A DNA stretch of 64,000 nt from an uncultured Thioclava sp. (GTDB lineage: Bacteria; Pseudomonadota; Alphaproteobacteria; Rhodobacterales; Rhodobacteraceae): NCBI RefSeq assembly GCF_913064665.1, contig NZ_CAJYBT010000012.1, forward strand, positions 1 to 64,000, in the 5' to 3' direction. The notes beneath the pieces were generated by a model that had not been told where the DNA came from, did not search any database, and saw nothing but the letters and a program-made list of their open reading frames with translations. A program made the translations under genes and the position numbers. Of the stretch, positions 1 through 64,000 are shown one piece after another; position 1 is the stretch's first letter, and every line of letters begins with the position of its first letter.

Positions 1-730
1 CAATATCCGTGAGCAGCCGATGAAAGCCTGGCCGCGTCCGATGGCCCTCTTTGCCGCTTGAGGGGAACAAGAACCGCGACGGCGGGATGCGGCGTTTGAC
101 GCGTGCCTCTTCCTCGGCGGTGTCGCGAGCGCGCAGCCAGTCGGCCAGCGCCTCACGGGCAGGGGGCGAAAGCGGCACCATGCGCTCTTTGCCTCCCTTG
201 CCGGAAATCAGCAACATCCGGGGATCGCCCCGCGCCGCCGCAACGGGCAGGCCGACCAACTCGCTGACCCGCATGCCAGTGGCGTATAGCAGTTCCATCA
301 AGGCGCGGTTGCGGATCTGGTCGCGCAGCGAGCGGCCCTGATCGCGCGACGCTTCCAGCAGGGCTTCGACCTCGTCTATGCTCAGCGTTTTGGGTAAGCG
401 CTGGGCCCGCCCCGGCCCGGAAATGCGGATCGCAGGGTCATCGCTGCGCCAGCCTTCCTCATAGGCAAAGCGAAACATTTGCCGGATCGCGCTAAGCCTG
501 CGTGCGCGGGTTGATTTGGCCAACCCATCGGCCTCGCAGCGGATCAGGTAGGTCTCGATATCGCCGCGTTGCAGATCGGCCAGACACAGGGATTTGGCCT
601 GCGTGAAGCCAAGGAAATCGGTCAGATCGCGCGCATAGCTTTCAATCGTGTTGCGTGCCGAACCGGCCTCGGCGGCTTGCGCCTCAAGGAAGGCGGGCAA
701 CCAATGGGGGTCGGGGGGCGCCTCACTCAT
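1..730 (-). CDS. xerD: Tyrosine recombinase XerD (3' part missing)
   Basis: Site-specific recombinase that, with XerC, resolves chromosome dimers at dif. The visible 243 residues hold the N-terminal SAM-like core-binding domain (about residues 8-95) and the first half of the catalytic domain. The first catalytic arginine is in ATGMRVSEL and the catalytic lysine region is GKGGKER. The later H-x-x-R, His and Tyr nucleophile would lie beyond base 1, so the gene is cut by the window edge and is not visibly damaged. The ATG at 730 overlaps the stop of the upstream gene (ATGA), indicating co-transcription. XerD near aroK/aroB is a common arrangement in Rhodobacterales. XerC was considered, but the neighbourhood and sequence favour XerD. 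Confidence 0.9.
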   Translation of the reverse strand, partial: MSEAPPDPHWLPAFLEAQAAEAGSARNTIESYARDLTDFLGFTQAKSLCLADLQRGDIETYLIRCEADGLAKSTRARRLSAIRQMFRFAYEEGWRSDDPAIRISGPGRAQRLPKTLSIDEVEALLEASRDQGRSLRDQIRNRALMELLYATGMRVSELVGLPVAAARGDPRMLLISGKGGKERMVPLSPPAREALADWLRARDTAEEEARVKRRIPPSRFLFPSSGKEGHRTRPGFHRLLTDI

Positions 731-2313
731 CCGCGTCGATCCAGCACGATTAACTCAATCGCCGCGCGTCGCGCCGTCGATTCCAGCCCCGCCAGACGCA
801 GCAATTTCAGCCCATCGACCAAGCGCGGATAATCTCCGCGCGCGCCCTGCGCCACATCGTCGATCGCATGCAACAGCGCCGCGCCCAGTTGATCGGGCAG
901 TAGCCCTGCATAGCGCGCAGGCACCGCGCCGGGCGCTGTGTCAAAGACGTCCTTGAGCGCGCGGGTCAAATCATCTTGGGCGGGAATGCCGGCGGACTGA
1001 CCCTTGGCAAACCCGCTCAGCAAGGCCGCATTCGCCCCGGTGCCAGAGCCATCATTCGCGATCTCTTCGTAATCCGGCGTCAAAAGTCCCAGATCATGGG
1101 CGATCCGACCTGCGTCTCCGGGCAGGTTCATCGCCGCCAATCGGGTGCCGTATAGCGTGCCCAACATGGGTTCCAGCTCTTGTTTGGACATTTCACGCCA
1201 CGCGCGGGGCAGGGCCTTGGCCACCGCTGCGTTGTCCTGAGCGTTCATCGCCTTGTCCAGCGCCGTGATGGCACTGACCCGATCCCAAAGCGCGCCAGAG
1301 GCCGCAGCCTTGCGTTCGGTATAAAGCCCCAAAAGCCGGTTCGGGTCGATCACCCCGGCGCGCGCCAGACGCTCTGCTGCTTCAAGCTGCGCCTTCCAGC
1401 CGTTGTTTTCGGTCAGATCGGCATGCGCAAAGGCCAGCGGCAACATCGAGGTCGCAAGCGGCTGGCCAATCGCCTCCATCATTTTGAAGCTAAGCGGGGT
1501 CACCGGATCAGGGGGCGTCAGATCATCGGCACCATCAGCCAATTCGGGATCAAGAAATTGCGCGATCAATTCGGCCTGATCCTCTGGAATCTGTCCAAGC
1601 GCGCGGCCCGTGCCATAGGTCAGTTCGGCGGTGTCCCAATGGCCTGTGCGCGCCAGACAAAAAATGCGCGCCGGATATGAGGGCGCGATGGCGGGCGTGC
1701 GCTCCATCACGCGGCAGGCCTCGGTTTCATTGCCCAGCAACAGCGCGACGTCAAAGCGCCGCCGGAAAATCGCCGGATTGGTCGGGTCCGCCTGTTCCAG
1801 TAAGGCATGGGCTTGCTGCAACGCGCCCATATCCAGCAGGCGATCCACCCGCGCCAGAAACAGCATGTCGCGCTGGGCGGGTGTGGTGATCTGCGGTGGG
1901 TCCAATTCGGCCAATAGCAGCGTCATCAGCAGATCATGCAATGCGGGCAGGTTGTCATCAGGGGTGTTGCGCAGCGCCCGCGCCAGTTCGGGCGCAGGCG
2001 TGCTGCCCCAAAGATTGGCGGGCAAGCCGGTGCGGGCCTCTGACAATAGCCCCAGCCGATCCGCCGAGGGCGCATCGAGCGACAAAACCGAGATGTTTTC
2101 GATCCCGCCTGCGCCGGAAACGGGGGGGTGGGTGGAGGCGCCGGGGTGCACCGCTGCGGGCGTGACAACCGAACGCGACAGCCAGTCGATCGCTGAAAGC
2201 GGTTTCGTATCGCGCGCCTGAGCAGTTTGCGTTTGCGCGAGTGCTGGTGACGCCGCGGCGGCCCCGCCCAGCACCAGCGCAATCAGAAAAGCAAAACTGT
2301 GCTTAATTCCCAC
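727..2313 (-). CDS. Secreted helical-repeat protein of unknown function
   Basis: I do not recognise a named family. A GTG start at 2313 gives a clean Sec signal peptide (GIKHSFAFLIALVLG followed by AAAASPALAQ) and 528 residues; an upstream ATG at 2376 would place extra basic residues before it and overlap the previous gene by 74 bases. After the signal the protein is alanine/leucine-rich and mostly helical. Segments such as RVDRLLDMGALQQAHALLEQ resemble tetratricopeptide-type helices, so a periplasmic scaffold or assembly role is possible. It sits between a small membrane protein gene (11-base overlap) and xerD (4-base overlap), so all three appear to form one operon. Long Ala-rich proteins in this position seem to be a Rhodobacterales peculiarity (recalled, not checked). 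Confidence 0.7.
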   Translation of the reverse strand: MGIKHSFAFLIALVLGGAAAASPALAQTQTAQARDTKPLSAIDWLSRSVVTPAAVHPGASTHPPVSGAGGIENISVLSLDAPSADRLGLLSEARTGLPANLWGSTPAPELARALRNTPDDNLPALHDLLMTLLLAELDPPQITTPAQRDMLFLARVDRLLDMGALQQAHALLEQADPTNPAIFRRRFDVALLLGNETEACRVMERTPAIAPSYPARIFCLARTGHWDTAELTYGTGRALGQIPEDQAELIAQFLDPELADGADDLTPPDPVTPLSFKMMEAIGQPLATSMLPLAFAHADLTENNGWKAQLEAAERLARAGVIDPNRLLGLYTERKAAASGALWDRVSAITALDKAMNAQDNAAVAKALPRAWREMSKQELEPMLGTLYGTRLAAMNLPGDAGRIAHDLGLLTPDYEEIANDGSGTGANAALLSGFAKGQSAGIPAQDDLTRALKDVFDTAPGAVPARYAGLLPDQLGAALLHAIDDVAQGARGDYPRLVDGLKLLRLAGLESTARRAAIELIVLDRRG

Positions 2314-2467
2314 CCGTATCCCCGCCGCTGCCAAGGCCCCCCGGCAAGGTGACCTCGATGCGCTGTTGTTGCGCATCGGGTTTCATGTCGCCCAAGTAGG
2401 CATAGCCGATGATCCCGATCGCGCCGAGCACCAGAAGGATCACGACGAGCTTGAAGATACGCCCCAT
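2303..2467 (-). CDS. Small single-pass membrane protein
   Basis: A 54-residue protein from the ATG at 2467, preceded by a GTGAG Shine-Dalgarno-like sequence. Residues 5-24 (FKLVVILLVLGAIGIIGYAY) form one transmembrane helix with a short basic N-terminus. The remainder is a short polar tail rich in Gly/Asp that ends LGSGGDTGGN. No enzymatic motif is visible. It starts the leftward series that continues into the secreted helical protein and xerD and is divergent from aroK, so the 190 bases between 2468 and 2657 must hold both promoters. A longer 90-residue reading from 2575 is unlikely because the extra N-terminus is basic and has no ribosome-binding site. Confidence 0.7.
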   Translation of the reverse strand: MGRIFKLVVILLVLGAIGIIGYAYLGDMKPDAQQQRIEVTLPGGLGSGGDTGGN

Positions 2468-2657
2468 AGTCTCACTTTCAGCCGGATTGTGGCGCGTCCC
2501 GAAGCGGCGCGTCGTTCTTAGTTGCGGTTTCACATTGATCATATATGGCTTTTCAGGGAAGTTCACGCCATTCAAGGGGTCTCATTTCACGATTGTGCAA
2601 GGCTCCGCCGATGGGGCAAGGCGCAGGCCGGAACGGGATTGACACGAAGGAGCGGCA

Positions 2658-3233
2658 GTGACGGTGGATCAGCAGGGCTCTGGGGGCACGCTAAAGCGTT
2701 CTATTGTGCTTGTGGGCATGATGGGCTCGGGCAAGACAGCGGTGGGCACCGCGCTTGCGCGGATGTTAAATGTGCCATTTCTGGACAGTGATCACGAAAT
2801 CGAGCGCGCCGCGCAAATGAGCGTTGCCGAGATTTTCGCCCGCGATGGCGAGCCATTTTTTCGGGCGCGCGAATCAGAGGTGCTTGAGCGGCTGCTGTCA
2901 GGGCCGCCCGGTGTGATCTCGACCGGAGGCGGGGCGTTTCTGGCCGAGTCGAACCGCGCATTGATCGCGCGGCTGGGCGTATCGATCTGGTTGCGCGCCG
3001 ATCTGAATCTATTGTGGAACCGGGTGCGCCACAAAAACACCCGCCCGCTGTTGCGCACCGCTGACCCCAAGGCCACGCTGAGCGCGCTTTTAGAGGCCCG
3101 CGAGCCCCATTATTCCCAAGCCCAGCTTGTGGTTGAGGCAGAGCCCGAGTTGTCGATCACCGATATGGCCAAGAAAGTGGTTCAGGCAGTCAAACAAGTG
3201 GATGGGCTGATTGAGGAGAGAAACGATGCGTGA
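2658..3233 (+). CDS. aroK: Shikimate kinase
   Basis: Phosphorylates shikimate to shikimate 3-phosphate in the cytoplasmic pathway to chorismate. The 191-residue product has the P-loop GMMGSGKT at residues 20-27, the substrate-binding aspartate in FLDSDHEIE (about residue 45), the GGG loop in STGGGAF and a lid arginine in RPLLR. The GTG start at 2658 is chosen because AAGGAG lies five bases upstream; no nearby ATG fits. Its stop overlaps the start of aroB by eight bases, so the two pathway enzymes are translationally coupled. Confidence 0.96.
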   Translation: MTVDQQGSGGTLKRSIVLVGMMGSGKTAVGTALARMLNVPFLDSDHEIERAAQMSVAEIFARDGEPFFRARESEVLERLLSGPPGVISTGGGAFLAESNRALIARLGVSIWLRADLNLLWNRVRHKNTRPLLRTADPKATLSALLEAREPHYSQAQLVVEAEPELSITDMAKKVVQAVKQVDGLIEERNDA

Positions 3234-4338
3234 GATTGTGCCAGTCAGCTTGGGGGCGCGGTCCTATGAGGTGCGCATCGGCACTGGGTTGCTGGCCAAT
3301 GCCGGGGCCGAGATTGCGCCGCTCTTGCGCCGCCCGCGCGTGGCTGTGGTTGCCGATGAAACGGTCGCCGACCTGCATCTAGACGCTTTGCGCGCCGGGC
3401 TTGGCGATATCGAGATGGTCGCGCTGCGTCTGCCCCCCGGCGAGGGCACGAAAAGCTGGCCGCATTTCACCCGCACCGTCGAATGGCTGCTGGAGCAAAA
3501 GGTCGAACGGCGCGATATCGTCATTGCGTTTGGTGGCGGTGTGATCGGCGATCTGGTGGGCTTTGCAGCGGCTGTTTTGCGCCGGGGCGTGCGCTTTGTG
3601 CAGATCCCGACGAGCCTGCTGGCACAGGTCGATAGCTCGGTCGGCGGCAAGACCGGGATCAATGCGCCCCAAGGCAAGAACCTGATCGGTGCGTTTCATC
3701 AACCCAGCCTCGTTCTGGCCGATCTTGAGGTGCTGGGCACGCTGAAGCCGCGCGATTTTCTGGCGGGCTATGGCGAGGTCGTGAAATACGGGCTGCTCGG
3801 CGATGCCGCGTTTTTCGATTGGCTCGAGGCCAACGCCCCCGCGATGGCGGCGGGCGATATGGCGGGGCGGATGCATGCGGTCAAACGCTCGGTGCAGATG
3901 AAGGCCGAGATCGTGGCGCGCGATGAGACCGAACAAGGCGACCGCGCGCTTCTCAATCTGGGTCACACCTTTTGTCACGCGCTCGAGGCCGCGACGGGCT
4001 ACGGGGATCGGCTGCTGCATGGCGAAGGCGTGGCGATTGGTTGCGCGCTCGCCTTTGAGCTTAGCCAACGTCTGGGCCTGTGTTCGCAAGAGGCCCCCAG
4101 CCGCGTGCGCGCGCATCTGCGCACGATGGGGATGAAGGTTGATTTGGGCGATATTCCGGGCGACTTGCCGGGCACTGACGCGTTGATCGCGTTGATGGCG
4201 CAAGACAAGAAGGTCGAGGACGGCAAGCTGCGGTTTATCCTTGCGCGCGCAATTGGGCAAAGCTTTGTCAGCGCAGATGTGCCGCGTGATGTTCTGGCGG
4301 GCGTTCTGGACGATGCGCTGGCAACCCGCAGCGCCTGA
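3226..4338 (+). CDS. aroB: 3-dehydroquinate synthase
   Basis: Converts DAHP to 3-dehydroquinate, using NAD and a divalent metal. The 370-residue protein has the NAD-binding [11 protein letters not shown] motif, the conserved [21 protein letters not shown] region (phosphate-binding lysine), the metal-ligand glutamate in GYGEVVKYG, and metal-ligand histidines in NLGHTFCHA and LLHGEG. The ATG at 3226 follows GAGGAGAG at 3213-3220; a start 15 bases earlier would lack that spacing. It is the last protein gene before tRNA-Arg. Confidence 0.96.
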
Positions 4339-4385
4339 GATTTTCCGTTGCGGCGCGCGCGTGGCTCGACTATATCCGCGCTCAG

Positions 4386-4462
4386 GCACCCATAGCTCAG
4401 CTGGATAGAGCGCTGCCCTCCGAAGGCAGAGGCCGTAGGTTCGAATCCTACTGGGTGCACCA
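4386..4462 (+). tRNA. tRNA-Arg (anticodon CCG)
   Basis: The 77 bases fold as a complete cloverleaf. The acceptor stem GCACCCA pairs with TGGGTGC, the D stem is GCTC/GAGC, the anticodon stem CTGCC/GGCAG carries loop CTCCGAA with anticodon CCG, the variable loop is AGGCC, and the T stem GTAGG/CCTAC carries TTCGAAT. The 3' ACCA is encoded. CCG reads the CGG arginine codon. The gene lies 47 bases after aroB and marks the left border between core genes and the metabolic region. Confidence 0.95.
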
Positions 4463-4587
4463 TTCTTTTCGATCGCTCATCTTGTGTGTTGCGCGTCTTG
4501 AATTAACGCATGCGTCCACACCTGCGTCGAAACGGTCTGCAAAACCAGGTGGCGATGCCATTTTGGGATCTGTTTAAATCCGCAAAC

Positions 4588-5322
4588 CTATCCCGCGGGC
4601 GCTGACGCCTGAAGCGCGCAAGGCGTGTCGATCAAGTCAGTGGGCTTTGCCAAACCTTCCAGATCGCTTGGGTCTGCGATCGTCACACGGCTCCCGTCGA
4701 TTGCGACCCCATAGGGTTTAAGCTGTCGGATCGCGCGGCTCAGGTTTTCAGGGGTCATCCCAAGATTTGAGGCGAGGCGGCGCTTCTCGAGTCCAAGCTC
4801 GAAACTCTCGAGGTTTCCGGCAAGTTTACGCGCGGACAAAAGATGGTTCGCCAGCCGTTCAAGCGAGCTGCGCAATTTCAGGTTCTTGGTGGCCATGATG
4901 TTGGCTCGATAACACTGGGCCAGCTCTGTCACGACCGCACGCGAAAAATCCGGGTCAAGATCGAACACCGCGCCGACGTCTTCAGAGGGAACCAGAATGA
5001 TGCGCGATTTTTCAAGGGTGCGGGCCGACATAAGGTAGCGCGCACGTCGAATGGTGGCGGCAAGAATGAACGTCGAGGTTGGTTGAAGAACGGCCATAGT
5101 CGTCTCTCGCCCGTTCCAATTTGCGAACAACTCGACGGAGCCAGAGACCAGCACATGAAGAAAATCGCTCGTATCCCCTTCGGTAATCAATTCGATCATC
5201 GGCGGGAAATTTTGCACATAGGCACCGCGCATCAACAGAGAAAAGCGAGCGTCATCAAGGCCTGAGAACAGGTCGAGGGACCGGATCTCTTCCGATTCGC
5301 GATCGCTTGTGTGGATGACCAT
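4588..5322 (-). CDS. narR: Crp/Fnr-family regulator, NarR-like, without Fe-S cysteines
   Basis: A cytoplasmic transcription factor of 244 residues with a cyclic-nucleotide-like sensor domain (about 20-130), a dimer helix and a C-terminal winged helix. The recognition helix region RLASNLGMTPENLSRAIRQL has the E-x-x-S-R pattern of the Fnr/Dnr group. Only two cysteines occur (in AQCYR and TPCAL), so no N-terminal [4Fe-4S] cluster like that of FNR can form. In Paracoccus, the cluster-less family member NarR sits beside narK and activates narKGHJI in response to nitrate or nitrite, and the gene order here matches. The ATG at 5322 is chosen because GGAGG lies six bases upstream. A Dnr-type NO sensor is the main alternative. 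Confidence 0.8.
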   Translation of the reverse strand: MVIHTSDRESEEIRSLDLFSGLDDARFSLLMRGAYVQNFPPMIELITEGDTSDFLHVLVSGSVELFANWNGRETTMAVLQPTSTFILAATIRRARYLMSARTLEKSRIILVPSEDVGAVFDLDPDFSRAVVTELAQCYRANIMATKNLKLRSSLERLANHLLSARKLAGNLESFELGLEKRRLASNLGMTPENLSRAIRQLKPYGVAIDGSRVTIADPSDLEGLAKPTDLIDTPCALQASAPAG

Positions 5323-5351
5323 CATGTACCTCCGGCTGAAATTAGGCGCCT

Positions 5352-5370
5352 TTGACCAAACAAATGTCAA
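5352..5370. promoter_or_regulatory. Inverted repeat upstream of the narR-like gene
   Basis: TTGAC and GTCAA are separated by nine bases (CAAACAAAT). The half-sites resemble Crp/Fnr-type half-sites, but the spacing is too wide for a standard 14-base FNR box. It lies about 30 bases before the regulator's start and could be an autoregulatory site or chance. Confidence 0.25.
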
Positions 5371-5470
5371 GCGCGCTATGGGTCGATTGCTATCGCTGGT
5401 TTGATCTGCGTTCCGTTTGGTTGTGATAAATGTAAGGCAATGAATTATTTATATAATTTGGTGAATTTCT

Positions 5471-5484
5471 TTGATTTGCATCAA
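5471..5484 (+). promoter_or_regulatory. FNR box upstream of narK1
   Basis: TTGATTTGCATCAA is a perfect match to the FNR/NNR consensus TTGAT-N4-ATCAA. It ends 78 bases before the narK1 ATG. Class II spacing would place transcription initiation near base 5519. It implies oxygen-responsive (FnrP-type) and/or NarR-type activation of the whole nar operon. Confidence 0.85.
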
Positions 5485-5562
5485 CATATCTGGCGAAGCA
5501 ACGCTGTTGAGGTGGCCCCGGGTTAACCGGCGAAAGGTCGGTCCAAATCTTGGAGAGACATC

Positions 5563-6927
5563 ATGCACACACTCGATGGCGTCACGCGCACGGAACAATA
5601 CCGGGCCTTGGGCCTCAGTACCTTCGCCTTCACCGTCTGCTTTGCCGTCTGGACGATTTTTTCGATCATCGGCGTACGGATCAAACAGGAACTCGGTCTG
5701 AGTGACACCCAATTTGGCCTGCTGGTTGCAACGCCGGTTCTGACCGGTTCGATTAGTCGGATTTTTCTGGGCGTCTGGACCGAGCAATTCGGCGGACGGA
5801 TCATGTTTCCGTTGCAGATGCTGATCACGGCCGTTGCCGTCTGGCTGCTGGCAACCGTCCATACCTATGAGATTTTCTTGCTGGCTGCGTTGGGGCTGGG
5901 GCTTGCGGGTGGCTCGTTTATCGTGGGCGTGGCCTATACGTCCCGTTGGTTTGAAAAAGAGCGTCAGGGCACGGCCTTGGGGATCTTTGGCGCAGGCAAT
6001 GTGGGCGCTGCGGTGACGAACTTTGCCGCACCTTTTCTTGTGGTGGCTTTGGGTTGGCAAGGGACGGCCAAGGTCTACTCCATCGTGTTGGTCGTGACTG
6101 CCGTGCTGTTCTATCTACTCGCCAAGACCGATCCGGTTCAGACCGAGCGCAAGAAAACGGGTGCCAAGCCGGTCTCGGCAAGCGATCAGCTTGCACCACT
6201 CAAGGATATTCAGGTCTGGCGCTTTGCCACCTATTACTTCTTCGTCTTTGGTGGGTTTGTCGCGCTGGCCTCGTTTCTGCCGCGCTACTATGTTGGCGCT
6301 TACGGTTTGCCGCTGACCACAGCGGGCGTTTTCGCAGGGTTCTACTCGCTGCCCGGTTCGGTTTTCCGCGCCCTCGGGGGGTGGATGTCGGACAAATGGG
6401 GCGCGCGCTCTGTGATGTATCTGACGTTCCTCGTCTCGCTCGTGGTGCTGTTTATCATGAGTTACCCGGAAACGAGCTACACCGTATCTGGCATCCACGG
6501 GCCGATCACCTTCACCTTCGGGCTGAATGCGACGATGTTCATGGGAATGACGGTGCTGCTGGGGTTTGTAATGAGCCTCGGCAAGGCGGCGGTCTACAAA
6601 CATATTCCGGTCTATTATCCCCATCACGTCGGTTCGGTTGGTGGCCTTGTGGGCATGATCGGCGGCCTTGGTGGATTTTTCCTGCCGATCTCGTTTGGCT
6701 TCCTGCTGGATTTGACCGGGGTCTGGACGGCGCCCTTCATGCTGATGTTCGTGCTGGTGCTGGTCTCGACGATCTGGATGCATGTCGCGATCCGGCGGAT
6801 GGAGCATGCACGTCACCCGGGTCTGGCCGACGAAAAATACCTTTCAGACGTGCCCGAAGCCCCGCTTTCCCAAAGCCGTTCCGGTGCACGTGATGCCGGG
6901 CGCGCAATGCCGCAACCCGCGAAGTAA
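5563..6927 (+). CDS. narK1: Nitrate transporter NarK1 (major facilitator superfamily)
   Basis: A 454-residue, 12-helix inner-membrane transporter of the nitrate/nitrite porter family. The two nitrate signature regions are visible: FGAGNVGAAVTNFAAP in the first half and GKAAVYKHIPVYYP with a glycine-rich stretch (GSVGGLVGMIGGLGG) in the second. NarK1-type proteins are thought to bring nitrate in with protons. The start is supported by GGAGAGA five bases upstream. It is the first gene of the nar operon, directly downstream of the FNR box. A separate NarK2-type gene follows; in Paracoccus denitrificans the equivalent proteins are fused. Confidence 0.9.
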   Translation: MHTLDGVTRTEQYRALGLSTFAFTVCFAVWTIFSIIGVRIKQELGLSDTQFGLLVATPVLTGSISRIFLGVWTEQFGGRIMFPLQMLITAVAVWLLATVHTYEIFLLAALGLGLAGGSFIVGVAYTSRWFEKERQGTALGIFGAGNVGAAVTNFAAPFLVVALGWQGTAKVYSIVLVVTAVLFYLLAKTDPVQTERKKTGAKPVSASDQLAPLKDIQVWRFATYYFFVFGGFVALASFLPRYYVGAYGLPLTTAGVFAGFYSLPGSVFRALGGWMSDKWGARSVMYLTFLVSLVVLFIMSYPETSYTVSGIHGPITFTFGLNATMFMGMTVLLGFVMSLGKAAVYKHIPVYYPHHVGSVGGLVGMIGGLGGFFLPISFGFLLDLTGVWTAPFMLMFVLVLVSTIWMHVAIRRMEHARHPGLADEKYLSDVPEAPLSQSRSGARDAGRAMPQPAK

Positions 6928-6990
6928 CGAGTTTCCAGCGGGCCGCGCCCTGCGGCCTGCATCATCAAAGCACTCTATAGGAGCCGCATC

Positions 6991-8382
6991 ATGGCGAGCA
7001 CCAATCTCTCCCCGACAAATGGCCACGTCCTGACCGACTGGCATCCCGAAGACCCCGATTTCTGGACCACCCGCGGTCGCGCGATCGCGACCCGTAACCT
7101 GTGGATCTCGATCCCCGCGCTCTTGCTGGCCTTTTCGGTCTGGATGGTGTGGTCGGTGGTTGTCGCGAAACTGCCCTCAATCGGGTTTGACTACACGACC
7201 GATCAGCTGTTCTGGCTGGCGGCACTGCCCGGCCTGTCAGGCGCGACGCTGCGCATCTTTTACAGCTTCATGATCCCGATCTTTGGCGGGCGCAAATGGA
7301 CGGCGCTGTCCACCGCGACCCTGTTGTTGCCCGCGCTTGGTATCGGTTTCGCGGTGCAGAACCCGAACACGCCCTATTCGATGTTCCTGATCCTCGCGCT
7401 GATGTGCGGCTTTGGCGGGGGCAACTTCGCCTCGTCGATGGCCAATATCGCCTATTTCTACCCGAAGGCGCAAAAGGGTAACGCGCTGGCGATGAATGCG
7501 GGGCTGGGCAACCTTGGGGTTTCGGTGATGCAGTTCGTCGTGCCGCTGGTCATCACCTTTGGGGTGTTCGGGGCCATCGGTGGCGCGCCGCAGCAGCTTG
7601 CCAATGGGGGCGAGTTGTTCATGCAAAACGCCGGGTTCATCTGGGTGCCCTTTATCGCCATCGCTGCCGTTGTGGCGTGGTTCGGGATGAATGACATTGC
7701 CTCGGCGACCGCGTCGTTCAAGACGCAGTCGGTGATTTTCGGGCGCTTCCATAACTGGGTGATGTCGTTTCTCTACACCGGGACATTCGGCAGCTTCATC
7801 GGCTATTCGGCGGGCTTCCCGCTGCTGATGAAAACTCAGTTTCCCGATGTGAACGTGCTGCAATACGCGTTCCTCGGTCCGCTTGTCGGCGCGCTAAGCC
7901 GCTCGGGCACGGGCTGGATTTCCGACCGTTTCGGCGGCGGGCGCGTCACGCTGTGGACCTTTATGGGAATGATCATTGCGGTCTGGGGTGTGTTGCAATT
8001 CCTGCCCTCTGGCGCGGATGCCGGGAATTTCTGGGGCTTCTTTGCCTGCTTCATGGTGCTGTTCTTCCTGACCGGTGTGGGCAACGCCTCGACCTTCCAG
8101 ATGATCCCCACGATCATGCGCCAAGAAGTGCCGCGCTTGAACCCCGGGCTCGATCCGAAGGCTACGTTGAAGCAGTCTGAAATGGAGAGCGCAGGGATCA
8201 TCGCCTTCACCTCCGCAATCGCGGCCTATGGCGCCTTTTTCATCCCCAAGGCCTACGGCATTTCGATCGATTACACGGGCGCGCCCAACGCCGCGCTGTG
8301 GGGCTTTATGATCTTCTACGCGATCTGCGTGGTGGTGACTTGGTTCTTTTACAGCCGCAAGGGCGCCCCGGCTCCCTGCTGA
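6991..8382 (+). CDS. narK2: Nitrate/nitrite antiporter NarK2 (major facilitator superfamily)
   Basis: A 463-residue, 12-helix transporter with signature stretches GFGGGNFASSMANIAYFYP and AGLGNLGVSVMQFVVP. The NarK2 group is associated with nitrate/nitrite exchange during respiration, which supplies the cytoplasm-facing NarG site and exports toxic nitrite. The ATG at 6991 is preceded by AGGAG. The gene is 63 bases after narK1 and 67 before narG. A stable stem-loop lies between narK2 and narG. Confidence 0.9.
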   Translation: MASTNLSPTNGHVLTDWHPEDPDFWTTRGRAIATRNLWISIPALLLAFSVWMVWSVVVAKLPSIGFDYTTDQLFWLAALPGLSGATLRIFYSFMIPIFGGRKWTALSTATLLLPALGIGFAVQNPNTPYSMFLILALMCGFGGGNFASSMANIAYFYPKAQKGNALAMNAGLGNLGVSVMQFVVPLVITFGVFGAIGGAPQQLANGGELFMQNAGFIWVPFIAIAAVVAWFGMNDIASATASFKTQSVIFGRFHNWVMSFLYTGTFGSFIGYSAGFPLLMKTQFPDVNVLQYAFLGPLVGALSRSGTGWISDRFGGGRVTLWTFMGMIIAVWGVLQFLPSGADAGNFWGFFACFMVLFFLTGVGNASTFQMIPTIMRQEVPRLNPGLDPKATLKQSEMESAGIIAFTSAIAAYGAFFIPKAYGISIDYTGAPNAALWGFMIFYAICVVVTWFFYSRKGAPAPC

Positions 8383-8392
8383 CATCCTGTGA

Positions 8393-8420
8393 CGCGCGCC
8401 CCGGCGTCTCGTGGCGCGCG
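8393..8420 (+). other. Stem-loop between narK2 and narG
   Basis: CGCGCGCC (8393-8400) and GGCGCGCG (8413-8420) form a perfect eight-pair GC stem with a 12-base loop. No T-run follows, so it is more likely an mRNA processing or stability element that sets narG level relative to the transporters than a full terminator. Confidence 0.45.
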
Positions 8421-8449
8421 CCCTTATCCTGTTCCCGAGGAGACGAGAT

Positions 8450-11400
8450 ATGAGCAACCTGCTCGATAGATTGAACTTTTTCCAGTCCAGCGAACTGGAG
8501 CAATTTTCCAATGGTCACGGCCATGTCACCCGTGAGAACCGCGACTGGGAGGACACGTATCGCAACCGCTGGCGGCACGACAAAATCGTGCGCTCGACGC
8601 ATGGTGTGAACTGCACCGGGTCGTGTAGCTGGAAGATCTACGTGAAATCCGGGATCGTCACTTGGGAGACGCAACAGACCGACTATCCGCGCACTCGCCC
8701 CGGCTTGCCCAACCATGAACCGCGCGGTTGCTCGCGCGGGGCAAGCTATAGCTGGTATCTTTATAGTGCGGCACGTCTCAAGCACCCGATGGTGCGCGGT
8801 CGCCTGATGCGGATGTGGCGCGAGAAGCGCAAGACATTGGCCCCGATTGCGGCCTGGGAGGCGATCCAAAGCGATCCGATCCTGCGTGCGGAATACACCA
8901 AGACCCGCGGCAAGGGCGGGTTCGTGCGCGCAAGCTGGGATGAGGCGACCGAAATCGCCGCCGCCGCCAATGCCTATACCGCCAAGAAATACGGCCCCGA
9001 CCGGGTGTTCGGGTTCTCACCGATCCCGGCAATGTCGATGGTGTCTTACGCGGCGGGCGCGCGTTACCTGTCGCTGATGGGTGGCTCGGTGCTGTCGTTT
9101 TACGACTGGTATTGCGACCTACCGCCAGCCAGCCCGCAGACTTGGGGCGAGCAGACCGACGTGCCGGAATCAGCCGATTGGTTCAACGCGGGCTTCTTGC
9201 TGATCTGGGGGTCGAACGTGCCTCAGACCCGCACGCCGGACGCGCATTTCTACACCGAAGCGCGCTATCGCGGCACCAAGTCAGCGGTGATCTGCCCCGA
9301 TTATTCCGAAGCGTCGAAATTCGGCGATATCTGGCTGAACCCGAAACAGGGCACCGATAGCGCGCTGGCGATGGCAATGGGCCATGTGATCTTGCGCGAG
9401 TATCACCTTGATCGTCAGACCGAATATTTCGAAGATTATGTGCGGCGCTATTCCGACATGCCGATGCTGGTGGTGTTGGACAAAAAAGGTGACCGGCTTA
9501 TCCCCGGCAAGCAATTGCGCGCCTCTGATCTGGCTGACGGGCTGGGCGAGGCGAACAATCCCGAATGGAAAACGGTCGCCTTTGATGAGACCAGCGGCCA
9601 GATGGTCGCGCCCAATGGCTCGATCGGGTTTCGCTGGGGCGAAAAGGGCAAGTGGAACCTTGAAGAGCGTGCGGATAAAGCCAACGTAAAGTTGCAGCTC
9701 AGCCAAATTCTTGAGGGCCAACACGATGCCGTCGTCGGTGTCGATTTCCCTTATTTCGGCGGCGCGGCCAGCGAGAACTTTGTCAAATGCGAACACCCCG
9801 AGGTGCTGACTCGCAACGTTCCTGTGCGTCGCGTCACGCTGGCGGATGGCCGCGAGGCGATGGTGGCCACGGTGTTCGACCTGCTTTGCGCCAATTACGG
9901 TCTGGACCGTGGCTTGGGAGGCAAATGGGTCAGCCATGATTTCAACGAGGATCTCCCCTACACCCCGAAATGGGCCGAGAAGATCACCGGCGTGAAGGCC
10001 GAAAAGATCATCGCCGTCGCGCGTGAATTCGCGGGCAATGCCGAGAAGACCAATGGCAAGTCGATGGTGATCCTTGGGGCCGGTATCAACCACTGGTATC
10101 ACATGGACATGGCCTATCGCGGCATCATCAACATGCTGGTGATGTGCGGTTGTGTTGGCCAGGAAGGTGGCGGCTGGAGCCACTATGTGGGTCAGGAAAA
10201 GCTGCGCCCGCAGACCGGCTGGTTGCCGCTGGCTTTCGCGCTGGATTGGTCACGCCCGCCGCGCCAGATGAACGGCACTTCGGCGTTCTACGCCCATTCC
10301 GATCAGTGGCGTTATGAGACGTTGAGCGCGAGTGAAATCCTCTCGCCGACCGCGCCTGAGGGCGATTGGAACATCTCGCTGATCGATTACAACGTGCGCG
10401 CAGAACGCATGGGCTGGCTGCCCTCGGCACCCCAGCTCAAGACCAACCCGCTAGAGGTTGCGAAGGCTGCGAAAGCCGCGGGCGTCGATCCCAAAGAGTA
10501 TGTGGTCGACAAGCTGAAATCGGGCGAATTGCAGATGTCGTGCGAAGACCCGGATGCGCCCGAGAACTGGATGCGCAACCTTTATGTCTGGCGTTCCAAC
10601 TTGCTGGGGTCCTCCGGCAAGGGGCACGAATATTTCGTGAAACACCTGCTGGGCACCGACAGCGGCATCATGGGCAAGGATCTGGGCGAAGAAGGCCGCG
10701 CCAAGCCCAAAGAGGTCGCTTGGCACGACAAGGCCCCCGAGGGCAAACTCGACCTGTTGGTGTGCATCGACTTCCGGATGTCCACCACGGCGGTCTACTC
10801 CGATGTCGTGCTGCCCACGGCAAGCTGGTATGAGAAGAACGACCTCAACACCTCGGATATGCACCCGTTCATCCACCCGCTGCAGGCGGCGGTGGACCCG
10901 GCCTACGAGTCGAAATCGGATTGGGAAATCTTCAAGGCGATCGCCAAGAAGTTCCAAGAGGTTTCGAAAGGTGTGCTCGGTGTTGAGACCGATATCGTTC
11001 AGGCACCAATCCTGCATGATACGGCGGGCGAGTTGGCCCAGTCCGACGTGCTGGATTGGAAGAAGGGCGAGTGTGAGATGCTGCCGGGCAAAACCGCGCC
11101 CAATTATGTCACGGTCGAACGCGACTATACCGCGATCTATGACCGCTACATCGCCGTTGGTCCGTTGCTCGACAAGCTGGGCAATGGCGGCAAGGGGATC
11201 GGCTGGGATACCAAGCACGAGGTCGAAGAACTGCGCCAACTCAACGGTGTCTGGGAGGATGGTCCCGCGAAAGGCTGCCCCAAGATTGTTACCGATATTG
11301 ATGCAGCTGAAATGATCTTGATGCTCGCGCCCGAGACCAATGGCGACGTTGCCGTGAAAGCGTGGGGAGAGCTTGAGAAACCCACGGGTCGTGAACACGC

Positions 11401-12178
11401 CCATCTTGCGAAGGGGCAGGAACACGTCAAGATCCGGTTCCGCGACATCGCCGCTCAGCCGCGCAAGATCATCTCGTCACCGACATGGTCAGGCATCGAG
11501 AGCGACGAGGTCTGCTATAATGCCGGTTATACCAACGTGCATGAGCTGATCCCGTGGCGCACCCTGTCGGGTCGCCAGCAACTGTATCAGGATCACCTGT
11601 GGATGCGCGCGTTTGGTGAGGGTTTCGTGTCTTATCGCCCGCCGGTTGATCTGAAAACGGTGACCAAGGACGTGATCGACGGCGATGAAAAGCATGTCGT
11701 GCTGAACTTCATCACGCCGCACCAGAAATGGGGCATCCACTCGACCTATACCGACAACCTGCTGATGCTGACGCTCAACCGTGGCGGGCCGGTGGTCTGG
11801 ATTTCGGAAATCGATGCCGCCAAGGCGGGAATTGTCGATAACGACTGGATCGAGGCCTACAACGCCAACGGTGCGCTGACGGCGCGGGCGGTGGTGTCGC
11901 AGCGGATCAAGGAAGGCTCGGTCTTCATGTATCACGCGCAAGAAAAGATCATGAACACGCCGGGATCGCAGAAGACCGGACTACGCGGGGGGATTCACAA
12001 CTCGGTCACCCGCACCACGCTCAAACCGACCCACATGATCGGCGGCTACGCCCAGCTTTCCTATGGCTTCAACTACTATGGCACCGTCGGCGCCAACCGC
12101 GACGAATTCGTCATCGTCCGCAAAATGCACAAAGTCGACTGGCTTGACGAGCCCGCTACCCAGGAGGCGGCCCAATGA
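8450..12178 (+). CDS. narG: Respiratory nitrate reductase alpha subunit
   Basis: Catalytic molybdenum subunit (bis-MGD) of the membrane-bound, cytoplasm-facing nitrate reductase; reduces nitrate to nitrite with electrons from NarHI. The 1242-residue length is normal. The FS0 cluster ligands are His51, Cys55, Cys59 and Cys94 in THGVNCTGSCSWK and EPRGC. The Mo-ligand aspartate is Asp219 in YDWYCDLPPASPQTWGE. There is no Tat signal with the usual twin-arginine-plus-hydrophobic form, as expected for NarG. The ATG at 8450 follows GAGGAG; a start 39 bases upstream has no ribosome-binding site and is not in the family. Overlaps narH by four bases. Confidence 0.97.
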   Translation: MSNLLDRLNFFQSSELEQFSNGHGHVTRENRDWEDTYRNRWRHDKIVRSTHGVNCTGSCSWKIYVKSGIVTWETQQTDYPRTRPGLPNHEPRGCSRGASYSWYLYSAARLKHPMVRGRLMRMWREKRKTLAPIAAWEAIQSDPILRAEYTKTRGKGGFVRASWDEATEIAAAANAYTAKKYGPDRVFGFSPIPAMSMVSYAAGARYLSLMGGSVLSFYDWYCDLPPASPQTWGEQTDVPESADWFNAGFLLIWGSNVPQTRTPDAHFYTEARYRGTKSAVICPDYSEASKFGDIWLNPKQGTDSALAMAMGHVILREYHLDRQTEYFEDYVRRYSDMPMLVVLDKKGDRLIPGKQLRASDLADGLGEANNPEWKTVAFDETSGQMVAPNGSIGFRWGEKGKWNLEERADKANVKLQLSQILEGQHDAVVGVDFPYFGGAASENFVKCEHPEVLTRNVPVRRVTLADGREAMVATVFDLLCANYGLDRGLGGKWVSHDFNEDLPYTPKWAEKITGVKAEKIIAVAREFAGNAEKTNGKSMVILGAGINHWYHMDMAYRGIINMLVMCGCVGQEGGGWSHYVGQEKLRPQTGWLPLAFALDWSRPPRQMNGTSAFYAHSDQWRYETLSASEILSPTAPEGDWNISLIDYNVRAERMGWLPSAPQLKTNPLEVAKAAKAAGVDPKEYVVDKLKSGELQMSCEDPDAPENWMRNLYVWRSNLLGSSGKGHEYFVKHLLGTDSGIMGKDLGEEGRAKPKEVAWHDKAPEGKLDLLVCIDFRMSTTAVYSDVVLPTASWYEKNDLNTSDMHPFIHPLQAAVDPAYESKSDWEIFKAIAKKFQEVSKGVLGVETDIVQAPILHDTAGELAQSDVLDWKKGECEMLPGKTAPNYVTVERDYTAIYDRYIAVGPLLDKLGNGGKGIGWDTKHEVEELRQLNGVWEDGPAKGCPKIVTDIDAAEMILMLAPETNGDVAVKAWGELEKPTGREHAHLAKGQEHVKIRFRDIAAQPRKIISSPTWSGIESDEVCYNAGYTNVHELIPWRTLSGRQQLYQDHLWMRAFGEGFVSYRPPVDLKTVTKDVIDGDEKHVVLNFITPHQKWGIHSTYTDNLLMLTLNRGGPVVWISEIDAAKAGIVDNDWIEAYNANGALTARAVVSQRIKEGSVFMYHAQEKIMNTPGSQKTGLRGGIHNSVTRTTLKPTHMIGGYAQLSYGFNYYGTVGANRDEFVIVRKMHKVDWLDEPATQEAAQ

Positions 12179-13698
12179 GAGTACGCGCACAAATCGGCAT
12201 GGTGCTGAACCTCGATAAATGCATCGGGTGCCACACCTGCTCTGTGACCTGCAAGAACGTCTGGACCAGCCGCGACGGCGTTGAATACGCATGGTTCAAC
12301 AACGTGGAAACCAAGCCCGGGCTTGGCTATCCGACCGATTGGGAGAACCAGAAACGCTGGAATGGCGGCTGGAAACGCACCCGCAGCGGCAAGCTGATCC
12401 CGCGGCAGGGCTCGAAATGGCGGATCGTGGCGAATATCTTTGCCAACCCCGATCTGCCTGAAATCGACGACTATTATGAACCGTTCGATTTCGACTACGA
12501 GCATCTGGCCAACGCCCCCGAAATGAAGGCGTTTCCGACCGCGCGCCCGCGCTCCAAGATCACCGGCGAGCGGATGGAGAAGATCGAGAAGGGGCCGAAC
12601 TGGGAAGAAATTCTGGGTGGCGAATTTTCCAAACGCTCGGGGGATTATAACTTCGAGGGCATCCAGAAAGAGATCTACGGCGAATACGAAAACACCTTCA
12701 TGATGTATCTGCCGCGCCTGTGTGAGCATTGCCTCAACCCGGCTTGCGCGGCGTCCTGTCCTTCCGGCGCGATCTACAAGCGCGAGGAAGACGGCATCGT
12801 GCTGATCGACCAAGAGAAATGCCGTGGCTGGCGGATGTGCGTGTCCGGCTGCCCCTACAAGAAGGTCTATTACAACTGGTCGACTGGCAAATCCGAGAAA
12901 TGCACGCTGTGCTATCCGCGCATTGAATCGGGCAATCCGACCGTGTGTTCGGAAACCTGCGTCGGGCGCATCCGCTATCTTGGCGTGATGTTGTATGACG
13001 CCGACAAGATCGAAGAAGCGGCCAACGCACCTGAAGAGAACCAACTCTACAACGCGCAGCTCGGGGTGTTCCTTGATCCCAGCGATCCGGTGGTGATCGA
13101 GGCGGCGCGTGCCGATGGTGTGCCCGAAGACTGGATCAAATCCGCCCAAGCCAGCCCGATCTGGAAGATGGCGATGGACTGGAAGGTCGCCTTCCCGCTG
13201 CATCCCGAATATCGCACGCTGCCGATGGTTTGGTATATCCCGCCGCTCTCGCCGATCCAGAACGCGGCAGAGGCCGGGGCGATCGGCATGGATGGGGCGA
13301 TGCCCGATGTGCGCAACCTGCGCATCCCGCTGCGCTACCTCGCCAATATGCTGACGGCGGGCGACGAAGAGCCGATTGCCACTGCGCTTGAACGGATGCT
13401 GGCGATGCGCGCCTATATGCGTGCCAAGACCGTGGACGGGGTGATCGACGAAGGGATCGCCGCGCGTGTCGGGCTATCTCCGGCGATGATCGAGGACATG
13501 TATAAAATCATGGCGCTTGCCGATTACGAGGACCGTTTCGTGATCCCGACCACGCATCGCGAACAGGTCGAGGTCGCCTATGACATTCGCACCGGCGAGG
13601 GCTTTACCGATTGCAACAGCTGCTCGACGGGGATGTCGAAAGGCTCGCTGTTTGGCGGCCAGAAACGACCGCTGAAAATGCCCCAGGAGGTGCAATGA
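12175..13698 (+). CDS. narH: Respiratory nitrate reductase beta subunit
   Basis: Electron-transfer subunit with three [4Fe-4S] and one [3Fe-4S] clusters that connects NarI haem to NarG. The cysteine groups are visible in order: CIGCHTC with SVTC near residue 16, CEHCLNPAC with SCPSG near 184, CRGWRMCVSGCPYKK where Trp replaces a Cys as in the [3Fe-4S] site, and CTLC with CSETC near 244. At 507 residues it has the usual length. Translationally coupled to narG (ATGA) and overlapping the narJ start. Confidence 0.97.
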   Translation: MRVRAQIGMVLNLDKCIGCHTCSVTCKNVWTSRDGVEYAWFNNVETKPGLGYPTDWENQKRWNGGWKRTRSGKLIPRQGSKWRIVANIFANPDLPEIDDYYEPFDFDYEHLANAPEMKAFPTARPRSKITGERMEKIEKGPNWEEILGGEFSKRSGDYNFEGIQKEIYGEYENTFMMYLPRLCEHCLNPACAASCPSGAIYKREEDGIVLIDQEKCRGWRMCVSGCPYKKVYYNWSTGKSEKCTLCYPRIESGNPTVCSETCVGRIRYLGVMLYDADKIEEAANAPEENQLYNAQLGVFLDPSDPVVIEAARADGVPEDWIKSAQASPIWKMAMDWKVAFPLHPEYRTLPMVWYIPPLSPIQNAAEAGAIGMDGAMPDVRNLRIPLRYLANMLTAGDEEPIATALERMLAMRAYMRAKTVDGVIDEGIAARVGLSPAMIEDMYKIMALADYEDRFVIPTTHREQVEVAYDIRTGEGFTDCNSCSTGMSKGSLFGGQKRPLKMPQEVQ

Positions 13699-14417
13699 TG
13701 GACGCCGTTTTACAAGATCGCACACTCAAGGCGCTGTCGCTTTTGCTGTGCTACCCCACGGCCGAGTTGCAAGGCGCGATGTCGGAAATCGGCGGTGTTC
13801 TGGCCGCCGAGACCCGGCTGACCGCAGCGGCGCGCAGGGATTTGCGCCCGTTGGTAGATGCCCTCGCGACGCGCGATCTCTTTGATCTGGAGGAAGAGTT
13901 CGTGATGCTGTTCGATCGCTCGAAAAGCCTGTCGCTCAACCTCTTTGAGCATGTTCACGGTGAAAGCCGTGATCGCGGCGGCGCGATGGTCGATCTGCTG
14001 GAAACCTACCGCGCCGCTGGCTTTGAACCGGCAACGACCGAGTTGCCCGACCACCTGCCAGTGCTGCTGGAATTCCTTGCGACCCGCCCCGCCGGGGAGG
14101 CGCGCGATATGCTGGCGGATGCGGCCCATATCTTGGCCGCAGTGGCGCAGCGCCTTGAGCAACGACAAAGCACCTATGCCGGAGTCTTTACGGCATTGGT
14201 GCAGCTTGCCAAGGCCGAGGTCGACGAAGACGCGGTTGCCGAGATTCTCGCGCGGCCTGATCCGGACCCGACCGATCTGGAGGCGCTCGACAAGATTTGG
14301 GAAGAGACCGAAGTCACCTTTGGCCCCGACCCGAATTCTGGCTGCCCGCAGGTGCGCGACATGCTTGCGCAGATGGACACACCCAAACCCCGCCCGGCCG
14401 ATACCGCGGCTGAATAA
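13698..14417 (+). CDS. narJ: Nitrate reductase assembly chaperone NarJ
   Basis: System-specific chaperone (TorD/NarJ type) that binds the NarG N-terminus and assists cofactor insertion; it is not part of the final enzyme. The 239-residue protein is helical, with the conserved LFEHVHGESRDRGGAMVDL segment near residue 85 and DHLPVLLEFLA. The second of two adjacent ATGs (13698) is preferred because AGGAGG at 13685-13690 is then seven bases away; the first (13695) would be only four. Confidence 0.93.
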   Translation: MDAVLQDRTLKALSLLLCYPTAELQGAMSEIGGVLAAETRLTAAARRDLRPLVDALATRDLFDLEEEFVMLFDRSKSLSLNLFEHVHGESRDRGGAMVDLLETYRAAGFEPATTELPDHLPVLLEFLATRPAGEARDMLADAAHILAAVAQRLEQRQSTYAGVFTALVQLAKAEVDEDAVAEILARPDPDPTDLEALDKIWEETEVTFGPDPNSGCPQVRDMLAQMDTPKPRPADTAAE

Positions 14418-14428
14418 CGGAGGCTCAG

Positions 14429-15193
14429 ATGAATACGTTTCTCTTCTTGATCTATCCCTATATCGCGTTGTCGGTGTTGTTTCTCGGCTCGATCGCGCGC
14501 TATGACCGTGACCCTTTCACCTGGAAAAGCTCATCGAGCCAGTTGCTACGCGGCAAACAGTTCCGAATCGGCTCGATCCTGTTCCATGTTGGCATCCTGA
14601 CGATCTTTTTTGGCCATCTCGTGGGGCTTTTCACGCCGCTGCCATTGCTTGCCGCCTTGGGTGTCAGTCACGAAGCCAAGCAGATCCTTGCGATGGTTGT
14701 CGGGGGTGTTGCGGGTCTCGCGGCGATCATTGGCGGTGCCATGCTGTTTCACCGTCGCTGGACCGACCCGCGCATTCGTATCAACTCTTCGTTTGCCGAT
14801 ATCGCCATCTTGGGGCTGTTGCTGGCGCAGCTGCTGTTGGGGCTGTTCACGATCTTTATCTCCGCGCAGCATCTTGATGGCGAAGAAATGGTCAAGTTCA
14901 TGCATTGGGCGCAGGGCATTGTGATCTTTCACCCCGTTCCTGTGGATCAGATTTCCAGCGTCTCGATTATCTTCAAGCTGCATATCTTCATGGGGTTGAC
15001 GATCTTCCTGCTGGTCCCGTTCACGCGGCTCGTTCATATCGCCTCGGGGTTCTTTGCGCCGATGCGATATTTCTTACGCCCGGGCTATCAAATCGTGCGG
15101 ACGCGTCGCACCAAACCGCTGCCGCCGCGCTCTGACTCGGATATCACGCAAGCGCGTATTGCGGCGGCCAAACGGCCCTCAGCGGCGGAGTAA
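14429..15193 (+). CDS. narI: Respiratory nitrate reductase gamma subunit (cytochrome b)
   Basis: Five-helix inner-membrane subunit that oxidises quinol and passes electrons through two b haems to NarH. The predicted haem ligands are His53 and His63 in the second helix (FHVGILTIFFGHL) and His185 and His203 (FKLHIFMGL and TRLVHIASG), matching the 10- and 18-residue spacings of the Escherichia coli protein. At 254 residues it is slightly longer than usual because of a basic cytoplasmic tail. GGAGG precedes the ATG. Confidence 0.96.
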   Translation: MNTFLFLIYPYIALSVLFLGSIARYDRDPFTWKSSSSQLLRGKQFRIGSILFHVGILTIFFGHLVGLFTPLPLLAALGVSHEAKQILAMVVGGVAGLAAIIGGAMLFHRRWTDPRIRINSSFADIAILGLLLAQLLLGLFTIFISAQHLDGEEMVKFMHWAQGIVIFHPVPVDQISSVSIIFKLHIFMGLTIFLLVPFTRLVHIASGFFAPMRYFLRPGYQIVRTRRTKPLPPRSDSDITQARIAAAKRPSAAE

Positions 15194-15197
15194 AACC

Positions 15198-15995
15198 ATG
15201 AACAAGCCACTGTTTCCCGATGTCGTGGTGAATGGTCAGATCATTCCCTCGACCGCGATTGCCGCCGAAACCCAAAACCACGAGGGGCCGCGCGATAAGC
15301 CCGGCATCGCGTGGCGCAAGGCGGCCAATGCGCTGGCGGTGCGCGCGCTGCTACTTCAAGAGGCGGCGCGGCGCGGGATCGATCCCGATCCCCAAGAGGT
15401 CGGCCCCGGTCAGACCGAAACCGAGGACGAGGCGCTGATCCGCGGTCTTCTGGAGGCGGCAATTGACGTGCCCGCCCCCAGTGAGGAAACGATCCGCCTT
15501 GAATGGGAGCGCGACCCAACGCGCTTTCGTGCGCCCCCGCTGTGGGAGGCGGCCCATATTCTGGTGGCCTGCGATCCGCGCCAAGAGGATATCCGTGACA
15601 TTGCTGAAAAGCGTGCGCGCGATCTGGCGGCAAAGGTCATCGCCAAACCCAAAAGCTTTGCGCATGTGGCGAAGGAAAACAGTGATTGTTCGTCGCGCGG
15701 CGAAGGCGGGTTTTTGGGGCAGCTTGGGCCGGGCGATACCGTGCCCGAATTCGAGGCAGTGCTGCGCCGCCTGAACGTGGGCGAAATCACCGCCGAGCCG
15801 GTTCTTAGTCGCTTTGGCTGGCATATCATCCGTCTTGATGCCGCAGCCGAGGGCGTGCCGTTACCCTATGACGCCGTGCGTCCGCGCATTGCCGAGGCGA
15901 TGGAAAAGGCCGCCTGGACTGTTGGCGCGCGCGATTTCATTGCTGAATTGGCCGCCGCAGCCGAAATTTCGGGTGCAGAATTGCGCACGGGGTGA
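15198..15995 (+). CDS. Parvulin-type peptidyl-prolyl isomerase of the nar operon
   Basis: A 265-residue NifM/PpiC-like protein. The parvulin domain is at about residues 120-220 (EAAHILVACDP, FAHVAKENSDCSSRGEGGFLG, PEFEAVLRRL, FGWHIIRLD). No signal peptide is visible, so it should act in the cytoplasm, probably in folding or maturation of the nitrate reductase. A parvulin gene directly after narGHJI is also known in Pseudomonas aeruginosa. The ATG at 15198 is four bases after narI; a much longer frame beginning inside narI is a read-in and was not used. Confidence 0.85.
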   Translation: MNKPLFPDVVVNGQIIPSTAIAAETQNHEGPRDKPGIAWRKAANALAVRALLLQEAARRGIDPDPQEVGPGQTETEDEALIRGLLEAAIDVPAPSEETIRLEWERDPTRFRAPPLWEAAHILVACDPRQEDIRDIAEKRARDLAAKVIAKPKSFAHVAKENSDCSSRGEGGFLGQLGPGDTVPEFEAVLRRLNVGEITAEPVLSRFGWHIIRLDAAAEGVPLPYDAVRPRIAEAMEKAAWTVGARDFIAELAAAAEISGAELRTG

Positions 15996-15998
15996 GGG

Positions 15999-16619
15999 AT
16001 GCTGAGTGACCTGTTCTCGCGCAACCGCGTTTGGTCGCAACAGCGTAAAGCCGAGGAGCCGGGCTATTTTGATCGCCTTGCTTCTCGGCAAAACCCGGAA
16101 TTTTTCTGGATCGGATGTTCGGATAGTCGGGTGCCTGCGAATGTCGTGGCGGGTCTTGATCCAGGCGAGGTGTTCGTGCAGCGCAATGTCGCCAATATCG
16201 TTCACTCCAGCGACATGAACCTGCTCAGCGCGCTGGAATTTGCGCTTGAATCGCTGCATATCCGTGAGGTCATTGTGTGTGGCCATTACGGGTGCGGAGG
16301 CGTGCGTGCGGCCACTGAGGACATGCTGGGCGGGTTGACCGATCACTGGCTGGAACCGATCCGACGCTTGGCGCGGGCTTACGCGATTGATCTTGGGCAG
16401 CTGCCCGAGATCGAGGCGCGCCGCGATCGCTTGGCCGAGCTGAACGTGGTCGAGGGCGTGCGCCGTATCGCCGAAACCCCGATCCTGCAACGTGCTTGGG
16501 CGGCGGGTCACGGGGTCAAGGTGCACGGGCTGATTTACGGGCTCAAGGACGGGGTGCTGAGCGATCTTGACTGCACGATCACCCGCGCGAGCGTCTTCTC
16601 GGATGCGCCAGAGGGCTGA
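15999..16619 (+). CDS. Beta-class carbonic anhydrase
   Basis: Interconverts CO2 and bicarbonate in the cytoplasm. The 206-residue protein has all zinc ligands and the catalytic dyad of the family: Cys40, Asp42 and Arg44 in GCSDSRVPAN, and His96 and Cys99 in CGHYGCGG. GTGAGGG precedes the ATG. It starts three bases after the isomerase stop, so it is read as part of the nar operon. Its presence suggests bicarbonate supply or pH handling while nitrate is respired, which is inference. Confidence 0.92.
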   Translation: MLSDLFSRNRVWSQQRKAEEPGYFDRLASRQNPEFFWIGCSDSRVPANVVAGLDPGEVFVQRNVANIVHSSDMNLLSALEFALESLHIREVIVCGHYGCGGVRAATEDMLGGLTDHWLEPIRRLARAYAIDLGQLPEIEARRDRLAELNVVEGVRRIAETPILQRAWAAGHGVKVHGLIYGLKDGVLSDLDCTITRASVFSDAPEG

Positions 16620-16659
16620 GCGGATGCTGCAAATGCAAAAAGTGGAAAGGACGCCTGTG

Positions 16660-17202
16660 ATGTTTCCGATTGCAACGGTCAGTTGCCCCGGCAGAGGTGA
16701 CGCGGATTTGCTGCTCAGCCGGTTTGCGCAGTATTTGATCGCTTCAGGGCTGCGGGTCTGTGGCACGGTTCAGATCAATACCGAACGCGCGAAATCGCAT
16801 GCCTGCGACATGGATATTCAGGTGCTGCCCGATGGGCCGGTGTTGCGGATCTCGCAGGCGCTTGGGGCTGGGTCGCGTGGCTGCCGGCTTGATCCGGCCG
16901 CACTGGAAACGGCTGTGCATGCGGTCTCTGACAGGCTTGAGGGGGCGGATGTTCTCATCATTAATAAATTTGGGAAGATGGAGGCCGAGGGACGTGGGTT
17001 TCGCGCGGTTATGGCCGAATCGGTGGCGCTGGGCATTCCGATCTTGACCGGATTGAATGGGCTGAACGAGGCCGCATTCGCGCAGTTTGCAGATGGTTAT
17101 GCGCAAGCATTAGCCCCTGAGATGGGGGCGCTGTGTCATTGGCTCGACAGCTTCCAGTCGATAGCGATTTCGGCGGGGCGCACAGAGCAGATGACGATTT
17201 AA
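16660..17202 (+). CDS. DUF2478 protein, last gene of the nar operon
   Basis: A 180-residue protein resembling the DUF2478 family, whose function is not established; some members are linked to molybdate metabolism genes, which fits a position after a molybdoenzyme operon. Visible features are an N-terminal beta strand (FPIATVSCPGRGDADLLL) that lacks a classical P-loop, a central RISQALGAGSRGCRLDPAALE segment, and DVLIINKFGKMEAEGRGFR, which looks like a Walker-B-like strand followed by a signalling loop. The ATG at 16660 has GGAAAGGA upstream; ATGs at 16624 and inside the carbonic anhydrase gene are alternatives. Nucleotide binding is possible but not shown. Confidence 0.6.
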   Translation: MFPIATVSCPGRGDADLLLSRFAQYLIASGLRVCGTVQINTERAKSHACDMDIQVLPDGPVLRISQALGAGSRGCRLDPAALETAVHAVSDRLEGADVLIINKFGKMEAEGRGFRAVMAESVALGIPILTGLNGLNEAAFAQFADGYAQALAPEMGALCHWLDSFQSIAISAGRTEQMTI

Positions 17203-17281
17203 CGGCTGAAACTGGATCAAAGCTGACCTGATCGCGGATCAGACTCACGCATCGTCCGTTAGCCGTTTCGGTGCAATTTTT
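17201..17281 (+). terminator. Possible terminator after the nar operon
   Basis: AACGGCT (17201-17207) can pair with AGCCGTT (17261-17267), enclosing a tight inner hairpin CTGATC-GCG-GATCAG at 17228-17242. A run of five T follows at 17277-17281. The two-part structure is looser than a textbook terminator. Confidence 0.35.
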
Positions 17282-17375
17282 CGCGGGCCTCTTAACGCGT
17301 GCAATATAACCACGCCCTGTTTGTCAGTCGCAGGCCTTCACCCCCCTCAACGTAGTTTCTACATCTAAGCTTCCC

Positions 17376-17426
17376 TTGACATTCAGATTGGATTTCGCCA
17401 ATTAGTAAGTGAGTAATAACTAACTA
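17376..17426 (+). promoter_or_regulatory. Promoter and probable TetR operator
   Basis: TTGACA at 17376-17381 is a good -35 element; the -10 (about 17399-17405, AT-rich) is weak. It runs into an imperfect palindrome, TAGTAAGTGA (17403-17412), four bases, TAACTAACTA (17417-17426), with eight of ten arm positions matching. Its place over the start region and directly before the TetR gene suggests autorepression. Confidence 0.5.
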
Positions 17427-17443
17427 GTGAAGGGCGGTCCCCT

Positions 17444-18058
17444 ATGCTCGTGCGCAAGTCCGCAAATGAACGCAAATCCGAGATCGTGACCGCCATGCTG
17501 CGCCTTGCAGACGAATTAGGCCCCGACCGTCTGACCACGCAATCCGTCGCCGATGCTGTCGGTGTTACGCAGCCCGCGATCTTTCGCCATTTCGCGACCA
17601 AGCAAGACCTGTGGCTGGCAGTGGCCGAGATGATTTCAGATCACCTGACAACGGCGTGGGCCGAGGCGTTGGGAACGTCTTACGATCCGATATCGCGCAT
17701 CAAAGCCTTGATCCTCGTGCAGTTGCGCCAGATCGAGGCGATGCCCGCCATTCCATCGATTCTGTTTTCGCGCGAACTGCAGGTTGAGAACGACAGTTTG
17801 CGCACTTCAGTTCAGGGGTTGATGACCCAACTGATTGGGTTGCTGCAAACTGAACTGCTTGCGGGGCAGGCGGCGGGTGTCTTCAATCCCGCTTTGTCGC
17901 CCAAGGATGGGGCGCTTTTGCTGATTTCTTTGGTGCAGGGCCTGACGATCCGCTGGACGTTGGGAAAACGCGATTTCGCCTTGGTACCAGAGGGGCGGCG
18001 CTTGCTGGATGCGCAGTTGGGCCTGTTGCGAAACACACAAGCTGAGCTATCCCAATGA
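17444..18058 (+). CDS. TetR-family repressor
   Basis: A 204-residue regulator. The N-terminal helix-turn-helix (about 12-58) reads LTTQSVADAVGVTQPAIFRHFATKQDLW, a typical TetR signature. The C-terminal ligand-binding part is helical and not assignable to a ligand. Its stop overlaps the start of the adaptor gene (ATGA), so it is in one operon with the exporter it most likely represses. Confidence 0.88.
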   Translation: MLVRKSANERKSEIVTAMLRLADELGPDRLTTQSVADAVGVTQPAIFRHFATKQDLWLAVAEMISDHLTTAWAEALGTSYDPISRIKALILVQLRQIEAMPAIPSILFSRELQVENDSLRTSVQGLMTQLIGLLQTELLAGQAAGVFNPALSPKDGALLLISLVQGLTIRWTLGKRDFALVPEGRRLLDAQLGLLRNTQAELSQ

Positions 18059-19209
18059 CGCGTCGCAGGATTTTAGGGCTCGCGATTGCCGCAGTCCTCG
18101 TTTTCGCCGGATGGTTCATCTTGACCGAACGCCCGATCAGCGTCACTGCCGCCAATGTCGAAAAAGACGTGCCCGTGCGGGTCTACGGCTTGGGCACGAT
18201 TGAGGCGCGGATCGTTTCGGATTTGGGCTTTGAGGTGGGCGCAGCATTGACCCATCTTTACGCCGATAATGGGGATAGCGTCGTAGCCGGACAAGTTCTG
18301 GCCCGTCTGAGCTCCGAGGAACAACAAGCGAGAGTCGCGCGCGCAGAGGCCGCAGTTGCGGCGGCTGCCGCCACGCTTGGCAAGGCTGAGGCGAATGAGA
18401 TCCGCGCACGCGCGATCCTCACTCAGCGCGAGGCGACGAATGCGCGTCAGCAGGCCCTAGTTGGACGCAGCACTGTATCGACCCAAGCCGCCGAGGAGTC
18501 ACAAAGCGATGTGGCGGTGGCGGCAGCCGATTTGACGGTCGCGCAAAGCGACATCGAAGTCGCGCGCTCGTTGCTCAGTGACGCCAAAGCTGCGCTGCAA
18601 TACGAACGGGTGTTGCTTGATCAACACGAGCTACGGGCCCCCTTCGATGGGGTCGTCGTCGAACGTCATGCCGAGGCGGGAACCGTGGTCAATGCCGGTG
18701 AGCCGATCTTTACCTTGATGGATCCTGCAACCGTTTGGACGCTCGCTTATGTGGATGAGGCCCGCGCCGGGGCGCTCGCCATCGGACAAAGCGCTGACGT
18801 GCGGTTGCGTTCGCTGCCCCATCAGGTGTTTCACGGAAAAATCGCGCGGATCGGTATCGAAAGCGACCGTGTGAACGAAGAACGCCGGGTCTGGATCTCA
18901 TGTGAGCAATGTCCCACGCAAGTCTTTCTCGGAGAGCAGGCAGAAGTGCAGATCACGGTTGCCAAACTGGCCGAGGCATTGCTGATCCCTGAGATCGCGA
19001 TAACCGGGTTTGACGGCGACACCGGGCGTCTCTGGATTGCGCAAGATGGCCGCGCGCATCAGGTGACCGCCAGCTTCGGGCACCGCACCGAGGACGCGCG
19101 CGTCGAGTTGCTCAGCGAACTCCCCAAGGGCGCACGCGTCATTGTAAGACCGCTCAAAGGGTTGTCAGAGGGCCGCTTGGTGCGCGTCGCTGAAGGGGAT
19201 GCGTCATGA
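18055..19209 (+). CDS. HlyD/MFP-type periplasmic adaptor of an ABC exporter
   Basis: A 384-residue membrane-fusion protein. One N-terminal anchor helix (residues 5-21, ILGLAIAAVLVFAGWFI) is followed by a beta-barrel/lipoyl half-motif, an alanine-rich alpha-hairpin (about 85-190) and the second lipoyl half (LRAPFDGVVVERHAEAGTVVNAGEPIF). It would bridge the FtsX-like permease to an outer-membrane channel. No outer-membrane factor gene is nearby, so TolC would be shared. Order and type resemble DevB of DevBCA exporters. Confidence 0.85.
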   Translation: MTRRRILGLAIAAVLVFAGWFILTERPISVTAANVEKDVPVRVYGLGTIEARIVSDLGFEVGAALTHLYADNGDSVVAGQVLARLSSEEQQARVARAEAAVAAAAATLGKAEANEIRARAILTQREATNARQQALVGRSTVSTQAAEESQSDVAVAAADLTVAQSDIEVARSLLSDAKAALQYERVLLDQHELRAPFDGVVVERHAEAGTVVNAGEPIFTLMDPATVWTLAYVDEARAGALAIGQSADVRLRSLPHQVFHGKIARIGIESDRVNEERRVWISCEQCPTQVFLGEQAEVQITVAKLAEALLIPEIAITGFDGDTGRLWIAQDGRAHQVTASFGHRTEDARVELLSELPKGARVIVRPLKGLSEGRLVRVAEGDAS

Positions 19210-20342
19210 ACCTTGCGTATCGTGACGTGCGTCACAACCTTTTCCGTTTCGTTCTGACCTGTTTGGGGCTGAGCCTTTTGATGGCGGTCGTGCTGGCAAT
19301 GATCGGCATCTACAACGGTCTGGTTGCAGATGCGCTCAATATCGTGAAGGCACCCAAAGCGGATCTTTGGGTCGTTGAGGCTGGCACGCAGGGGCCGTTT
19401 GCCGAGGCGTCCAGTATTCCCAGTGAAACACGCAACGCCATTGCGCGACTGCATGGCGTGGCGGCGGCGGGCAGTTTGACCTATCAGACCGTCGAGGCAC
19501 CCTTCCGGGGGGACACCTTGCGGCTTTATGTCATTGGGTATGAGCCAGGTTATCCCGGTGGTCCCGAGATCATTTCTGAGGGGCGATCGATTGAGAAATC
19601 TCATTTCGAGATCGTCGTCGACGACAAATCCGGCCTGAAAGTTGGCGATGTGATCCGGCTGGGACGGAACCCGTTTACTGTGGTCGGGCTGGTCAAAGAC
19701 ACGATGAATTCAGGGGGCGATCCGGCAGTGTTCATCACGTTGCGTGATGCGCAGGTGCTGCAAACGCAACTGGCCCCTGCTGCGCAACGCGTGCAGGTCG
19801 CGCGCGATCAGGGCGTTTTCAAAACGCAAGACAATGTCGCGGCGGTCATTGCCAAGCTGGAACCCGACGCAGACCCCCAAGCCGTGGCGCAAACAGTGCG
19901 GCAGTGGAAACATCTCTCGGCGCTGACCCAAGGCGATCAGGAATCCATTTTGCTGCTCTCTGTGGTGGACCGCGCAAAGCGTCAGATCGGCTTGTTTCTG
20001 GGTATTCTTCTGACGGTTTCAGCCGTGGTGATTGCGCTGATTATTTACACCATGACGATGGAAAAGCTCAAACAAATCGCGACGTTGAAGCTGATAGGAG
20101 CGCCTGATCGCACCATCGTGGGCTTGATCGTGCAGCAATCTGTGGCGCTTGGCGCGGTCGGCTGGAGCTTTGGCTTGGTCCTCATACTGCTTGTCAAAGA
20201 CTATTTTCCACGCCGCGTCGTGCTGGAACCGATCAACGCTGCGGCCCTTGCCGGAATCATTCTGGTGGTATGCATCGCGGCAAGTGGCCTTGGCGTGCGT
20301 GCCGCGCTTAAGGTTGATCCGGCAACGGCGATCGGAGGGTAG
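19206..20342 (+). CDS. FtsX/MacB-like ABC exporter permease
   Basis: A 378-residue permease with one N-terminal transmembrane helix (about 15-37, FVLTCLGLSLLMAVVLAMIG), a large periplasmic domain (about 40-250) and three C-terminal helices (about 257-375), the MacB/DevC layout. The cytoplasmic segment MEKLKQIATLKLIGAPDRTI is the coupling region of this family. The start overlaps the adaptor stop (ATGA). The substrate cannot be read from sequence; DevC/MacB relatives export lipids, peptides or small toxic compounds. Confidence 0.85.
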   Translation: MNLAYRDVRHNLFRFVLTCLGLSLLMAVVLAMIGIYNGLVADALNIVKAPKADLWVVEAGTQGPFAEASSIPSETRNAIARLHGVAAAGSLTYQTVEAPFRGDTLRLYVIGYEPGYPGGPEIISEGRSIEKSHFEIVVDDKSGLKVGDVIRLGRNPFTVVGLVKDTMNSGGDPAVFITLRDAQVLQTQLAPAAQRVQVARDQGVFKTQDNVAAVIAKLEPDADPQAVAQTVRQWKHLSALTQGDQESILLLSVVDRAKRQIGLFLGILLTVSAVVIALIIYTMTMEKLKQIATLKLIGAPDRTIVGLIVQQSVALGAVGWSFGLVLILLVKDYFPRRVVLEPINAAALAGIILVVCIAASGLGVRAALKVDPATAIGG

Positions 20343-20346
20343 GGGG

Positions 20347-21054
20347 ATGACCGTGGATACGCGCCGCGTGATCGTTAATGTTGCGAATGTCTCCAAGCAC
20401 TATGGCGAAGGTGATGCACGAGTTGACGCTTTGAAAAGCGTTGATCTGTCGGTGCATGCGGGCGAGGTGGTGGCGCTGCTGGGGCCTTCGGGATCGGGCA
20501 AGACGACGCTGTTGAATATCATCGGCTGCATCATCGACCCGAGTGCGGGCAAGGTCATTCTGGATGACGAGCTGGTGTATGATGACCGTTGGCTGCGCGG
20601 CGATTTGCGCAAGCTTCGGCTCGACAAGATCGGGTTTATCTTTCAGTTCCACAATTTGCTGCCCTTCCTGAACGCGCAAGACAACGTGGCTCTGGTGTTG
20701 AAGCTGGCGGGCAAATCCTCAGCCGAGGCCCAAAGGCGCGCCCTTGAATTGCTCGACTATCTGGAGGTGGGACATCGCAAGGATGCCATGCCAGCCCTTC
20801 TGTCAGGCGGCGAGGCGCAACGCGTGGCGATCGCGCGTGCCTTGGCCAATAGCCCGCGCATCATTCTGGCCGATGAGCCCACAGCCGCGCTTGACAGCAA
20901 GCGCGCGGGAGTCGTGATGGATCTGCTGCGCAAACTTGCCGCCGAGCATGATGCCTGCATCATCGCCGTGACCCATGACGAGAAGATCTACGACCGTTTT
21001 GATAAGGTCTTCCATCTGCGTGATGGGCAGCTTGATCGGGGGGAGGCGATGTGA
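20347..21054 (+). CDS. LolD/MacB-like ABC exporter ATPase
   Basis: A 235-residue ATPase driving the exporter. The Walker A is GPSGSGKTT (near residue 45), the signature is LLSGGEAQRVAIARAL, and Walker B is IILADEPTAALD; a switch histidine follows in AVTHDEK. The ATG at 20347, four bases after the permease stop and preceded by AGGGGG, is preferred over a frame that begins 198 bases earlier inside the permease gene. Confidence 0.9.
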   Translation: MTVDTRRVIVNVANVSKHYGEGDARVDALKSVDLSVHAGEVVALLGPSGSGKTTLLNIIGCIIDPSAGKVILDDELVYDDRWLRGDLRKLRLDKIGFIFQFHNLLPFLNAQDNVALVLKLAGKSSAEAQRRALELLDYLEVGHRKDAMPALLSGGEAQRVAIARALANSPRIILADEPTAALDSKRAGVVMDLLRKLAAEHDACIIAVTHDEKIYDRFDKVFHLRDGQLDRGEAM

Positions 21055-21276
21055 AGATAGTATCAATCTCAGACACCTCCCCCCTCAAAGCCGGGGTAGG
21101 CGTCTTGCGGTCCTTTCAGCACCCTCGGGACGCGGCTGTCGCAACGGATAGTGGGCGTTCATGACTGTCGTTGTTGGGTGGCCGAACCACGCTGCTTTGA
21201 ATTTGCACGGCATCGTCCTGCCACACGAAATCGCCGAGGCGACGAGGGAGCTATCCCTTTCCGACGTCATCATACC
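21055..21276. other. Gene-free stretch between convergent operons
   Basis: No convincing gene. Near its left end GAC-CCT-CCCC (from 21072) can pair with GGGG-AGG-GTC (to 21104) with single mismatches between blocks, a possible terminator for the rightward ABC exporter. An open minus-strand frame (21085-21273) reads through the stretch but has no ribosome-binding site and no family that I recognise. Confidence 0.4.
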
Positions 21277-22242
21277 CTATTCCCGGCCGCTGGATTTGCC
21301 TCGGTTTCCTTCCCGCGTGTCGGAATGGTCCGTCTTGAAGCGGTCTTTTTCTGACAAGAACACGGCCTCAACACCCAATCGATCAGCCAGGTCGCGCCCT
21401 GCGGCCTCGCCCAGGACCATGAACGCGCTGGCCAGTGCATCGGCCTCGACGCAGCTTGACGCCAGAACGGTAACCGAGGCGGGGCCGTCGATCAGCGGCG
21501 CGCCGCGCGCGGGGTCCATCGTGTGGCCCAACCGCTGCGCACCGACCTGCACCCAATGGCGGTAGTCGCCCGAGGTCGCAATCGCCGTGTCGCACAGCTC
21601 AAAGACGGAATGCACGGCGCGGATGTCCGGGTCGGGACGTTCCAGCGCCACGCTCCAGCCGCGCCCCTTGGGGCCATTCCCAAGCGCGCGCAATTCGCCG
21701 TCGATCGCGGCCAGCGCGTTGGGAATGCCCTGCGCGCCCAGCACCTCGGTCAACCGGTCCACGCCATAGCCCTTGGCGATGCCCGACAGATCCAGCGTCA
21801 TCTCGCCATGTTTGCGTGCGCGCAGATTGGCGCAATCCAACTCCAGCGTGGTGAAACTTGGCTGGCGTTTGCGCGCCAACGCGGCGCGGATCGCCTGCGC
21901 GTCTGCCGGGGCGGGGCCAAAGCCCCAAGCGGCAATCGCATCGCCCATCGCGATCTCGAATGCGCCATCGCTGAGCCGCCCTATCTTTAGCGCCGTGTCC
22001 AGAACCGCCATCAGTTGCGCGGGCAGGTCCACCCATGACCCAAGGGGGGCCGCGTTCAGGCGCATCAGATCGCTCTCAGCGCGCCAAGTCGACATTTGCG
22101 CATCGACCTGCGCAACCGCCTGTTGCAGGGCGTCTTGCAGCCCATCGCGGTCCTCGGGAGCGGTGGGCGTCACAACCGACCAGCGCGTGCCCATCGTGGC
22201 ACCGTTCAGCGCAAATCGGTCTTTAGTAGACGTCTTCGGCAT
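21277..22242 (-). CDS. apbE: FAD:protein FMN transferase (ApbE family)
   Basis: Attaches FMN covalently to a Ser/Thr of target proteins using FAD. The 321-residue protein has LNGATMGTRWSV at the start, the DLSGIAKGYGVDRL active region, GELRALGNGPKGRGWSV and the TSGDYRHW motif of the family. Neither a signal peptide nor a lipobox is visible, so unlike many ApbE proteins it may act in the cytoplasm. Its ATG lies inside the end of the reductase gene (20-base overlap), so it is the last gene of the leftward electron-transfer series. The DUF2271 protein upstream carries a candidate acceptor motif. Confidence 0.9.
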   Translation of the reverse strand: MPKTSTKDRFALNGATMGTRWSVVTPTAPEDRDGLQDALQQAVAQVDAQMSTWRAESDLMRLNAAPLGSWVDLPAQLMAVLDTALKIGRLSDGAFEIAMGDAIAAWGFGPAPADAQAIRAALARKRQPSFTTLELDCANLRARKHGEMTLDLSGIAKGYGVDRLTEVLGAQGIPNALAAIDGELRALGNGPKGRGWSVALERPDPDIRAVHSVFELCDTAIATSGDYRHWVQVGAQRLGHTMDPARGAPLIDGPASVTVLASSCVEADALASAFMVLGEAAGRDLADRLGVEAVFLSEKDRFKTDHSDTREGNRGKSSGRE

Positions 22243-24430
22243 ATCGTCCCTCGGCTTTGAGCGTGGCGGGGCTTTGCCCGCTCGCGGACAGCATTTCGGC
22301 TAAGGTTTCGCGCACGCCCGCCGCCATTTCGCGCCCACCACACACCATAATCTGCGCGCCGCCCGTCAGCAGTTGCAGTATTCGACCGGCGTTGATTTTA
22401 AGGCTGTCTTGCACATAGTGATGCGGCTCTTGGCGGGAATAGGCGGTTGTCAGGGTCGCAAGCTGCCCCGCGCTCTGCCAGTTGAGCAGTTCCTCATCAT
22501 AAAGCAAATCGCTGGTTGGCGTGCGTGCGCCAAAGAACAGGTGCATCGGGCGGCGCTTGTGATTGGCGCGCACGAATCCGGCCAAGGGGCCAATCCCGGT
22601 GCCCGCGCCGATCAAGATCACGGGGGCGCGTCCGGGGGCGGGGCGAAAATCGGGGTTGCGGCGCAAGAAGGCGGCGACACTCTCGCCCGAGGTCATCGTC
22701 GTCAACTGCCCCGAGCACAGCCCACCCTCATGCTGGCGCACGCAAATCTCGATGAACCCATCCGCGCGCGATGACGCCAGCGAATAAAACCGTGGCACGG
22801 TCGAGCCTTTCGGCACAATGCCCAACAGATCGCCCGCCTCGAACCGGGCAAAACCCTGAGAGGTCAGGCGTTGCCACAGGCTGCGCGGGGGCAGGGCAAA
22901 GCGCAGAATGGCGGTGGGGGCGCCCACGGCCTTGCCGTAATCGCGCCGCTGGATCAGGCGCAGCGCCTCGGTGCGCGGTACTTCGGGAAGATGCGACAGC
23001 TCAAGCGGCAGACCAAGGGCCGCGCCAAGATCATGCCCCCAACGCGCGAAATCTTGCGGCGATTGGCGGTCCACCGTGGCCAAGGGGAGCAACTCGGGCC
23101 AGCCGATATCTTGCGCCGCGCGCGCCAAATCCTGCGCAAAGCCGCAAAACTGCGGAAAAGAGCGATCGCCAAAGCCCAGGATGGTGAGCGGCGCGTGCGG
23201 GGCTGCGGGCAATGCGCGGATCCGCTCGATCACGCCGCGTGCCGCACTTGGGGGGGCGCCCTCGCCATAGGTTGCGGCCAAGATGATGAAGCGTTTGGCG
23301 TGGCTATAGCGTTTCGGGTCAAACTGGCTCAGCGGGGCGACATGGACGCCCTGACGCTGCGCCTTGAGCGCGTCACGCAGGGTGCGCGCAAACCCCCAGC
23401 TTGTGCCCCCTTCCGAGGCGACAAGCACGACCGTCTCGGCGCTGCCTGCGGCTGTGTTGCCCTTGATCCGGCTGGCCTTGCCGCGCTGTGCCAGCCATTG
23501 CACGACCCCTGTCAGCGCAAGCGTCGGCACACTCAGCGCCATCAGGCCAAGGATCAGCCCCAGCACAGATGCGCCGCGCCCGGTGTGCAACAACATGATA
23601 ATGTTGGAAATGCGCGTCCAGATGCCGGGCGTGGCCGAAGACAGCACCTTGCCCGTGCCCGGATCGACCAATGCGGTGCCACCATCCGTCTTGAGAGTAT
23701 AGACATCGGTGGGATCGCTGGGCGAGGGCAGCGAGAGTTTTTCCAGCGCGGAAACCTTTGTGCTTGCTAGGATCGGTATTTGCGCAACCGGCAGCGCGGT
23801 CCCCCCCGGCGTGGCGCTGGCAAAACTGGGCAGCGCGCTGTCATCGGGGATCATCGAAAACGTCAGCGCGGTCAGCCAGAGCGCCGTCAGCGAGGACAAC
23901 ACCAAGCCCCCGACCGCAAAGCGCGCCAGTTCCACATGGATGCGTCCGGGCCACGGGCCACGGGTGGGCCCGAACCAACGCCGCCAGCCGCCCATCCGGC
24001 GCGCCACCAGCGCCGCGCCCGACAGCGTCAGCACCAGCATTGCCACCGCGCCCGCTGCCGTTACCCACCGCCCGGCATTACCCAGAAACAGCGAGCGATG
24101 CAGATCGGTCAGCCACAGCTCCACCCGCGACGGATCGGCTGACCCGGCATCCTTGCCCGTTGCCGGGTCGATTACGGCCGCACCCGGCGCACCCGCCTTG
24201 AACCAATAGGCCTCGATCTGGCCCGATGGCGTGCGCCGGATCTGCTCAAGCCCCGGATGATTGACCGCGACCTGTTGGGTCAGCGCCGCGACCGTCAAAT
24301 CCGCCGAGGCCTGAGGGGCCCTCAGATGATCAAGCGCGGGAAAGACCGAAAGCGCGGCCCCGCTGAGCGACACGACAATCACAAGCAGGGCCGCGATCAG
24401 ACCGGGCCAGCGGTGGGTTAGACGCAACAT
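22223..24430 (-). CDS. PepSY-TM / flavodoxin / FAD-NAD(P) reductase fusion
   Basis: A 735-residue membrane flavoprotein. The N-terminal part (about 1-315) is a PepSY-associated membrane domain with helices near 10-30, 118-140, 170-192 and 290-312 and two extracytoplasmic segments (including DPATGK and DPGTGK). It is followed by a flavodoxin-like domain (about 330-480, TVVLVASEGGTSWGFA and ATYGEGAPP) and a CysJ-like FAD and NAD(P) domain (about 490-735, RFYSLASSR, GLCSGQLT, ILIGAGTGIGPLAGF, MVCGGREMA). The likely path is NAD(P)H to FAD to FMN to the membrane domain, delivering electrons to the periplasm. Relatives are linked to iron-siderophore reduction and to flavinylated partners. Downstream apbE and upstream DUF2271 genes support the latter. 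Confidence 0.85.
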   Translation of the reverse strand: MLRLTHRWPGLIAALLVIVVSLSGAALSVFPALDHLRAPQASADLTVAALTQQVAVNHPGLEQIRRTPSGQIEAYWFKAGAPGAAVIDPATGKDAGSADPSRVELWLTDLHRSLFLGNAGRWVTAAGAVAMLVLTLSGAALVARRMGGWRRWFGPTRGPWPGRIHVELARFAVGGLVLSSLTALWLTALTFSMIPDDSALPSFASATPGGTALPVAQIPILASTKVSALEKLSLPSPSDPTDVYTLKTDGGTALVDPGTGKVLSSATPGIWTRISNIIMLLHTGRGASVLGLILGLMALSVPTLALTGVVQWLAQRGKASRIKGNTAAGSAETVVLVASEGGTSWGFARTLRDALKAQRQGVHVAPLSQFDPKRYSHAKRFIILAATYGEGAPPSAARGVIERIRALPAAPHAPLTILGFGDRSFPQFCGFAQDLARAAQDIGWPELLPLATVDRQSPQDFARWGHDLGAALGLPLELSHLPEVPRTEALRLIQRRDYGKAVGAPTAILRFALPPRSLWQRLTSQGFARFEAGDLLGIVPKGSTVPRFYSLASSRADGFIEICVRQHEGGLCSGQLTTMTSGESVAAFLRRNPDFRPAPGRAPVILIGAGTGIGPLAGFVRANHKRRPMHLFFGARTPTSDLLYDEELLNWQSAGQLATLTTAYSRQEPHHYVQDSLKINAGRILQLLTGGAQIMVCGGREMAAGVRETLAEMLSASGQSPATLKAEGRYAEDVY

Positions 24431-24445
24431 GCGATATCCTCTGGA

Positions 24446-24916
24446 TCACTCGGTAATGGTCAGGCTCTTGATGTAGCGGCGCCCGCCAATGGCTTTGCCA
24501 AGATTGGCCTTGCTCAAGGGCACCACGATTTCCTTGGGGCTTTCGGGCATGTTCTCGACCGCCGCATCGACATGCAGAACATAGCCCGCATCAAACAGCG
24601 CATCTTGTAGATCAAGCGTCACCTTGACCGAACGCCCGGAGCCGACCGAGGCCCCGGTTATGCCCGAAACTTGCGCGGCATCCCCGCCCGTTGCCTGATA
24701 CCAGCCGCTGAGGTGGCGGTAGTAGCGCGCATTGCCTCCCGCCATCCACAGGCTGCCGACATAGGCCCCATTCGCGTTCGTCACATACATCGCGAAATAG
24801 GCGTTATTGCCATAATAGTTGGTCATCTGGGTGCTAAAGGTGACAGGGCGCGCAGAGGCGAGACCGGGCACGGTGAGCGCGGTTGTCAGCGCCAAAGTGG
24901 TCATCAGAGTTTTCAT
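24446..24916 (-). CDS. DUF2271 periplasmic protein, probable flavinylation target
   Basis: A 156-residue exported protein with a Sec signal (cleavage near LASA, residue 22) and a DUF2271-like body (MYVTNANGAYVGSLWMAGG, HLSGWYQATGG). Residues 83-93, VSGITGASVGS, align with the ApbE motif best known from NqrC/RnfG (D-x-x-S-G-A-T), with TGAS at 87-90; Ser90 would be the FMN acceptor. The aspartate usually three residues before is replaced by Ser84. GGAGA precedes the start. It lies directly before the reductase fusion, so it could be its periplasmic electron acceptor. The flavinylation is inferred. Confidence 0.75.
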   Translation of the reverse strand: MKTLMTTLALTTALTVPGLASARPVTFSTQMTNYYGNNAYFAMYVTNANGAYVGSLWMAGGNARYYRHLSGWYQATGGDAAQVSGITGASVGSGRSVKVTLDLQDALFDAGYVLHVDAAVENMPESPKEIVVPLSKANLGKAIGGRRYIKSLTITE

Positions 24917-24937
24917 CGGTGTCTCCTGGCTGCGCGA

Positions 24938-25375
24938 TCAGTTCGCTTGAACTTGCGGCGGGGTGGCGTTGTTGAACAAACCGTTCGCAGGCGGTGGCGC
25001 GGTGCCAGCGGGCGCGGGGTTCATGGCTTTGCTGCCCATGCCGCCGTCATCGTCATCTTCGTCGTCGTTTTCATCGTCGTGATGTTTCTTACGGCTCTTG
25101 AACCAGTGCTCGTCGCTATCGTTATCAGCGAGCACGATATGGGCGGCGGGCGCGTCGGTTTGTGCGCTGGTAATCGCGGCAGGGCTGGTTACGACCTGCG
25201 CAGAGCCGACCAGTGCAGACCCTACCAACGCAGCCGTGCTGGATGTCGATTGCATCAGCGTCGCCGTGGGCGTGACAGTGACGTCAGGTGCAGGGATCGG
25301 GGCTGCGGACAATGCGCCAAAGACGCTTGTGCCGACAGCGGCGGTCAGGGCGAGAAGGGCAAATGCGGATTTCAT
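24938..25375 (-). CDS. Exported protein with His/Asp-rich acidic stretch
   Basis: A 145-residue protein with a signal peptide (MKSAFALLALTAAVGTSVFG, cleaved near Ala24). A low-complexity Ala/Ser/Thr region follows, then HWFKSRKKHHDDEN at 90-103 running into an almost pure Asp/Glu stretch to residue 110, and a Pro-rich tail. No domain is recognised. The clustered His and Asp suggest metal (Fe, Cu or Ca) binding, which would suit the redox genes beside it. The ATG at 25375 follows AAGGAA; a 14-residue longer reading would put arginines before the signal. Confidence 0.65.
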   Translation of the reverse strand: MKSAFALLALTAAVGTSVFGALSAAPIPAPDVTVTPTATLMQSTSSTAALVGSALVGSAQVVTSPAAITSAQTDAPAAHIVLADNDSDEHWFKSRKKHHDDENDDEDDDDGGMGSKAMNPAPAGTAPPPANGLFNNATPPQVQAN

Positions 25376-25438
25376 GGACGATTTCCTTTGTCTGTGGCGT
25401 TTCCTTGGGCCGACCATGAGGGCTGAGTCTGATCGGAG

Positions 25439-25520
25439 CCTGAAGCGTTGCGCCGCAGCGCTTCAGGTTCGTGTCAGGTGGGCGCGTCGATCACAAACTT
25501 GGGGGTAAATCGACGCGCCC
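25439..25520 (-). other. Two stacked stem-loops between the PepSY and acidic-protein genes
   Basis: CCTGAAGCG (25439-25447) pairs perfectly with CGCTTCAGG (25459-25467), and GGGCGCGTCGAT (25480-25491) pairs perfectly over 12 positions with ATCGACGCGCCC (25509-25520) around a 17-base loop. A GC palindrome lies just beyond. In the leftward transcript they fall between the two cistrons; an attenuator, processing site or terminator is possible. The first stem overlaps a regulator box. Confidence 0.5.
25462..25479 (+). promoter_or_regulatory. Response-regulator box C
   Basis: TTCAGGTTCGTGTCAGGT is a tandem repeat, TTCAGGT then GTCAGGT, with an 11-base period. It matches boxes A and B near the response-regulator gene at 15 and 13 of 18 positions. 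It lies 87 bases upstream of the acidic-protein start. Confidence 0.55.
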
Positions 25521-25543
25521 TGCCCCGGGGAACGGGCCCGGGA

Positions 25544-25837
25544 TCAGTCGTCGTCCTGGCGCTCTGGCTCCAAGACGCGCAACGTGCCGGGATCGAGGCG
25601 CAGCTCAACCCGGTTGCCTTTTGCGTCACGCGCTTTGACCTCGTAGCAGCCATCGTCGATCTTGATACGGCGTACTGTCAGGCCGCGCTTTTGCATCAGC
25701 GCATTGACCGCTGCTATCGGTTGCCAATCTGCCATCGGGACGCGGCAATCATGCTCAGAGGCCAGCGCAGCCGTGCCCATGCCCGTGGCAAGAACCAAGG
25801 GCAGGGCAAGACGACGAAGACGAAAAAGACGCGGCAT
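25544..25837 (-). CDS. Small exported PepSY-domain protein
   Basis: A 97-residue protein with a signal peptide (basic RLFRLRRL, then LALPLVLATGMGTAALA, cleaved near residue 27) and one PepSY fold: VNALMQKRGLTVRRIKIDDGCYEVKARDAKGNRVELRLDPGTLRVL. Two cysteines (in HDCRVP and DGCYEV) could form a disulphide. PepSY proteins commonly lie next to two-component systems and modulate periplasmic enzymes or sensors. It is the first leftward gene, divergent from the response regulator. The ATG at 25837 is set by the signal peptide. Confidence 0.8.
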   Translation of the reverse strand: MPRLFRLRRLALPLVLATGMGTAALASEHDCRVPMADWQPIAAVNALMQKRGLTVRRIKIDDGCYEVKARDAKGNRVELRLDPGTLRVLEPERQDDD

Positions 25838-25881
25838 GAAGGGCTCCGGTTCAGGTCGGTTGACGCTGATGTGGCGCATGA

Positions 25882-25899
25882 AGCTGACGCCAACCTGAA
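25882..25899 (-). promoter_or_regulatory. Response-regulator box A, facing the PepSY gene
   Basis: On the minus strand the sequence is TTCAGGTTGGCGTCAGCT: TTCAGGT and GTCAGCT with an 11-base period, the geometry bound by OmpR-family regulators. It ends 44 bases before the PepSY start. Confidence 0.6.
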
Positions 25900-25916
25900 G
25901 CGGGGGGCGCGTCGGG

Positions 25917-25934
25917 TTCAGCTTGCGGTCAGCT
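25917..25934 (+). promoter_or_regulatory. Response-regulator box B, facing the regulator gene
   Basis: TTCAGCTTGCGGTCAGCT: TTCAGCT and GTCAGCT with an 11-base period, 15 of 18 identical to box A in the opposite orientation. It ends 39 bases before the response-regulator start and suggests autoregulation. Confidence 0.6.
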
Positions 25935-25973
25935 TGGCACACGATAACCTGTACCGGCCGCTTGGAGAGTTGA

Positions 25974-26633
25974 ATGCGCATTTTGCTAATCGAAGATGAT
26001 AGCGTGCTTGGCTCTGCCGTGCGCGACCAGATCGCAGCCGATGGACATTCGGTCGATTGGATGAAGCGGCTCGATGAGGCGGGCGATGCGATGGCGGTGG
26101 CGGTCTTTGACCTTGTGCTGCTTGATCTGATGCTGCCCGACGGGCTCGGGATTGGCTTTCTGCGCAAGCTGCGTGCGCGCGGCGATGTCACCCCGGTGAT
26201 CATCATGACCGCGCTTGATCAGGTGTCTGACCGGATCGACGGGCTGAATGCGGGCGCGGATGATTATCTGGTCAAACCCTTTGATCTGGAAGAACTTTCG
26301 GCCCGTATCGGTTCTGTTGCGCGCCGCTATGCGGGCAATCCCAACCCGACGATCACGCATGGCCCGCTTGAGATTGATCTGGCGGCGCGCACGATCTACC
26401 GCGATGGCAATCCGGTCGCGCTGACGGCGCGCGAATGGGTGCTGTTTGAGGCCTTTCTGAGCCGCCCTGACCAGTTATTGTCCAAAAAACAGCTTGAAGA
26501 GCGGTTCTATTCCTTTGACGCCGAGATCGAGAGCAACACCGTCGAGGTGCATGTCAGCCGCCTGCGCAAGAAACTGGGGGCAGGTGTGATCGTGACCGAA
26601 CGCGGGCTTGGTTATCGGTTGGGCCGACGATGA
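25974..26633 (+). CDS. OmpR/PhoB-family response regulator
   Basis: A 219-residue regulator. The receiver domain (1-115) has the acidic pair Asp8/Asp9, the phospho-acceptor Asp51 in LVLLDLMLPDG and the switch lysine in DDYLVKPFD. The C-terminal winged helix (about 125-219) includes LTAREWVLFEAFL and EVHVSRLRKKLG. GGAGAG precedes the ATG. It overlaps the kinase gene (ATGA). It probably controls the divergent PepSY/electron-transfer genes through the three direct-repeat boxes. It is of the QseB/FeuP/PmrA type; the stimulus is not readable. Confidence 0.92.
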   Translation: MRILLIEDDSVLGSAVRDQIAADGHSVDWMKRLDEAGDAMAVAVFDLVLLDLMLPDGLGIGFLRKLRARGDVTPVIIMTALDQVSDRIDGLNAGADDYLVKPFDLEELSARIGSVARRYAGNPNPTITHGPLEIDLAARTIYRDGNPVALTAREWVLFEAFLSRPDQLLSKKQLEERFYSFDAEIESNTVEVHVSRLRKKLGAGVIVTERGLGYRLGRR

Positions 26634-27967
26634 GGTGGCCGCACTCGCTCCAGATCAGGCTGGGTCTTGCGGTGGGGGTGGTTGTGACCCTGCTTTGGGT
26701 CGCGAGTGCGTTGGTGACAGCGCAACTGATGCGCGGCGAGATGAACGAGGTGTTCGATTCTGCGTTGCAAGAGACTGCGCAACGGATTTTGCCGCTTGCG
26801 GTTGGGCAAATCCTTGGCCGTGAGGGTGTGACGGGGGCGCAGACCGTGCCGATAGTTCGCCCCCATGAAGAGCATTTCACCTATGTCGTGCGCGATGCGT
26901 CGGGCACTGTTTTGCTGCAGTCGCATATGGCGCAGCCCGCGCTGTTTCCTCCCTATTCGGGGCCCGGATTTTACGACACGCCCAAGCTGCGCATCTATTC
27001 CGATTCAGCGCTGCGTGGCAGTATCACGATCTCGGTCGCCGAACCGCGCACGCATCGCGATAACGCCGCGCATGAGGTGCAGATGGGGCTATTGGCGCCG
27101 CTGGGGCTGATCATTCCGTTGTCGCTTGGGGCGATTGCGCTGGTGTTGGGGCTGGGCTTTACCCCGCTGCGCCGGTTCCGGTTACGCTTGGCGGCGCGCG
27201 GAGCGGCGGATCTTTCTGCGGTGGAGACCCGCGATCTGCCCGCCGAGGTGCAGCCTTTGGGCGAGACGCTGAACGCGCTGTTAGCCCGGCTGGATGCGGC
27301 GTTTCAGGCCGAACGCCATTTTGCGGCCAATGCCGCACATGAGTTGCGCACGCCGCTGGCCGGGGCCATCGCGCAGACGCAGCGGTTGCGCTCAGAGACG
27401 ACAGACCCCGCAAGCGCCGCGCGTGCTGGCGAGATCGAGGCCGGGTTAAAGCGGCTCACCCGGCTGTCCGAGGGGTTGATGCAACTGGCACGTGCCGAGG
27501 GCGGCAAGCTGCGCAATGAGGATATGCGCGATCTGCGCCCGATCCTGCGCTTGATGGCCGAGGACACTGCGCGTCTTGCCGGGGCGCCGCCGGTTCAGCT
27601 TGAGCTGCCCGAGACTGAGGTGCGCTCTGATCTTGATCCCGACATCTTCGGCATCTTGTGTCGCAACCTGATCGAGAACGCGCTACGCCACGGCACGCCG
27701 GGCGCGCCGGTGGTGGTGCGCCTGACGCAGGCCGGTCTGCTATCGGTTGAGAATGATTGTGACCCGCTGCCCGCCGAGGTGCTGGCCCAGCTTGGCAACC
27801 GGTTTGAGCGCGCGCCCGGATCGGGTGTTGGCAGCGGTTTGGGGCTTGCCATTGTGCACGCGATCATGGAGCGCGCGGGCGGCACGTTTGATGTAAAATC
27901 CCCCGCGCCGGGGCGCGAGCGCGGCTTTGTTGCGCGCGCCGATCTGCCGCTGCGCCTGCACCACTAG
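26630..27967 (+). CDS. Sensor histidine kinase
   Basis: A 445-residue inner-membrane kinase. Two transmembrane helices (about 12-34 and 154-178) flank a periplasmic sensor of roughly 120 residues with no recognised fold. There is an HAMP-like linker, the phospho-acceptor His237 in HELRTPLAG, an N box (NLIENALRHG) and G box (GSGVGSGLGLAIVHAI). It phosphorylates the regulator encoded just upstream. Possible signals are metals, periplasmic redox state or the PepSY protein, by neighbourhood only. Confidence 0.92.
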   Translation: MRWPHSLQIRLGLAVGVVVTLLWVASALVTAQLMRGEMNEVFDSALQETAQRILPLAVGQILGREGVTGAQTVPIVRPHEEHFTYVVRDASGTVLLQSHMAQPALFPPYSGPGFYDTPKLRIYSDSALRGSITISVAEPRTHRDNAAHEVQMGLLAPLGLIIPLSLGAIALVLGLGFTPLRRFRLRLAARGAADLSAVETRDLPAEVQPLGETLNALLARLDAAFQAERHFAANAAHELRTPLAGAIAQTQRLRSETTDPASAARAGEIEAGLKRLTRLSEGLMQLARAEGGKLRNEDMRDLRPILRLMAEDTARLAGAPPVQLELPETEVRSDLDPDIFGILCRNLIENALRHGTPGAPVVVRLTQAGLLSVENDCDPLPAEVLAQLGNRFERAPGSGVGSGLGLAIVHAIMERAGGTFDVKSPAPGRERGFVARADLPLRLHH

Positions 27968-27986
27968 ATACGCGGGGTGCAGGCGC
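27952..27986. terminator. Bidirectional terminator hairpin
   Basis: GCGCCTGCACC (27952-27962) and GGTGCAGGCGC (27976-27986) form a perfect 11-pair stem around 13 bases. The kinase stop codon lies in the loop. It separates the convergent kinase and gabD genes. No long T-run follows. Confidence 0.6.
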
Positions 27987-28012
27987 TTGCGAGCCGTCTT
28001 ATTCTGGCGCGC

Positions 28013-29491
28013 TTAGCTGATCCCGCCGATGCAGACGTTCTTGATTTCGAGGAAATCCTCGATCCCGTATTTTGAGCCTTCCCGGCCAAGACCGGATTGC
28101 TTGATGCCGCCAAACGGGGCGACCTCGGTTGAGATCAGGCCGGTATTCACCCCGACCATCCCGCTTTCCAAGGCTTCGGCCACGCGCCACACACGCGCCA
28201 GATCCCGGCTGTAGAAATACGAAGCAAGCCCGAATTCGCTGTCATTGGCCAGTGCGATCACTTCGCTCTCGGTCGTGAAGGGCACAAGGGCGGCCAGCGG
28301 GCCAAAGGTTTCCTCGTGACAGACGGACATGTCTCGGGTCACGTTGCGCATGACGGTCGGCGCAAAGAATGTGCCCCCCAAATTAGAGCGCGTGCCCCCG
28401 GTTGTCACCTCGGCGCCTTTTGCCAAAGCATCCGAAATATGCGCTTCGACTTTCGCGACTGCGGCCTCGTTGATCAGGGGGCCGGTGGTTACGCCTTCGT
28501 CAAAGCCGTTGCCCACGGACAGATCGCGCACCTTGATTTTGAGCTTTTCGGCGAAGGCGTCATAGACCCCGGCCTGCACATAGATGCGGTTCGCGCAAAC
28601 GCAGGTTTGCCCATTATTGCGGAACTTGGCGATCATTGTGCCTTCGACCGCCGCGTCCAGATCCGCGTCATCAAAGACGATGAAAGGCGCGTTGCCGCCC
28701 AGTTCCAACGACATTTTTTTGATTGTGCTGGCGCATTGCTCCATCAGGATTTTGCCAACGCGGGTCGAGCCGGTAAAGGTGATCTTGCGCACTTTGGGAT
28801 TGGCGCAAAGCTCGAGTCCCACGCCCGAGGCGTCGGTTGATGGGATCACGTTGAACACACCGGCGGGAATGCCCGCGCGATGTGCCAGCACCGCCATTGC
28901 CAGCGCGGAAAGCGGGGTCAATTCAGAAGGGCGCGCCACAAAAGTGCAGCCTGCCGCCAGCGCCGGGCCAACTTTGCGCGCGATCATCGCATTGGGAAAG
29001 TTCCACGGCGTGATCGAGCCGACAACCCCCACGGGCTGCTTGAGCACCATGATGCGTTTATCGCGCTGGTGGCCGGGAATGACATCGCCATAAACGCGTT
29101 TGGCCTCTTCGGCGAACCATTCGATGAAGGACGCGCCATACAGGATCTCGCCGCGCGCCTCGGGCCAGGGCTTGCCCATTTCGGCCGTCAGGATCGTTGC
29201 CAGATCATCGGCGTTCTCGACTATCAGATCGTGCCAGCGCCGCAGGATCGCGCCACGCTCTTTGCCGGTCTGCGCCGCCCAAGCAGGGCCGGCGGCATAG
29301 GCTGCGTCAATCGCGCCTGCAGTCTCGGTCACCGACAGGTCGGCAACCTCTGCCACCAGCGCGCCGGTGGCAGGATCGTAAACGCCAAAGCGGGTATCGC
29401 CTGCGTGCCACGTGCCGTTCACATAGGCCCGCGTTTCCAGCAGCGAGGGGTCTTTCAGCGACAAAGCACGCGGCGTGAGATCAAGCGTCAT
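28013..29491 (-). CDS. gabD: Succinate-semialdehyde dehydrogenase
   Basis: Oxidises succinate semialdehyde (from the GabT reaction) to succinate with NAD(P). The 492-residue aldehyde dehydrogenase has ITPWNFPNAMIARK, the nucleotide-binding FTGSTRVGK, the general base in LELGGNAPF and the catalytic cysteine in NNGQTCVCANR, where two cysteines flank Val as in many GabD enzymes. The ATG at 29491 is one base past the gabT stop with AAAGG eight bases upstream; the in-frame GTG at 29500 is the alternative. Glutarate-semialdehyde is another plausible substrate. Confidence 0.92.
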   Translation of the reverse strand: MTLDLTPRALSLKDPSLLETRAYVNGTWHAGDTRFGVYDPATGALVAEVADLSVTETAGAIDAAYAAGPAWAAQTGKERGAILRRWHDLIVENADDLATILTAEMGKPWPEARGEILYGASFIEWFAEEAKRVYGDVIPGHQRDKRIMVLKQPVGVVGSITPWNFPNAMIARKVGPALAAGCTFVARPSELTPLSALAMAVLAHRAGIPAGVFNVIPSTDASGVGLELCANPKVRKITFTGSTRVGKILMEQCASTIKKMSLELGGNAPFIVFDDADLDAAVEGTMIAKFRNNGQTCVCANRIYVQAGVYDAFAEKLKIKVRDLSVGNGFDEGVTTGPLINEAAVAKVEAHISDALAKGAEVTTGGTRSNLGGTFFAPTVMRNVTRDMSVCHEETFGPLAALVPFTTESEVIALANDSEFGLASYFYSRDLARVWRVAEALESGMVGVNTGLISTEVAPFGGIKQSGLGREGSKYGIEDFLEIKNVCIGGIS

Positions 29492-29492
29492 G

Positions 29493-30770
29493 TCAGGCAC
29501 CTTTCACGGCGTCGATCGACGCTTCCAGAATATCCATGGCCTCGGCGAACACCTCATCAGGGATGGTGAGCGGCGCGAGGAAACGGATCACGTTGCCATA
29601 CACACCGCAGGTCAACAGAACGAGCCCGCGCTCCAGCGCTTCGGCGCGAATGGCGTTGGCCATCTCGGGGTTGGGGGCTGAGCCATCTGCGGTGTTGAAC
29701 TCGGCTGCGATCATGAAGCCGGGGCCGCGCACATCGACGATTTCGGGCACCCGCGAGCGGATCTCATTCAGCCGCTGTTTCAGGCGAGACCCCAGCGCGT
29801 TGGCGCGGTTGCACAGGTCTTCTTCCTCGATCACGTCAAGCACGGCATTGGCCGCAGCGATGCCCAGCGGGTTGCCACCATAGGTGCCCCCCAGACCGCC
29901 CGGTTGTGCGGCATCCATAATCTCGGCGCGCCCGGTGACCGCCGCCAGCGGCAGACCGCCCGCAAGACCCTTGGCCATGGTCGTGAGGTCGGGCACCACG
30001 TCATAGCCCTCCATCGCGAACAGGTTGCCAGTGCGCGCAAAGCCGGTCTGGATTTCATCGGCAATCATCAGGATGCCATACTCGTCACATAGCGCGCGCA
30101 GGGCGCGCATCAGTTCGGCCGGTGCGGGGTAGAACCCGCCTTCGCCCTGAACGGGTTCCACAATGATTGCAGCCACGCGATCGGGGTCCAGATCGGCCTT
30201 GAACAGCTTTTGAATGCCCGAAAGCGTGTCTTCGGTGCTGGTTCCGTGCAGTTCAATCGGGAACGGGACGTGATACACATCGGGCATCATCGCGCCGAAG
30301 TTTTTCTTATAGGGGGCAACCTTGCCGGTCAGGCTCATGCCCATGAATGTGCGGCCATGGAACGCACCGCCAAAGGCGATGATGGCGGGGCGGCGGGTGG
30401 CGGCGCGCGCGATCTTGATAGCGTTCTCGACGGCCTCGGCACCGGTGGTCACGAAGACGGTTTTTTTCGCGAAGTCGCCCGGCACTTTTTCGTTCAGCCG
30501 CTCGGCAAGCCGGATGTAGTTTTCATAGGGCAGGACCTGGTGGCAGGTATGGGTGAACGCCTCGGTCTGAGTGCGCACCGCTGCCATCACCTTGGGGTGG
30601 CAATGGCCTGTGTTGACCACGGCAATCCCGGCCGCAAAGTCGATATAGCGCCGACCTTCGACGTCCCAGACTTCTGAACCAGAGGCGCGTTCGACATAGA
30701 TTTGAGTCTGCATTCCAACACCCACCGAAATGGCGGCATCGCGGCGTTTGGAAATCTCTGCGTTTTTCAT
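29493..30770 (-). CDS. gabT: 4-aminobutyrate aminotransferase
   Basis: PLP enzyme that transfers the amino group of GABA to 2-oxoglutarate, giving succinate semialdehyde. The 425-residue class III aminotransferase has FVTTGAEAVENAIKIAR, the aspartate in LMIADEIQTGFARTG and the PLP lysine in TTMAKGLAGG. It is the first gene of gabTD, divergent from an XRE-cupin regulator with a strong palindrome between them. 5-Aminovalerate is a known alternative substrate of the family. Confidence 0.93.
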   Translation of the reverse strand: MKNAEISKRRDAAISVGVGMQTQIYVERASGSEVWDVEGRRYIDFAAGIAVVNTGHCHPKVMAAVRTQTEAFTHTCHQVLPYENYIRLAERLNEKVPGDFAKKTVFVTTGAEAVENAIKIARAATRRPAIIAFGGAFHGRTFMGMSLTGKVAPYKKNFGAMMPDVYHVPFPIELHGTSTEDTLSGIQKLFKADLDPDRVAAIIVEPVQGEGGFYPAPAELMRALRALCDEYGILMIADEIQTGFARTGNLFAMEGYDVVPDLTTMAKGLAGGLPLAAVTGRAEIMDAAQPGGLGGTYGGNPLGIAAANAVLDVIEEEDLCNRANALGSRLKQRLNEIRSRVPEIVDVRGPGFMIAAEFNTADGSAPNPEMANAIRAEALERGLVLLTCGVYGNVIRFLAPLTIPDEVFAEAMDILEASIDAVKGA

Positions 30771-30877
30771 CTGGTGGTTCCTCTGGGAAAGGCATGAGCG
30801 CCCGGTGAGTCGATCTTTGCACGATAAAGCGTCGAGGGAACTAAAATAGTCTGTTTCTTTTGTGCGCTAACTTGCTG

Positions 30878-30900
30878 TAATAATTGGGATGGAATTATTA
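30878..30900. promoter_or_regulatory. Operator palindrome between gabT and the XRE-cupin regulator
   Basis: TAATAATT (30878-30885), GGGATGG, AATTATTA (30893-30900): perfect eight-base arms with a seven-base spacer, AT-rich within GC-rich DNA. It ends 12 bases before the regulator start and would block that promoter, while also lying in the gabT promoter region. Confidence 0.65.
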
Positions 30901-30912
30901 TGATGGTGAATA

Positions 30913-31485
30913 ATGAACAATCCAAACGCCGCGCAGGAAGACATCGAGATCGGACAGCGTTTGCGCTTCATGCGCGAGCGTGCCGGATTGTCGCAACGCG
31001 AGCTGGCCAAGAAGACCGGGGTGCCGAATTCGACGATCTCCTTGATCGAGTCGGGCAAGATGAATCCGTCTGTCGGGGCGCTGCGCCGTGTCTTGATCGG
31101 CATCCCGATCAGCCTGTCGGAATTCTTCGCGTTTCAGCCCGATCCCGAGAAGGTCAGCTTTTATGCCGCAGGCGATCTCAGCGAGATTGGCAAGGGCAAG
31201 CTGTCGCTCAAGCAGGTCGGGTCAAGCCTGTTCGGGCGGGCGTTGATGATCTTGTATGAAACCTATGACCTTGGGGCGGATACGGGCCGGGTCATGTATG
31301 GCCATGAGGGCGAAGAGGGGGGCATTGTTCTTGCGGGGCGTGTCGAGATCACGGTGGGTGCACAACGCAAAATCCTTGGCCCGGGGGATGCCTATTATTT
31401 TGACAGCCGTGCGCCGCATCGCTTTCGTCAGGTCGGCCCGGAAAAAAGTATCATCGTCAGCGCCTGCACGCCGCCAACCTTTTGA
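30913..31485 (+). CDS. XRE-family regulator with cupin sensor domain (PuuR-like)
   Basis: A 190-residue regulator. The helix-turn-helix (about 14-70) reads LRFMRERAGLSQRELAKKTGVPNSTISLIESGK. The C-terminal cupin (about 110-185) includes YGHEGEEGGIVLAGRVEITV and LGPGDAYYFDSRAPHRFRQ, a small-molecule-binding barrel. PuuR-type proteins of this layout repress putrescine/GABA degradation genes. The divergent gabTD operon and the palindrome between make these the likely targets. Confidence 0.88.
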   Translation: MNNPNAAQEDIEIGQRLRFMRERAGLSQRELAKKTGVPNSTISLIESGKMNPSVGALRRVLIGIPISLSEFFAFQPDPEKVSFYAAGDLSEIGKGKLSLKQVGSSLFGRALMILYETYDLGADTGRVMYGHEGEEGGIVLAGRVEITVGAQRKILGPGDAYYFDSRAPHRFRQVGPEKSIIVSACTPPTF

Positions 31486-31666
31486 GCGGCGTCGCGGGTG
31501 CGGCTCTGCGTCAAGGACCTGTCTGAAGAGCGGGCTTGCGTATCGGGCGTCAAAACGGGATGAGCCTTGCGTAAATCAGTGCGTGCAGGCAGATGGTGCG
31601 TAGAAATGCGTTGCAGATGACGTTGGGAGCGTGTCGCAACCGAAAAACCCGGATTGGGGCGGGAGA

Positions 31667-32431
31667 ATGACGTTGAACCGCATGACGGCCAAGCAGATGC
31701 AAGAGGCACCCGAGGCGCAGCTGACCCTTGCCGATGTCTCGGTGCGCATCGAAGAGCGCCCCGTGCTGAACCAACTCAGCCTCGATGTCTCGTTTCGTCG
31801 CCTTGGAATTGTCGGGCGCAACGGCTCAGGGAAATCCACCTTTGCACGCCTGCTTGCCGGGTTGATTGCGCCGCAGGACGGGCTGGTGCGTCTGAACGGA
31901 GTCGATGTTTTCGGGGATCGCCGCGCGGCGCTACGAGAAGTCGGGATTTTGTTTCAAAATCCCGATCACCAGATCATTTTTCCCACCGTTCTTGAGGAGG
32001 TCGCCTTTGGCCTTGCGCAACTCGGGCGCAAAGCAAAGCAGGCCGAACGCGACGCCCATGAAATCCTCGCGCGGTTCCAGAAATCGCAATGGGCGCAGAT
32101 GCCGATTTCAACGCTCTCACATGGGCAGAAACACCTTGTCTGTCTGATGTCCATCGTTGCGATGTCCCCCAAGGTGGTGGTGCTGGACGAACCTTTCGCG
32201 GGGCTCGATATGCCCACGAAAGCGCAGCTAAGCCGCTATCTGCAACTGTTTGGCGGCACGGTAATTCACATCTCGCATGACCCCAAAGATCTGGCAGACT
32301 GCGAGACGGTCCTGTGGTTGGAAAAGGGGCAGATTGCGCGTGCCGGTGCCGCGCCGGATGTTCTGAACAACTATCTTGAGGCAATGACCAAGCTGGGAGA
32401 AGGTGATGATATCTCTGACCTCTCCCGTTAG
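31667..32431 (+). CDS. bioM: Biotin transporter ATPase BioM
   Basis: ATPase of the energy-coupling-factor biotin importer BioMNY. The 254-residue protein has Walker A GRNGSGKST, Q-loop FQNPDHQIIFPTV typical of ECF ATPases, the signature variant STLSHGQKHLV and Walker B VVVLDEPFAGLD. The start is uncertain: the ATG at 31667 has GGGG seven bases upstream, while a GTG at 31631 would add 12 residues. No BioR-type operator was found in the 181 bases upstream. It overlaps bioN by 26 bases. Confidence 0.88.
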   Translation: MTLNRMTAKQMQEAPEAQLTLADVSVRIEERPVLNQLSLDVSFRRLGIVGRNGSGKSTFARLLAGLIAPQDGLVRLNGVDVFGDRRAALREVGILFQNPDHQIIFPTVLEEVAFGLAQLGRKAKQAERDAHEILARFQKSQWAQMPISTLSHGQKHLVCLMSIVAMSPKVVVLDEPFAGLDMPTKAQLSRYLQLFGGTVIHISHDPKDLADCETVLWLEKGQIARAGAAPDVLNNYLEAMTKLGEGDDISDLSR

Positions 32432-33020
32432 AACGCGCGCCCATGATATGCCTGCGGCGCTCAAGCTGGGGCTGTTGTTTCTGGCCACGGTGATCTTGGC
32501 GAGCACGTCAAACCTGTGGTTTCACGGCGCGGTTTTTCTGGCCACGGTGATCTTGTATCTGCTTCCGGGCTGGCTGTTTTTCAGCGTGGGCCTGCGGCGG
32601 CTTTTCATTCTTTGGCCCTTCGTCGTGGTTGTTCTGGCATGGCACATCTGGAGCGGCGCGACGACTGCGGGGCTTGTCATCGTTTTGCGCATGATGAGCG
32701 CTGTGGCGCTTGCCAATCTGGTGACGATGACCACGCGTCTGAGTGACATGATGGCGGTGGTGCACAGGCTCACGGCGCCCTTCGCGCGATTTGGCTTGAA
32801 CCTGCGCGCGCTCGAAATTTGCATCGCCCTTGTGATCCGCATGATCCCCGTTTTGGCGCAAAAGGGACAGTTGCTATCGCAAAGCTGGCGCGCGCGCTCG
32901 ACGCGAAAGCCGCGCTGGCGCATTGTTTTACCGCTTGCGCTATGCGCACTTGAGGATGCGGATCACGTAGCAGAAGCCCTTCGCGCCCGCGGTGGGTTGA
33001 TCGACTTGCAGGAGAGATGA
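32406..33020 (+). CDS. bioN: Biotin transporter transmembrane component BioN
   Basis: The T component that couples the ATPase to BioY. The 204-residue protein has about four or five membrane helices (near 20-36, 40-60, 66-85, 90-110) and a cytoplasmic coupling segment with the short Ala-Arg-Gly motif EALRARGG near the C-terminus, the ECF T-component signature. The ATG at 32406 follows GGGAGAAGG. It ends two bases before bioY. Confidence 0.88.
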   Translation: MISLTSPVRTRAHDMPAALKLGLLFLATVILASTSNLWFHGAVFLATVILYLLPGWLFFSVGLRRLFILWPFVVVVLAWHIWSGATTAGLVIVLRMMSAVALANLVTMTTRLSDMMAVVHRLTAPFARFGLNLRALEICIALVIRMIPVLAQKGQLLSQSWRARSTRKPRWRIVLPLALCALEDADHVAEALRARGGLIDLQER

Positions 33021-33022
33021 GA

Positions 33023-33574
33023 ATGGAAAAGACTGTCGCCAATGTGGCGTTATTTGCGGCGCTGATCGCAGTTCTGGGGTTGGTGCCCAATATCACGCTT
33101 GGATTTGGCGTGCCGATCACGGCGCAAAGTCTGGGTGTCATGCTATGCGGCACGGTTTTGGGCGCACGGCGCGGGGCGATGGCGGTGCTTGTCTTCTTGC
33201 TGCTTGTCGCGCTTGGCTTGCCGCTTTTGTCTGGCGGACGTGGTGGGCTTGGAGTCTTTGCGGGGCCGACCTCGGGCTTTTTGTTTGGCTGGGTCGTGGC
33301 GGCCTTTGTCACCGGCTTGATCGTTGAGAAGTGGCGCGGCGCGCCCTTGGTGCTTGTGGCGAGCGTGGCCTCGATCATCGGGGGAATTGCTGTGCTTTAT
33401 GCCTTTGGGATCGTTGGTATGTCCCTCGTGCTTGGCAAAACCATTTCGGAAGCGACGCTTTTGGTGTTGGCGTTTATTCCGGGGGACATCGCCAAAGCCA
33501 TCGTGGCCGGACTGTTGACCGCATCACTGGCGCGCGCCCGCCCAAGCAGTCTTTTGTCGCGTCAGGCGCGATAA
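33023..33574 (+). CDS. bioY: Biotin-binding component BioY
   Basis: Membrane S component that captures biotin. The 183-residue, six-helix protein has the family marks GRGGLGVFAGPTSGFLFGW and FIPGDIAKAIVAG. The ATG at 33023 has GGAG at 33011-33014 (eight bases away) and is preferred to the ATG at 33017. It completes a full BioMNY set, so this transporter can work without a shared ECF module. Confidence 0.92.
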   Translation: MEKTVANVALFAALIAVLGLVPNITLGFGVPITAQSLGVMLCGTVLGARRGAMAVLVFLLLVALGLPLLSGGRGGLGVFAGPTSGFLFGWVVAAFVTGLIVEKWRGAPLVLVASVASIIGGIAVLYAFGIVGMSLVLGKTISEATLLVLAFIPGDIAKAIVAGLLTASLARARPSSLLSRQAR

Positions 33575-33599
33575 AGCGGCGGAAGATTTGGGGCCAGTT

Positions 33600-33629
33600 G
33601 AGGTGCGATCGGTGGGCCGAGCGCACCTC
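33600..33629. terminator. Bidirectional terminator hairpin
   Basis: GAGGTGCG (33600-33607) pairs with CGCACCTC (33622-33629), with TCGG/CCGA pairing inside around TGGG. This strong 12-pair structure lies between convergent bioY and nagA. No T-run follows. Confidence 0.55.
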
Positions 33630-33731
33630 TCACCACCCGGAATGCTTAGCTGACAACTCCAGCTTCAAAGGATGCCGTTGTCAGGGGCAGAGCAATCACA
33701 GACTCGGCGGCAGATGCACACCCTCAGCCCG

Positions 33732-34877
33732 TCACAAGGGTGCGCCGCCGTGCCAGCTTTGCCGCAGTTTCAGCCCGTCATCCAGATGCACGAAATGCGC
33801 TGCGGCCCACGGGCGCAAAGTGCCGCAGGATGCACTTAGCCCGATGCAATCGGCGGGGGCCCGTGTCGCCATACCAAGCGCCGTAACCAGATCAAGCCCG
33901 ATCCGGTGATGCATGTTTGAAATGGCCTGTGGCAGGGTCACATCGGCACCGGCCAACGTCCCGTCGGCCAGCGTCAGCCGCCCGTCACGGCGTTCGATCC
34001 AGCGATCATTCAATGTGAAACCAGACAGATCTGTCCCCGCCACCGCCATCGCATCTGTCACCAGAAACAGCCGCTCTGGCGCCCTTTTGGCCCGCAGCGC
34101 GACTCCCAGCGCGGGAGCCGAGACATGGACGAGATCCGCGATAATCCCGGCCGCCACGCCGCTGTCGAGGGCCGCGCCCACCAGCCCCGGCGCGCGATGG
34201 CCAAGCTGGCTCATGGCATTGTAGAGATGGGTCACGCAACGCGCCCCCGCGCCAAATGCCGCCATGGCTGTGTCGTAGCTGCAATTGGAATGGCCAAGGC
34301 TCACGATCACCCCGGCGCGCGTCAGTGCTGCGATTTGATCGGGGCGTACCGTTTCCGGGGCCAGCGTCACCATCAGCGCGGGCATCTGCCGCGCTGCGGC
34401 GCAGATCATGTCCAGATCGACCTGTTGCATCGGGCGGATTAGCTCGGGCGCATGCGCCCCCTTGCGGTTCGGGTCAAGATGCGGCCCCTCAAGATGCAGC
34501 CCCAAGAACCCCGGAACCTGCGTCCGCGCAGCCGCGATCCCGGCCTGCAACACCGCGCCCACCGTCTCGCGCGTGGAGGTGATCAGCGTCGGAAGTAACC
34601 CTGCCGTGCCCAGCCGCAGATGCGCGTTGCAAATGGTGCGGATCTCGGTCGTGGCATCGCCTGCGCCCAGCATCACCCCGCCACCGCCATTGACCTGCAG
34701 GTCCAGCAGCCCCGGCGCGAGGATACCGCCAGCCAGAGCCACATGCTGGCCCGCAGGCGTGGCGGCGGCGGGCATGATCGCTGCGATGCGATCCTCTTTG
34801 ATCACCAGCACATGATCGCAAAACATCGTGGCACCGTCAAAAATCCGCGCACCAGAATAGACCGTAAGCTGCGTCAT
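33732..34877 (-). CDS. nagA: N-acetylglucosamine-6-phosphate deacetylase
   Basis: Removes acetate from GlcNAc-6-phosphate. The 381-residue amidohydrolase has the metal/active residues in GLHLEGPHLD, LGHSNCSYD, THLYNAMSQL and the catalytic aspartate in FLVTDAMAVAG. The ATG at 34877 overlaps the deaminase stop (ATGA); a longer frame starting at 35408 covers the deaminase gene and is discarded. It is the last gene of the leftward amino-sugar operon. Confidence 0.94.
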   Translation of the reverse strand: MTQLTVYSGARIFDGATMFCDHVLVIKEDRIAAIMPAAATPAGQHVALAGGILAPGLLDLQVNGGGGVMLGAGDATTEIRTICNAHLRLGTAGLLPTLITSTRETVGAVLQAGIAAARTQVPGFLGLHLEGPHLDPNRKGAHAPELIRPMQQVDLDMICAAARQMPALMVTLAPETVRPDQIAALTRAGVIVSLGHSNCSYDTAMAAFGAGARCVTHLYNAMSQLGHRAPGLVGAALDSGVAAGIIADLVHVSAPALGVALRAKRAPERLFLVTDAMAVAGTDLSGFTLNDRWIERRDGRLTLADGTLAGADVTLPQAISNMHHRIGLDLVTALGMATRAPADCIGLSASCGTLRPWAAAHFVHLDDGLKLRQSWHGGAPL

Positions 34878-35908
34878 CACACGGTCTCCGTGACCTTGCG
34901 CAGATGCGGCGGCGTGTCGGGATGGAAACCGCGCCGCCGTGACAGAGCCTCGACAAAGGCATAGAAACTCACCACCGGCACCAGTGGCGCGACCAGCGGA
35001 TGCAAACCGCTCACCGAAGGTAGGATCACCGCCCCCGCGGTCTTGCCCGGCGCAGTTAGGAACACATCCGCCCCTTGCGCGACCAGCCGCTCGGCCGTTG
35101 CCTCGAGCCGGTCGAGGGCCGCATCTTCCACCGCCAGCGCCAACACTGGAAACCCTGCCTGCACGATGGCAGCGGGCCCGTGCAGCACCTCGGCTGCCGA
35201 GAAGCTCTCGGCGTGGAGCCCCGAGGTTTCCTTGAATTTCAGCGCCATTTCGTTGGCGATGGCAAAACCGGGGCCGCGCCCGAGCACGTAAAGCGACTGG
35301 CTGCGCACCAGCCGATCCGAAAGAGGCGTCCAGTCGCAGGAAATCGCGCGCTCGAATACGTCGGGCAGCCCGGCCAGCGCTGTGCCCAGTGCTGCGTCCT
35401 GACGCCATTCTGCCAGCAGCGATAGCCCCGCGACGATTGAGGTCACGAAGCTCTTCGTCGCCGCGACCGAGCGTTCCGGTCCCGCGCGCAACGCCAGCGA
35501 ATGATCGGCAGCCTCGGCCATCGGCGACGCGCCGTCATTGGTGATGGCGCAGGTCAGTGCGCCGCCCGTCTTTGCCGCGCGCAACAATTCGACAATGTCG
35601 GGGCTGCGACCCGATTGCGAAATCCCGATGCAGCCCATGCCACCCAGTCGCAGCTGCGCTCCGTAGATCGAGGCGACCGAGGGTCCGACCGAGGCCACCG
35701 GCACGCCCGCCGCCAGTTCGATGGCATATTTCAGATAGGTCGCGGCATGATCCGACGAGCCTCGCGCCACCGTCACGATGCAATGGGGATCAAGCGCACG
35801 CAGCGCCTCTCCGGCAAGCGCGCGCTCCGCTGAACCTTGCTCCAGAAGCCTGCGCGTGGCCTGCGGGATCTCTTCGATCTCGCGCCGCATCAACGTCTTT
35901 TCCGTCAT
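34877..35908 (-). CDS. SIS-domain glucosamine-6-phosphate deaminase (NagB-II type)
   Basis: A 343-residue protein with two SIS domains (about 30-165 and 200-320) like the isomerase half of GlmS but with no glutaminase half. Marks include VARGSSDHAATYLKYA, ISQSGRSPDIVELLR, LGRGPGFAIANEMALKFKE and FSAAEVLHGPAAIV. In Shewanella the analogous NagB-II converts glucosamine-6-phosphate to fructose-6-phosphate and ammonia, replacing classical NagB. Its place between nagA and the regulator supports that role; AgaS-like activity is the alternative. Confidence 0.87.
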   Translation of the reverse strand: MTEKTLMRREIEEIPQATRRLLEQGSAERALAGEALRALDPHCIVTVARGSSDHAATYLKYAIELAAGVPVASVGPSVASIYGAQLRLGGMGCIGISQSGRSPDIVELLRAAKTGGALTCAITNDGASPMAEAADHSLALRAGPERSVAATKSFVTSIVAGLSLLAEWRQDAALGTALAGLPDVFERAISCDWTPLSDRLVRSQSLYVLGRGPGFAIANEMALKFKETSGLHAESFSAAEVLHGPAAIVQAGFPVLALAVEDAALDRLEATAERLVAQGADVFLTAPGKTAGAVILPSVSGLHPLVAPLVPVVSFYAFVEALSRRRGFHPDTPPHLRKVTETV

Positions 35909-36732
35909 GTGCCATTCCTTTCCGGTGCCGTTGACAGCAGCAATTCCGCTGTAAAATCATAAGCATCACCGCGATAGATCGAGCGCGTGATCTCCGCTAC
36001 CCGCCCGGATGGCAGATATGAGACCCGCTCGATCTGCAGGCCCGCAGCCCCTTCGGGCGATTCAAGAAGTGCGGCGGTCTCGGCGTCGATATTGGTCGCC
36101 GAGATGCGCTGCACCGCGCGCACCGGGCGCATTCCGCGCGAGCCAAGATATTCATAAAGCGAGTCCCCGACCGCGCCTGGATCGGGCAGGATCGTCTCGG
36201 GCAGCGCGGCCCGCTCAATCGCCAGTGGCACCCCGTCCGAAAGACGCACCCGCGCCAGCCGCGCGACCCTTTCATGCGCCTTCAGGCCCAGCACCATCAC
36301 CTCATCCGTCGACGGTCGCACCAAGGCGCGCTCCAGCCAGATCGCACGGGTCTCGCGGCCCCGTCGCGCCATGTCCTCGGTAAAGGAGTTAAGCTGCGAG
36401 AGCGCCATCTCCACCTTCTCGACCCGCGGCGCCACGAAGGTCCCCGAGCCACGCCGCTGCACCAATTTGCCCGCCGCGACCAGTTGCTCGACCGCTTTGC
36501 GCACCGTCACTCGCGACAGGCCCGACATCGCGGCGATATCACGCTCGGCTGGCAGGCTCTCGCCCGGGCGCAACGCACCGCTCTCGATCGCCTCGGTGAT
36601 GCGCGCGCGCAATTGCAGATAAAGCGGGCCAGCGCCGGGCATATCGAACCCCTCGGCGGAAAAGATCCGCGCGCTGACATCGCCCAACTCCGGCGCTTTC
36701 ATGCCCTGATCACTCATGTGCTTATCACTCAT
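35905..36732 (-). CDS. GntR/HutC-family regulator of the amino-sugar locus
   Basis: A 275-residue regulator. The N-terminal winged helix (about 35-105) reads YLQLRARITEAIESGALRPGESLPAERDIAAMSGLSRVTVRKAVEQL; the C-terminal UTRA effector domain (about 120-265) would bind a sugar phosphate such as GlcNAc-6-P or GlcN-6-P. NagR/NagQ/DasR proteins have this layout. It overlaps both neighbours (ATGA). Three in-frame ATGs occur in the first 11 codons, so the exact start is uncertain. Probable operators lie in the nagK-murQ intergenic region. Confidence 0.88.
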   Translation of the reverse strand: MSDKHMSDQGMKAPELGDVSARIFSAEGFDMPGAGPLYLQLRARITEAIESGALRPGESLPAERDIAAMSGLSRVTVRKAVEQLVAAGKLVQRRGSGTFVAPRVEKVEMALSQLNSFTEDMARRGRETRAIWLERALVRPSTDEVMVLGLKAHERVARLARVRLSDGVPLAIERAALPETILPDPGAVGDSLYEYLGSRGMRPVRAVQRISATNIDAETAALLESPEGAAGLQIERVSYLPSGRVAEITRSIYRGDAYDFTAELLLSTAPERNGT

Positions 36733-37574
36733 GTCACGCCCCCCGCGCGCGCCAGCATCAGCGCCCCGTCAAGCCCGGTTCCGCGCGGTTCAAGTAAATC
36801 GACGCCCAGTCGATCACCCAGACGCGCGGCAAAGATCGGGCCGAGCCCGCCTGTGAAACAGACCGGAAGCCGCGCTGCTTCGGGTTGCAAATGTTCGATC
36901 CGGCGCAGCACCCAAGCCTCGGCTTCGGCCAATAGCGCCTGAACTGCAGAATCCTCGGGTCGTTCGAGCATACGGCGCGCGTGCTGGGCGAAATCGACAG
37001 GGCGCGCCGAGGCCGCAAATCCCGCCATGGCTTCGGCCCCGCCCATATCGTCCAGCAGGTCGCGCAGGAATGGCGTCATCTCGATCAACCCGTCATGCGC
37101 CCAAAGCGCGCGGCTCATCATCGCGCGCCCCAGCCAAGCGCCGCTGCCCTCGTCCCCAACCGCAAGCCCCCAGCCGCCCGTCATCCGCAGATCGCCTTTC
37201 ACGCGCCGGGCAAAGACTGATCCGGTTCCAAGCGCCGCGACGATCCCGTCGCGCCCGGCCAGCGCACCTTCGGCCGCCGTTTGCGCGTCCCACAGGACGC
37301 GCGCGCTGGCAAAGGGCAACTGTGCGGCCAACGTCTGCGCGGCTGCGGCCAGATTGCCGCCCGCTAGACCCAGCACGGCGTGCAGATCCTCAGGTTTGCC
37401 CGCATCGCCAAGCGCCATGCGCGCCGCTGTCAGGATATTGGCGCATGCGCCTTCGGGGTCTGACACGATATTGGCCGGACCGGCCTCACCGCGTCCGATC
37501 ACGTGACCGGCATCGTCGCCGATTACCGCGCGACACCCGCTACCACCGCCATCGATTCCCAGAAATATGCGCAT
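36729..37574 (-). CDS. BadF/BcrA-type amino-sugar kinase
   Basis: A 281-residue kinase of the ASKHA fold: phosphate-1 loop FLGIDGGGSGCRAV at the start, phosphate-2 region ALGTGSVFA, GGWGLAVGDEGSGAWLG, and the adenosine loop CFTGGLGPIF. The family includes human NAGK and clostridial MurK, which phosphorylates both GlcNAc and MurNAc. As the locus has an ABC importer (no phosphotransferase system) plus MurQ, a kinase making GlcNAc-6-P and MurNAc-6-P is needed here. The ATG at 37574 follows GGAGGG; a frame starting 147 bases upstream crosses the operator region. Confidence 0.85.
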   Translation of the reverse strand: MRIFLGIDGGGSGCRAVIGDDAGHVIGRGEAGPANIVSDPEGACANILTAARMALGDAGKPEDLHAVLGLAGGNLAAAAQTLAAQLPFASARVLWDAQTAAEGALAGRDGIVAALGTGSVFARRVKGDLRMTGGWGLAVGDEGSGAWLGRAMMSRALWAHDGLIEMTPFLRDLLDDMGGAEAMAGFAASARPVDFAQHARRMLERPEDSAVQALLAEAEAWVLRRIEHLQPEAARLPVCFTGGLGPIFAARLGDRLGVDLLEPRGTGLDGALMLARAGGVT

Positions 37575-37596
37575 GCGCCCTCCATTGAGCGAGACC

Positions 37597-37615
37597 ATAC
37601 CAAATGAATACCATT
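37597..37615 (-). promoter_or_regulatory. Candidate GntR operator 1
   Basis: The minus strand reads AATGGTATTCATTTGGTAT, with two TGGTAT units. It lies 22 bases before the kinase start. The half-site matches the TTGGTAT core known for NagR/DasR-type regulators and recurs in site 2 on the other strand. Confidence 0.5.
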
Positions 37616-37673
37616 TCGCAAGATGGATGAGGTGCATCGGGTGAATTTCACAAAATTCTCCTTTCATCTGGAC

Positions 37674-37693
37674 AATTGGTATTATTTTGGCAT
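37674..37693 (+). promoter_or_regulatory. Candidate GntR operator 2
   Basis: AATTGGTATTATTTTGGCAT repeats site 1 in opposite orientation (13 of 16 core positions). It ends 26 bases before murQ. The paired sites suggest one regulator controls both divergent operons. Confidence 0.5.
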
Positions 37694-37719
37694 CATTCGC
37701 CACCAAGGGGGAGATTCGC

Positions 37720-38658
37720 ATGACCGCACAGCCTGCCAGCGCGCGCCATACCGAAGACCGGCACGAAGGATCGGCCGGGCTTCACGCATTGCCGCCGCGC
37801 GAGGTGATGGCGCGGCTGCTTTCGGCTCAGCTTGACTCGCTCGGTGCGCTGCAATTTGAGCTGCCCGCTCTTGCGGATGCCGCCGCGCGCGCGGCGCAAG
37901 CGTTGCAGGCGGGCGGCAAGCTTGCTTATGCGGGCGCGGGCAGTTCGGGGTTGATGGCGATGGCCGATTGTCTTGAACTCGCGGGCACTTACGGCATCGC
38001 GCCCGCGCGCACGCCGATTTTGTTCGCGGGCGGCACAGCGTCCCTGTCGCACATGATCGGCGCGGTCGAGGATGATCCCGAATTGGCCCGCGCCGATCTT
38101 GCAACTGCTGCGCTTGGCCCTTCGGATGCGGTGATCTGTGTCTCGGCGTCGGGGCGCACGCCTTATACGCTTGTCGTGGCCGAGGGGGCGCAGGCCGCCG
38201 GTGCCAGCGTGATCGGAATTGCGAATGTCGTGGGCTCGCCGCTGTTGGAGCGCGCCGATATCGCCATCGCCCTAGAGACCGGGGCGGAGTTGGTTTCGGG
38301 ATCGACCCGGATGGCGGCGGGCAGCGCGCAGAAGATCGCGCTTAACATGATATCCACCCAGATCGGGCTGCTGCTCGGCCATGTTCATGACGGCTACATG
38401 GTCAATCTCACGGCCGATAACGCGAAGCTGCGCGCCCGCGCCACCGGCATGGTGGCCGCGATCGCGGGCACCCCGCCCGAGGTCGCGGCGCACGCGCTTG
38501 ATCTGGCAGGCGGCGCGGTCAAACCGGCGGTGCTGATCGCGACCGGGGCCAGCCCGGAGCTGGCGCAAGACCTGCTAGCGGCAAGCGGCGGGCATCTTGC
38601 GGCAGCGCTTGACCGTCTAAAACTCAAACTAGAGGCCGCAAAGGCCCAATCCATTTAA
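37720..38658 (+). CDS. murQ: N-acetylmuramic acid 6-phosphate etherase
   Basis: Cleaves the lactyl ether of MurNAc-6-phosphate to GlcNAc-6-phosphate and D-lactate. The 312-residue SIS protein has AGAGSSGLMAMADCLEL, VCVSASGRTPYT-like VICVSASGRTPYT, and the family signature GSTRMAAGSAQKIALNMIST. A glutamate acting as general acid is expected in the EDDPELARADL region. The ATG at 37720 follows AGGGGGAGA. It is the first gene of the rightward importer operon, which ties the importer to peptidoglycan sugars. Confidence 0.93.
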   Translation: MTAQPASARHTEDRHEGSAGLHALPPREVMARLLSAQLDSLGALQFELPALADAAARAAQALQAGGKLAYAGAGSSGLMAMADCLELAGTYGIAPARTPILFAGGTASLSHMIGAVEDDPELARADLATAALGPSDAVICVSASGRTPYTLVVAEGAQAAGASVIGIANVVGSPLLERADIAIALETGAELVSGSTRMAAGSAQKIALNMISTQIGLLLGHVHDGYMVNLTADNAKLRARATGMVAAIAGTPPEVAAHALDLAGGAVKPAVLIATGASPELAQDLLAASGGHLAAALDRLKLKLEAAKAQSI

Positions 38659-38690
38659 AGGGCCTATTGGCCCGCAACCCGGAGGTAACT

Positions 38691-39944
38691 ATGAAATCCT
38701 ACGCAATCGCAGCTATTTTGCTGGGCACGGCACTGGCTGGCAACGCAGCACTGGCCGAGACCACGATCACCATCGAGAGTTGGCGCAATGACGACCTGCC
38801 CATCTGGCAGAAAGAGATCATTCCCGCCTTCGAGAAAGACCATCCAGATATCAAGGTGGTCTTCGCCCCCTCTGCGCCCACCGAATACAATGCCGCGCTG
38901 AACTCCAAGCTTGACGCGGGCACAGCGGGCGACCTGATTACCTGTCGGCCCTATGACGCCTCGCTGGCGCTGTACAAGAAGGGCCAGCTTGCCGATCTGA
39001 GCGACATGGCCGAGATGAAGAACTTCCCCGAGGTGGCCAAATCCGCGTGGCAGACCGATGACGGGGCCCATACGTTCTGCATGCCGATGGCCTCGGTGAT
39101 TCACGGATTCATCTATAACAAGGATGCCTTCGACGAACTGGGCATCACCCCGCCCAAGACGGTGGACGAATTCTATGCCGACCTCGACAAGATCAAAGCC
39201 GATGGCAGCTATATTCCGCTCGACATGGGAACCCATGACCAGTGGGAAGCCGCGACGATGGGCTATCAGAATATCGGCCCGACCTATTGGAAGGGCGAAG
39301 AGGGCCGCAAGGCACTGATCGCGGGCACCCAAAAGCTGACCGATCCCGATTGGGTCGAACCGCTCAAGCAACTCGCGAAATGGTCGAACTACCTTGGCGA
39401 CGGCTATCAGGCGCAGACCTATCCTGACAGCCAGAACCTGTTCACGCTGGGCCGCGCAGCGATCTATCCTGCTGGCTCGTGGGAGATTCCGGGCTTTGAG
39501 GCGCAGGCCGATTTCAAGATGGGGGCCTTCGCGCCGCCGGTGCAGAAAGTTGGCGACACCTGCTACATCTCGGACCAGCCCGACCATGCGATGGGGCTCA
39601 ACGCGGCGAGCAAGAACAAGGACGCGGCGATGACCTTCTTGCAATGGCTGGGTGGTCAGGACTTCGCGCAGATCTATGCGAACTCTCTTCCCGGTTTCTT
39701 CGCGCTGAATTCGGCCCCGGTCGATCTGAAAGATCCGCTCGCGCAGGAGTTCCTGAGCTGGCGCAAGGATTGCAAATCGACGATCCGCTCGACCTATCAG
39801 ATCCTTTCGCGCGGCACGCCGAACCTGGAGAACGCGACCTGGGCGGCGTCGGCCAATGTGATGAACGGCACCCAGACGCCCGAAGAGGCAGCCGCCGATC
39901 TGCAAAAGGATCTGGCGAGCTGGTATAAGCCGCAGCAAAACTGA
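38691..39944 (+). CDS. ABC importer sugar-binding protein (CUT1 family)
   Basis: A 417-residue periplasmic binding protein of the extracellular solute-binding family 1 type. The signal peptide is MKSYAIAAILLGTALAGNA, cleaved near LAETT. Features include the N-terminal WRNDDLPIWQKEIIPAFEKDHPDIKVVF and AIYPAGSWEIPGFE. The ATG at 38691 has GGAGG six bases upstream; a 38667 start would add eight residues before the signal. With murQ and nag genes around it, amino sugars (GlcNAc, MurNAc or disaccharides) are the probable ligands. Confidence 0.88.
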   Translation: MKSYAIAAILLGTALAGNAALAETTITIESWRNDDLPIWQKEIIPAFEKDHPDIKVVFAPSAPTEYNAALNSKLDAGTAGDLITCRPYDASLALYKKGQLADLSDMAEMKNFPEVAKSAWQTDDGAHTFCMPMASVIHGFIYNKDAFDELGITPPKTVDEFYADLDKIKADGSYIPLDMGTHDQWEAATMGYQNIGPTYWKGEEGRKALIAGTQKLTDPDWVEPLKQLAKWSNYLGDGYQAQTYPDSQNLFTLGRAAIYPAGSWEIPGFEAQADFKMGAFAPPVQKVGDTCYISDQPDHAMGLNAASKNKDAAMTFLQWLGGQDFAQIYANSLPGFFALNSAPVDLKDPLAQEFLSWRKDCKSTIRSTYQILSRGTPNLENATWAASANVMNGTQTPEEAAADLQKDLASWYKPQQN

Positions 39945-39949
39945 GCCGA

Positions 39950-39982
39950 ACCGGGCGGGCGGCATGTGCCCGCTCGCCCGGT
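39950..39982 (+). other. Stem-loop after the binding-protein gene
   Basis: ACCGGGCG (39950-39957) pairs with CGCCCGGT (39975-39982), with further GC pairs inside. Such intercistronic stems commonly keep binding-protein mRNA more abundant than permease mRNA. Confidence 0.5.
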
Positions 39983-40026
39983 CCCCGCGCCGTTTTCCAA
40001 TCATCGAAACCGAAAGGGCTGAGCTG

Positions 40027-40944
40027 ATGTCCGAGCGCACGCCATTCCGCTGGCATATCGCGGTATTTCTTGCCCCGGCGGTGGTGATTTACACGCTGGT
40101 GATGATCATCCCCCTTTTCGCGACCCTTGATCTGTCGCTGTATTCCGCGACAGAGACGGGCACGAAATTCGTCGGTTTGGAGAATTTCCGCACGCTGTTC
40201 GGCGATGCGCACTGGGCCGAGCAGTTTTGGAATGCGTTTTGGAACAATGTCTGGTTCTTCCTGATCAACATGGCGGTTCAGAACCCCGTCGGGATCGCGC
40301 TGGCGGCGCTTTTGTCGCTGCCCCGGTTGCGCTTTGCCGCGCTTTATCGTTCGGCCATCTTCGTGCCCACGATCCTGAGTTTCGTGATTGTCGGCTTCGT
40401 TTGGAAGCTGATCCTGTCGCCAATCTGGGGCATCGCGCCCTCGATGCTGGCCGCAATCGGACTGCGTCATCTTTTTGAGCCGTGGCTCGGGCAAGAGACA
40501 ACCGCGCTGACCACCGTTGCGCTGATCTCGGTCTGGCAGTTCATTGGCATTCCGATGATGCTGATCTATGCCGCGCTGCTGTCGATCCCCGAAGAGGTGA
40601 TCGAGGCCGCCGAGGTCGACGGTATCACCGGGATGGCACAGTTCTGGAAGATCAAGCTACCGTTGATCCTGCCCTCAATCGGGATCATCTCAATCCTGAC
40701 CTTCGTGGGCAATTTCAACGCGTTCGATCTGATCTATGTCGCGCAGGGCGCGCTGGCCGGCCCAGATTTCTCAACCGATATTCTGGGCACGTTCATGTAT
40801 CGCACCTTTTTCGGCTTCCAGCTCCAGCTTGGCGATCCGAACATGGGCGCGACCATTGCCTCGGTGATGTTCTTCATCATCCTGATCGGCGTGTGTCTTT
40901 ACCTGTTCGGCATCCAGCGGCGGCTGCGTCGCTACCAGTTCTGA
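40027..40944 (+). CDS. ABC importer permease 1 (MalF-like)
   Basis: A 305-residue permease with six helices. The cytoplasmic EAA loop is EEVIEAAEVDGITGMAQFWKIKLPLILP, a clear match to the consensus. The start at 40027 (MSERTPF) is chosen over 39964 because the longer form begins inside the stem-loop and adds a polar tail. It pairs with the next permease. Confidence 0.9.
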   Translation: MSERTPFRWHIAVFLAPAVVIYTLVMIIPLFATLDLSLYSATETGTKFVGLENFRTLFGDAHWAEQFWNAFWNNVWFFLINMAVQNPVGIALAALLSLPRLRFAALYRSAIFVPTILSFVIVGFVWKLILSPIWGIAPSMLAAIGLRHLFEPWLGQETTALTTVALISVWQFIGIPMMLIYAALLSIPEEVIEAAEVDGITGMAQFWKIKLPLILPSIGIISILTFVGNFNAFDLIYVAQGALAGPDFSTDILGTFMYRTFFGFQLQLGDPNMGATIASVMFFIILIGVCLYLFGIQRRLRRYQF

Positions 40945-40957
40945 GGAGCGACGAGCC

Positions 40958-41800
40958 ATGAGCATAAGCGCAAGAACCTCAATGCCGCGGACGGTGGCGG
41001 TGCACACCGCGCTGATCCTTTACACGCTGATCGCATTATTCCCGGTCTTCGTGATCCTGATCAACTCGATGAAGTCTCGCAAGGCGATCTTCCGTGAGCC
41101 GCTGGCCCTGCCGGGCCCCGACACGTTCGATCTTGTCGGGTTCCAGACGGTGCTCACTCAGGGCAATTTCCCGCTTTATTTCGGCAATTCCATGATCGTG
41201 ACGGTGGTGTCTCTGGCGCTGGTGCTGGTCTTCGGGGCGATGGCGGCCTTTGCGCTGTCGGAATATCGCTTTCGGGGCAATTTTTTGATGGGGCTTTACC
41301 TTGCCATCGGCATCATGATCCCGATCCGGCTGGGCACGGTGGCGATCCTGAAGCTGATGGCGGCGGCGCATCTGACAAACACGCTGACTTCGCTGATCCT
41401 GGTCTATACGGCGCAGGGCCTGCCGCTGGCGATCTTCATCCTGTCGGAATTCATGCGCACGGTGTCGGACGACCTCAAGAATGCGGGTCGGATCGACGGG
41501 CTGAGCGAATATTGGATCTTCTTCACCCTCGTGCTGCCGCTGGTGCGCCCCGCAATGGCGACGGTGGCGGTGTTCACGATGATCCCGATCTGGAACGATC
41601 TGTGGTTCCCGCTGATCCTTGCGCCCTCGGAATCCACCAAGACCGTCACCTTGGGCGCGCAGACCTTTATCGGCCAATATGTCACCAACTGGAATGCGGT
41701 TCTGGCCTCGCTGTCTTTGGCGATCTTGCCGGTGCTGGTGCTGTACATGATCTTCTCACGGCAACTGATCCGTGGGATCACCTCGGGAGCGGTTAAATGA
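40958..41800 (+). CDS. ABC importer permease 2 (MalG-like)
   Basis: A 280-residue, six-helix permease. Its EAA-like loop reads SDDLKNAGRIDGLSEYWIFFTLVLPLVRP, with NAGRIDG instead of the usual EAA-x-x-DGA; the critical glycine is kept. Its stop overlaps the dehydrogenase start (ATGA). Confidence 0.9.
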   Translation: MSISARTSMPRTVAVHTALILYTLIALFPVFVILINSMKSRKAIFREPLALPGPDTFDLVGFQTVLTQGNFPLYFGNSMIVTVVSLALVLVFGAMAAFALSEYRFRGNFLMGLYLAIGIMIPIRLGTVAILKLMAAAHLTNTLTSLILVYTAQGLPLAIFILSEFMRTVSDDLKNAGRIDGLSEYWIFFTLVLPLVRPAMATVAVFTMIPIWNDLWFPLILAPSESTKTVTLGAQTFIGQYVTNWNAVLASLSLAILPVLVLYMIFSRQLIRGITSGAVK

Positions 41801-42837
41801 GTATTCGAAGCCTCGTTGTCGGCCTTGGTAATATGGGGCTGTCGCATGCGCTGGCCTATCATGCGAACCCGGAGTTCGAGGTGGTGGGGCTGGTCAACCG
41901 CTCCGCGCCCGCTTTGCCCGATGCGCTGACTGGCTATCCGCTGAGCCACGATTTCGCAGCCGCACTGGCCGAGCTGAAGCCGGATCTGGTGGCCATCGCC
42001 ACCTATTCGGACAGTCATGCGGATCTGGCCGTCGCGGCGATGCAAGCAGGCGCGCATGTCTTCGTCGAAAAGCCGCTCGCCACCACGGTGGAGGATGCGC
42101 TGAGGGTCGCGCGCACGGCTCGCGATACGGGCCGCAAATGCGTCGTGGGCTATATCCTGCGCCATCATCCAAGCTGGCAGCGGCTGATCTCGGAGGCGCG
42201 GGATCTGGGCGCGCCCTATGTGTTTCGGTTCAATCTCAACCAGCAATCCACCGGCCCGACATGGGAAGTGCATAAGGCGCTGATGCAGTCCACCCCGCCC
42301 ATCGTCGATTGCGGCGTTCATTATGTCGATGTGATGCTGCAAATCACCGATGCCCGCCCCCGCGAGGTGCGTGGCATGGGGGTGCGGCTGTCGAGTGAGA
42401 TCGCAGAGGATATGTATAATTACGGCCATTTTCAGGTGCTTTTCGAGGATGGCTCGACCGGCTGGTATGAGGCCGGCTGGGGACCAATGATCTCGGACAC
42501 GGCGTTTTTCGTGAAAGATGTCGTCAGCCCCAATGGCGCGGTTTCGATCCGGATGCCTGAAAGTGCGAAATCCGATGATATCGAGACCCATACCAAGACG
42601 TCTACTTTGCGACTGCACCGTGTGGGGCAGCCCGATCAGGGTATTTCGATGGCGGATGAACCGGGTCATCAGGCGCTCTGCGATCGCGAAGCGGCATTTG
42701 TTGCGCGCGCCATCGCCGAGGATCTCGACCTTTCGCGCCACCTGAACGAGGCGGTGACATCGCTCGCCGTCTGCCTTGCCGCTGATGACAGCGTGCGCTC
42801 GGGGCGCGCGGTCACGCTTGACCCGATCCAGATTTGA
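41797..42837 (+). CDS. Gfo/Idh/MocA-family dehydrogenase in the amino-sugar operon
   Basis: A 346-residue NAD(P) oxidoreductase. The Rossmann motif is [15 protein letters not shown] and the catalytic-type lysine is in FVEKPLATT; histidine is present in [11 protein letters not shown]. The substrate is unknown. Its location between permease and ATPase genes suggests that it acts on the imported sugar, for example an oxidised or epimeric derivative. No amino-sugar enzyme of this family can be named from sequence alone. Confidence 0.82.
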
Positions 42838-42850
42838 AGGAGACCCGCGT

Positions 42851-43846
42851 ATGGGTTCGCTGACACTTAGCAACGTGACCAAGAGCTTCGGCAAGACCGA
42901 GGTGATCAAGGGCGTCGATCTTGAGGTGCAGGACGGCGAGTTCTGCGTCTTCGTCGGCCCCTCGGGGTGCGGGAAATCCACCCTGCTGCGGATGATCGCG
43001 GGGCTTGAGGACGTGACCTCGGGCGATGTGATGATCGACGGCAAACGGGTCAACCTGCTGCCGCCGAGCAAGCGCGAGATCGCGATGGTGTTTCAAAGCT
43101 ACGCGCTTTATCCGCATCTCAACGTGCGCGACAATATGGGGCTGGCGATGAAACGCGCCGGGGCCAGCAAGGCCGAAGTCACGCAGGCGGTGACCAATTC
43201 GGCGCAGATGCTGTCGCTCGAAACGCTGCTGGATCGTCGCCCGGCCGAACTGTCGGGTGGGCAGCGCCAGCGCGTCGCCATCGGTCGCGCCATCGTGCGC
43301 CGCCCCAAGCTGTTCCTGTTTGACGAGCCGCTGTCCAACCTTGACGCGGCGCTGCGCGTGGCCACCCGGATCGAGATCGCACGACTGCATTACGAACTGG
43401 GCGCAACGATGGTCTATGTCACCCATGATCAGGTCGAGGCGATGACACTGGCGGACCGGATCGTGGTGCTCAATGCGGGCAAGGTGGCGCAGGTCGGGCG
43501 CCCGATGGAGCTATATAACGATCCGGCCAACACCTTCGTTGCCGGGTTCATCGGCTCGCCGCAGATGAATTTCCTCAAGGCTGGCGCGCTGGGGCTGCAA
43601 GGCGAGACGGTGGGTATCCGCCCCGAGCATCTTGTTATCGGCGACAGCGGCGAGATCGACGGCACGATTAGCCATGTCGAGCATCTCGGCGGCGAGACCA
43701 ATGTATATGTCAAAACCGGGCCGCACGGGCTGTTGACGGTGCGGCTGTTTGGCGAGCATGATTTCGATATCGACGCTGGCGTGAAAATCAGCCCCGACCC
43801 GGCGCGGCGTTTTCACTTCGACGCCGAAGGCCAGCGGATGCGTTAA
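42851..43846 (+). CDS. ABC importer ATPase (MalK/UgpC type)
   Basis: A 331-residue ATPase: Walker [11 protein letters not shown] loop [11 protein letters not shown], signature [15 protein letters not shown], Walker [13 protein letters not shown], switch histidine in VTHDQ, and a C-terminal TOBE-type regulatory domain from about 235 (VGIRPEHLV). It drives the two permeases encoded upstream. The ATG at 42851 follows AAGGAG; a start inside the dehydrogenase gene is a read-in. Confidence 0.93.
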
Positions 43847-43885
43847 AGGCGCATATCCCAAAGCGCGACCAACTTGGCTTTGCTG

Positions 43886-43920
43886 CTCCGCGCCCGAGCC
43901 TCATATCGTCGGACGCGGAG
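43886..43920. terminator. Possible terminator between convergent genes
   Basis: CTCCGCG (43886-43892) pairs with CGCGGAG (43914-43920) over seven positions around a 21-base loop. It lies between the ATPase and the leftward acyl-CoA synthetase. No T-run. Confidence 0.35.
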
Positions 43921-43928
43921 CGGACAGG

Positions 43929-45662
43929 TCAGGCGGTTTGCTCCACCTCCAAGCCCAATTCCTCGATCATCGCATCGCGCATGACGAATTTCTGAGGCTT
44001 GCCCGAGACCGTCATCGGCAAGTCGTCCTTGAACCGGATCACCGCAGGCACTTTGAAATGGGCGATCTGGTCACGACAGAAATCCTTGATGTCATCTCCG
44101 CAAAGCACAGCCCCGGCGCGCGCCACGATCCAGGCGGCAACGATCTCTCCATATTTGTGATCGGGAATGCCAAAAACCTGCACCTGACTGATATCGGGAT
44201 GGGTGTAGAGAAACTCCTCGATCTCGCGCGGATAGACATTTTCGCCGCCACGCAGGATCATATCCTTTACCCGGCCCGTGATGTTGCAGTAACCCTCGGC
44301 GTCGATCCGCGCGAGATCGCCGGTTTGCATCCAGCCCTCGGCATCCAGCGCTTCGGCGGTGCGCTCGGCTTCGTCCCAATAGCCGCACATAACCGAATAA
44401 CCGCGCGTCAGCAGCTGCCCCTGCTCGCCGACATTGGCGAGAGAGCCGTCCTCGCGCACGATCTTCACCTCCAGATGCGGCTGAACTTGCCCGACCGACG
44501 TGACCCGCTTTTCCAAGGGCGTATCGGTGGCCGATTGGAACGAAACCGGGCTCGTCTCGGTCATGCCATAAGCGATCGTCACTTCAGACATGTGCATCTT
44601 GGATTGCGCCTGCTTCATCACCTCAATCGGGCAGGGGGCCCCCGCCATGATGCCGGTGCGCAGCGATGAAAGATCGTGTTGCGCAAAGCCCGGATGTTCG
44701 AGCATCGCCACAAACATGGTGGGCACGCCGTAAAGCGCGGTGCAGCGTTCGGCTGCGACACAAGTTAGCGTCGCTTGGGCGTCAAACCCCTCGTCAGGCA
44801 CGACAATGGTTGCCCCCTTGGTCACGCAGCCCAGCGTGCCCATCACCATTCCGAAGCAATGATAAAAGGGCACCGGGATGCAGATCCGGTCAGCCTCGGT
44901 CGCGTTCATCGCGTTGGTCACGAAATGCGCGTTGTTTATGATGTTGCGATGCGTCAGCGTCGCCCCTTTGGGCGCACCTGTTGTGCCGGACGTGAACTGA
45001 ATGTTGATCGGCTCATTGCGATCAAGCCGCTCGGTTATGGCGTCAAGTTCGCTTCGGTCATAGTCGTCGCCCATCGCCTCAACATCCGCAAAGCGGTAGC
45101 AGCCGGGATGATGCGCCGCGCCCAACACAATCACATCGCGCAGATCGGGCAGCTTGCGACATTCGAGTTGCCCGGGTTGTGAGCGCGCAAGTTCCGGGGA
45201 AAGCCCATTGATCATCGCCACATAGTCAGAGCTTTTGAACGTCTCTGCCAGCACCAGCGCGCGACAGCCCGTCTTTCTCAGCGCGAATTCCAGCTCGTGA
45301 AGGCGATAGGCCGGGTTGATATTGACGAGGATCACGCCGATCCGGGCAGTCGCAAGTTGCGTCAGGACCCACTCTGAACGGTTGGGCGCCCAAATCCCAA
45401 GCCGGTCGCCATGCCCCAGACCAAGCCGCAACAATCCCGAAGCGAGCCGATCAATCCGCGTCGAAAACTCTGCCCAAGTCCATCTGACGCCCTCTGCGGC
45501 AAACACAACCGCTTCGCGCTCGGGCCAGAGATTGGCGGTCCGGATCAGCACCGCCGGAATTGTGTCTTCGATCAATGGGGTATCGGTTGGCCCTGCGACA
45601 TGGGCCAAGCCGCGTTGCGGGATGACGCCACAGCGTTGGCTCCCGTTGCTATCAGTCTGCAT
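43929..45662 (-). CDS. Acyl-CoA synthetase (AMP-binding family)
   Basis: Activates a fatty or other carboxylic acid to its CoA thioester via an acyl-AMP. The 577-residue enzyme has the AMP motif [16 protein letters not shown], the [10 protein letters not shown] motif, [16 protein letters not shown] and the C-terminal lysine in [20 protein letters not shown] precedes the start. It resembles the FadD3/AcsA-like medium-to-long-chain group, but the acid is not readable. It stands alone, with a TetR-type palindrome upstream, and does not belong obviously to either neighbouring sugar locus. Confidence 0.88.
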
Positions 45663-45972
45663 GATTTCCTCCTCTTGCGCCCTATCGCCAGTTCAGCAAA
45701 CCGACGACCCTCCAAGGGCTGCCCACATTAAATGAACAATGGTTCAATTCTTGCAAGACTCAGATCGTGAGACAAGGATTTCATGGCGAGGTCGCGAAAG
45801 CGTGTTCAAGCCCGCGCAAGCGCGCCACGTTAGGAAGCGAGCGCGCTTGATCATGCGTGGAGGTCAAATGGTCGCCCTGAGGGTGAGCATCGCCATGCCC
45901 GGGGATCGCTGCAAAAGGGGCATCACCGGGCAGCCGGTTATAAGGTCAACCTATCGGGTGTCAGGTTGGTTT
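45663..45972. other. Gene-free stretch upstream of the acyl-CoA synthetase
   Basis: It holds the synthetase promoter region with a TGAAC-N4-GTTCA palindrome near its left end, and the 3' flank of iolG on the right. Rightward frames start here but run on antisense into iolG and have no recognisable product. Confidence 0.5.
45733..45746. promoter_or_regulatory. TetR-type operator palindrome
   Basis: TGAAC-AATG-GTTCA, extended by A/T-rich flanks, 70 bases upstream of the acyl-CoA synthetase start. Fatty-acid and branched-chain degradation genes are often controlled by TetR regulators with such sites. No TetR gene is adjacent, so the regulator would be encoded elsewhere. Confidence 0.4.
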
Positions 45973-46974
45973 TCAGCCCTCATTTGCCAACGAGACTGGT
46001 CGTCCCTGTGCCAAAGACAAAGCGGCTGCATCGGCCAGTTCTTGCGCGCGCAGCCCATCGAGAATGCCGGGCGTAATCGAGCCGCCCTCGCTCACCGCAT
46101 GCAGGAAATAGGCCATCTCGGCACGATAGGCGGCGGCGTAGCGTTCTAGGAAAAAATGCTGTGCGGGGGCTTTGCGAAAGCCCGCATCGGTTGCGATCTC
46201 GACCGTGTTTTCAAGCATGTTTTCTGCGCGTAACATGCCGCGCGCGCCATGCACCTCAATGCGTTGATCATAGCCATAGCTGGCACGGCGCGAATTCGAA
46301 ATCTGGCAGATCTTGCCCGAGGCCGTTGTCAAAACCACCGCCGCTGTGTCGACATCCCCAGCAGCCCCAATCGCGGGATCAACGAGTGCCGCGCCCGTGG
46401 CATAGACCGAGACCGGTTCGTCCCCGCACAGCAGAAACCGCGCCATGTCGAGATCATGGATCATCATATCGCGAAACAGCCCGCCCGAGCTTTGGATATA
46501 GCTGATCGGCGGCGGTGCGGGGTCGCGCGACAGGATCGTCACGATCTCGACTGCGCCGATTTCGTCAGCCGCGATCCGGGCTTGCAGATTGGCGAAATTC
46601 GGATCGAAACGGCGGTTGAAGGCGGTCAGGAAGGGCACGCCCGCGCGCTCCACGGCCTTGATGCAATCCTTGATGCGCGCAGCCGACATATCCACTGGTT
46701 TTTCGCAAAATATCGCCTTGCCCGCAGCGGCGGCGGCATGGATCAGATCGTAATGCGTGTCAGTCGGCGTGCCAATCACCACGGCATCGACGTCACTGCT
46801 TTCGATCAGCTCTAACGACCCCATCACGCGAGCCCCGCTGCGCGCGGCCAGCACCGCAGCCGGTTCGGGAAACGCATCCGCGACGGCTGTGATCCTTGCG
46901 CCGTCGATCTGACGGATTGAACCGGCATGGACCTGACCGATCCGTCCACATCCCAAAATCCCGATATTGAGCAT
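45973..46974 (-). CDS. iolG: Inositol 2-dehydrogenase
   Basis: Oxidises myo-inositol to scyllo-inosose with NAD. The 333-residue Gfo/Idh protein has the Rossmann motif IGILGCGRIGQVHAG, the catalytic lysine in FCEKPVDMS, RFDPNF, and the aspartate/histidine pair in DMMIHDLDMARFL, as in IolG. The ATG at 46974 follows AAGGGAGAG. It is the last gene of the leftward iolD-C-B-J-G operon. Among the Gfo/Idh proteins in this locus it is the closest to classical IolG. Confidence 0.88.
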   Translation of the reverse strand: MLNIGILGCGRIGQVHAGSIRQIDGARITAVADAFPEPAAVLAARSGARVMGSLELIESSDVDAVVIGTPTDTHYDLIHAAAAAGKAIFCEKPVDMSAARIKDCIKAVERAGVPFLTAFNRRFDPNFANLQARIAADEIGAVEIVTILSRDPAPPPISYIQSSGGLFRDMMIHDLDMARFLLCGDEPVSVYATGAALVDPAIGAAGDVDTAAVVLTTASGKICQISNSRRASYGYDQRIEVHGARGMLRAENMLENTVEIATDAGFRKAPAQHFFLERYAAAYRAEMAYFLHAVSEGGSITPGILDGLRAQELADAAALSLAQGRPVSLANEG

Positions 46975-46975
46975 T

Positions 46976-47806
46976 CTACTCTCCCTTGAACGCTTGCAGC
47001 ACCTGACGCGTGGCTGCGACCAGAGGTTCATGCGTTTCCTTCAAAATCTGTACCCGATCAAAGCGGTCCGGATCGGCATTGACCGCGTGTCGCAGTGCAG
47101 CGCCAAAGGCCATGCGCAGCTCGGTTCCGATATTGAACTTGCAGATTTTCGAGCCGCGCGCCAGCGCCCGGCGCTGCGCCACCGGCACGCCCGAGCCGCC
47201 ATGGATCACCAGCGGCACCTCGGTCAGGGCCTCAATGGCGCGGATGCGGGACTCATCCAGCCCGCCCTCTTTACCCTGCTGCAAATGCACATTGCCCACA
47301 GAAATCGCCATCGCATCGACGCCTGTTTCGCGGGCGAAACGCGCGGCTTCGTCTGGGTCGGTGCCGGCTGATCCTTCGCCGCCCGAATACCCGACAAAGC
47401 CGATCTCTCCCTCGCAGGAGACGCCCGTCGCATGGGCCAATTCCGCGATTGCCGCCGTCTCGTCGATATTTTGCGCCAGCGGCTTTCGTGAGCCGTCAAA
47501 CATCACCGAGGTGAAGCCGCACTCAATGGCCTCCTTGCACTCCTCAAAGGTGTAGCCGTGATCGAGATGGGCGACGACGGGCACGCTGGCCCCCTCGGCC
47601 AAGTAGCGAAACATCTGGCCGAGAATCGGCAGCGGCGTGTGGGCGCGGCACGATGGCCCGGCTTGCAGGATCACCGCAACGCCCTCGGCCTCGGCGGCGG
47701 CGACATAGGCGCGCATATCCTCCCAGCCCAGCGTGACCAATCCGGCCACCGCATGGTGCTGGCGCAGCGCGGGCTGCAAGACATCGGCAAGGGTTACAAG
47801 GCTCAT
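46976..47806 (-). CDS. iolJ: Class II ketose-bisphosphate aldolase, IolJ-like
   Basis: Expected to split 2-deoxy-5-keto-gluconate 6-phosphate to dihydroxyacetone phosphate and malonate semialdehyde. The 276-residue zinc aldolase has HLDHGYTFEECKEAI (metal histidine), SCEGEIGFVGYSGGEG, SVGNVHLQQ and VIHGGSGVP. Position beside iolB and iolC gives the specific name; the family also contains fructose- and tagatose-bisphosphate aldolases. It overlaps iolB by four bases. Confidence 0.82.
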   Translation of the reverse strand: MSLVTLADVLQPALRQHHAVAGLVTLGWEDMRAYVAAAEAEGVAVILQAGPSCRAHTPLPILGQMFRYLAEGASVPVVAHLDHGYTFEECKEAIECGFTSVMFDGSRKPLAQNIDETAAIAELAHATGVSCEGEIGFVGYSGGEGSAGTDPDEAARFARETGVDAMAISVGNVHLQQGKEGGLDESRIRAIEALTEVPLVIHGGSGVPVAQRRALARGSKICKFNIGTELRMAFGAALRHAVNADPDRFDRVQILKETHEPLVAATRQVLQAFKGE

Positions 47807-48645
47807 TTGAACTTTGCCACCATATCCATGATTCCCGGAATGGTGTGCAGTTGGGCGGCATGGGTGGGTTGGAAATACTGCTTCAGGCTGCGCTGGCTCA
47901 GCCCGCCAAGGATGGTGAAGTAATACATCTCGTAGCCCGGCAGCACGGCGCAGGGGTGATAGCCCTTATCGATCAGGATCGTCGAGCGATCCATGATATG
48001 ATAGGCATCGCCCGGCTTGTTATCCTCGCGCTGCAGCATCTGTAGCCCCGAGCCGTAATCGGGGCGGAAGCGGAAGTTGTAGGTCTCGTCATGGCGCGTC
48101 TCGTCGGGCAGACGGTCAGTGTCATGCTTGTGGCTTGGGAAACCAGACCAGCCGCCTTGCCCCACGGTGTACAGCTCACTCACCAGCAGACGACCGACCT
48201 TGTCGTGATGCTTGCTGCCAAGGATATGCTTGATCTTGCGATGGGTTTTGGTGTCATCCGAGCCGTATTGCACCTTATCAAGCGCATCGGCGCGCACATC
48301 GAAGGGTTCAAGCACCTTGTCGTATTTCGCCCCTGCGATGAAGGTCTCCGTGCTGTCGGTAAGACAGGTGATGCGCACGCGGGCGCCGACGGGAACGTAA
48401 ACGCCCTCGGGCTCGCCATCCCAGACATCCACGGTGCGGTTGCCGATCCCTTCATACACTGCGCCTTCGACATCCACATCGACCGTGCCGGTGGCGGGCA
48501 CCACGCAGGTTTCATAGCCGGGCACGGCATAGTCGAAACTCTCGCCCTTCTTCAGCTTGATGATGTTGAAATAGTTCAGCGGGACGAGGTCGTGATCGAC
48601 ATCCACGATGGGCTTGTTCTGGTTGTCATGGGGCGCGATATGCAT
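47803..48645 (-). CDS. iolB: 5-deoxy-glucuronate isomerase
   Basis: Isomerises 5-deoxy-glucuronate to 2-deoxy-5-keto-gluconate in inositol breakdown. The 280-residue bicupin has WSGFPSHKHDTDRLPDETRHDETYNFRF, which supplies the metal-binding histidines and glutamate, and ILIDKGYHPCAVLPGYEMYYF, both typical of IolB. Normal family length. It lies 12 bases after iolC. Confidence 0.93.
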   Translation of the reverse strand: MHIAPHDNQNKPIVDVDHDLVPLNYFNIIKLKKGESFDYAVPGYETCVVPATGTVDVDVEGAVYEGIGNRTVDVWDGEPEGVYVPVGARVRITCLTDSTETFIAGAKYDKVLEPFDVRADALDKVQYGSDDTKTHRKIKHILGSKHHDKVGRLLVSELYTVGQGGWSGFPSHKHDTDRLPDETRHDETYNFRFRPDYGSGLQMLQREDNKPGDAYHIMDRSTILIDKGYHPCAVLPGYEMYYFTILGGLSQRSLKQYFQPTHAAQLHTIPGIMDMVAKFK

Positions 48646-48657
48646 GGCGTCTCCTAT

Positions 48658-49635
48658 TCAGCTTTGTGTTGGGCCGGGATGGGTGGCGAGATAGGCATCC
48701 AGCTCGGGTGTGTCGGGCATGGCGGGGGCGCAGCCGGGTCGCGACACGACGATCGAGGCGCAGGCCGAACCGCGCAGCACCGCCTCGCCCAAGGGGCGCC
48801 CCCGTGAGAGCGCGTCGAGGAACCCGGCCATGAAGCTGTCGCCCGCCCCGGTGGGTTTGAGCGCGGTGGTGGGGAAGATGCCGCTGCGCAGCGCTGCGCC
48901 ATCGGCAAACGTGACCGAGCCTTGCGGCCCCATCTTATAAACCACGATCGCCGCACCCGAGCCCGCCAGGTCGCGCGCCTTGTCCATGCCCTGCGCGATC
49001 CCACCAGCCATGAAGCCGAACTCTTCGTCATTGCCCACGATCACGTCAGACAGCGCTGCGGCGCGCGAAAGAACGTCTTGCGCGACCTGCGGAGAAGGCC
49101 AGCTATAGGGGCGGTAATCGACATCGAAAATGATCGCCAGCCCGGCCGCGCGCGCCATTTCAAACGCCCGAAACGCGGCACTGCGCGAGGGTTCAGCGGC
49201 AAAGATGGTGCCCGCCGAGACCAGCGCGCCATAGCGCGAGAAATTCACCGCCTCGACATCGGCCAGGCTCATTTGGAAATCGGCGGCATTGTTGCGATAG
49301 ATGACGCTTTGATGCTCTTGCATGCGCGTTTCATAGAGAGCCAGAGAGGTGCGTTGCTCGCCCCGGATGCGCTTCACCAGCGAACGGTCCACGTCATAGG
49401 CATCAAGCTGAGCCTCGCAATACCAGCCCACCGCGTCATCGGACACGCAGGTCATCAACGCCGCCTTGCAGCCCAGCTTGACCAGCCCCGCCGCAATATT
49501 AGCCGCACTGCCGCCCATCGCGACCATCATGGTTTGGGCCTCGCGCAGACGCGCGCCGGGCGGGTCCGGTGTCAGGTCCATGCCCACCCGGCCGAGCACG
49601 AGGAAATCGCGCTTGGCGATTGCGGCGAGCACCAT
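48658..49635 (-). CDS. iolC: 5-dehydro-2-deoxygluconokinase
   Basis: Phosphorylates 2-deoxy-5-keto-gluconate at C6. The 325-residue PfkB-family kinase has the first glycine motif MGGSAANIAAGLVKLGC, the second signature TALKPTGAGDSFMAGFLDAL with the catalytic aspartate in GAGD, and FDVDYRPYSW. The ATG at 49635 shares a base with the iolD stop (TGATG); a GTG one codon upstream is possible. Confidence 0.9.
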   Translation of the reverse strand: MVLAAIAKRDFLVLGRVGMDLTPDPPGARLREAQTMMVAMGGSAANIAAGLVKLGCKAALMTCVSDDAVGWYCEAQLDAYDVDRSLVKRIRGEQRTSLALYETRMQEHQSVIYRNNAADFQMSLADVEAVNFSRYGALVSAGTIFAAEPSRSAAFRAFEMARAAGLAIIFDVDYRPYSWPSPQVAQDVLSRAAALSDVIVGNDEEFGFMAGGIAQGMDKARDLAGSGAAIVVYKMGPQGSVTFADGAALRSGIFPTTALKPTGAGDSFMAGFLDALSRGRPLGEAVLRGSACASIVVSRPGCAPAMPDTPELDAYLATHPGPTQS

Positions 49636-51503
49636 CACACGCCCTGCCGCTGTTTGTGGCGACTGGATTCCCAGTCCTCATGCGCGTCGCGCACCTTCGC
49701 GCTGTCAGACACTTGCGGCGTGCCGACCTCCCACCAAGCATGGCCTTGCGTGGTCCAGCCCTCGTAAGGATCGACATCCATCACGATCACATAGGTTTTC
49801 TCCGAGGCCTTGGCGCGCCGAAAGGCCTCGGCTAGATCGGCGGGGTTGGCGACTTTTTCTGCCGCCGCCCCCATCGCCGTCGCATGGGCCACGAAATCAA
49901 CGCCGAACGGTTCGGGGATGGTCGGACAATCGGCAAGCAGGTTGTTGAAGCTCTCGTTGCCGGTGTTGTTTTGCAGCTTGTTGATCACCGCAAAGCCGCC
50001 ATTGTCCAGCACCAGCACGATCAGCTTTTTCTGGCTGAGGACCGAGGAATAAATATCGGAATTCAGCATCATGTAGGACCCGTCGCCGCAGAAAGTGATG
50101 ACGTCCTGATCGGGTTCCCGTTCGGCCTGCGCGATGCGAGCGCCCCAAGCGCCTGCGATTTCGTAGCCCATGCAGGAAAAGCCGAATTCCACATCGACCG
50201 TGCCGGTATCCAGCGTACGCCAATTCGCCGTGACTTCGGCAGGCAGCCCGCCAGCAGCGGCCACCACACGGTCGCGCGGATCGCAGAGCGCATTCACCAC
50301 GCCAATCGCCTGCGCATAGGAATTGGGGCGATTGCCGGCGGCAACGTTCTTGGCAACATACGCATCCCAAGTCTTGCGCTCATCCTGCGCCCCGCTGACC
50401 CACTTGGGGGGCGCAGTATAATCGAGCGCCTCTGCCAGCGCCGCAAGCGAAACGCGCGCATCGCCCACCACCGGCAGGGAGAAATGCTTCATCGCGTCAT
50501 GGCGCGCGGCGTTGATCGCAATGATCTGCGCATCCTGCGCAAAGGCGGTCCACGACCCGGTTGTGAAATCTTGCAAGCGCGTGCCGATGGCAAGGATCAC
50601 ATCGGCCTGCTCGGCAATCGCGTTGGCGCTGTCTGATCCCGTCACCCCGATCGGTCCGATATTGAGCGGATGCGTGGCCGTCAGATTGGCGCGCCCGGCG
50701 ATGGTTTCGACCACGGGGATCTGGTGGGTCTCGGCGAATTGGGTCAACGCTTCGACCGCGCGGGAATATTGCACCCCGCCGCCTGCGATGATCATCGGGC
50801 GCTTTGCCGTTTTCAGCAGCGCCACCGCATCCGCGATTTCGGCGGGGTCGGGGGCCTGACGGCGGATGCGATGAACCTTCTTGGCAAAGAATGGGGCCGG
50901 ATAGTCATAGCTCCAGCCCTGCACATCCTGTGGCAGCCCTAAGAAAGCCGGGCCGCAATCTGCTGGGTCCAGCATCGTGGCTAGCGCATTGGGCAGCGAT
51001 TGCAGGATTTGCGCCGGGTGACAGATGCGGTCCCAGTAGCGCACGACCGGCTTGAACGCGTCATTCACCCCGAAGGTCGGGTCGGAAAAATTCTCCATCT
51101 GCTGCAAGACCGGGTCGGGCAGGCGGGTGATGAACGTATCGCCACACAGCAACAGCATCGGCAGCCGATTGGCATGGGCCAAAGCCGCCGCCGTCAGTAG
51201 ATTCGAGGTGCCCGGCCCGGCACTCGCGGTGCAAAACATAAAACGCTGACGCAGCCATTGCTTGGCATAGCCCGCCGCCGCGAACCCCATGCTCTGCTCA
51301 TTCTGGCCGCGATAAAGCGGCAACGCGTCCTGCACCCCGTGCAGCGCCTCACCCAAGCACGTCACATTGCCATGGCCGAAAATGCCAAAACCCCCGCCGC
51401 ACAGGCGCAGCTCTTGCCCGTCGATCTCGATGAACTGATTGGAAAGCCAGCGGATGATCGCTTGGGCGGTGGTCAGGCGAATTGTGTCTGTCGGCGTTGT
51501 CAT
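49635..51503 (-). CDS. iolD: 3D-(3,5/4)-trihydroxycyclohexane-1,2-dione hydrolase
   Basis: Thiamine-diphosphate enzyme that opens the ring of the diketo inositol derivative to 5-deoxy-glucuronate. The 622-residue protein has the PYR domain with GIFGHGNVTCLGEAL, a central Rossmann-like domain (RPMIIAGGGVQYS) and the TPP domain with FCGDGSYMMLNSD (GDG motif). The ATG at 51503 (MTTPTDTIRL) matches IolD length; the longer frame to 51740 crosses the operator and the divergent gene. First gene of the leftward iol operon. Confidence 0.93.
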   Translation of the reverse strand: MTTPTDTIRLTTAQAIIRWLSNQFIEIDGQELRLCGGGFGIFGHGNVTCLGEALHGVQDALPLYRGQNEQSMGFAAAGYAKQWLRQRFMFCTASAGPGTSNLLTAAALAHANRLPMLLLCGDTFITRLPDPVLQQMENFSDPTFGVNDAFKPVVRYWDRICHPAQILQSLPNALATMLDPADCGPAFLGLPQDVQGWSYDYPAPFFAKKVHRIRRQAPDPAEIADAVALLKTAKRPMIIAGGGVQYSRAVEALTQFAETHQIPVVETIAGRANLTATHPLNIGPIGVTGSDSANAIAEQADVILAIGTRLQDFTTGSWTAFAQDAQIIAINAARHDAMKHFSLPVVGDARVSLAALAEALDYTAPPKWVSGAQDERKTWDAYVAKNVAAGNRPNSYAQAIGVVNALCDPRDRVVAAAGGLPAEVTANWRTLDTGTVDVEFGFSCMGYEIAGAWGARIAQAEREPDQDVITFCGDGSYMMLNSDIYSSVLSQKKLIVLVLDNGGFAVINKLQNNTGNESFNNLLADCPTIPEPFGVDFVAHATAMGAAAEKVANPADLAEAFRRAKASEKTYVIVMDVDPYEGWTTQGHAWWEVGTPQVSDSAKVRDAHEDWESSRHKQRQGV

Positions 51504-51584
51504 GTCAGCGCGAACCTCTTTGTCGGGAAAATTCGGACGGATGCCGAACACAGCTTGCGGGGTTACGATTCTCAGGATACAACT

Positions 51585-51602
51585 TTTGCAACCGGTTGCA
51601 AA
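51585..51602. promoter_or_regulatory. LacI-family operator between iolD and the dehydrogenase gene
   Basis: TTTGCAACCGGTTGCAAA is a perfect 18-base palindrome with the central CG of LacI-type operators. It lies 81 bases before iolD and 30 before the divergent GTG. The same core recurs at 55896-55913. Confidence 0.85.
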
Positions 51603-51632
51603 TTGTAATTCAAGATCTCGGAGGAGGTTGCG

Positions 51633-52742
51633 GTGTCTCGGATCGGGATTGGTATTCTGGGCGGGGGCTATATGGGTAAGGCCCATGCGGTAGCGATGTC
51701 CGCCGTCGGGGCGGTGTTCGACCCTGCTCTGCGCCCGCATTTGGAAATGGTCTGTGCCTCAAGCGCGCAAAGTGCTGAACGCTATCGCACTGCCTATGGG
51801 TTCGCACGCGCCACCGATGATTGGCGCGTGCTGGTCAACGACCCGGCTGTGCAGGCGGTGATCATCGCCAGTCCGCAAGAGACCCATCGCGACGTGGCAC
51901 TGGCCGCGTTTGCGCTGGGCAAGCCGGTGTTTTGCGAGAAACCGCTGGGTGCGTCACTGCAAGACAGCGCCGAGATGGTGGCTGCCGCCGAAGCCTCGGG
52001 CGTGGCGAATATGGTCGGGTTCAACTATATCCGCACCCCCGCCAGCCAGTTCGCGCGCGAGCTGATTGCGCGCGGCGAGATTGGCGAGATTACCTGGTTT
52101 CGCGCCGAGCATACCGAGGATTTCTACGCCGACCCGCAGGCCCCGGCGAGTTGGCGTACGCAAGGCGCGGCCAATGGCACGATGGGCGATCTGGCGCCGC
52201 ATATCCTCAACGCCGCGCTGGCGCTGATCGGGCCGATTGCGCGCGTCATGGCCGAAATTGAGACCGTTCACACTACCCGCCCCGGGGGTCGCGTCGACAA
52301 TGACGATCACGCCCAGATGATGTGCCGCTTTGAAAATGGCGCGATGGGGCAGATCTATGTCTCGCGCATCGCGACGGGGCGAAAGATGGGCTATGCCTAT
52401 GAAATCACCGGCACAAAAGGCGCGATCCGGTTCGATCAAGAAGACCAGAACGCGCTGTGGCTGTATCGGGCCGAGGGGCCCGAGGCCACGCGCGGCTTCA
52501 CCAAGATCCTGACGGGCCCCGCCCATCCCGATTACGCCGCCTTCTGCCAAGGCCCCGGCCACGGCACCGGCTATCAGGACCAGATCATCATCGAGGCGCG
52601 CGACTTTTTAAGCGCCATCGCGACGGGGGCGCCGGTCTGGCCGACCTTTCGCGACGGGCATGAGGTGAACCGGGTGATCGCTGCCGCAATGGCCTCGACG
52701 CGCGCGCAAAAATGGCAAGATATCGCGACATTTTCCGGATAG
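51633..52742 (+). CDS. Gfo/Idh/MocA-family dehydrogenase, inositol locus
   Basis: A 369-residue NAD(P) oxidoreductase. The Rossmann motif is IGILGGGYMGKAHAV, the conserved lysine is in FCEKPLGASL, and DLAPHILNAAL carries the histidine. It probably oxidises an inositol isomer or a related sugar, since iolG already covers myo-inositol. The GTG at 51633 has GGAGGAGG six bases upstream. It is the first gene of the rightward operon and has the LacI operator just before it. Confidence 0.83.
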   Translation: MSRIGIGILGGGYMGKAHAVAMSAVGAVFDPALRPHLEMVCASSAQSAERYRTAYGFARATDDWRVLVNDPAVQAVIIASPQETHRDVALAAFALGKPVFCEKPLGASLQDSAEMVAAAEASGVANMVGFNYIRTPASQFARELIARGEIGEITWFRAEHTEDFYADPQAPASWRTQGAANGTMGDLAPHILNAALALIGPIARVMAEIETVHTTRPGGRVDNDDHAQMMCRFENGAMGQIYVSRIATGRKMGYAYEITGTKGAIRFDQEDQNALWLYRAEGPEATRGFTKILTGPAHPDYAAFCQGPGHGTGYQDQIIIEARDFLSAIATGAPVWPTFRDGHEVNRVIAAAMASTRAQKWQDIATFSG

Positions 52743-52755
52743 GAGAGGCAAGAGA

Positions 52756-53649
52756 ATGGCTATTAGAATTGGCAATGCGCCCTGTTCATGGGGTGTCGAA
52801 TTCGCGCAGGACCCGCGCAATCCGAGTTGGCAATCGGTGCTGCAGGATTGCGCCGATGCGGGCTATAAGGGGATCGAGCTTGGCCCCGTCGGCTTCATGC
52901 CCGAAGACCCCGCCATTCTGGGCGAAGCGCTGGCGAAGCATGACCTTGAGTTGATCGGCGGCGTGGTGTTTCGCGCCTTTCACGACCCCGCGCAATGGGA
53001 CGATGTGCTTGATGGCACGCATCGCACCTGCAAGGCGTTGCAGGCCCATGGCGCGCGCCATCTGGTGCTGATCGATTCCATCTCACCGCGCCGCGCGCCC
53101 ACTGCCGGGCGCGCCGCTGAGGCCGAGCAGATGGACGCTTCCGAATGGACTGCCTATCGCGACCGGATCGCGCAGGCGGCAAGGATCGGGGCGCAAGACT
53201 ATGGGTTGACGGTGGGCATTCACGCCCATGCTGCGGGCTTTATGGATTTCGAACCCGAACTGGAACGCCTGCTTGATGAGGTCGATGAAGATATCTTGAA
53301 AATCTGCTTCGATACCGGGCACCATTCCTATGCGGGCTATGATCCGGTGGCCTTCATGAAGCGCCATATCGACCGCATCTCTTACATGCATTTCAAGGAT
53401 ATCGACCCGCAGGTCAAAGCCCGCGCTGTGGCACAGCGCACCGGGTTTTACGACGCCTGCGGTCAGGGGATTTTCTGCAATCTCGGGCAGGGCGATGTCG
53501 ATTTTCCCGCTGTGCGGCAAGTGCTGCTGGACGCGGGGTTCGAGGGCTGGTGCACGGTCGAGCAGGATTGCGACCCGCTGCTGGACCCGGACCCCGTTGG
53601 CGACGCCAAAAAGAACCGGGAATATCTTGAATCCATTGGATTTAACTGA
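52756..53649 (+). CDS. iolE: Myo-inosose-2 dehydratase
   Basis: Dehydrates scyllo-inosose to the cyclohexanedione substrate of IolD. The 297-residue xylose-isomerase-like TIM barrel has the IolE N-terminus IRIGNAPCSWGVEF, YKGIELGPVGFMP, VGIHAHAAGFMDFEPELERLL, CFDTGHHSYAGYDP and MHFKDIDP, which supply metal ligands. AGGAGAGG precedes the ATG. It lies between two dehydrogenase genes. Confidence 0.94.
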   Translation: MAIRIGNAPCSWGVEFAQDPRNPSWQSVLQDCADAGYKGIELGPVGFMPEDPAILGEALAKHDLELIGGVVFRAFHDPAQWDDVLDGTHRTCKALQAHGARHLVLIDSISPRRAPTAGRAAEAEQMDASEWTAYRDRIAQAARIGAQDYGLTVGIHAHAAGFMDFEPELERLLDEVDEDILKICFDTGHHSYAGYDPVAFMKRHIDRISYMHFKDIDPQVKARAVAQRTGFYDACGQGIFCNLGQGDVDFPAVRQVLLDAGFEGWCTVEQDCDPLLDPDPVGDAKKNREYLESIGFN

Positions 53650-53661
53650 GGAGCGCGCGTG

Positions 53662-54819
53662 ATGGCAAAACTGAAATGGGGCATGATCGGGGGCGGCGAA
53701 GGCAGCCAGATCGGGCCAGCGCACCGCCTTGGCGCAGGGCTGGATGGGGCGTACGAGTTCAGCGCGGGTGCGCTGGATCATCGCCCCGAGGCCGGGCGTG
53801 AGTATGGGCAGCGGCTGGGACTGGCCGCCGATCGCGCCTATGGAGATTGGCGCGAGATGCTGGAGGGCGAGCGCGCGCGCGAAGACCGCGTCGATCTGGT
53901 CACCGTCGCCACTCCCAACGCGACGCATTTCGAAATCACCAAAGGGTTTCTCGAAGCGGGCTTTCACGTGCTGTGCGAAAAGCCGATGACGATGACGGTC
54001 GAGCAAGGCGAAGAGATCGTCAACCTCGCGCGCGAGACCGGCAAAATCTGCGCGGTGAATTACGGCTATAGCGGCTATTCGCTGGTGCGCCACATGCGCG
54101 CGATGGTGGCGCGCGGCGATCTGGGGCAAATCCGTCTGGTCAAGGCCGAGTTCGCCCATGGCCATCACGCCGATGCCGCCGATGCCGACAATCCGCGGGT
54201 GCGCTGGCGCTATGATCCCGCGCAGGCGGGCGTGTCGGCGCAGTTTGCCGATTGCGGTATTCACGCGCTGCACATGGCGAGCTTCGTGATCGGACAAGAG
54301 GCGCGGATGCTCTCGGCTGATACGGTCAGCTGCATTGCCAGTCGCACGCTGGAAGATGACGCGATGGTCAATCTGCGCTTTGACGGGGGCGCGGTCGGGC
54401 GGCTCTGGACCAGCTCGATCGCGATCGGGCGTCAGCACGGGCTGACCTTGCAAGTCTTTGGCGAGAAGGGCGGTTTGCGATGGGCGCAGGAACAGCCCAA
54501 CCAGCTATATTGGATGCCCTTGGGCGAGCGTCTGCAGGTGATCGAACGCGGAGAGGCCAATCTGTCCCCCGAGGCCGATCGCACCAGCCGCGTCACGATT
54601 GGCCATGCCGAGGGGATGCCGCTTGCCTTCGCCAATATCTATGCCGATCTGGCCGAGGCCATCCGCGCCGAGAAAGAGGGCCGTACGATGGACCCCGCAG
54701 CTAACCTGTATCCGCGCGCCGAAGATGGTTTGCGCTCGATGGCGGCAGTGTTCGCTGTGGCGCAAAGCGGTCACGCCGAGGGTGTCTGGGTCGATGCACG
54801 CCCGCCGATGTTTCGCTAA
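53662..54819 (+). CDS. Gfo/Idh/MocA-family dehydrogenase, scyllo-inositol-type
   Basis: A 385-residue oxidoreductase. It has MIGGGEGSQIGPAHRLGAGL at the Rossmann end, CEKPMTMTVEQ with the conserved lysine, and FADCGIHALHMASF with the histidine. Longer members of this kind include scyllo-inositol and L-glucose dehydrogenases. The ATG at 53662 has GAGGAG eight bases upstream; the GTG one codon earlier is less well placed. Its stop overlaps the stop region of the convergent LacI gene by four bases, so there is no room for a terminator. Confidence 0.82.
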   Translation: MAKLKWGMIGGGEGSQIGPAHRLGAGLDGAYEFSAGALDHRPEAGREYGQRLGLAADRAYGDWREMLEGERAREDRVDLVTVATPNATHFEITKGFLEAGFHVLCEKPMTMTVEQGEEIVNLARETGKICAVNYGYSGYSLVRHMRAMVARGDLGQIRLVKAEFAHGHHADAADADNPRVRWRYDPAQAGVSAQFADCGIHALHMASFVIGQEARMLSADTVSCIASRTLEDDAMVNLRFDGGAVGRLWTSSIAIGRQHGLTLQVFGEKGGLRWAQEQPNQLYWMPLGERLQVIERGEANLSPEADRTSRVTIGHAEGMPLAFANIYADLAEAIRAEKEGRTMDPAANLYPRAEDGLRSMAAVFAVAQSGHAEGVWVDARPPMFR

Positions 54820-55814
54820 GTGAGCGGGCGCAATGTCGCCCGCTCAATCACGCTGCAGGGGAAGATTCGCGCCTCTGGATAGCGGTCGGGTTCGTTCAGC
54901 ATCGCCACCATGAGTTCAATCGTGGAGGCGATGATCTGGCGGATCGGCTGGCGGATCGTCGTGAGGTTGATGTTCTCCCAGCGCGCCATTTCCATGTCGT
55001 TGAGCCCGATGATCCCGATATCGCCGGGCACATCCAGCCCGCTTTCGCGGATCGCGGATAGCACACCGATGGATAGGACGTCATCGCCGCAGAAATAGGC
55101 CTCGGCAGGGCGCGCACGCAGCAGGCGCAGCATTTCGCGCCGACCTGCGTCAAACGAATAGTCGTCGGCAAAGGAATAGCTGGTCTTGATCGCGCGATGC
55201 GCCGAAAGTTCGGTCATGAAGCCGCTATAGCGATCCTGCGTTGAGGTCGCTCCTTCGGGCCCGCCCAGAAAGGCGACATCGCGATAGCCATGCGCGATCA
55301 ACGTGCGCGCCGCCATCCGCCCGCATTCCACGTTGTCGATCCCCACGACATGCACCTGCGGTGCCGCCGAAGCCCGCCCGAACGCATGCACCACCGGAAT
55401 GCCGACATCGCGAAACGCCTTGGCAAAGCCGGGCGGCAAGGTCGAAGACGCCACCACCACCCCATCGACCGAATATTGCCGCAACATGCGCACCGAGGCC
55501 TCGGGGTCGGTCTCATCCGAGAGATTCACCAATAGCGGGCGCAAGCCGCGATCCTGCAGGCCGCGAGTGAACAGGTCGAACACTTCCAGAAAGATCGGGT
55601 TGTGAAAGTTGTTCGACACCAGCCCGATCAGCTTGGTGCGTCCGGTGGTCAGCGACGAGGCCAGCGCGTTGGGGCTATAGCCCAGCTCGCGCGCTGCCTT
55701 CTCGACCTTGCGCCGCATCTTGTCCGAAACCGAGGCCCCTTGCGTGAACACGCGCGACACCGCCGAGCGCGAAACCCCGGCGCGTTGTGCAACCTCTTTC
55801 AACGTAACGGCCAT
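54816..55814 (-). CDS. LacI-family repressor of the inositol locus
   Basis: A 332-residue regulator. The helix-turn-helix and hinge (1-60) read TLKEVAQRAGVSRSAVSRVF and SPNALASSLTTGRT; the rest is a periplasmic-binding-protein-like effector domain (VGIDNVECGRMAARTLIAHG). The ATG at 55814 restores the standard N-terminus; frames extending to 56099 run across the operator. Two palindromes with the same core, one in its own promoter region and one before iolD, are the expected targets; an inositol intermediate is the probable inducer. Confidence 0.92.
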   Translation of the reverse strand: MAVTLKEVAQRAGVSRSAVSRVFTQGASVSDKMRRKVEKAARELGYSPNALASSLTTGRTKLIGLVSNNFHNPIFLEVFDLFTRGLQDRGLRPLLVNLSDETDPEASVRMLRQYSVDGVVVASSTLPPGFAKAFRDVGIPVVHAFGRASAAPQVHVVGIDNVECGRMAARTLIAHGYRDVAFLGGPEGATSTQDRYSGFMTELSAHRAIKTSYSFADDYSFDAGRREMLRLLRARPAEAYFCGDDVLSIGVLSAIRESGLDVPGDIGIIGLNDMEMARWENINLTTIRQPIRQIIASTIELMVAMLNEPDRYPEARIFPCSVIERATLRPLT

Positions 55815-55889
55815 TCCGGTCTGCTCCCTTTTCGCGTGTTGCGCGGTTTCTAGCGCGTATCGCAACTCTGCACAGCTTGAAAGAGTGCG

Positions 55890-55919
55890 ATCATTTTTGC
55901 AACCGGTTGCAAAAATGAT
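55890..55919. promoter_or_regulatory. LacI operator between lacI-type gene and importer
   Basis: A perfect 30-base palindrome, ATCATTTTTGCAACC followed by its exact reverse complement. The central 18 bases equal the operator at 51585-51602. It lies 75 bases before the repressor and 82 before the binding protein, placed to control both. Confidence 0.88.
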
Positions 55920-56001
55920 GCCGACATGCTTTACTCCGACTCGGAGGGGCAAAGGCGAGACGCGCATTTGCCGGGAGACAGTCAATTTTTGGGAGGAAAT
56001 C

Positions 56002-56952
56002 ATGACGTCACTGATGAAACATCTGGCGCTGGCGGCTGTGGTCGCAGCAGCGCCCCTGATGGCGGCCACTACGGCCTCGGCAGAGGGTGAGAAATACATT
56101 CTCGTCAGTCACGCCCCCGACAGCGACAGCTGGTGGAACACGATTAAGAATGGCCTTGCTCTGGCGGGCAAGCAGATGGATGTGCAGGTCGAATATCGCA
56201 ATCCGCCGACGGGTGACTTGGCCGATATGGCGCGCATCATCGAGCAGGCCGCCGCCTCGCACCCGACCGGCATCATCACCACCTTGGCCGATTACGACGT
56301 GCTTTCGGGACCAATCCGAAATGCCGTAGATTCAGGTATTGATGTGGTTATCATCAATTCCGGTACGCCCCAGCAGGCGCGCGATCTGGGCGCGCTGATG
56401 TATGTCGGCCAACCGGAATATGACGCAGGGCTCGCCGCCGGGCAGCGCGCCAAGGCCGATGGCGTGAAAAGCTTTCTCTGCGTGAACCACTATATCAGCT
56501 CGCCCTCCTCGACCGAACGCTGCCAGGGCTTTGCCGATGGGCTGGGGGTCGAACTGGGCAACCAGATGATCGATTCCGGGCAAGACCCGTCCGAGATCAA
56601 AAACAAGGTGCTGGCCTATCTTTCGGCCAATCCCGATACCGATGCCGTGCTGACGCTTGGCCCGACCTCTGCCGACCCGACCATTCAGGCGCTCGAAGAG
56701 AACGGCATGGCGGGCGACATCTATTTCGGCACCTTCGATCTGGGTGAGGAAATCGTTAAGGCGATCAAGGCAGGCATCATCAATTGGGGCATCGACCAGC
56801 AGCCCTTCTTGCAGGCCTATCTGCCGGTGGTCGTGATGACGAACTATCACCGCTACGGCGTTCTGCCCGGCAATAATATCAACTCCGGCCCCGGCTTTGT
56901 GACCGCCGATGGTTTGGAAATGGTCGAGAAATTCGCCGGCGAGTACCGCTGA
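56002..56952 (+). CDS. ABC importer sugar/inositol-binding protein (CUT2 type)
   Basis: A 316-residue periplasmic binding protein of the ribose/galactose-binding class. The signal peptide is about residues 1-28 (LALAAVVAAAPLMAATTASA). The start of the mature part YILVSHAPDSDSWWNTIKNGL and DVVIINSGTPQQARDLGALMYVG are typical. GGGAGGAAAT lies just before the ATG. The LacI operator and iol genes point to inositol or an inositol-like cyclitol as ligand. Confidence 0.88.
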   Translation: MTSLMKHLALAAVVAAAPLMAATTASAEGEKYILVSHAPDSDSWWNTIKNGLALAGKQMDVQVEYRNPPTGDLADMARIIEQAAASHPTGIITTLADYDVLSGPIRNAVDSGIDVVIINSGTPQQARDLGALMYVGQPEYDAGLAAGQRAKADGVKSFLCVNHYISSPSSTERCQGFADGLGVELGNQMIDSGQDPSEIKNKVLAYLSANPDTDAVLTLGPTSADPTIQALEENGMAGDIYFGTFDLGEEIVKAIKAGIINWGIDQQPFLQAYLPVVVMTNYHRYGVLPGNNINSGPGFVTADGLEMVEKFAGEYR

Positions 56953-56966
56953 TCTGATGTGAATCC

Positions 56967-56994
56967 GGGGCGGTCGTTGCGCATTGGCCGCCCC
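56967..56994 (+). other. Stem-loop after the binding-protein gene
   Basis: GGGGCGG (56967-56973) pairs with CCGCCCC (56988-56994), followed by a pyrimidine-rich stretch. It is a probable partial terminator or mRNA-stabilising element between binding protein and permease. Confidence 0.5.
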
Positions 56995-57030
56995 CTCTCT
57001 CTTTTCTCTTTCTCGGAGCCTCAACGCGCC

Positions 57031-58152
57031 ATGTCACACGCCCACACCCAATTGCCCGATGACGAGAGGATCAAGTCGCGCTCGCGTCTACGCGAAGCCC
57101 TGATCCGCCCCGAACTCGGCGGCATCGTTGGCACCATCGTCGTCTTTGCCCTGTTCGCGGTTTTCGCCTTTGATAGCGGCATGTTCAAAAGCCAAGGCAT
57201 CATGAACTGGAGCCAGGTCTCGGCGCAATTCATGATTATCGCGGTGGGCGCCTGCCTGCTGATGATCGCGGGCGAGTTCGACCTCTCCGTGGGGTCGATG
57301 ATCGGCTTTTCGGGCATGATGATCGCGATGTTCTCTGTCACTCTGGGCTGGCCTGTCTGGCTGGCGATTCTCGTGACCTTTGTGCTGGCGCTGGCGATTG
57401 GGGCGCTCAACGGCTTTATCGTGGTGCGCACTGGGCTGCCCAGTTTTATCGTGACGCTGGCCTCGCTGTTCATCCTGCGCGGCTTTACGATTTATTTCCC
57501 CCAAACGATTGAGCGCAAGACCATCATCGGCGGCGTTTCCGAGGTCGCGCAGGGCGATTGGCTCGCGGCGGTGTTTGGCGGCAAGATTCTTACGGGTCTG
57601 TTTACTTGGCTGGGCAATGCCGGGCTGATCGCCACATTTGATCGCGGCCTGCGCAAGGGCCAGCCGGTCGTTGATGGCGTGCCGATGCTGATCGTCTGGG
57701 CGCTGGTTCTGGTGGTGATCGGTCATATCGTGCTGACGCGCACGCGGTTCGGCAACTGGATCTTTGCCAGTGGCGGCGATGCGCAAGCGGCGCGCTATGC
57801 CGGTGTGCCGGTGAACCGCGTCAAGATTTCGATGTTCATGTTCACCGCCTTCTGCGCCACCGTCTTTGCCACTTGCCAAGTGATGGAGTTCGGCTCGGCC
57901 GGGGCGGATCGCGGCTTGCTGAAAGAATTCGAGGCGATCATCGCCGTGGTGATTGGCGGCGCCCTTCTGACGGGCGGCTATGGCAGCGTCATCGGTGCCG
58001 CGCTTGGTGCGCTGATCTTTGGCGTCGTGCAGCAGGGGCTGTTCTTTGCCGGTGTCGAAAGCTCACTATTCCGGGTGTTTCTGGGCGTCATTCTGCTGTG
58101 CGCGGTGATCCTGAACACCTATGTCCGTCGCCTGATTACCGGGGAGAGATAA
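57031..58152 (+). CDS. ABC importer permease (RbsC/FrcC type)
   Basis: A 373-residue permease with about ten helices. The CUT2 family motifs LLMIAGEFDLSVGSMIGFSGM and GLPSFIVTLASLFILRG are present, as are GDAQAARYAGVPVNRVKI (cytoplasmic coupling loop) and GSVIGAALGALIFGVVQQGL. The ATG at 57031 is preceded by CGGAG; the longer frame from 56959 crosses the stem-loop. Confidence 0.9.
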   Translation: MSHAHTQLPDDERIKSRSRLREALIRPELGGIVGTIVVFALFAVFAFDSGMFKSQGIMNWSQVSAQFMIIAVGACLLMIAGEFDLSVGSMIGFSGMMIAMFSVTLGWPVWLAILVTFVLALAIGALNGFIVVRTGLPSFIVTLASLFILRGFTIYFPQTIERKTIIGGVSEVAQGDWLAAVFGGKILTGLFTWLGNAGLIATFDRGLRKGQPVVDGVPMLIVWALVLVVIGHIVLTRTRFGNWIFASGGDAQAARYAGVPVNRVKISMFMFTAFCATVFATCQVMEFGSAGADRGLLKEFEAIIAVVIGGALLTGGYGSVIGAALGALIFGVVQQGLFFAGVESSLFRVFLGVILLCAVILNTYVRRLITGER

Positions 58153-58153
58153 G

Positions 58154-58939
58154 ATGAACCCGCATGCTCCCATCATCCAGATGAAGAATATCGAAAAGCA
58201 TTTCGGCTCGGTGATCGCGCTGGCCGGGGTCTCGCTTGAGGTCTTTCCCGGCGAATGTCATTGCCTGCTGGGCGATAACGGCGCGGGTAAATCGACCTTC
58301 ATCAAGACCATGTCCGGGGTGCATAAGCCCACCAAGGGCGAGATCCTGTTCGAGGGCAAACCGCTGCATTTCGACCGCCCGCGCGATGCGATCAATGCGG
58401 GAATCGCGACCGTCTACCAAGACCTCGCGATGATCCCGCTAATGTCGGTCAGTCGCAATTTCTTCATGGGAAACGAGCCTTTGCGCAAGGTCGGGCCGCT
58501 CAAATTCTTTGACCACGAGCACGCCAATTCGGTGACCATGGAAGAGATGCGCCGCATGGGCATCAATCTGCGCGGACCCGATCAGGCGGTGGGCACGCTG
58601 TCAGGCGGCGAGCGCCAGACGGTGGCGATTGCGCGCGCGGTGCATTTCGGCGCGAAGGTGCTGATATTGGATGAGCCGACCTCGGCGCTTGGGGTGCGCC
58701 AGACTGCGAATGTGCTTTCAACCATCGACAAGGTGCGCAAGCAAGGCATCGCGGTGGTGTTCATCACCCATAACGTGCGCCACGCGATGGCGGTGGCCGA
58801 CCGCTTTACCGTGCTTAATCGCGGCAAGACCTTGGGCACCGCGCAGCGCGGCCAGATCACGCCCGAGGAGTTGCAGGATCTCATGGCTGGCGGTCAGGAA
58901 CTGGTTGAGCTGGAAGGCAGCCTTGGTGGCACCGTCTGA
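58154..58939 (+). CDS. ABC importer ATPase, single-domain CUT2 type
   Basis: A 261-residue ATPase: Walker A GDNGAGKST, signature TLSGGERQTVAIARAV, Walker B VLILDEPTSALG, switch histidine in FITHNV. Most CUT2 ATPases (RbsA, MglA) are about 500 residues with two nucleotide-binding domains; this one has a single domain, like FrcA, so it must act as a homodimer. It starts one base after the permease stop. Confidence 0.9.
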   Translation: MNPHAPIIQMKNIEKHFGSVIALAGVSLEVFPGECHCLLGDNGAGKSTFIKTMSGVHKPTKGEILFEGKPLHFDRPRDAINAGIATVYQDLAMIPLMSVSRNFFMGNEPLRKVGPLKFFDHEHANSVTMEEMRRMGINLRGPDQAVGTLSGGERQTVAIARAVHFGAKVLILDEPTSALGVRQTANVLSTIDKVRKQGIAVVFITHNVRHAMAVADRFTVLNRGKTLGTAQRGQITPEELQDLMAGGQELVELEGSLGGTV

Positions 58940-59319
58940 GGGAGAGCGCTTTCGTCGTTCGCGCTAAAGCCTAAGGCAAGTCCGGCCCGGTTCCTTCAAA
59001 GCCCTATCCAAACACCTGCGCGACCCACCGGAGCCGATTAGGCCCAAGCTCTCTTCTCACCTGAGGATCAGAACCCGTTCAGGAATGCGCCGGGTGCCAT
59101 GCCGGTTTCTGCATTTCTCAAGCTGCTCCAGCTTGGGTCCATCGGTGAGGCGACCTTTCCGAAAGATTCGCCTGCAACGCCCGCATCCTGCGACAAAAGG
59201 CTCGACGACTAGGTTTCGGAAAATACGCCCCTGTATGCCCCAAAGGGGCTTTCGACGACCAAACGCTAAAACCCGGCTCAGCGACCAGATAAGTATTTTT
59301 TATTTTCTGGAGATTTAAG
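58940..59319. other. Gene-free stretch between the importer operon and tRNA-Phe
   Basis: Two hairpins are visible. AGCGC/GCGCT (58945-58965) follows directly after the ATPase stop, and GCCCC-AAA-GGGGC (59237-59249) is followed by TTTC. On the minus strand a frame is open from about 59298 to a TGA at 59057 and would encode a C-x-x-C segment (GCGRC) and a basic C-terminus, but no ATG or ribosome-binding site starts it. It may be a gene remnant or chance. Confidence 0.4.
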
Positions 59320-59395
59320 TGGTGCCCGAAGGCGGACTCGAACCACCGACACGCGGATTTTCAATCCGCTGCTCTACCAACTGAGCTATTCGGGC
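59320..59395 (-). tRNA. tRNA-Phe (anticodon GAA)
   Basis: On the minus strand 76 bases form a full cloverleaf. The acceptor GCCCGAA pairs with TTCGGGC, the D stem is GCTC/GAGC, and the anticodon stem GCGGA/TCCGC carries loop TTGAAAA with GAA. The variable loop is GTGTC, the T stem GGTGG/CCGCC has one G-T pair, and the ACCA end is encoded. It lies 100 bases beyond yacG and marks the right border of the metabolic region. Confidence 0.95.
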
Positions 59396-59495
59396 ACTCT
59401 GGCCTTACGGCCTTGCTGGGCGGTTACTAAATCAGGGCGGGGAAGCTGTCCAGAGGGATTTATCAGAAAAATGAACGCCAGCGCCACCGCGCCCG

Positions 59496-59687
59496 TTAGT
59501 GCGGCTTTTGCGCGCCGCCCTGCAAGTCGTCTGGATTGATGGGCGCGTGTTCTTCTTCCTCGACGGCGTCGCCGGGAATGACGTAGGACCCGTTCAGCCA
59601 ACGCGCCAAATCCACATCCGCGCAGCGTTTTGAGCAGAACGGGCGGTATTTCGGATCAGATTCTTTCGCGCAGATCGGACAGCTCAC
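59496..59687 (-). CDS. yacG: DNA gyrase inhibitor YacG (zinc-ribbon protein)
   Basis: A 63-residue zinc protein of the YacG family, members of which bind GyrB and block DNA binding. Four cysteines are visible in CPICAKES and YRPFCSKRCADVDLARWLNGSYVIPG, the family signature. The C-terminus is acidic. The GTG start overlaps the ribonuclease stop (GTGA), as is common for this operon in Rhodobacterales. Confidence 0.92.
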   Translation of the reverse strand: MSCPICAKESDPKYRPFCSKRCADVDLARWLNGSYVIPGDAVEEEEHAPINPDDLQGGAQKPH

Positions 59688-60718
59688 ACCACATCTCCCA
59701 GCAGAGAGCTTAGAGCAACACGGTCGCGCTTGCGCTGCAACTCGAAATTTCCAAGCGGTGTCCAGCCAGCCAACGAGGCCTCGGCCTCACCTTTGAACGA
59801 GGTGCGTAGCTGTTGTTCAAGCGGCTGGCGATCGCGTTTGGGCATTGGGGCGAAATCGACGGTGACCTGCCCTCCCAGTCCACGCAGGCGCAACTGGCGC
59901 GGCAGGGCCCGCGCGGCGGCGATATTGGCCTTGAGCCCCGCTGCCGGCGACGTGTCATTGCCGGTATTCACATCCACAGCAATCAGTGCGCGGGTGGGTT
60001 CGATCATCATATGCGCGCCCCAGTCCAATTCGACGCGCGGCTGCAACAGCGCCTCGATCGCGTCGGTCGCGCCATGATCGTCAAAGCCGCCCTCAACCAC
60101 CTCATCTGGTGCCGGATCAGCCCAGTCGCGCCACGCCTCTTCATGCGGGCTGGGCGCATCGACCAGCAATTCAGGCGCGCCCGAGAGATCGGCCATCACA
60201 GCCTCCGACAGGGTGCGCATCGCAGCGATATCCTCGGCGATGTCAGTCGCGTCGGCATGCGCAGCGACCGAGCGCAGGATCAACCCGGCCTGCGCGCCCG
60301 ACATTTCCGCCTCGGCCAAAGATTGCAGGCTGGCGCGCAAGTCTTCGTCGCGAATTCGGCGTGAGATATTCAGTCCGGGCGCGCCGGGGGTGACAATCGC
60401 GTGGCGCGATTTGAACAAGACCCGCAGCGTGACGGGCAGCGCCTTGCCGGGCTCGCTCCCGCCCGAGACCTGAACGATCACGGTTTGGCCCGGGCTCAGC
60501 CCCTTCACCTCGCGCAGAAAGCCGCGCGCGCCTTGGGGTAGGTCGACGAACACTCCGCCTTGCCCCTTCATCTGGCGCCCGATCACGCCACGGCAGATCG
60601 CGCCGGGGGCCAGCGCCACGCCCGGATCAATCAGCACATCTTCCAACTGCCCATCCACCATCAACGCAGCCGCCTCACGGCCCGCGATTTGATCCAGCAG
60701 AATGACCCGTCCAATCAT
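59684..60718 (-). CDS. rng: Ribonuclease E/G-family protein, short form
   Basis: Endoribonuclease of RNA processing and turnover. The 344-residue protein is shorter than RNase G (about 490). It has an S1-like N-terminal part ([23 protein letters not shown]) and the catalytic-domain aspartates in [10 protein letters not shown] and VTVDFAPM. The Zn-link cysteines and C-terminal scaffold of RNase E are absent. The ATG at 60718 has GGGAG seven bases upstream and overlaps the maf stop (ATGA). In this group it is usually annotated ribonuclease G beside yacG and maf; a full-length RNase E is expected elsewhere. Confidence 0.87.
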
Positions 60719-61287
60719 GCCCATTCTCCCTTGATGCCAGCAGCGGCCAACAATGTTGCGGTTTCGCTTAATGGCAGGCCGACGACGCCCGTGTAGCTGC
60801 CTTGCAGCCACGGCACGAACGCCCCGCCAAGGCCCTGAATGGCATAGCCACCCGCCTTGCCACGCCATTCGCCACTGGCCAGATAGCCATTCACGTCTTC
60901 ATTGCTGAGCGGTTTGAACTTGACCACCGTATCGACCAGCCGCTCGCGCAGGCCAGACGCGCTGCGCACAGCGATCGCTGTCAGTACATGATGACGTCGA
61001 CCCGACAGGAGCCACAGAAACTCTGCCGCCTGCTTTTCGTCATCGGGTTTGCCCAGAATGCGGCGGCCACAGGTCACGGTGGTATCGGCACTCAGGATCA
61101 CCTCATCAGCGGCCATCTCAAGCGCCATCGCCTTTTCGCGCGCCATGCGCGTCACATAATCGCGCGGCGACTCCCCCTTGGCGGGGGTCTCGTCGATTTC
61201 GGCAGGGCGCAGGGCGGCAGGCTCCAGACCCAATTGGGCCAAAAGCTCCCGCCGACGCGGACTTGCCGATCCCAGAATAAGTTTCAA
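60715..61287 (-). CDS. maf: Maf-family nucleoside triphosphate pyrophosphatase
   Basis: Hydrolyses non-canonical or excess nucleoside triphosphates (dTTP/UTP in the YhdE subgroup). The 190-residue protein starts with the family motif [14 protein letters not shown] and has [22 protein letters not shown] with the catalytic aspartate region, and the glycine-rich [12 protein letters not shown]. The ATG at 61287 lies nine bases after infA. It overlaps rng. Confidence 0.93.
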
Positions 61288-61296
61288 CAGATCCGC

Positions 61297-61515
61297 TTAC
61301 TTGAAACGGTAGTTGATGCGACCCTTCGTCAGGTCATAGGTGTTCATTTCCACCTGTACCTTGTCGCCTGCAAGAACGCGGATGCGGTTCTTGCGCATTT
61401 TGCCTGCCATATGCGCGATGATCTCATGGCCGTTTTCCAGCTCGACCCGAAATGTCGCGTTAGGCAGGAGTTCCTTAACGACACCGGGAAATTCGAGCAT
61501 TTCTTCCTTGGCCAT
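61297..61515 (-). CDS. infA: Translation initiation factor IF-1
   Basis: Essential 72-residue OB-fold factor bound at the ribosomal A site. The sequence [19 protein letters not shown] with the ending [14 protein letters not shown] is nearly the alphaproteobacterial consensus. The ATG at 61515 gives the standard length and has GGAG five bases upstream; the in-frame GTG two codons earlier is rejected. It leads infA-maf-rng-yacG. Confidence 0.97.
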
Positions 61516-61559
61516 GGTCACTCCGTATTTGAAAACCCGCAGATTGTGCGGGCGAGCGT

Positions 61560-61588
61560 TAAATGCGCCCGCAAGCGCAAAATTTCAA
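61560..61588 (-). promoter_or_regulatory. Probable infA promoter
   Basis: On the minus strand, TTGAAA (61588-61583) and CATTTA (61565-61560) are spaced by 17 bases, a fair match to the housekeeping consensus, 44 bases before the infA ATG. Confidence 0.45.
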
Positions 61589-61729
61589 GCGTAATGTCTA
61601 GCAGGAGCGGGCTTTTCCCTCACGGAGTTGACCATTTGGGTGAGAATTGCACCCCAGAGCCTGCACAGACAGGGGTTTGCGGGCGCAAGGGCTGTGGCAG
61701 ATCGGCCTGAAACGCGCCTGAGTCGCAGC

Positions 61730-62182
61730 TTACAGCCTGGGCGCGCCAAACCTGGCAACTAGGTGGCCTCTGATCTGGTCGCGCGTGTCACGATAAGCCG
61801 CCAGTTTGGCGTCGCGACTCTCGCCAATGCCGGTAGGGTCAAGAATCGGCCAATATTCCACATCAAGGTGGAAAAACCGCGTGAATTCTAATGCTTGACG
61901 CTGAGACGCGGGCGAGAGCGCGACGACCAGATCAAACGCCGACAGATCATCGCCCCATTCCTGCAATTCGCTAAACGAGCGCGACCGATGCCGCACCAGA
62001 TCGACCCCGATCTCGGACATTACCGCGATTGTGAAACCGTCGATCTCAAGATCCGCCTTCACGCCCACGGATTGGACGTAAACATCGGTGCCGTAGAATT
62101 TCTTCATCATGCCTTCGGCCATTGGCGAGCGTGTCGCATTATGGTCGCAGGCAAAAAGCACCGAGGAGGGAAGATCGCCCAT
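61730..62182 (-). CDS. Low-molecular-weight phosphotyrosine phosphatase family protein
   Basis: A 150-residue phosphatase/ArsC-fold protein. The active loop is Cys12-x5-Arg18 in FACDHNATRSPMAEG and the general-acid aspartate is probably in PILDPTG. The loop sequence with His-Asn is unlike both typical LMW phosphatases (C-x-G-N-x-C-R-S) and arsenate reductases, so the substrate is open. It is conserved in the hisD-UPF0262 group of Rhodobacterales and starts three bases after the UPF0262 stop. Confidence 0.85.
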   Translation of the reverse strand: MGDLPSSVLFACDHNATRSPMAEGMMKKFYGTDVYVQSVGVKADLEIDGFTIAVMSEIGVDLVRHRSRSFSELQEWGDDLSAFDLVVALSPASQRQALEFTRFFHLDVEYWPILDPTGIGESRDAKLAAYRDTRDQIRGHLVARFGAPRL

Positions 62183-62185
62183 CCG

Positions 62186-62662
62186 TTACCTCGGCGCCAG
62201 AACAGCGACAAGGGTGAATAATCGACGCGCGGTGTCGATATCGAGCTCGACCTTGCCTTCAAGGCGCTCTTGCAAGATCCGCGCCCCTTCGTTGTGAATG
62301 CCCCGGCGCGCCATGTCGATCGCCTCAATCTGGCTGGGCGGCAGTTTCTTAACGGCTTCGAAATAGCTTTCGCAGATCTGGAAATAGTCCTTCACCGCTT
62401 GGCGAAACGGGCCAAATGACAGGTGAAATTCGGCAACTTTAACCCCCGTCTCGGTTTGCGTATCAAACACCAGCCGCCGGTCGCGTACCCCAAGGTTCAG
62501 TGCGAAGGGCCCGGACGGTGCGGGCTGTCCATCGCGACCGGGCAGGATAAAGCTGTTATCCTCAAGCAGGTCATAGACCGCGACTTTGCGCTCTTGCTCG
62601 ATCTCGGGCGAGGGGGCGGGCAAGCCGCCAGTGTCCAGCACAAGCTGGCTGATCCGGGCCAT
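62186..62662 (-). CDS. UPF0262 family protein
   Basis: A 158-residue protein of unknown function, family UPF0262, which is restricted to alphaproteobacteria and usually next to hisD. Helical segments FRQAVKDYFQICESYFEAVKKL and IEAIDMARRGIHNEGARIL are the conserved parts. The ATG at 62662 shares a base with the hisD stop (TGATG) and follows AGGAGAT. No catalytic motif is visible. Confidence 0.88.
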   Translation of the reverse strand: MARISQLVLDTGGLPAPSPEIEQERKVAVYDLLEDNSFILPGRDGQPAPSGPFALNLGVRDRRLVFDTQTETGVKVAEFHLSFGPFRQAVKDYFQICESYFEAVKKLPPSQIEAIDMARRGIHNEGARILQERLEGKVELDIDTARRLFTLVAVLAPR

Positions 62663-63972
62663 CAGAGATCTCCTTTGTTGAGCGCATCCAGACGCGCGCG
62701 CACACTCAACCCATGCGCTTCGAGGCTTTCCGAAATCGCCAATGTCTCGGCCGCCGGGCCAATCGCCTTGAGCGCACCGGGCGTCATTTTGGCCAGCGTG
62801 GTGCGTTTGAGGAAGTCCAGCACCGACAAGCCGCTGGAAAACCGCGCCGAACGCGCCGTGGGCAAAACATGGTTTGGCCCGCCGATATAATCGCCGATCG
62901 CCTCGGGGGTATAGGCGCCCAGAAAGATCGCGCCGGCATGGGTGATCTGTTCGGCCAGCGCATCTGGGTCGGCGACGCATAGCTCCAGATGTTCGGGCGC
63001 AACCCTATTTGACAAAGTTGCTGCCTCGTCCAGATCGCGCGCCACGATGACCGCGCCGAAATCGCGCCAGCTTGCGCCTGCGATCTTGCGTCGCTCCAGC
63101 GTTTGCAGGCGCGCCTCGACGGCCTTCGTCACCGCTTGGCCAAAGGCTGCATCGGTGGTGATCAAGATCGCTTGCGCGCTTTCGTCATGTTCAGCTTGGC
63201 TAAGCAGGTCAAGCGCGATCCAGTCGGGATCGCCTGTGCCATCCGCGATCACCAGAATTTCCGACGGTCCCGCGATCATGTCGATGCCGACACGTCCAAA
63301 GACCCGCCGCTTGGCAGCCGCAACAAAAGCATTGCCCGGCCCGGTGATCTTATCCACCGGCACGATGGTTTCAGTGCCATAGGCTAGGGCCGCAATCGCC
63401 TGCGCGCCGCCCACCCGATAAACGGTATCGACGCCCGCGATCTGCGCCGCCAGCAACACCAGCGGATTAACCACCCCGCCGGGCGTCGGGCAGGCAACGA
63501 CCAGCCGTTTTACCCCGGCCACCTTGGCGGGAATTGCATTCATCAGAACCGAGGACGGATAGCTTGCCAACCCGCCGGGCACATACAGCCCCGCCGCGCT
63601 GACCGGCCCCCAGCGCCAGCCCAATTCCGCGCCAGCGGCATCGGTCCAGCGCTGATCCTCGGGCATTTGGCGGGCGTGATAGGCGCGGATGCGTTCTGCG
63701 GCGAGTTCCAGCGCGGCGCGCTCGGCCGCGGGGACCTTGGCAATCTGCGCGGCAATCTCGTCAGGCGAAAACGCCAGCGTTTCAGCCGTCAGATCAAGAC
63801 GGTCGAATTTCGCCGTCAACTCAATCAACGCCGCATCGCCGCGCGCACGCACATCCGCGATAATAGCGGCCACAACCGCGTCGACATCAGGGCTGTCTTC
63901 ACGCTTCATGCCCAAAAGCTCGGTGAAGCGGGCCTCAAACCCCTCCGCGCGCGTGTCAAGAAACTGCACCAT
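62662..63972 (-). CDS. hisD: Histidinol dehydrogenase
   Basis: Zinc enzyme for the last two steps of histidine synthesis. The 436-residue protein has LYVPGGLASYPSSVLMNAIPAK, VDKITGPGNAFVA, the IDMIAGPSEILVIAD signature, and ligand/catalytic residues in LSQAEHDESAQA and VAPEHLEL (Glu-His pair). The ATG at 63972 has GGAG seven bases upstream; a GTG one codon before is less well spaced. A TGA ending a possible upstream gene overlaps this start, but only 28 bases of it are in the window. Confidence 0.96.
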   Translation of the reverse strand: MVQFLDTRAEGFEARFTELLGMKREDSPDVDAVVAAIIADVRARGDAALIELTAKFDRLDLTAETLAFSPDEIAAQIAKVPAAERAALELAAERIRAYHARQMPEDQRWTDAAGAELGWRWGPVSAAGLYVPGGLASYPSSVLMNAIPAKVAGVKRLVVACPTPGGVVNPLVLLAAQIAGVDTVYRVGGAQAIAALAYGTETIVPVDKITGPGNAFVAAAKRRVFGRVGIDMIAGPSEILVIADGTGDPDWIALDLLSQAEHDESAQAILITTDAAFGQAVTKAVEARLQTLERRKIAGASWRDFGAVIVARDLDEAATLSNRVAPEHLELCVADPDALAEQITHAGAIFLGAYTPEAIGDYIGGPNHVLPTARSARFSSGLSVLDFLKRTTLAKMTPGALKAIGPAAETLAISESLEAHGLSVRARLDALNKGDL

Positions 63973-64000
63973 CACTCGACTCCTTGTCCGCCATCGGAAT

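Follow-up and report, generated by a model that had tools for sequence, protein, structure and literature searches.

A probable PepSY-like flavinylated electron export cluster in Thioclava, with apparent two-component control and an ApbE without a recognisable export signal

Introduction

PepSY-like flavinylated electron export systems are an already published class (Meheust et al. 2021, PMC8238504), in which a PepSY_TM protein, ApbE and a DUF2271 protein with the [ST]GA[ST] motif are encoded in one cluster. That survey counts 3220 PepSY-like clusters, 2833 with DUF2271 and 167 with VIT1, places an NAD-binding domain on 1077 PepSY-like genes, describes links to Fur, TonB and DUF4198, and presents DUF2271 as a proven ApbE substrate. 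PepSY_TM relatives are described as metal reductases (PMC8238504, PMC13038864), and the Caulobacter PepSY/DUF2271 operon has been linked to iron (PMC11870441, PMC3751524). The published seven-residue flavinylation motif is D-x-x-[ST]-G-A-[ST]; in the target tested, replacing its Asp with Ala had a minor effect only, and ApbE prefers Thr over Ser (PMC12052999).

The locus described here lies in a 64,000-nucleotide stretch (the window) of contig NZ_CAJYBT010000012.1 from an uncultured Thioclava sp. A preliminary description called it a candidate system, a label that overstates its novelty since the class is in print; its mention of DUF2271 and PepSY-like proteins as ApbE-linked families agrees with the account of Meheust et al. 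On balance, we favour reading the locus as a variant of the 2021 kind that is controlled by a two-component pair of its own.

Gene organisation and relation to described systems

Five genes follow one another on the minus strand: an exported PepSY_2 protein of 97 aa (25544..25837; PF13670, 81.2 bits), a small, acidic, exported D/H-rich protein (24938..25375), an exported DUF2271 protein of 156 aa (24446..24916; PF10029, 109.2 bits), a 735 aa fusion of PepSY_TM, CysJ-like flavodoxin and FAD/NADP reductase (22223..24430; Pfam, PDB and NCBIfam CysJ matches) and ApbE, a 321 aa FAD:protein FMN transferase (21277..22242; PF02424, 250.5 bits), whose ORF overlaps that of the fusion by 20 bases. Divergently, on the plus strand, lie a PmrA/QseB-like response regulator (25974..26633; PF00072, PF00486) and a QseC-like sensor kinase (26630..27967; Pfam, NCBIfam QseC). 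The apbE, fusion and DUF2271 ORFs reported earlier are thus all in place and in series, as ORF and Pfam analysis confirms; the unit itself was drawn too short, ending with the PepSY_2 ORF at 25837, since the divergent pair and its operator belong to it, and the D/H-rich ORF between DUF2271 and PepSY_2 had not been listed. A promoter scan of positions 21000-26100 returned no sigma-70-like site.

This arrangement is conserved. Among the 62 loci with enough flanking sequence, the fusion is found in 61, ApbE in 58, the kinase in 53, the regulator in 52 and PepSY_2 in 49, with all five together in 46. The D/H-rich protein has no Pfam match above cut-off; its conserved C-terminal tail, NPAPAG...NGLF...PPQVQ.N, is recovered in 23 of 77 loci when searched with a strict pattern.

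The features by which the 2021 survey delimits its systems are present. The survey takes PF03929 or PF16357 in a flavinylation cluster, and here PF03929 stands beside ApbE and DUF2271; a signal peptide or lipidation site on at least one of ApbE, FMN_bind, DUF2271 or DUF3570 is provided, by our own rule, by the DUF2271 leader; and DUF2271 carries [ST]GA[ST] as TGAS. The two-component pair, the repeat described below, PepSY_2 and the acidic tail protein, in contrast, do not figure in the passages of PMC8238504 that name the Fur, TonB and DUF4198 links.

The Caulobacter operon CCNA_03155-03159 likewise combines DUF2271, ApbE, PepSY-family and sulfite-reductase-like flavoprotein genes, but is described as carrying DUF4198 and as a Fur target, whereas none of the seven proteins encoded by the present cluster matches DUF4198 or a TonB receptor in Pfam. 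In a quick DUF2271 tree, 76 rows of the present type fall on one side of a branch with SH-aLRT 100 and 12 Caulobacter-type rows on the other, the Caulobacter gene itself not being among the named rows; the tree omits L141, a wrongly framed row, and 15 of the 27 Caulobacter-type rows, which a filter for [ST]GA[ST] excluded. That motif occurs in 12 of the 27 loci of the more distant Caulobacter type; of the remaining 15, all but L145 carry D-x-x-[ST]-[GSA]-[AP]-T, and the DUF2271 of L145 has neither form.

Electron path and flavin attachment site

In the fusion, Pfam recognises PF03929 (107.4 bits), PF00258 (38.7 bits) and PF00175 (48.7 bits). Four histidines of its membrane part, H6, H111, H165 and H282, are invariant in all 72 fusions and are presumed to ligate two b hemes, the number of heme-ligating histidines expected from FoxB. 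A profile of 32 rows matches FoxB (7ABW) at E 1.2e-8; the PepSY_TM part searched as a single sequence gave no match at E 1. H6, H111 and H282 align with FoxB histidines, and H165, itself unaligned, would by its order correspond to the histidine of the third FoxB helix. FoxB shares the PepSY_TM core but is a 382-residue chain with no room for the reductase half of the fusion. That half is CysJ/P450-reductase-like and of the NADPH type (PDB and NCBIfam CysJ matches), with the corresponding residues S665 in 72/72, R666 in 69/72 and Q674 in 72/72 fusions; the structure model of the fusion reached pLDDT 56 and was set aside.

DUF2271 contains VSGITGASVGS, in which the serine of TGAS is residue 90 counted from the ATG; the codons of T87-G-A-S90, with FMN predicted on Ser90, occupy 24647..24658 on the minus strand. 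Among 76 related rows, position 87 is T or S in all, G88 and S90 are invariant and A89 is kept in 75. The proposed likeness to the NqrC/RnfG motif stands for the TGAS part and fails for the leading Asp, which is S84 here and N, D, S, A, H or R (35, 23, 11, 4, 2 and 1, respectively) across the related DUF2271 set. Loss of the motif in orthologues next to apbE, named earlier as evidence against the proposal, is not seen within the type, where 75 of 76 retain [ST]GAS. The fusion was considered as an ApbE substrate and rejected: [ST]GA[ST] appears in only 13 of 72 fusions, at scattered positions.

The DUF2271 leader reads as Sec-type, with a hydrophobic stretch in 75/76 and an A-x-A-like site in 72/76 rows by our own rule, not SignalP. 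The structure model is a beta-sandwich (pLDDT 67.7); a fold search against the PDB gave nothing at E ≤ 0.001, the rows displayed being mostly antibody domains, and a sequence search of the PDB gave a best E of 0.17. The modelled fold is accordingly taken as Ig-like and nothing finer.

The cluster probably moves electrons from the cell interior to a flavin-bearing protein beyond the inner membrane. Within the fusion they would pass from NADPH to FAD, on to the flavodoxin FMN and across the membrane through the two b hemes, the outer of which would hand them to FMN on Ser90 of DUF2271. The route proposed earlier, from NAD(P)H through the fusion to a covalent periplasmic flavin, is in keeping with the domains, the four histidines, the NADPH-type end and the conserved TGAS, all read from sequence.

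ApbE and the order of flavinylation and export

The cluster ApbE belongs to its expected fold family (best PDB E 1.1e-49) and has the Asp-Ser-His triad: S224, H240 and D268 are each present in 70/70, with the spacing of Ser241-His257-Asp285 in V. cholerae ApbE (PMC12052999). What it does not have is a recognisable export signal. By our own rule, which covered 64 of the 76 loci of this type, a single locus was flagged, and that falsely, whereas 29 of 30 scored other ApbE copies from the same genomes carry a signal. Of the 12 unscored loci, L074, L102, L113, L129 and L198 hold no whole apbE gene in the stretch; the other seven do have a gene, and none of these shows a hydrophobic stretch above 1.1. 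The leaderless cluster ApbE is the sole ApbE found in 13 genomes that are at least 95% complete. The window's ApbE likewise shows neither the usual export nor lipoprotein signal by this rule, and its genome encodes two ApbE proteins, both without a recognisable one. Applied to the Caulobacter type the rule performs unreliably (7/17 flagged, 10/27 unscored), and the finding is confined to the present type.

The leaderless state is not general among DUF2271-linked ApbE proteins, since the tested relative from A. ursilacus is described as signal-peptide-truncated (PMC8238504) and so has a leader, and since in L145 one frame carries both ApbE and DUF2271 and its start is leader-like. The phrase "cytosolic ApbE" is absent from the main text of Meheust et al.

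Flavinylation in the periplasm is thus doubtful. ApbE seems to stay inside the cell, and with a leader on DUF2271 and none recognisable on ApbE, the flavin may be attached before export, which is more likely than attachment in the periplasm. We lean slightly towards a cytosolic ApbE that transfers FMN, derived from FAD, to the unfolded Sec precursor of DUF2271, the flavin-bearing chain then crossing SecYEG. Our literature search found no documented Sec export of a flavin-bearing chain; such passage is possible, since with rigid organic tails the open Sec lumen is reported to reach as much as 2.4 nm (reviewed in PMC6028853). The missing signal would also fit a DUF2271 that is not flavinylated in vivo, either because a cytosolic ApbE never meets it or because ApbE serves another protein. 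We hold this to be quite unlikely: the retained [ST]GAS, the intact catalytic triad and the scattered motifs of the fusions speak against it, as does the A. ursilacus DUF2271, flavinylated by its own ApbE in an experiment that included a Thr-to-Ala control (PMC8238504).

Control region and regulator

Three candidate operators were located: TTCAGGTTGGCGTCAGC (25883..25899, minus strand) and, on the opposite strand, TTCAGCTTGCGGTCAGC (25917..25933, plus) in the divergent promoter region, and TTCAGGTTCGTGTCAG (25462..25477, plus) before the D/H-rich gene, with a weaker fourth copy, TCAG-N7-TCAG, at 25429..25443 (minus). The TCAG-N7-TCAG repeat precedes the regulator in 61/62 loci (0.29 in shuffles). 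Its strict form gave 26 matches in 21 chosen genomes, 24 of them at the cluster, and no match in 10 genomes that lack DUF2271; some repeat matches fall within genes. Both a sensor and a DNA control site seem to be dedicated to the cluster, with the regulator presumably binding the repeat. Upon an envelope signal the kinase would phosphorylate the regulator, which would bind the paired sites and switch on PepSY_2 and, from a second site, the D/H-rich protein, DUF2271, the fusion and ApbE. The pair is patchy: the regulator is missing from 10 of 62 loci, and mapping the presence of the pair onto the DUF2271 tree takes 7 changes or more.

The pair stays below the NCBIfam equivalog cut-offs for PmrAB and QseBC: the regulator scores 192.7 of 330 bits for PmrA and 186.4 of 345 for QseB, and the kinase 173.3 of 475 for QseC. 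Directly past the first membrane helix, the kinase has a periplasmic E37xxE40 (E37 in 60/63, E40 in 53/63); a literature search on the sensor motif (BqsS, RExxE) found nothing.

HprSR-MsrPQ of E. coli likewise ties a two-component pair, HprSR, which controls MsrPQ, to transmembrane electron supply for the periplasm, but uses MsrQ and a molybdenum enzyme where the present cluster has the fusion and DUF2271. An envelope oxidative defence of that sort, in which oxidant sensing induces electron supply for periplasmic repair, would likewise place a heme-b transmembrane supply under a two-component pair, and ferric-reductase-like (PF01794) genes occur in 13/62 loci (Pfam on L082, L198 and L199); reactive chlorine species are reported to trigger MsrPQ expression (PMC9302797). 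We consider it unlikely, as no repair enzyme was noticed in an undirected look through the clustered neighbours, and the regulator matches HprR at 119.1 bits, below its PmrA and QseB scores.

Metal context

VIT1 and metal-type P-type ATPase matches above 50 bits occur anywhere in the fetched stretch in 22/62 and 24/62 loci, respectively, their identity resting on Pfam for one representative each; some ATPase matches are weak or partial, 34/62 loci have neither, and neither adjoins the window's own cluster. As members of the regulon both were rejected, no repeat lying within 400 bases before either. The L081 ATPase reads TPCP, TPC being the P1B-5 motif. A copper reductase, as argued for CrpH, another PepSY_TM protein (PMC13038864), would have these ATPase matches in its favour, yet a published table lists P1B-5 for Ni/Fe and P1B-6 for Fe (PMC7558416), and this is the least probable reading considered.

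An ordinary assimilatory ferric reductase of the Caulobacter kind, freeing chelated iron under limitation with the two-component pair as an added layer, has more in its favour: the same kinds of proteins are described in the Caulobacter operon, which is regulated by Fur and shows a fitness defect when EDTA is present, and L125 has FecCD, Peripla_BP_2 and ABC ATPase genes nearby. L125, however, is among the loci without the regulator, the DUF2271 branch is separate from the Caulobacter type, and the conserved repeat indicates two-component control, so that this reading too appears improbable. Under the favoured reading of a two-component-controlled export system, DUF2271 would reduce an oxidised periplasmic metal, most likely Fe(III), although ferric iron as acceptor is a guess, and the PepSY_2 and D/H-rich proteins would bind metal or a partner. 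The VIT1 and ATPase matches, the metal-reductase relatives of PepSY_TM and the iron link of the Caulobacter operon speak for a metal role.

Implications

Because the sensor pair comes with a clear candidate operator, the trigger of the system is directly testable by a reporter. That ApbE lacks a recognisable signal runs against the usual view that flavin is joined to exported proteins outside the cytosol. Attachment before export would require Sec to transport a flavin-bearing chain and, if true, would mean that the cell need not provide the periplasm with FAD.

Cluster composition, distribution and gene order

The DUF2271, fusion and ApbE genes of the preliminary description lie within the interval that it gave, on the minus strand. 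In order of transcription the operon comprises PepSY_2 (25544-25837), an exported D/H-rich reading frame (24938-25375, not named there), DUF2271 (24446-24916), the PepSY_TM/flavodoxin/reductase fusion (22223-24430) and ApbE (21277-22242); a response regulator (25974-26633) and a sensor kinase (26630-27967) diverge from these genes. The window is a portion of contig C12 of a 3.7-Mb genome, and its order of kinase, regulator, PepSY_2, DUF2271 and fusion start recurs in L005, one of two “Rhodobacteraceae bacterium” MAGs identified as relatives through DUF2271. A Pfam search of the D/H-rich protein returned no family over cut-off; its tail, NPAPAGTVAPPQNGLFGNGxPPQVQVN, is common to small exported proteins of other loci (L069, L074, L084, L085 and others), which differ in their body, some having a PepSY_2 domain and others Asp runs. 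An Asp/Glu/His-rich insertion resembling these small acidic proteins occurs in the periplasmic part of one sensor kinase (L112).

At E 0.001, DUF2271 (PF10029) was matched in 64/295 family, 39/385 class and 70/398 phylum genomes, and over the curated cut-off in 63, 19 and 65, respectively. Stretches were fetched around the over-cut-off matches from family and class and around 20 of those from the phylum. Sorted by similarity to the window’s proteins, 77 loci (window counted) are of the window type and 27 of a more distant Caulobacter type, with L079 in neither; in the final quick DUF2271 tree a single branch (SH-aLRT 100) separates 76 rows of the former from 12 of the latter. The window type reaches other families of the class (L146-L149, L200, L201) and beyond the class (L196-L199).

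Gene order was counted in the 62 of 77 loci with more than 4 kb upstream and more than 3.5 kb downstream. Downstream of DUF2271 lie the fusion in 61 and ApbE in 58; regulator and kinase lie upstream on the opposite strand in 52 and 53, PepSY_2 is present in 49, and all five occur together in 46. The regulator is missing from L068, L087, L119, L122, L124, L125, L130, L131, L196 and L197, and possession of the two-component pair requires at least seven changes on the DUF2271 tree. In L124 and L125, both without the pair, an ankyrin-repeat gene separates fusion and ApbE; L125 also carries FecCD and Peripla_BP_2 genes.

Optional neighbours, defined as matches above 50 bits to a Pfam-annotated representative anywhere in the fetched stretch and in some cases weak or partial, include cytochrome b561 (PF01292; 19/62 loci), ferric-reductase-like proteins (PF01794; 13/62), VIT1 (PF01988; 22/62) and metal-type P-type ATPases (24/62); none of these was seen adjoining the window’s own cluster. 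The stretch of L199 includes a ferric-reductase-like/FNR gene but lacks the fusion, which suggests an exchangeable membrane module.

Predicted flavin attachment and electron transfer residues

Ser90, the predicted FMN-bearing residue, is the serine of T87-G-A-S90 in the window’s DUF2271 protein. Because [ST]GAS is kept in 75/76 window-type proteins (the exception, L099, has TGGS) and [ST]GA[ST] in 12 of the 27 Caulobacter-type loci (L132-L145, L203-L215), motif strictness is a mark of the window type. Among the other 15 Caulobacter-type loci, 14 have D-x-x-[ST]-[GSA]-[AP]-T (e.g., SSAT, GPT, APT) and L145 does not. Weak DUF2271 matches from the class and phylum searches (e.g., L055-L065) lie in longer frames of about 180-350 aa, and most align to no more of the profile than its motif stretch; RnfG/NqrC-like proteins with a flavin motif in common may account for them.

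The reductase half of the fusion resembles CysJ and P450 reductases. S665 (72/72), R666 (69/72) and Q674 (72/72) are at the positions that we assign to the NADPH-site residues Ser-Arg...Tyr-Val-Gln of CysJ/CPR. H6, H111, H165 and H282, invariant in 72 fusions, are the only invariant His columns of the membrane part, whose profile matches FoxB (7ABW; E 1.2e-8). Three of these four align with His of FoxB, whose two hemes have a pair of His ligands each (PMC13038864). ApbE S224, H240 and D268, kept in 70/70, have the same spacing as Ser241, His257 and Asp285 of V. cholerae ApbE (PMC12052999).

A repeat ahead of the regulator

The 220 bases ahead of the regulator start were scanned in the 62 regulator-containing loci. 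All but one of them (L128) contain TCAG-N7-TCAG, and 48 of these 61 contain it on both strands; mononucleotide shuffles gave a mean of 0.29 loci and a maximum of 2 over 200 rounds, figures that are not probabilities, the related genomes being non-independent. The consensus is CTTCAG[GC]YTNN[CT]GTCAGC, with two opposite copies about 33 bases apart. Copies in the window span 25883-25899, 25917-25933 and 25462-25477; a fourth, at 25429-25443, is weaker. In many loci a further copy precedes the D/H-rich, second PepSY_2 or DUF2271 gene; some matches lie inside genes.

Of five occurrences of TTCAGNNTNNNGTCAG in the window’s genome, three are at the cluster; the reversed control pattern has one. The strict form TTCAGSYTNNNGTCAGC was searched in 31 chosen genomes, 21 with DUF2271 and 10 without. 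It gave 26 matches in 16 of the 21, being absent from G254, G039, G097, G247 and G278, and the reversed control gave one across all 31. Since 24 of the 26 matches lie at the cluster (the others at G010:C4 and G002:C5) and none in the 10 genomes without DUF2271, the repeat seems to serve the DUF2271 cluster almost alone. We infer a putative operator bound by the cluster’s own regulator.

A leaderless ApbE and its exported putative substrate

Leaders were sought with a simple rule of our own, which asks for a hydrophobic stretch between a start codon and the domain. Only one of 64 scored window-type ApbEs was flagged (L131), its stretch lying inside the domain itself; 12/76 loci were unscorable. 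In most, an upstream stop codon leaves too little room for a leader: the distance from it to the MS.W motif is 70 residues or fewer in 58/64 (median 56). As a control, ApbE was searched in 63/64 family DUF2271 genomes (G124, under cut-off, was left out), and 40 other copies were fetched out of 121 match rows. Of the 30 that could be scored (10 could not), 29 carry a potential leader, most of these looking Tat- or lipoprotein-like by eye; the remaining one (L159) belongs to the window type by its sequence. DUF2271 itself carries a hydrophobic leader in 75/76 loci, with an RR motif in 5. By the leader rule, window-type ApbE would stay in the cytosol.

In 13 genomes at least 95% complete (G003, G064, G095, G103, G154, G170, G177, G215, G242, G247, G274, G278, G284) it is the sole ApbE found; that of G284 received no score and shows no hydrophobic stretch. 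The window’s genome has two ApbE genes, both without a recognisable leader, the second adjoining an exported FMN_bind protein. Besides that FMN_bind protein, which contains SGATLTS, this second flavinylation locus (L150, G000:C33:30000-40255, at 6842-9527) encodes the ApbE, which is short (247 aa), and, as read by eye, an NqrB/RnfD-like protein that includes a reductase portion.

A general leaderless rule is countered by L145, where ApbE and DUF2271 share one frame with a leader-like start, and by the tested A. ursilacus ApbE, which was expressed signal-peptide-truncated (PMC8238504). According to a review (PMC12052999), most ApbEs appear secreted and cytosolic ones exist, its bacterial example acting on a soluble fumarate reductase, and a seven-residue tag suffices as substrate. 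This would be compatible with FMN being added to a precursor that is still unfolded. Our literature search, over partly accessible sources, found no paper on flavin attachment before export, and “cytosolic ApbE” has no occurrence in the main text of Meheust (PMC8238504).

Signal, acceptor and novelty

A metal is a possible signal or acceptor, to which the VIT1 and ATPase neighbours, the acidic and His-containing segments of the small proteins, metal reduction reported for PepSY_TM proteins and iron data from Caulobacter point; Fe(III) is ranked first as acceptor, not strongly. An oxidant response, to which two-component control and MsrQ-like neighbours point, is placed below it.

The class of system, the substrate family and the core idea are already known. 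As far as we searched, in sources partly accessible, two points are new: the type that has a two-component pair and the repeat, and the conserved discrepancy of an exported DUF2271 paired with a leaderless ApbE.
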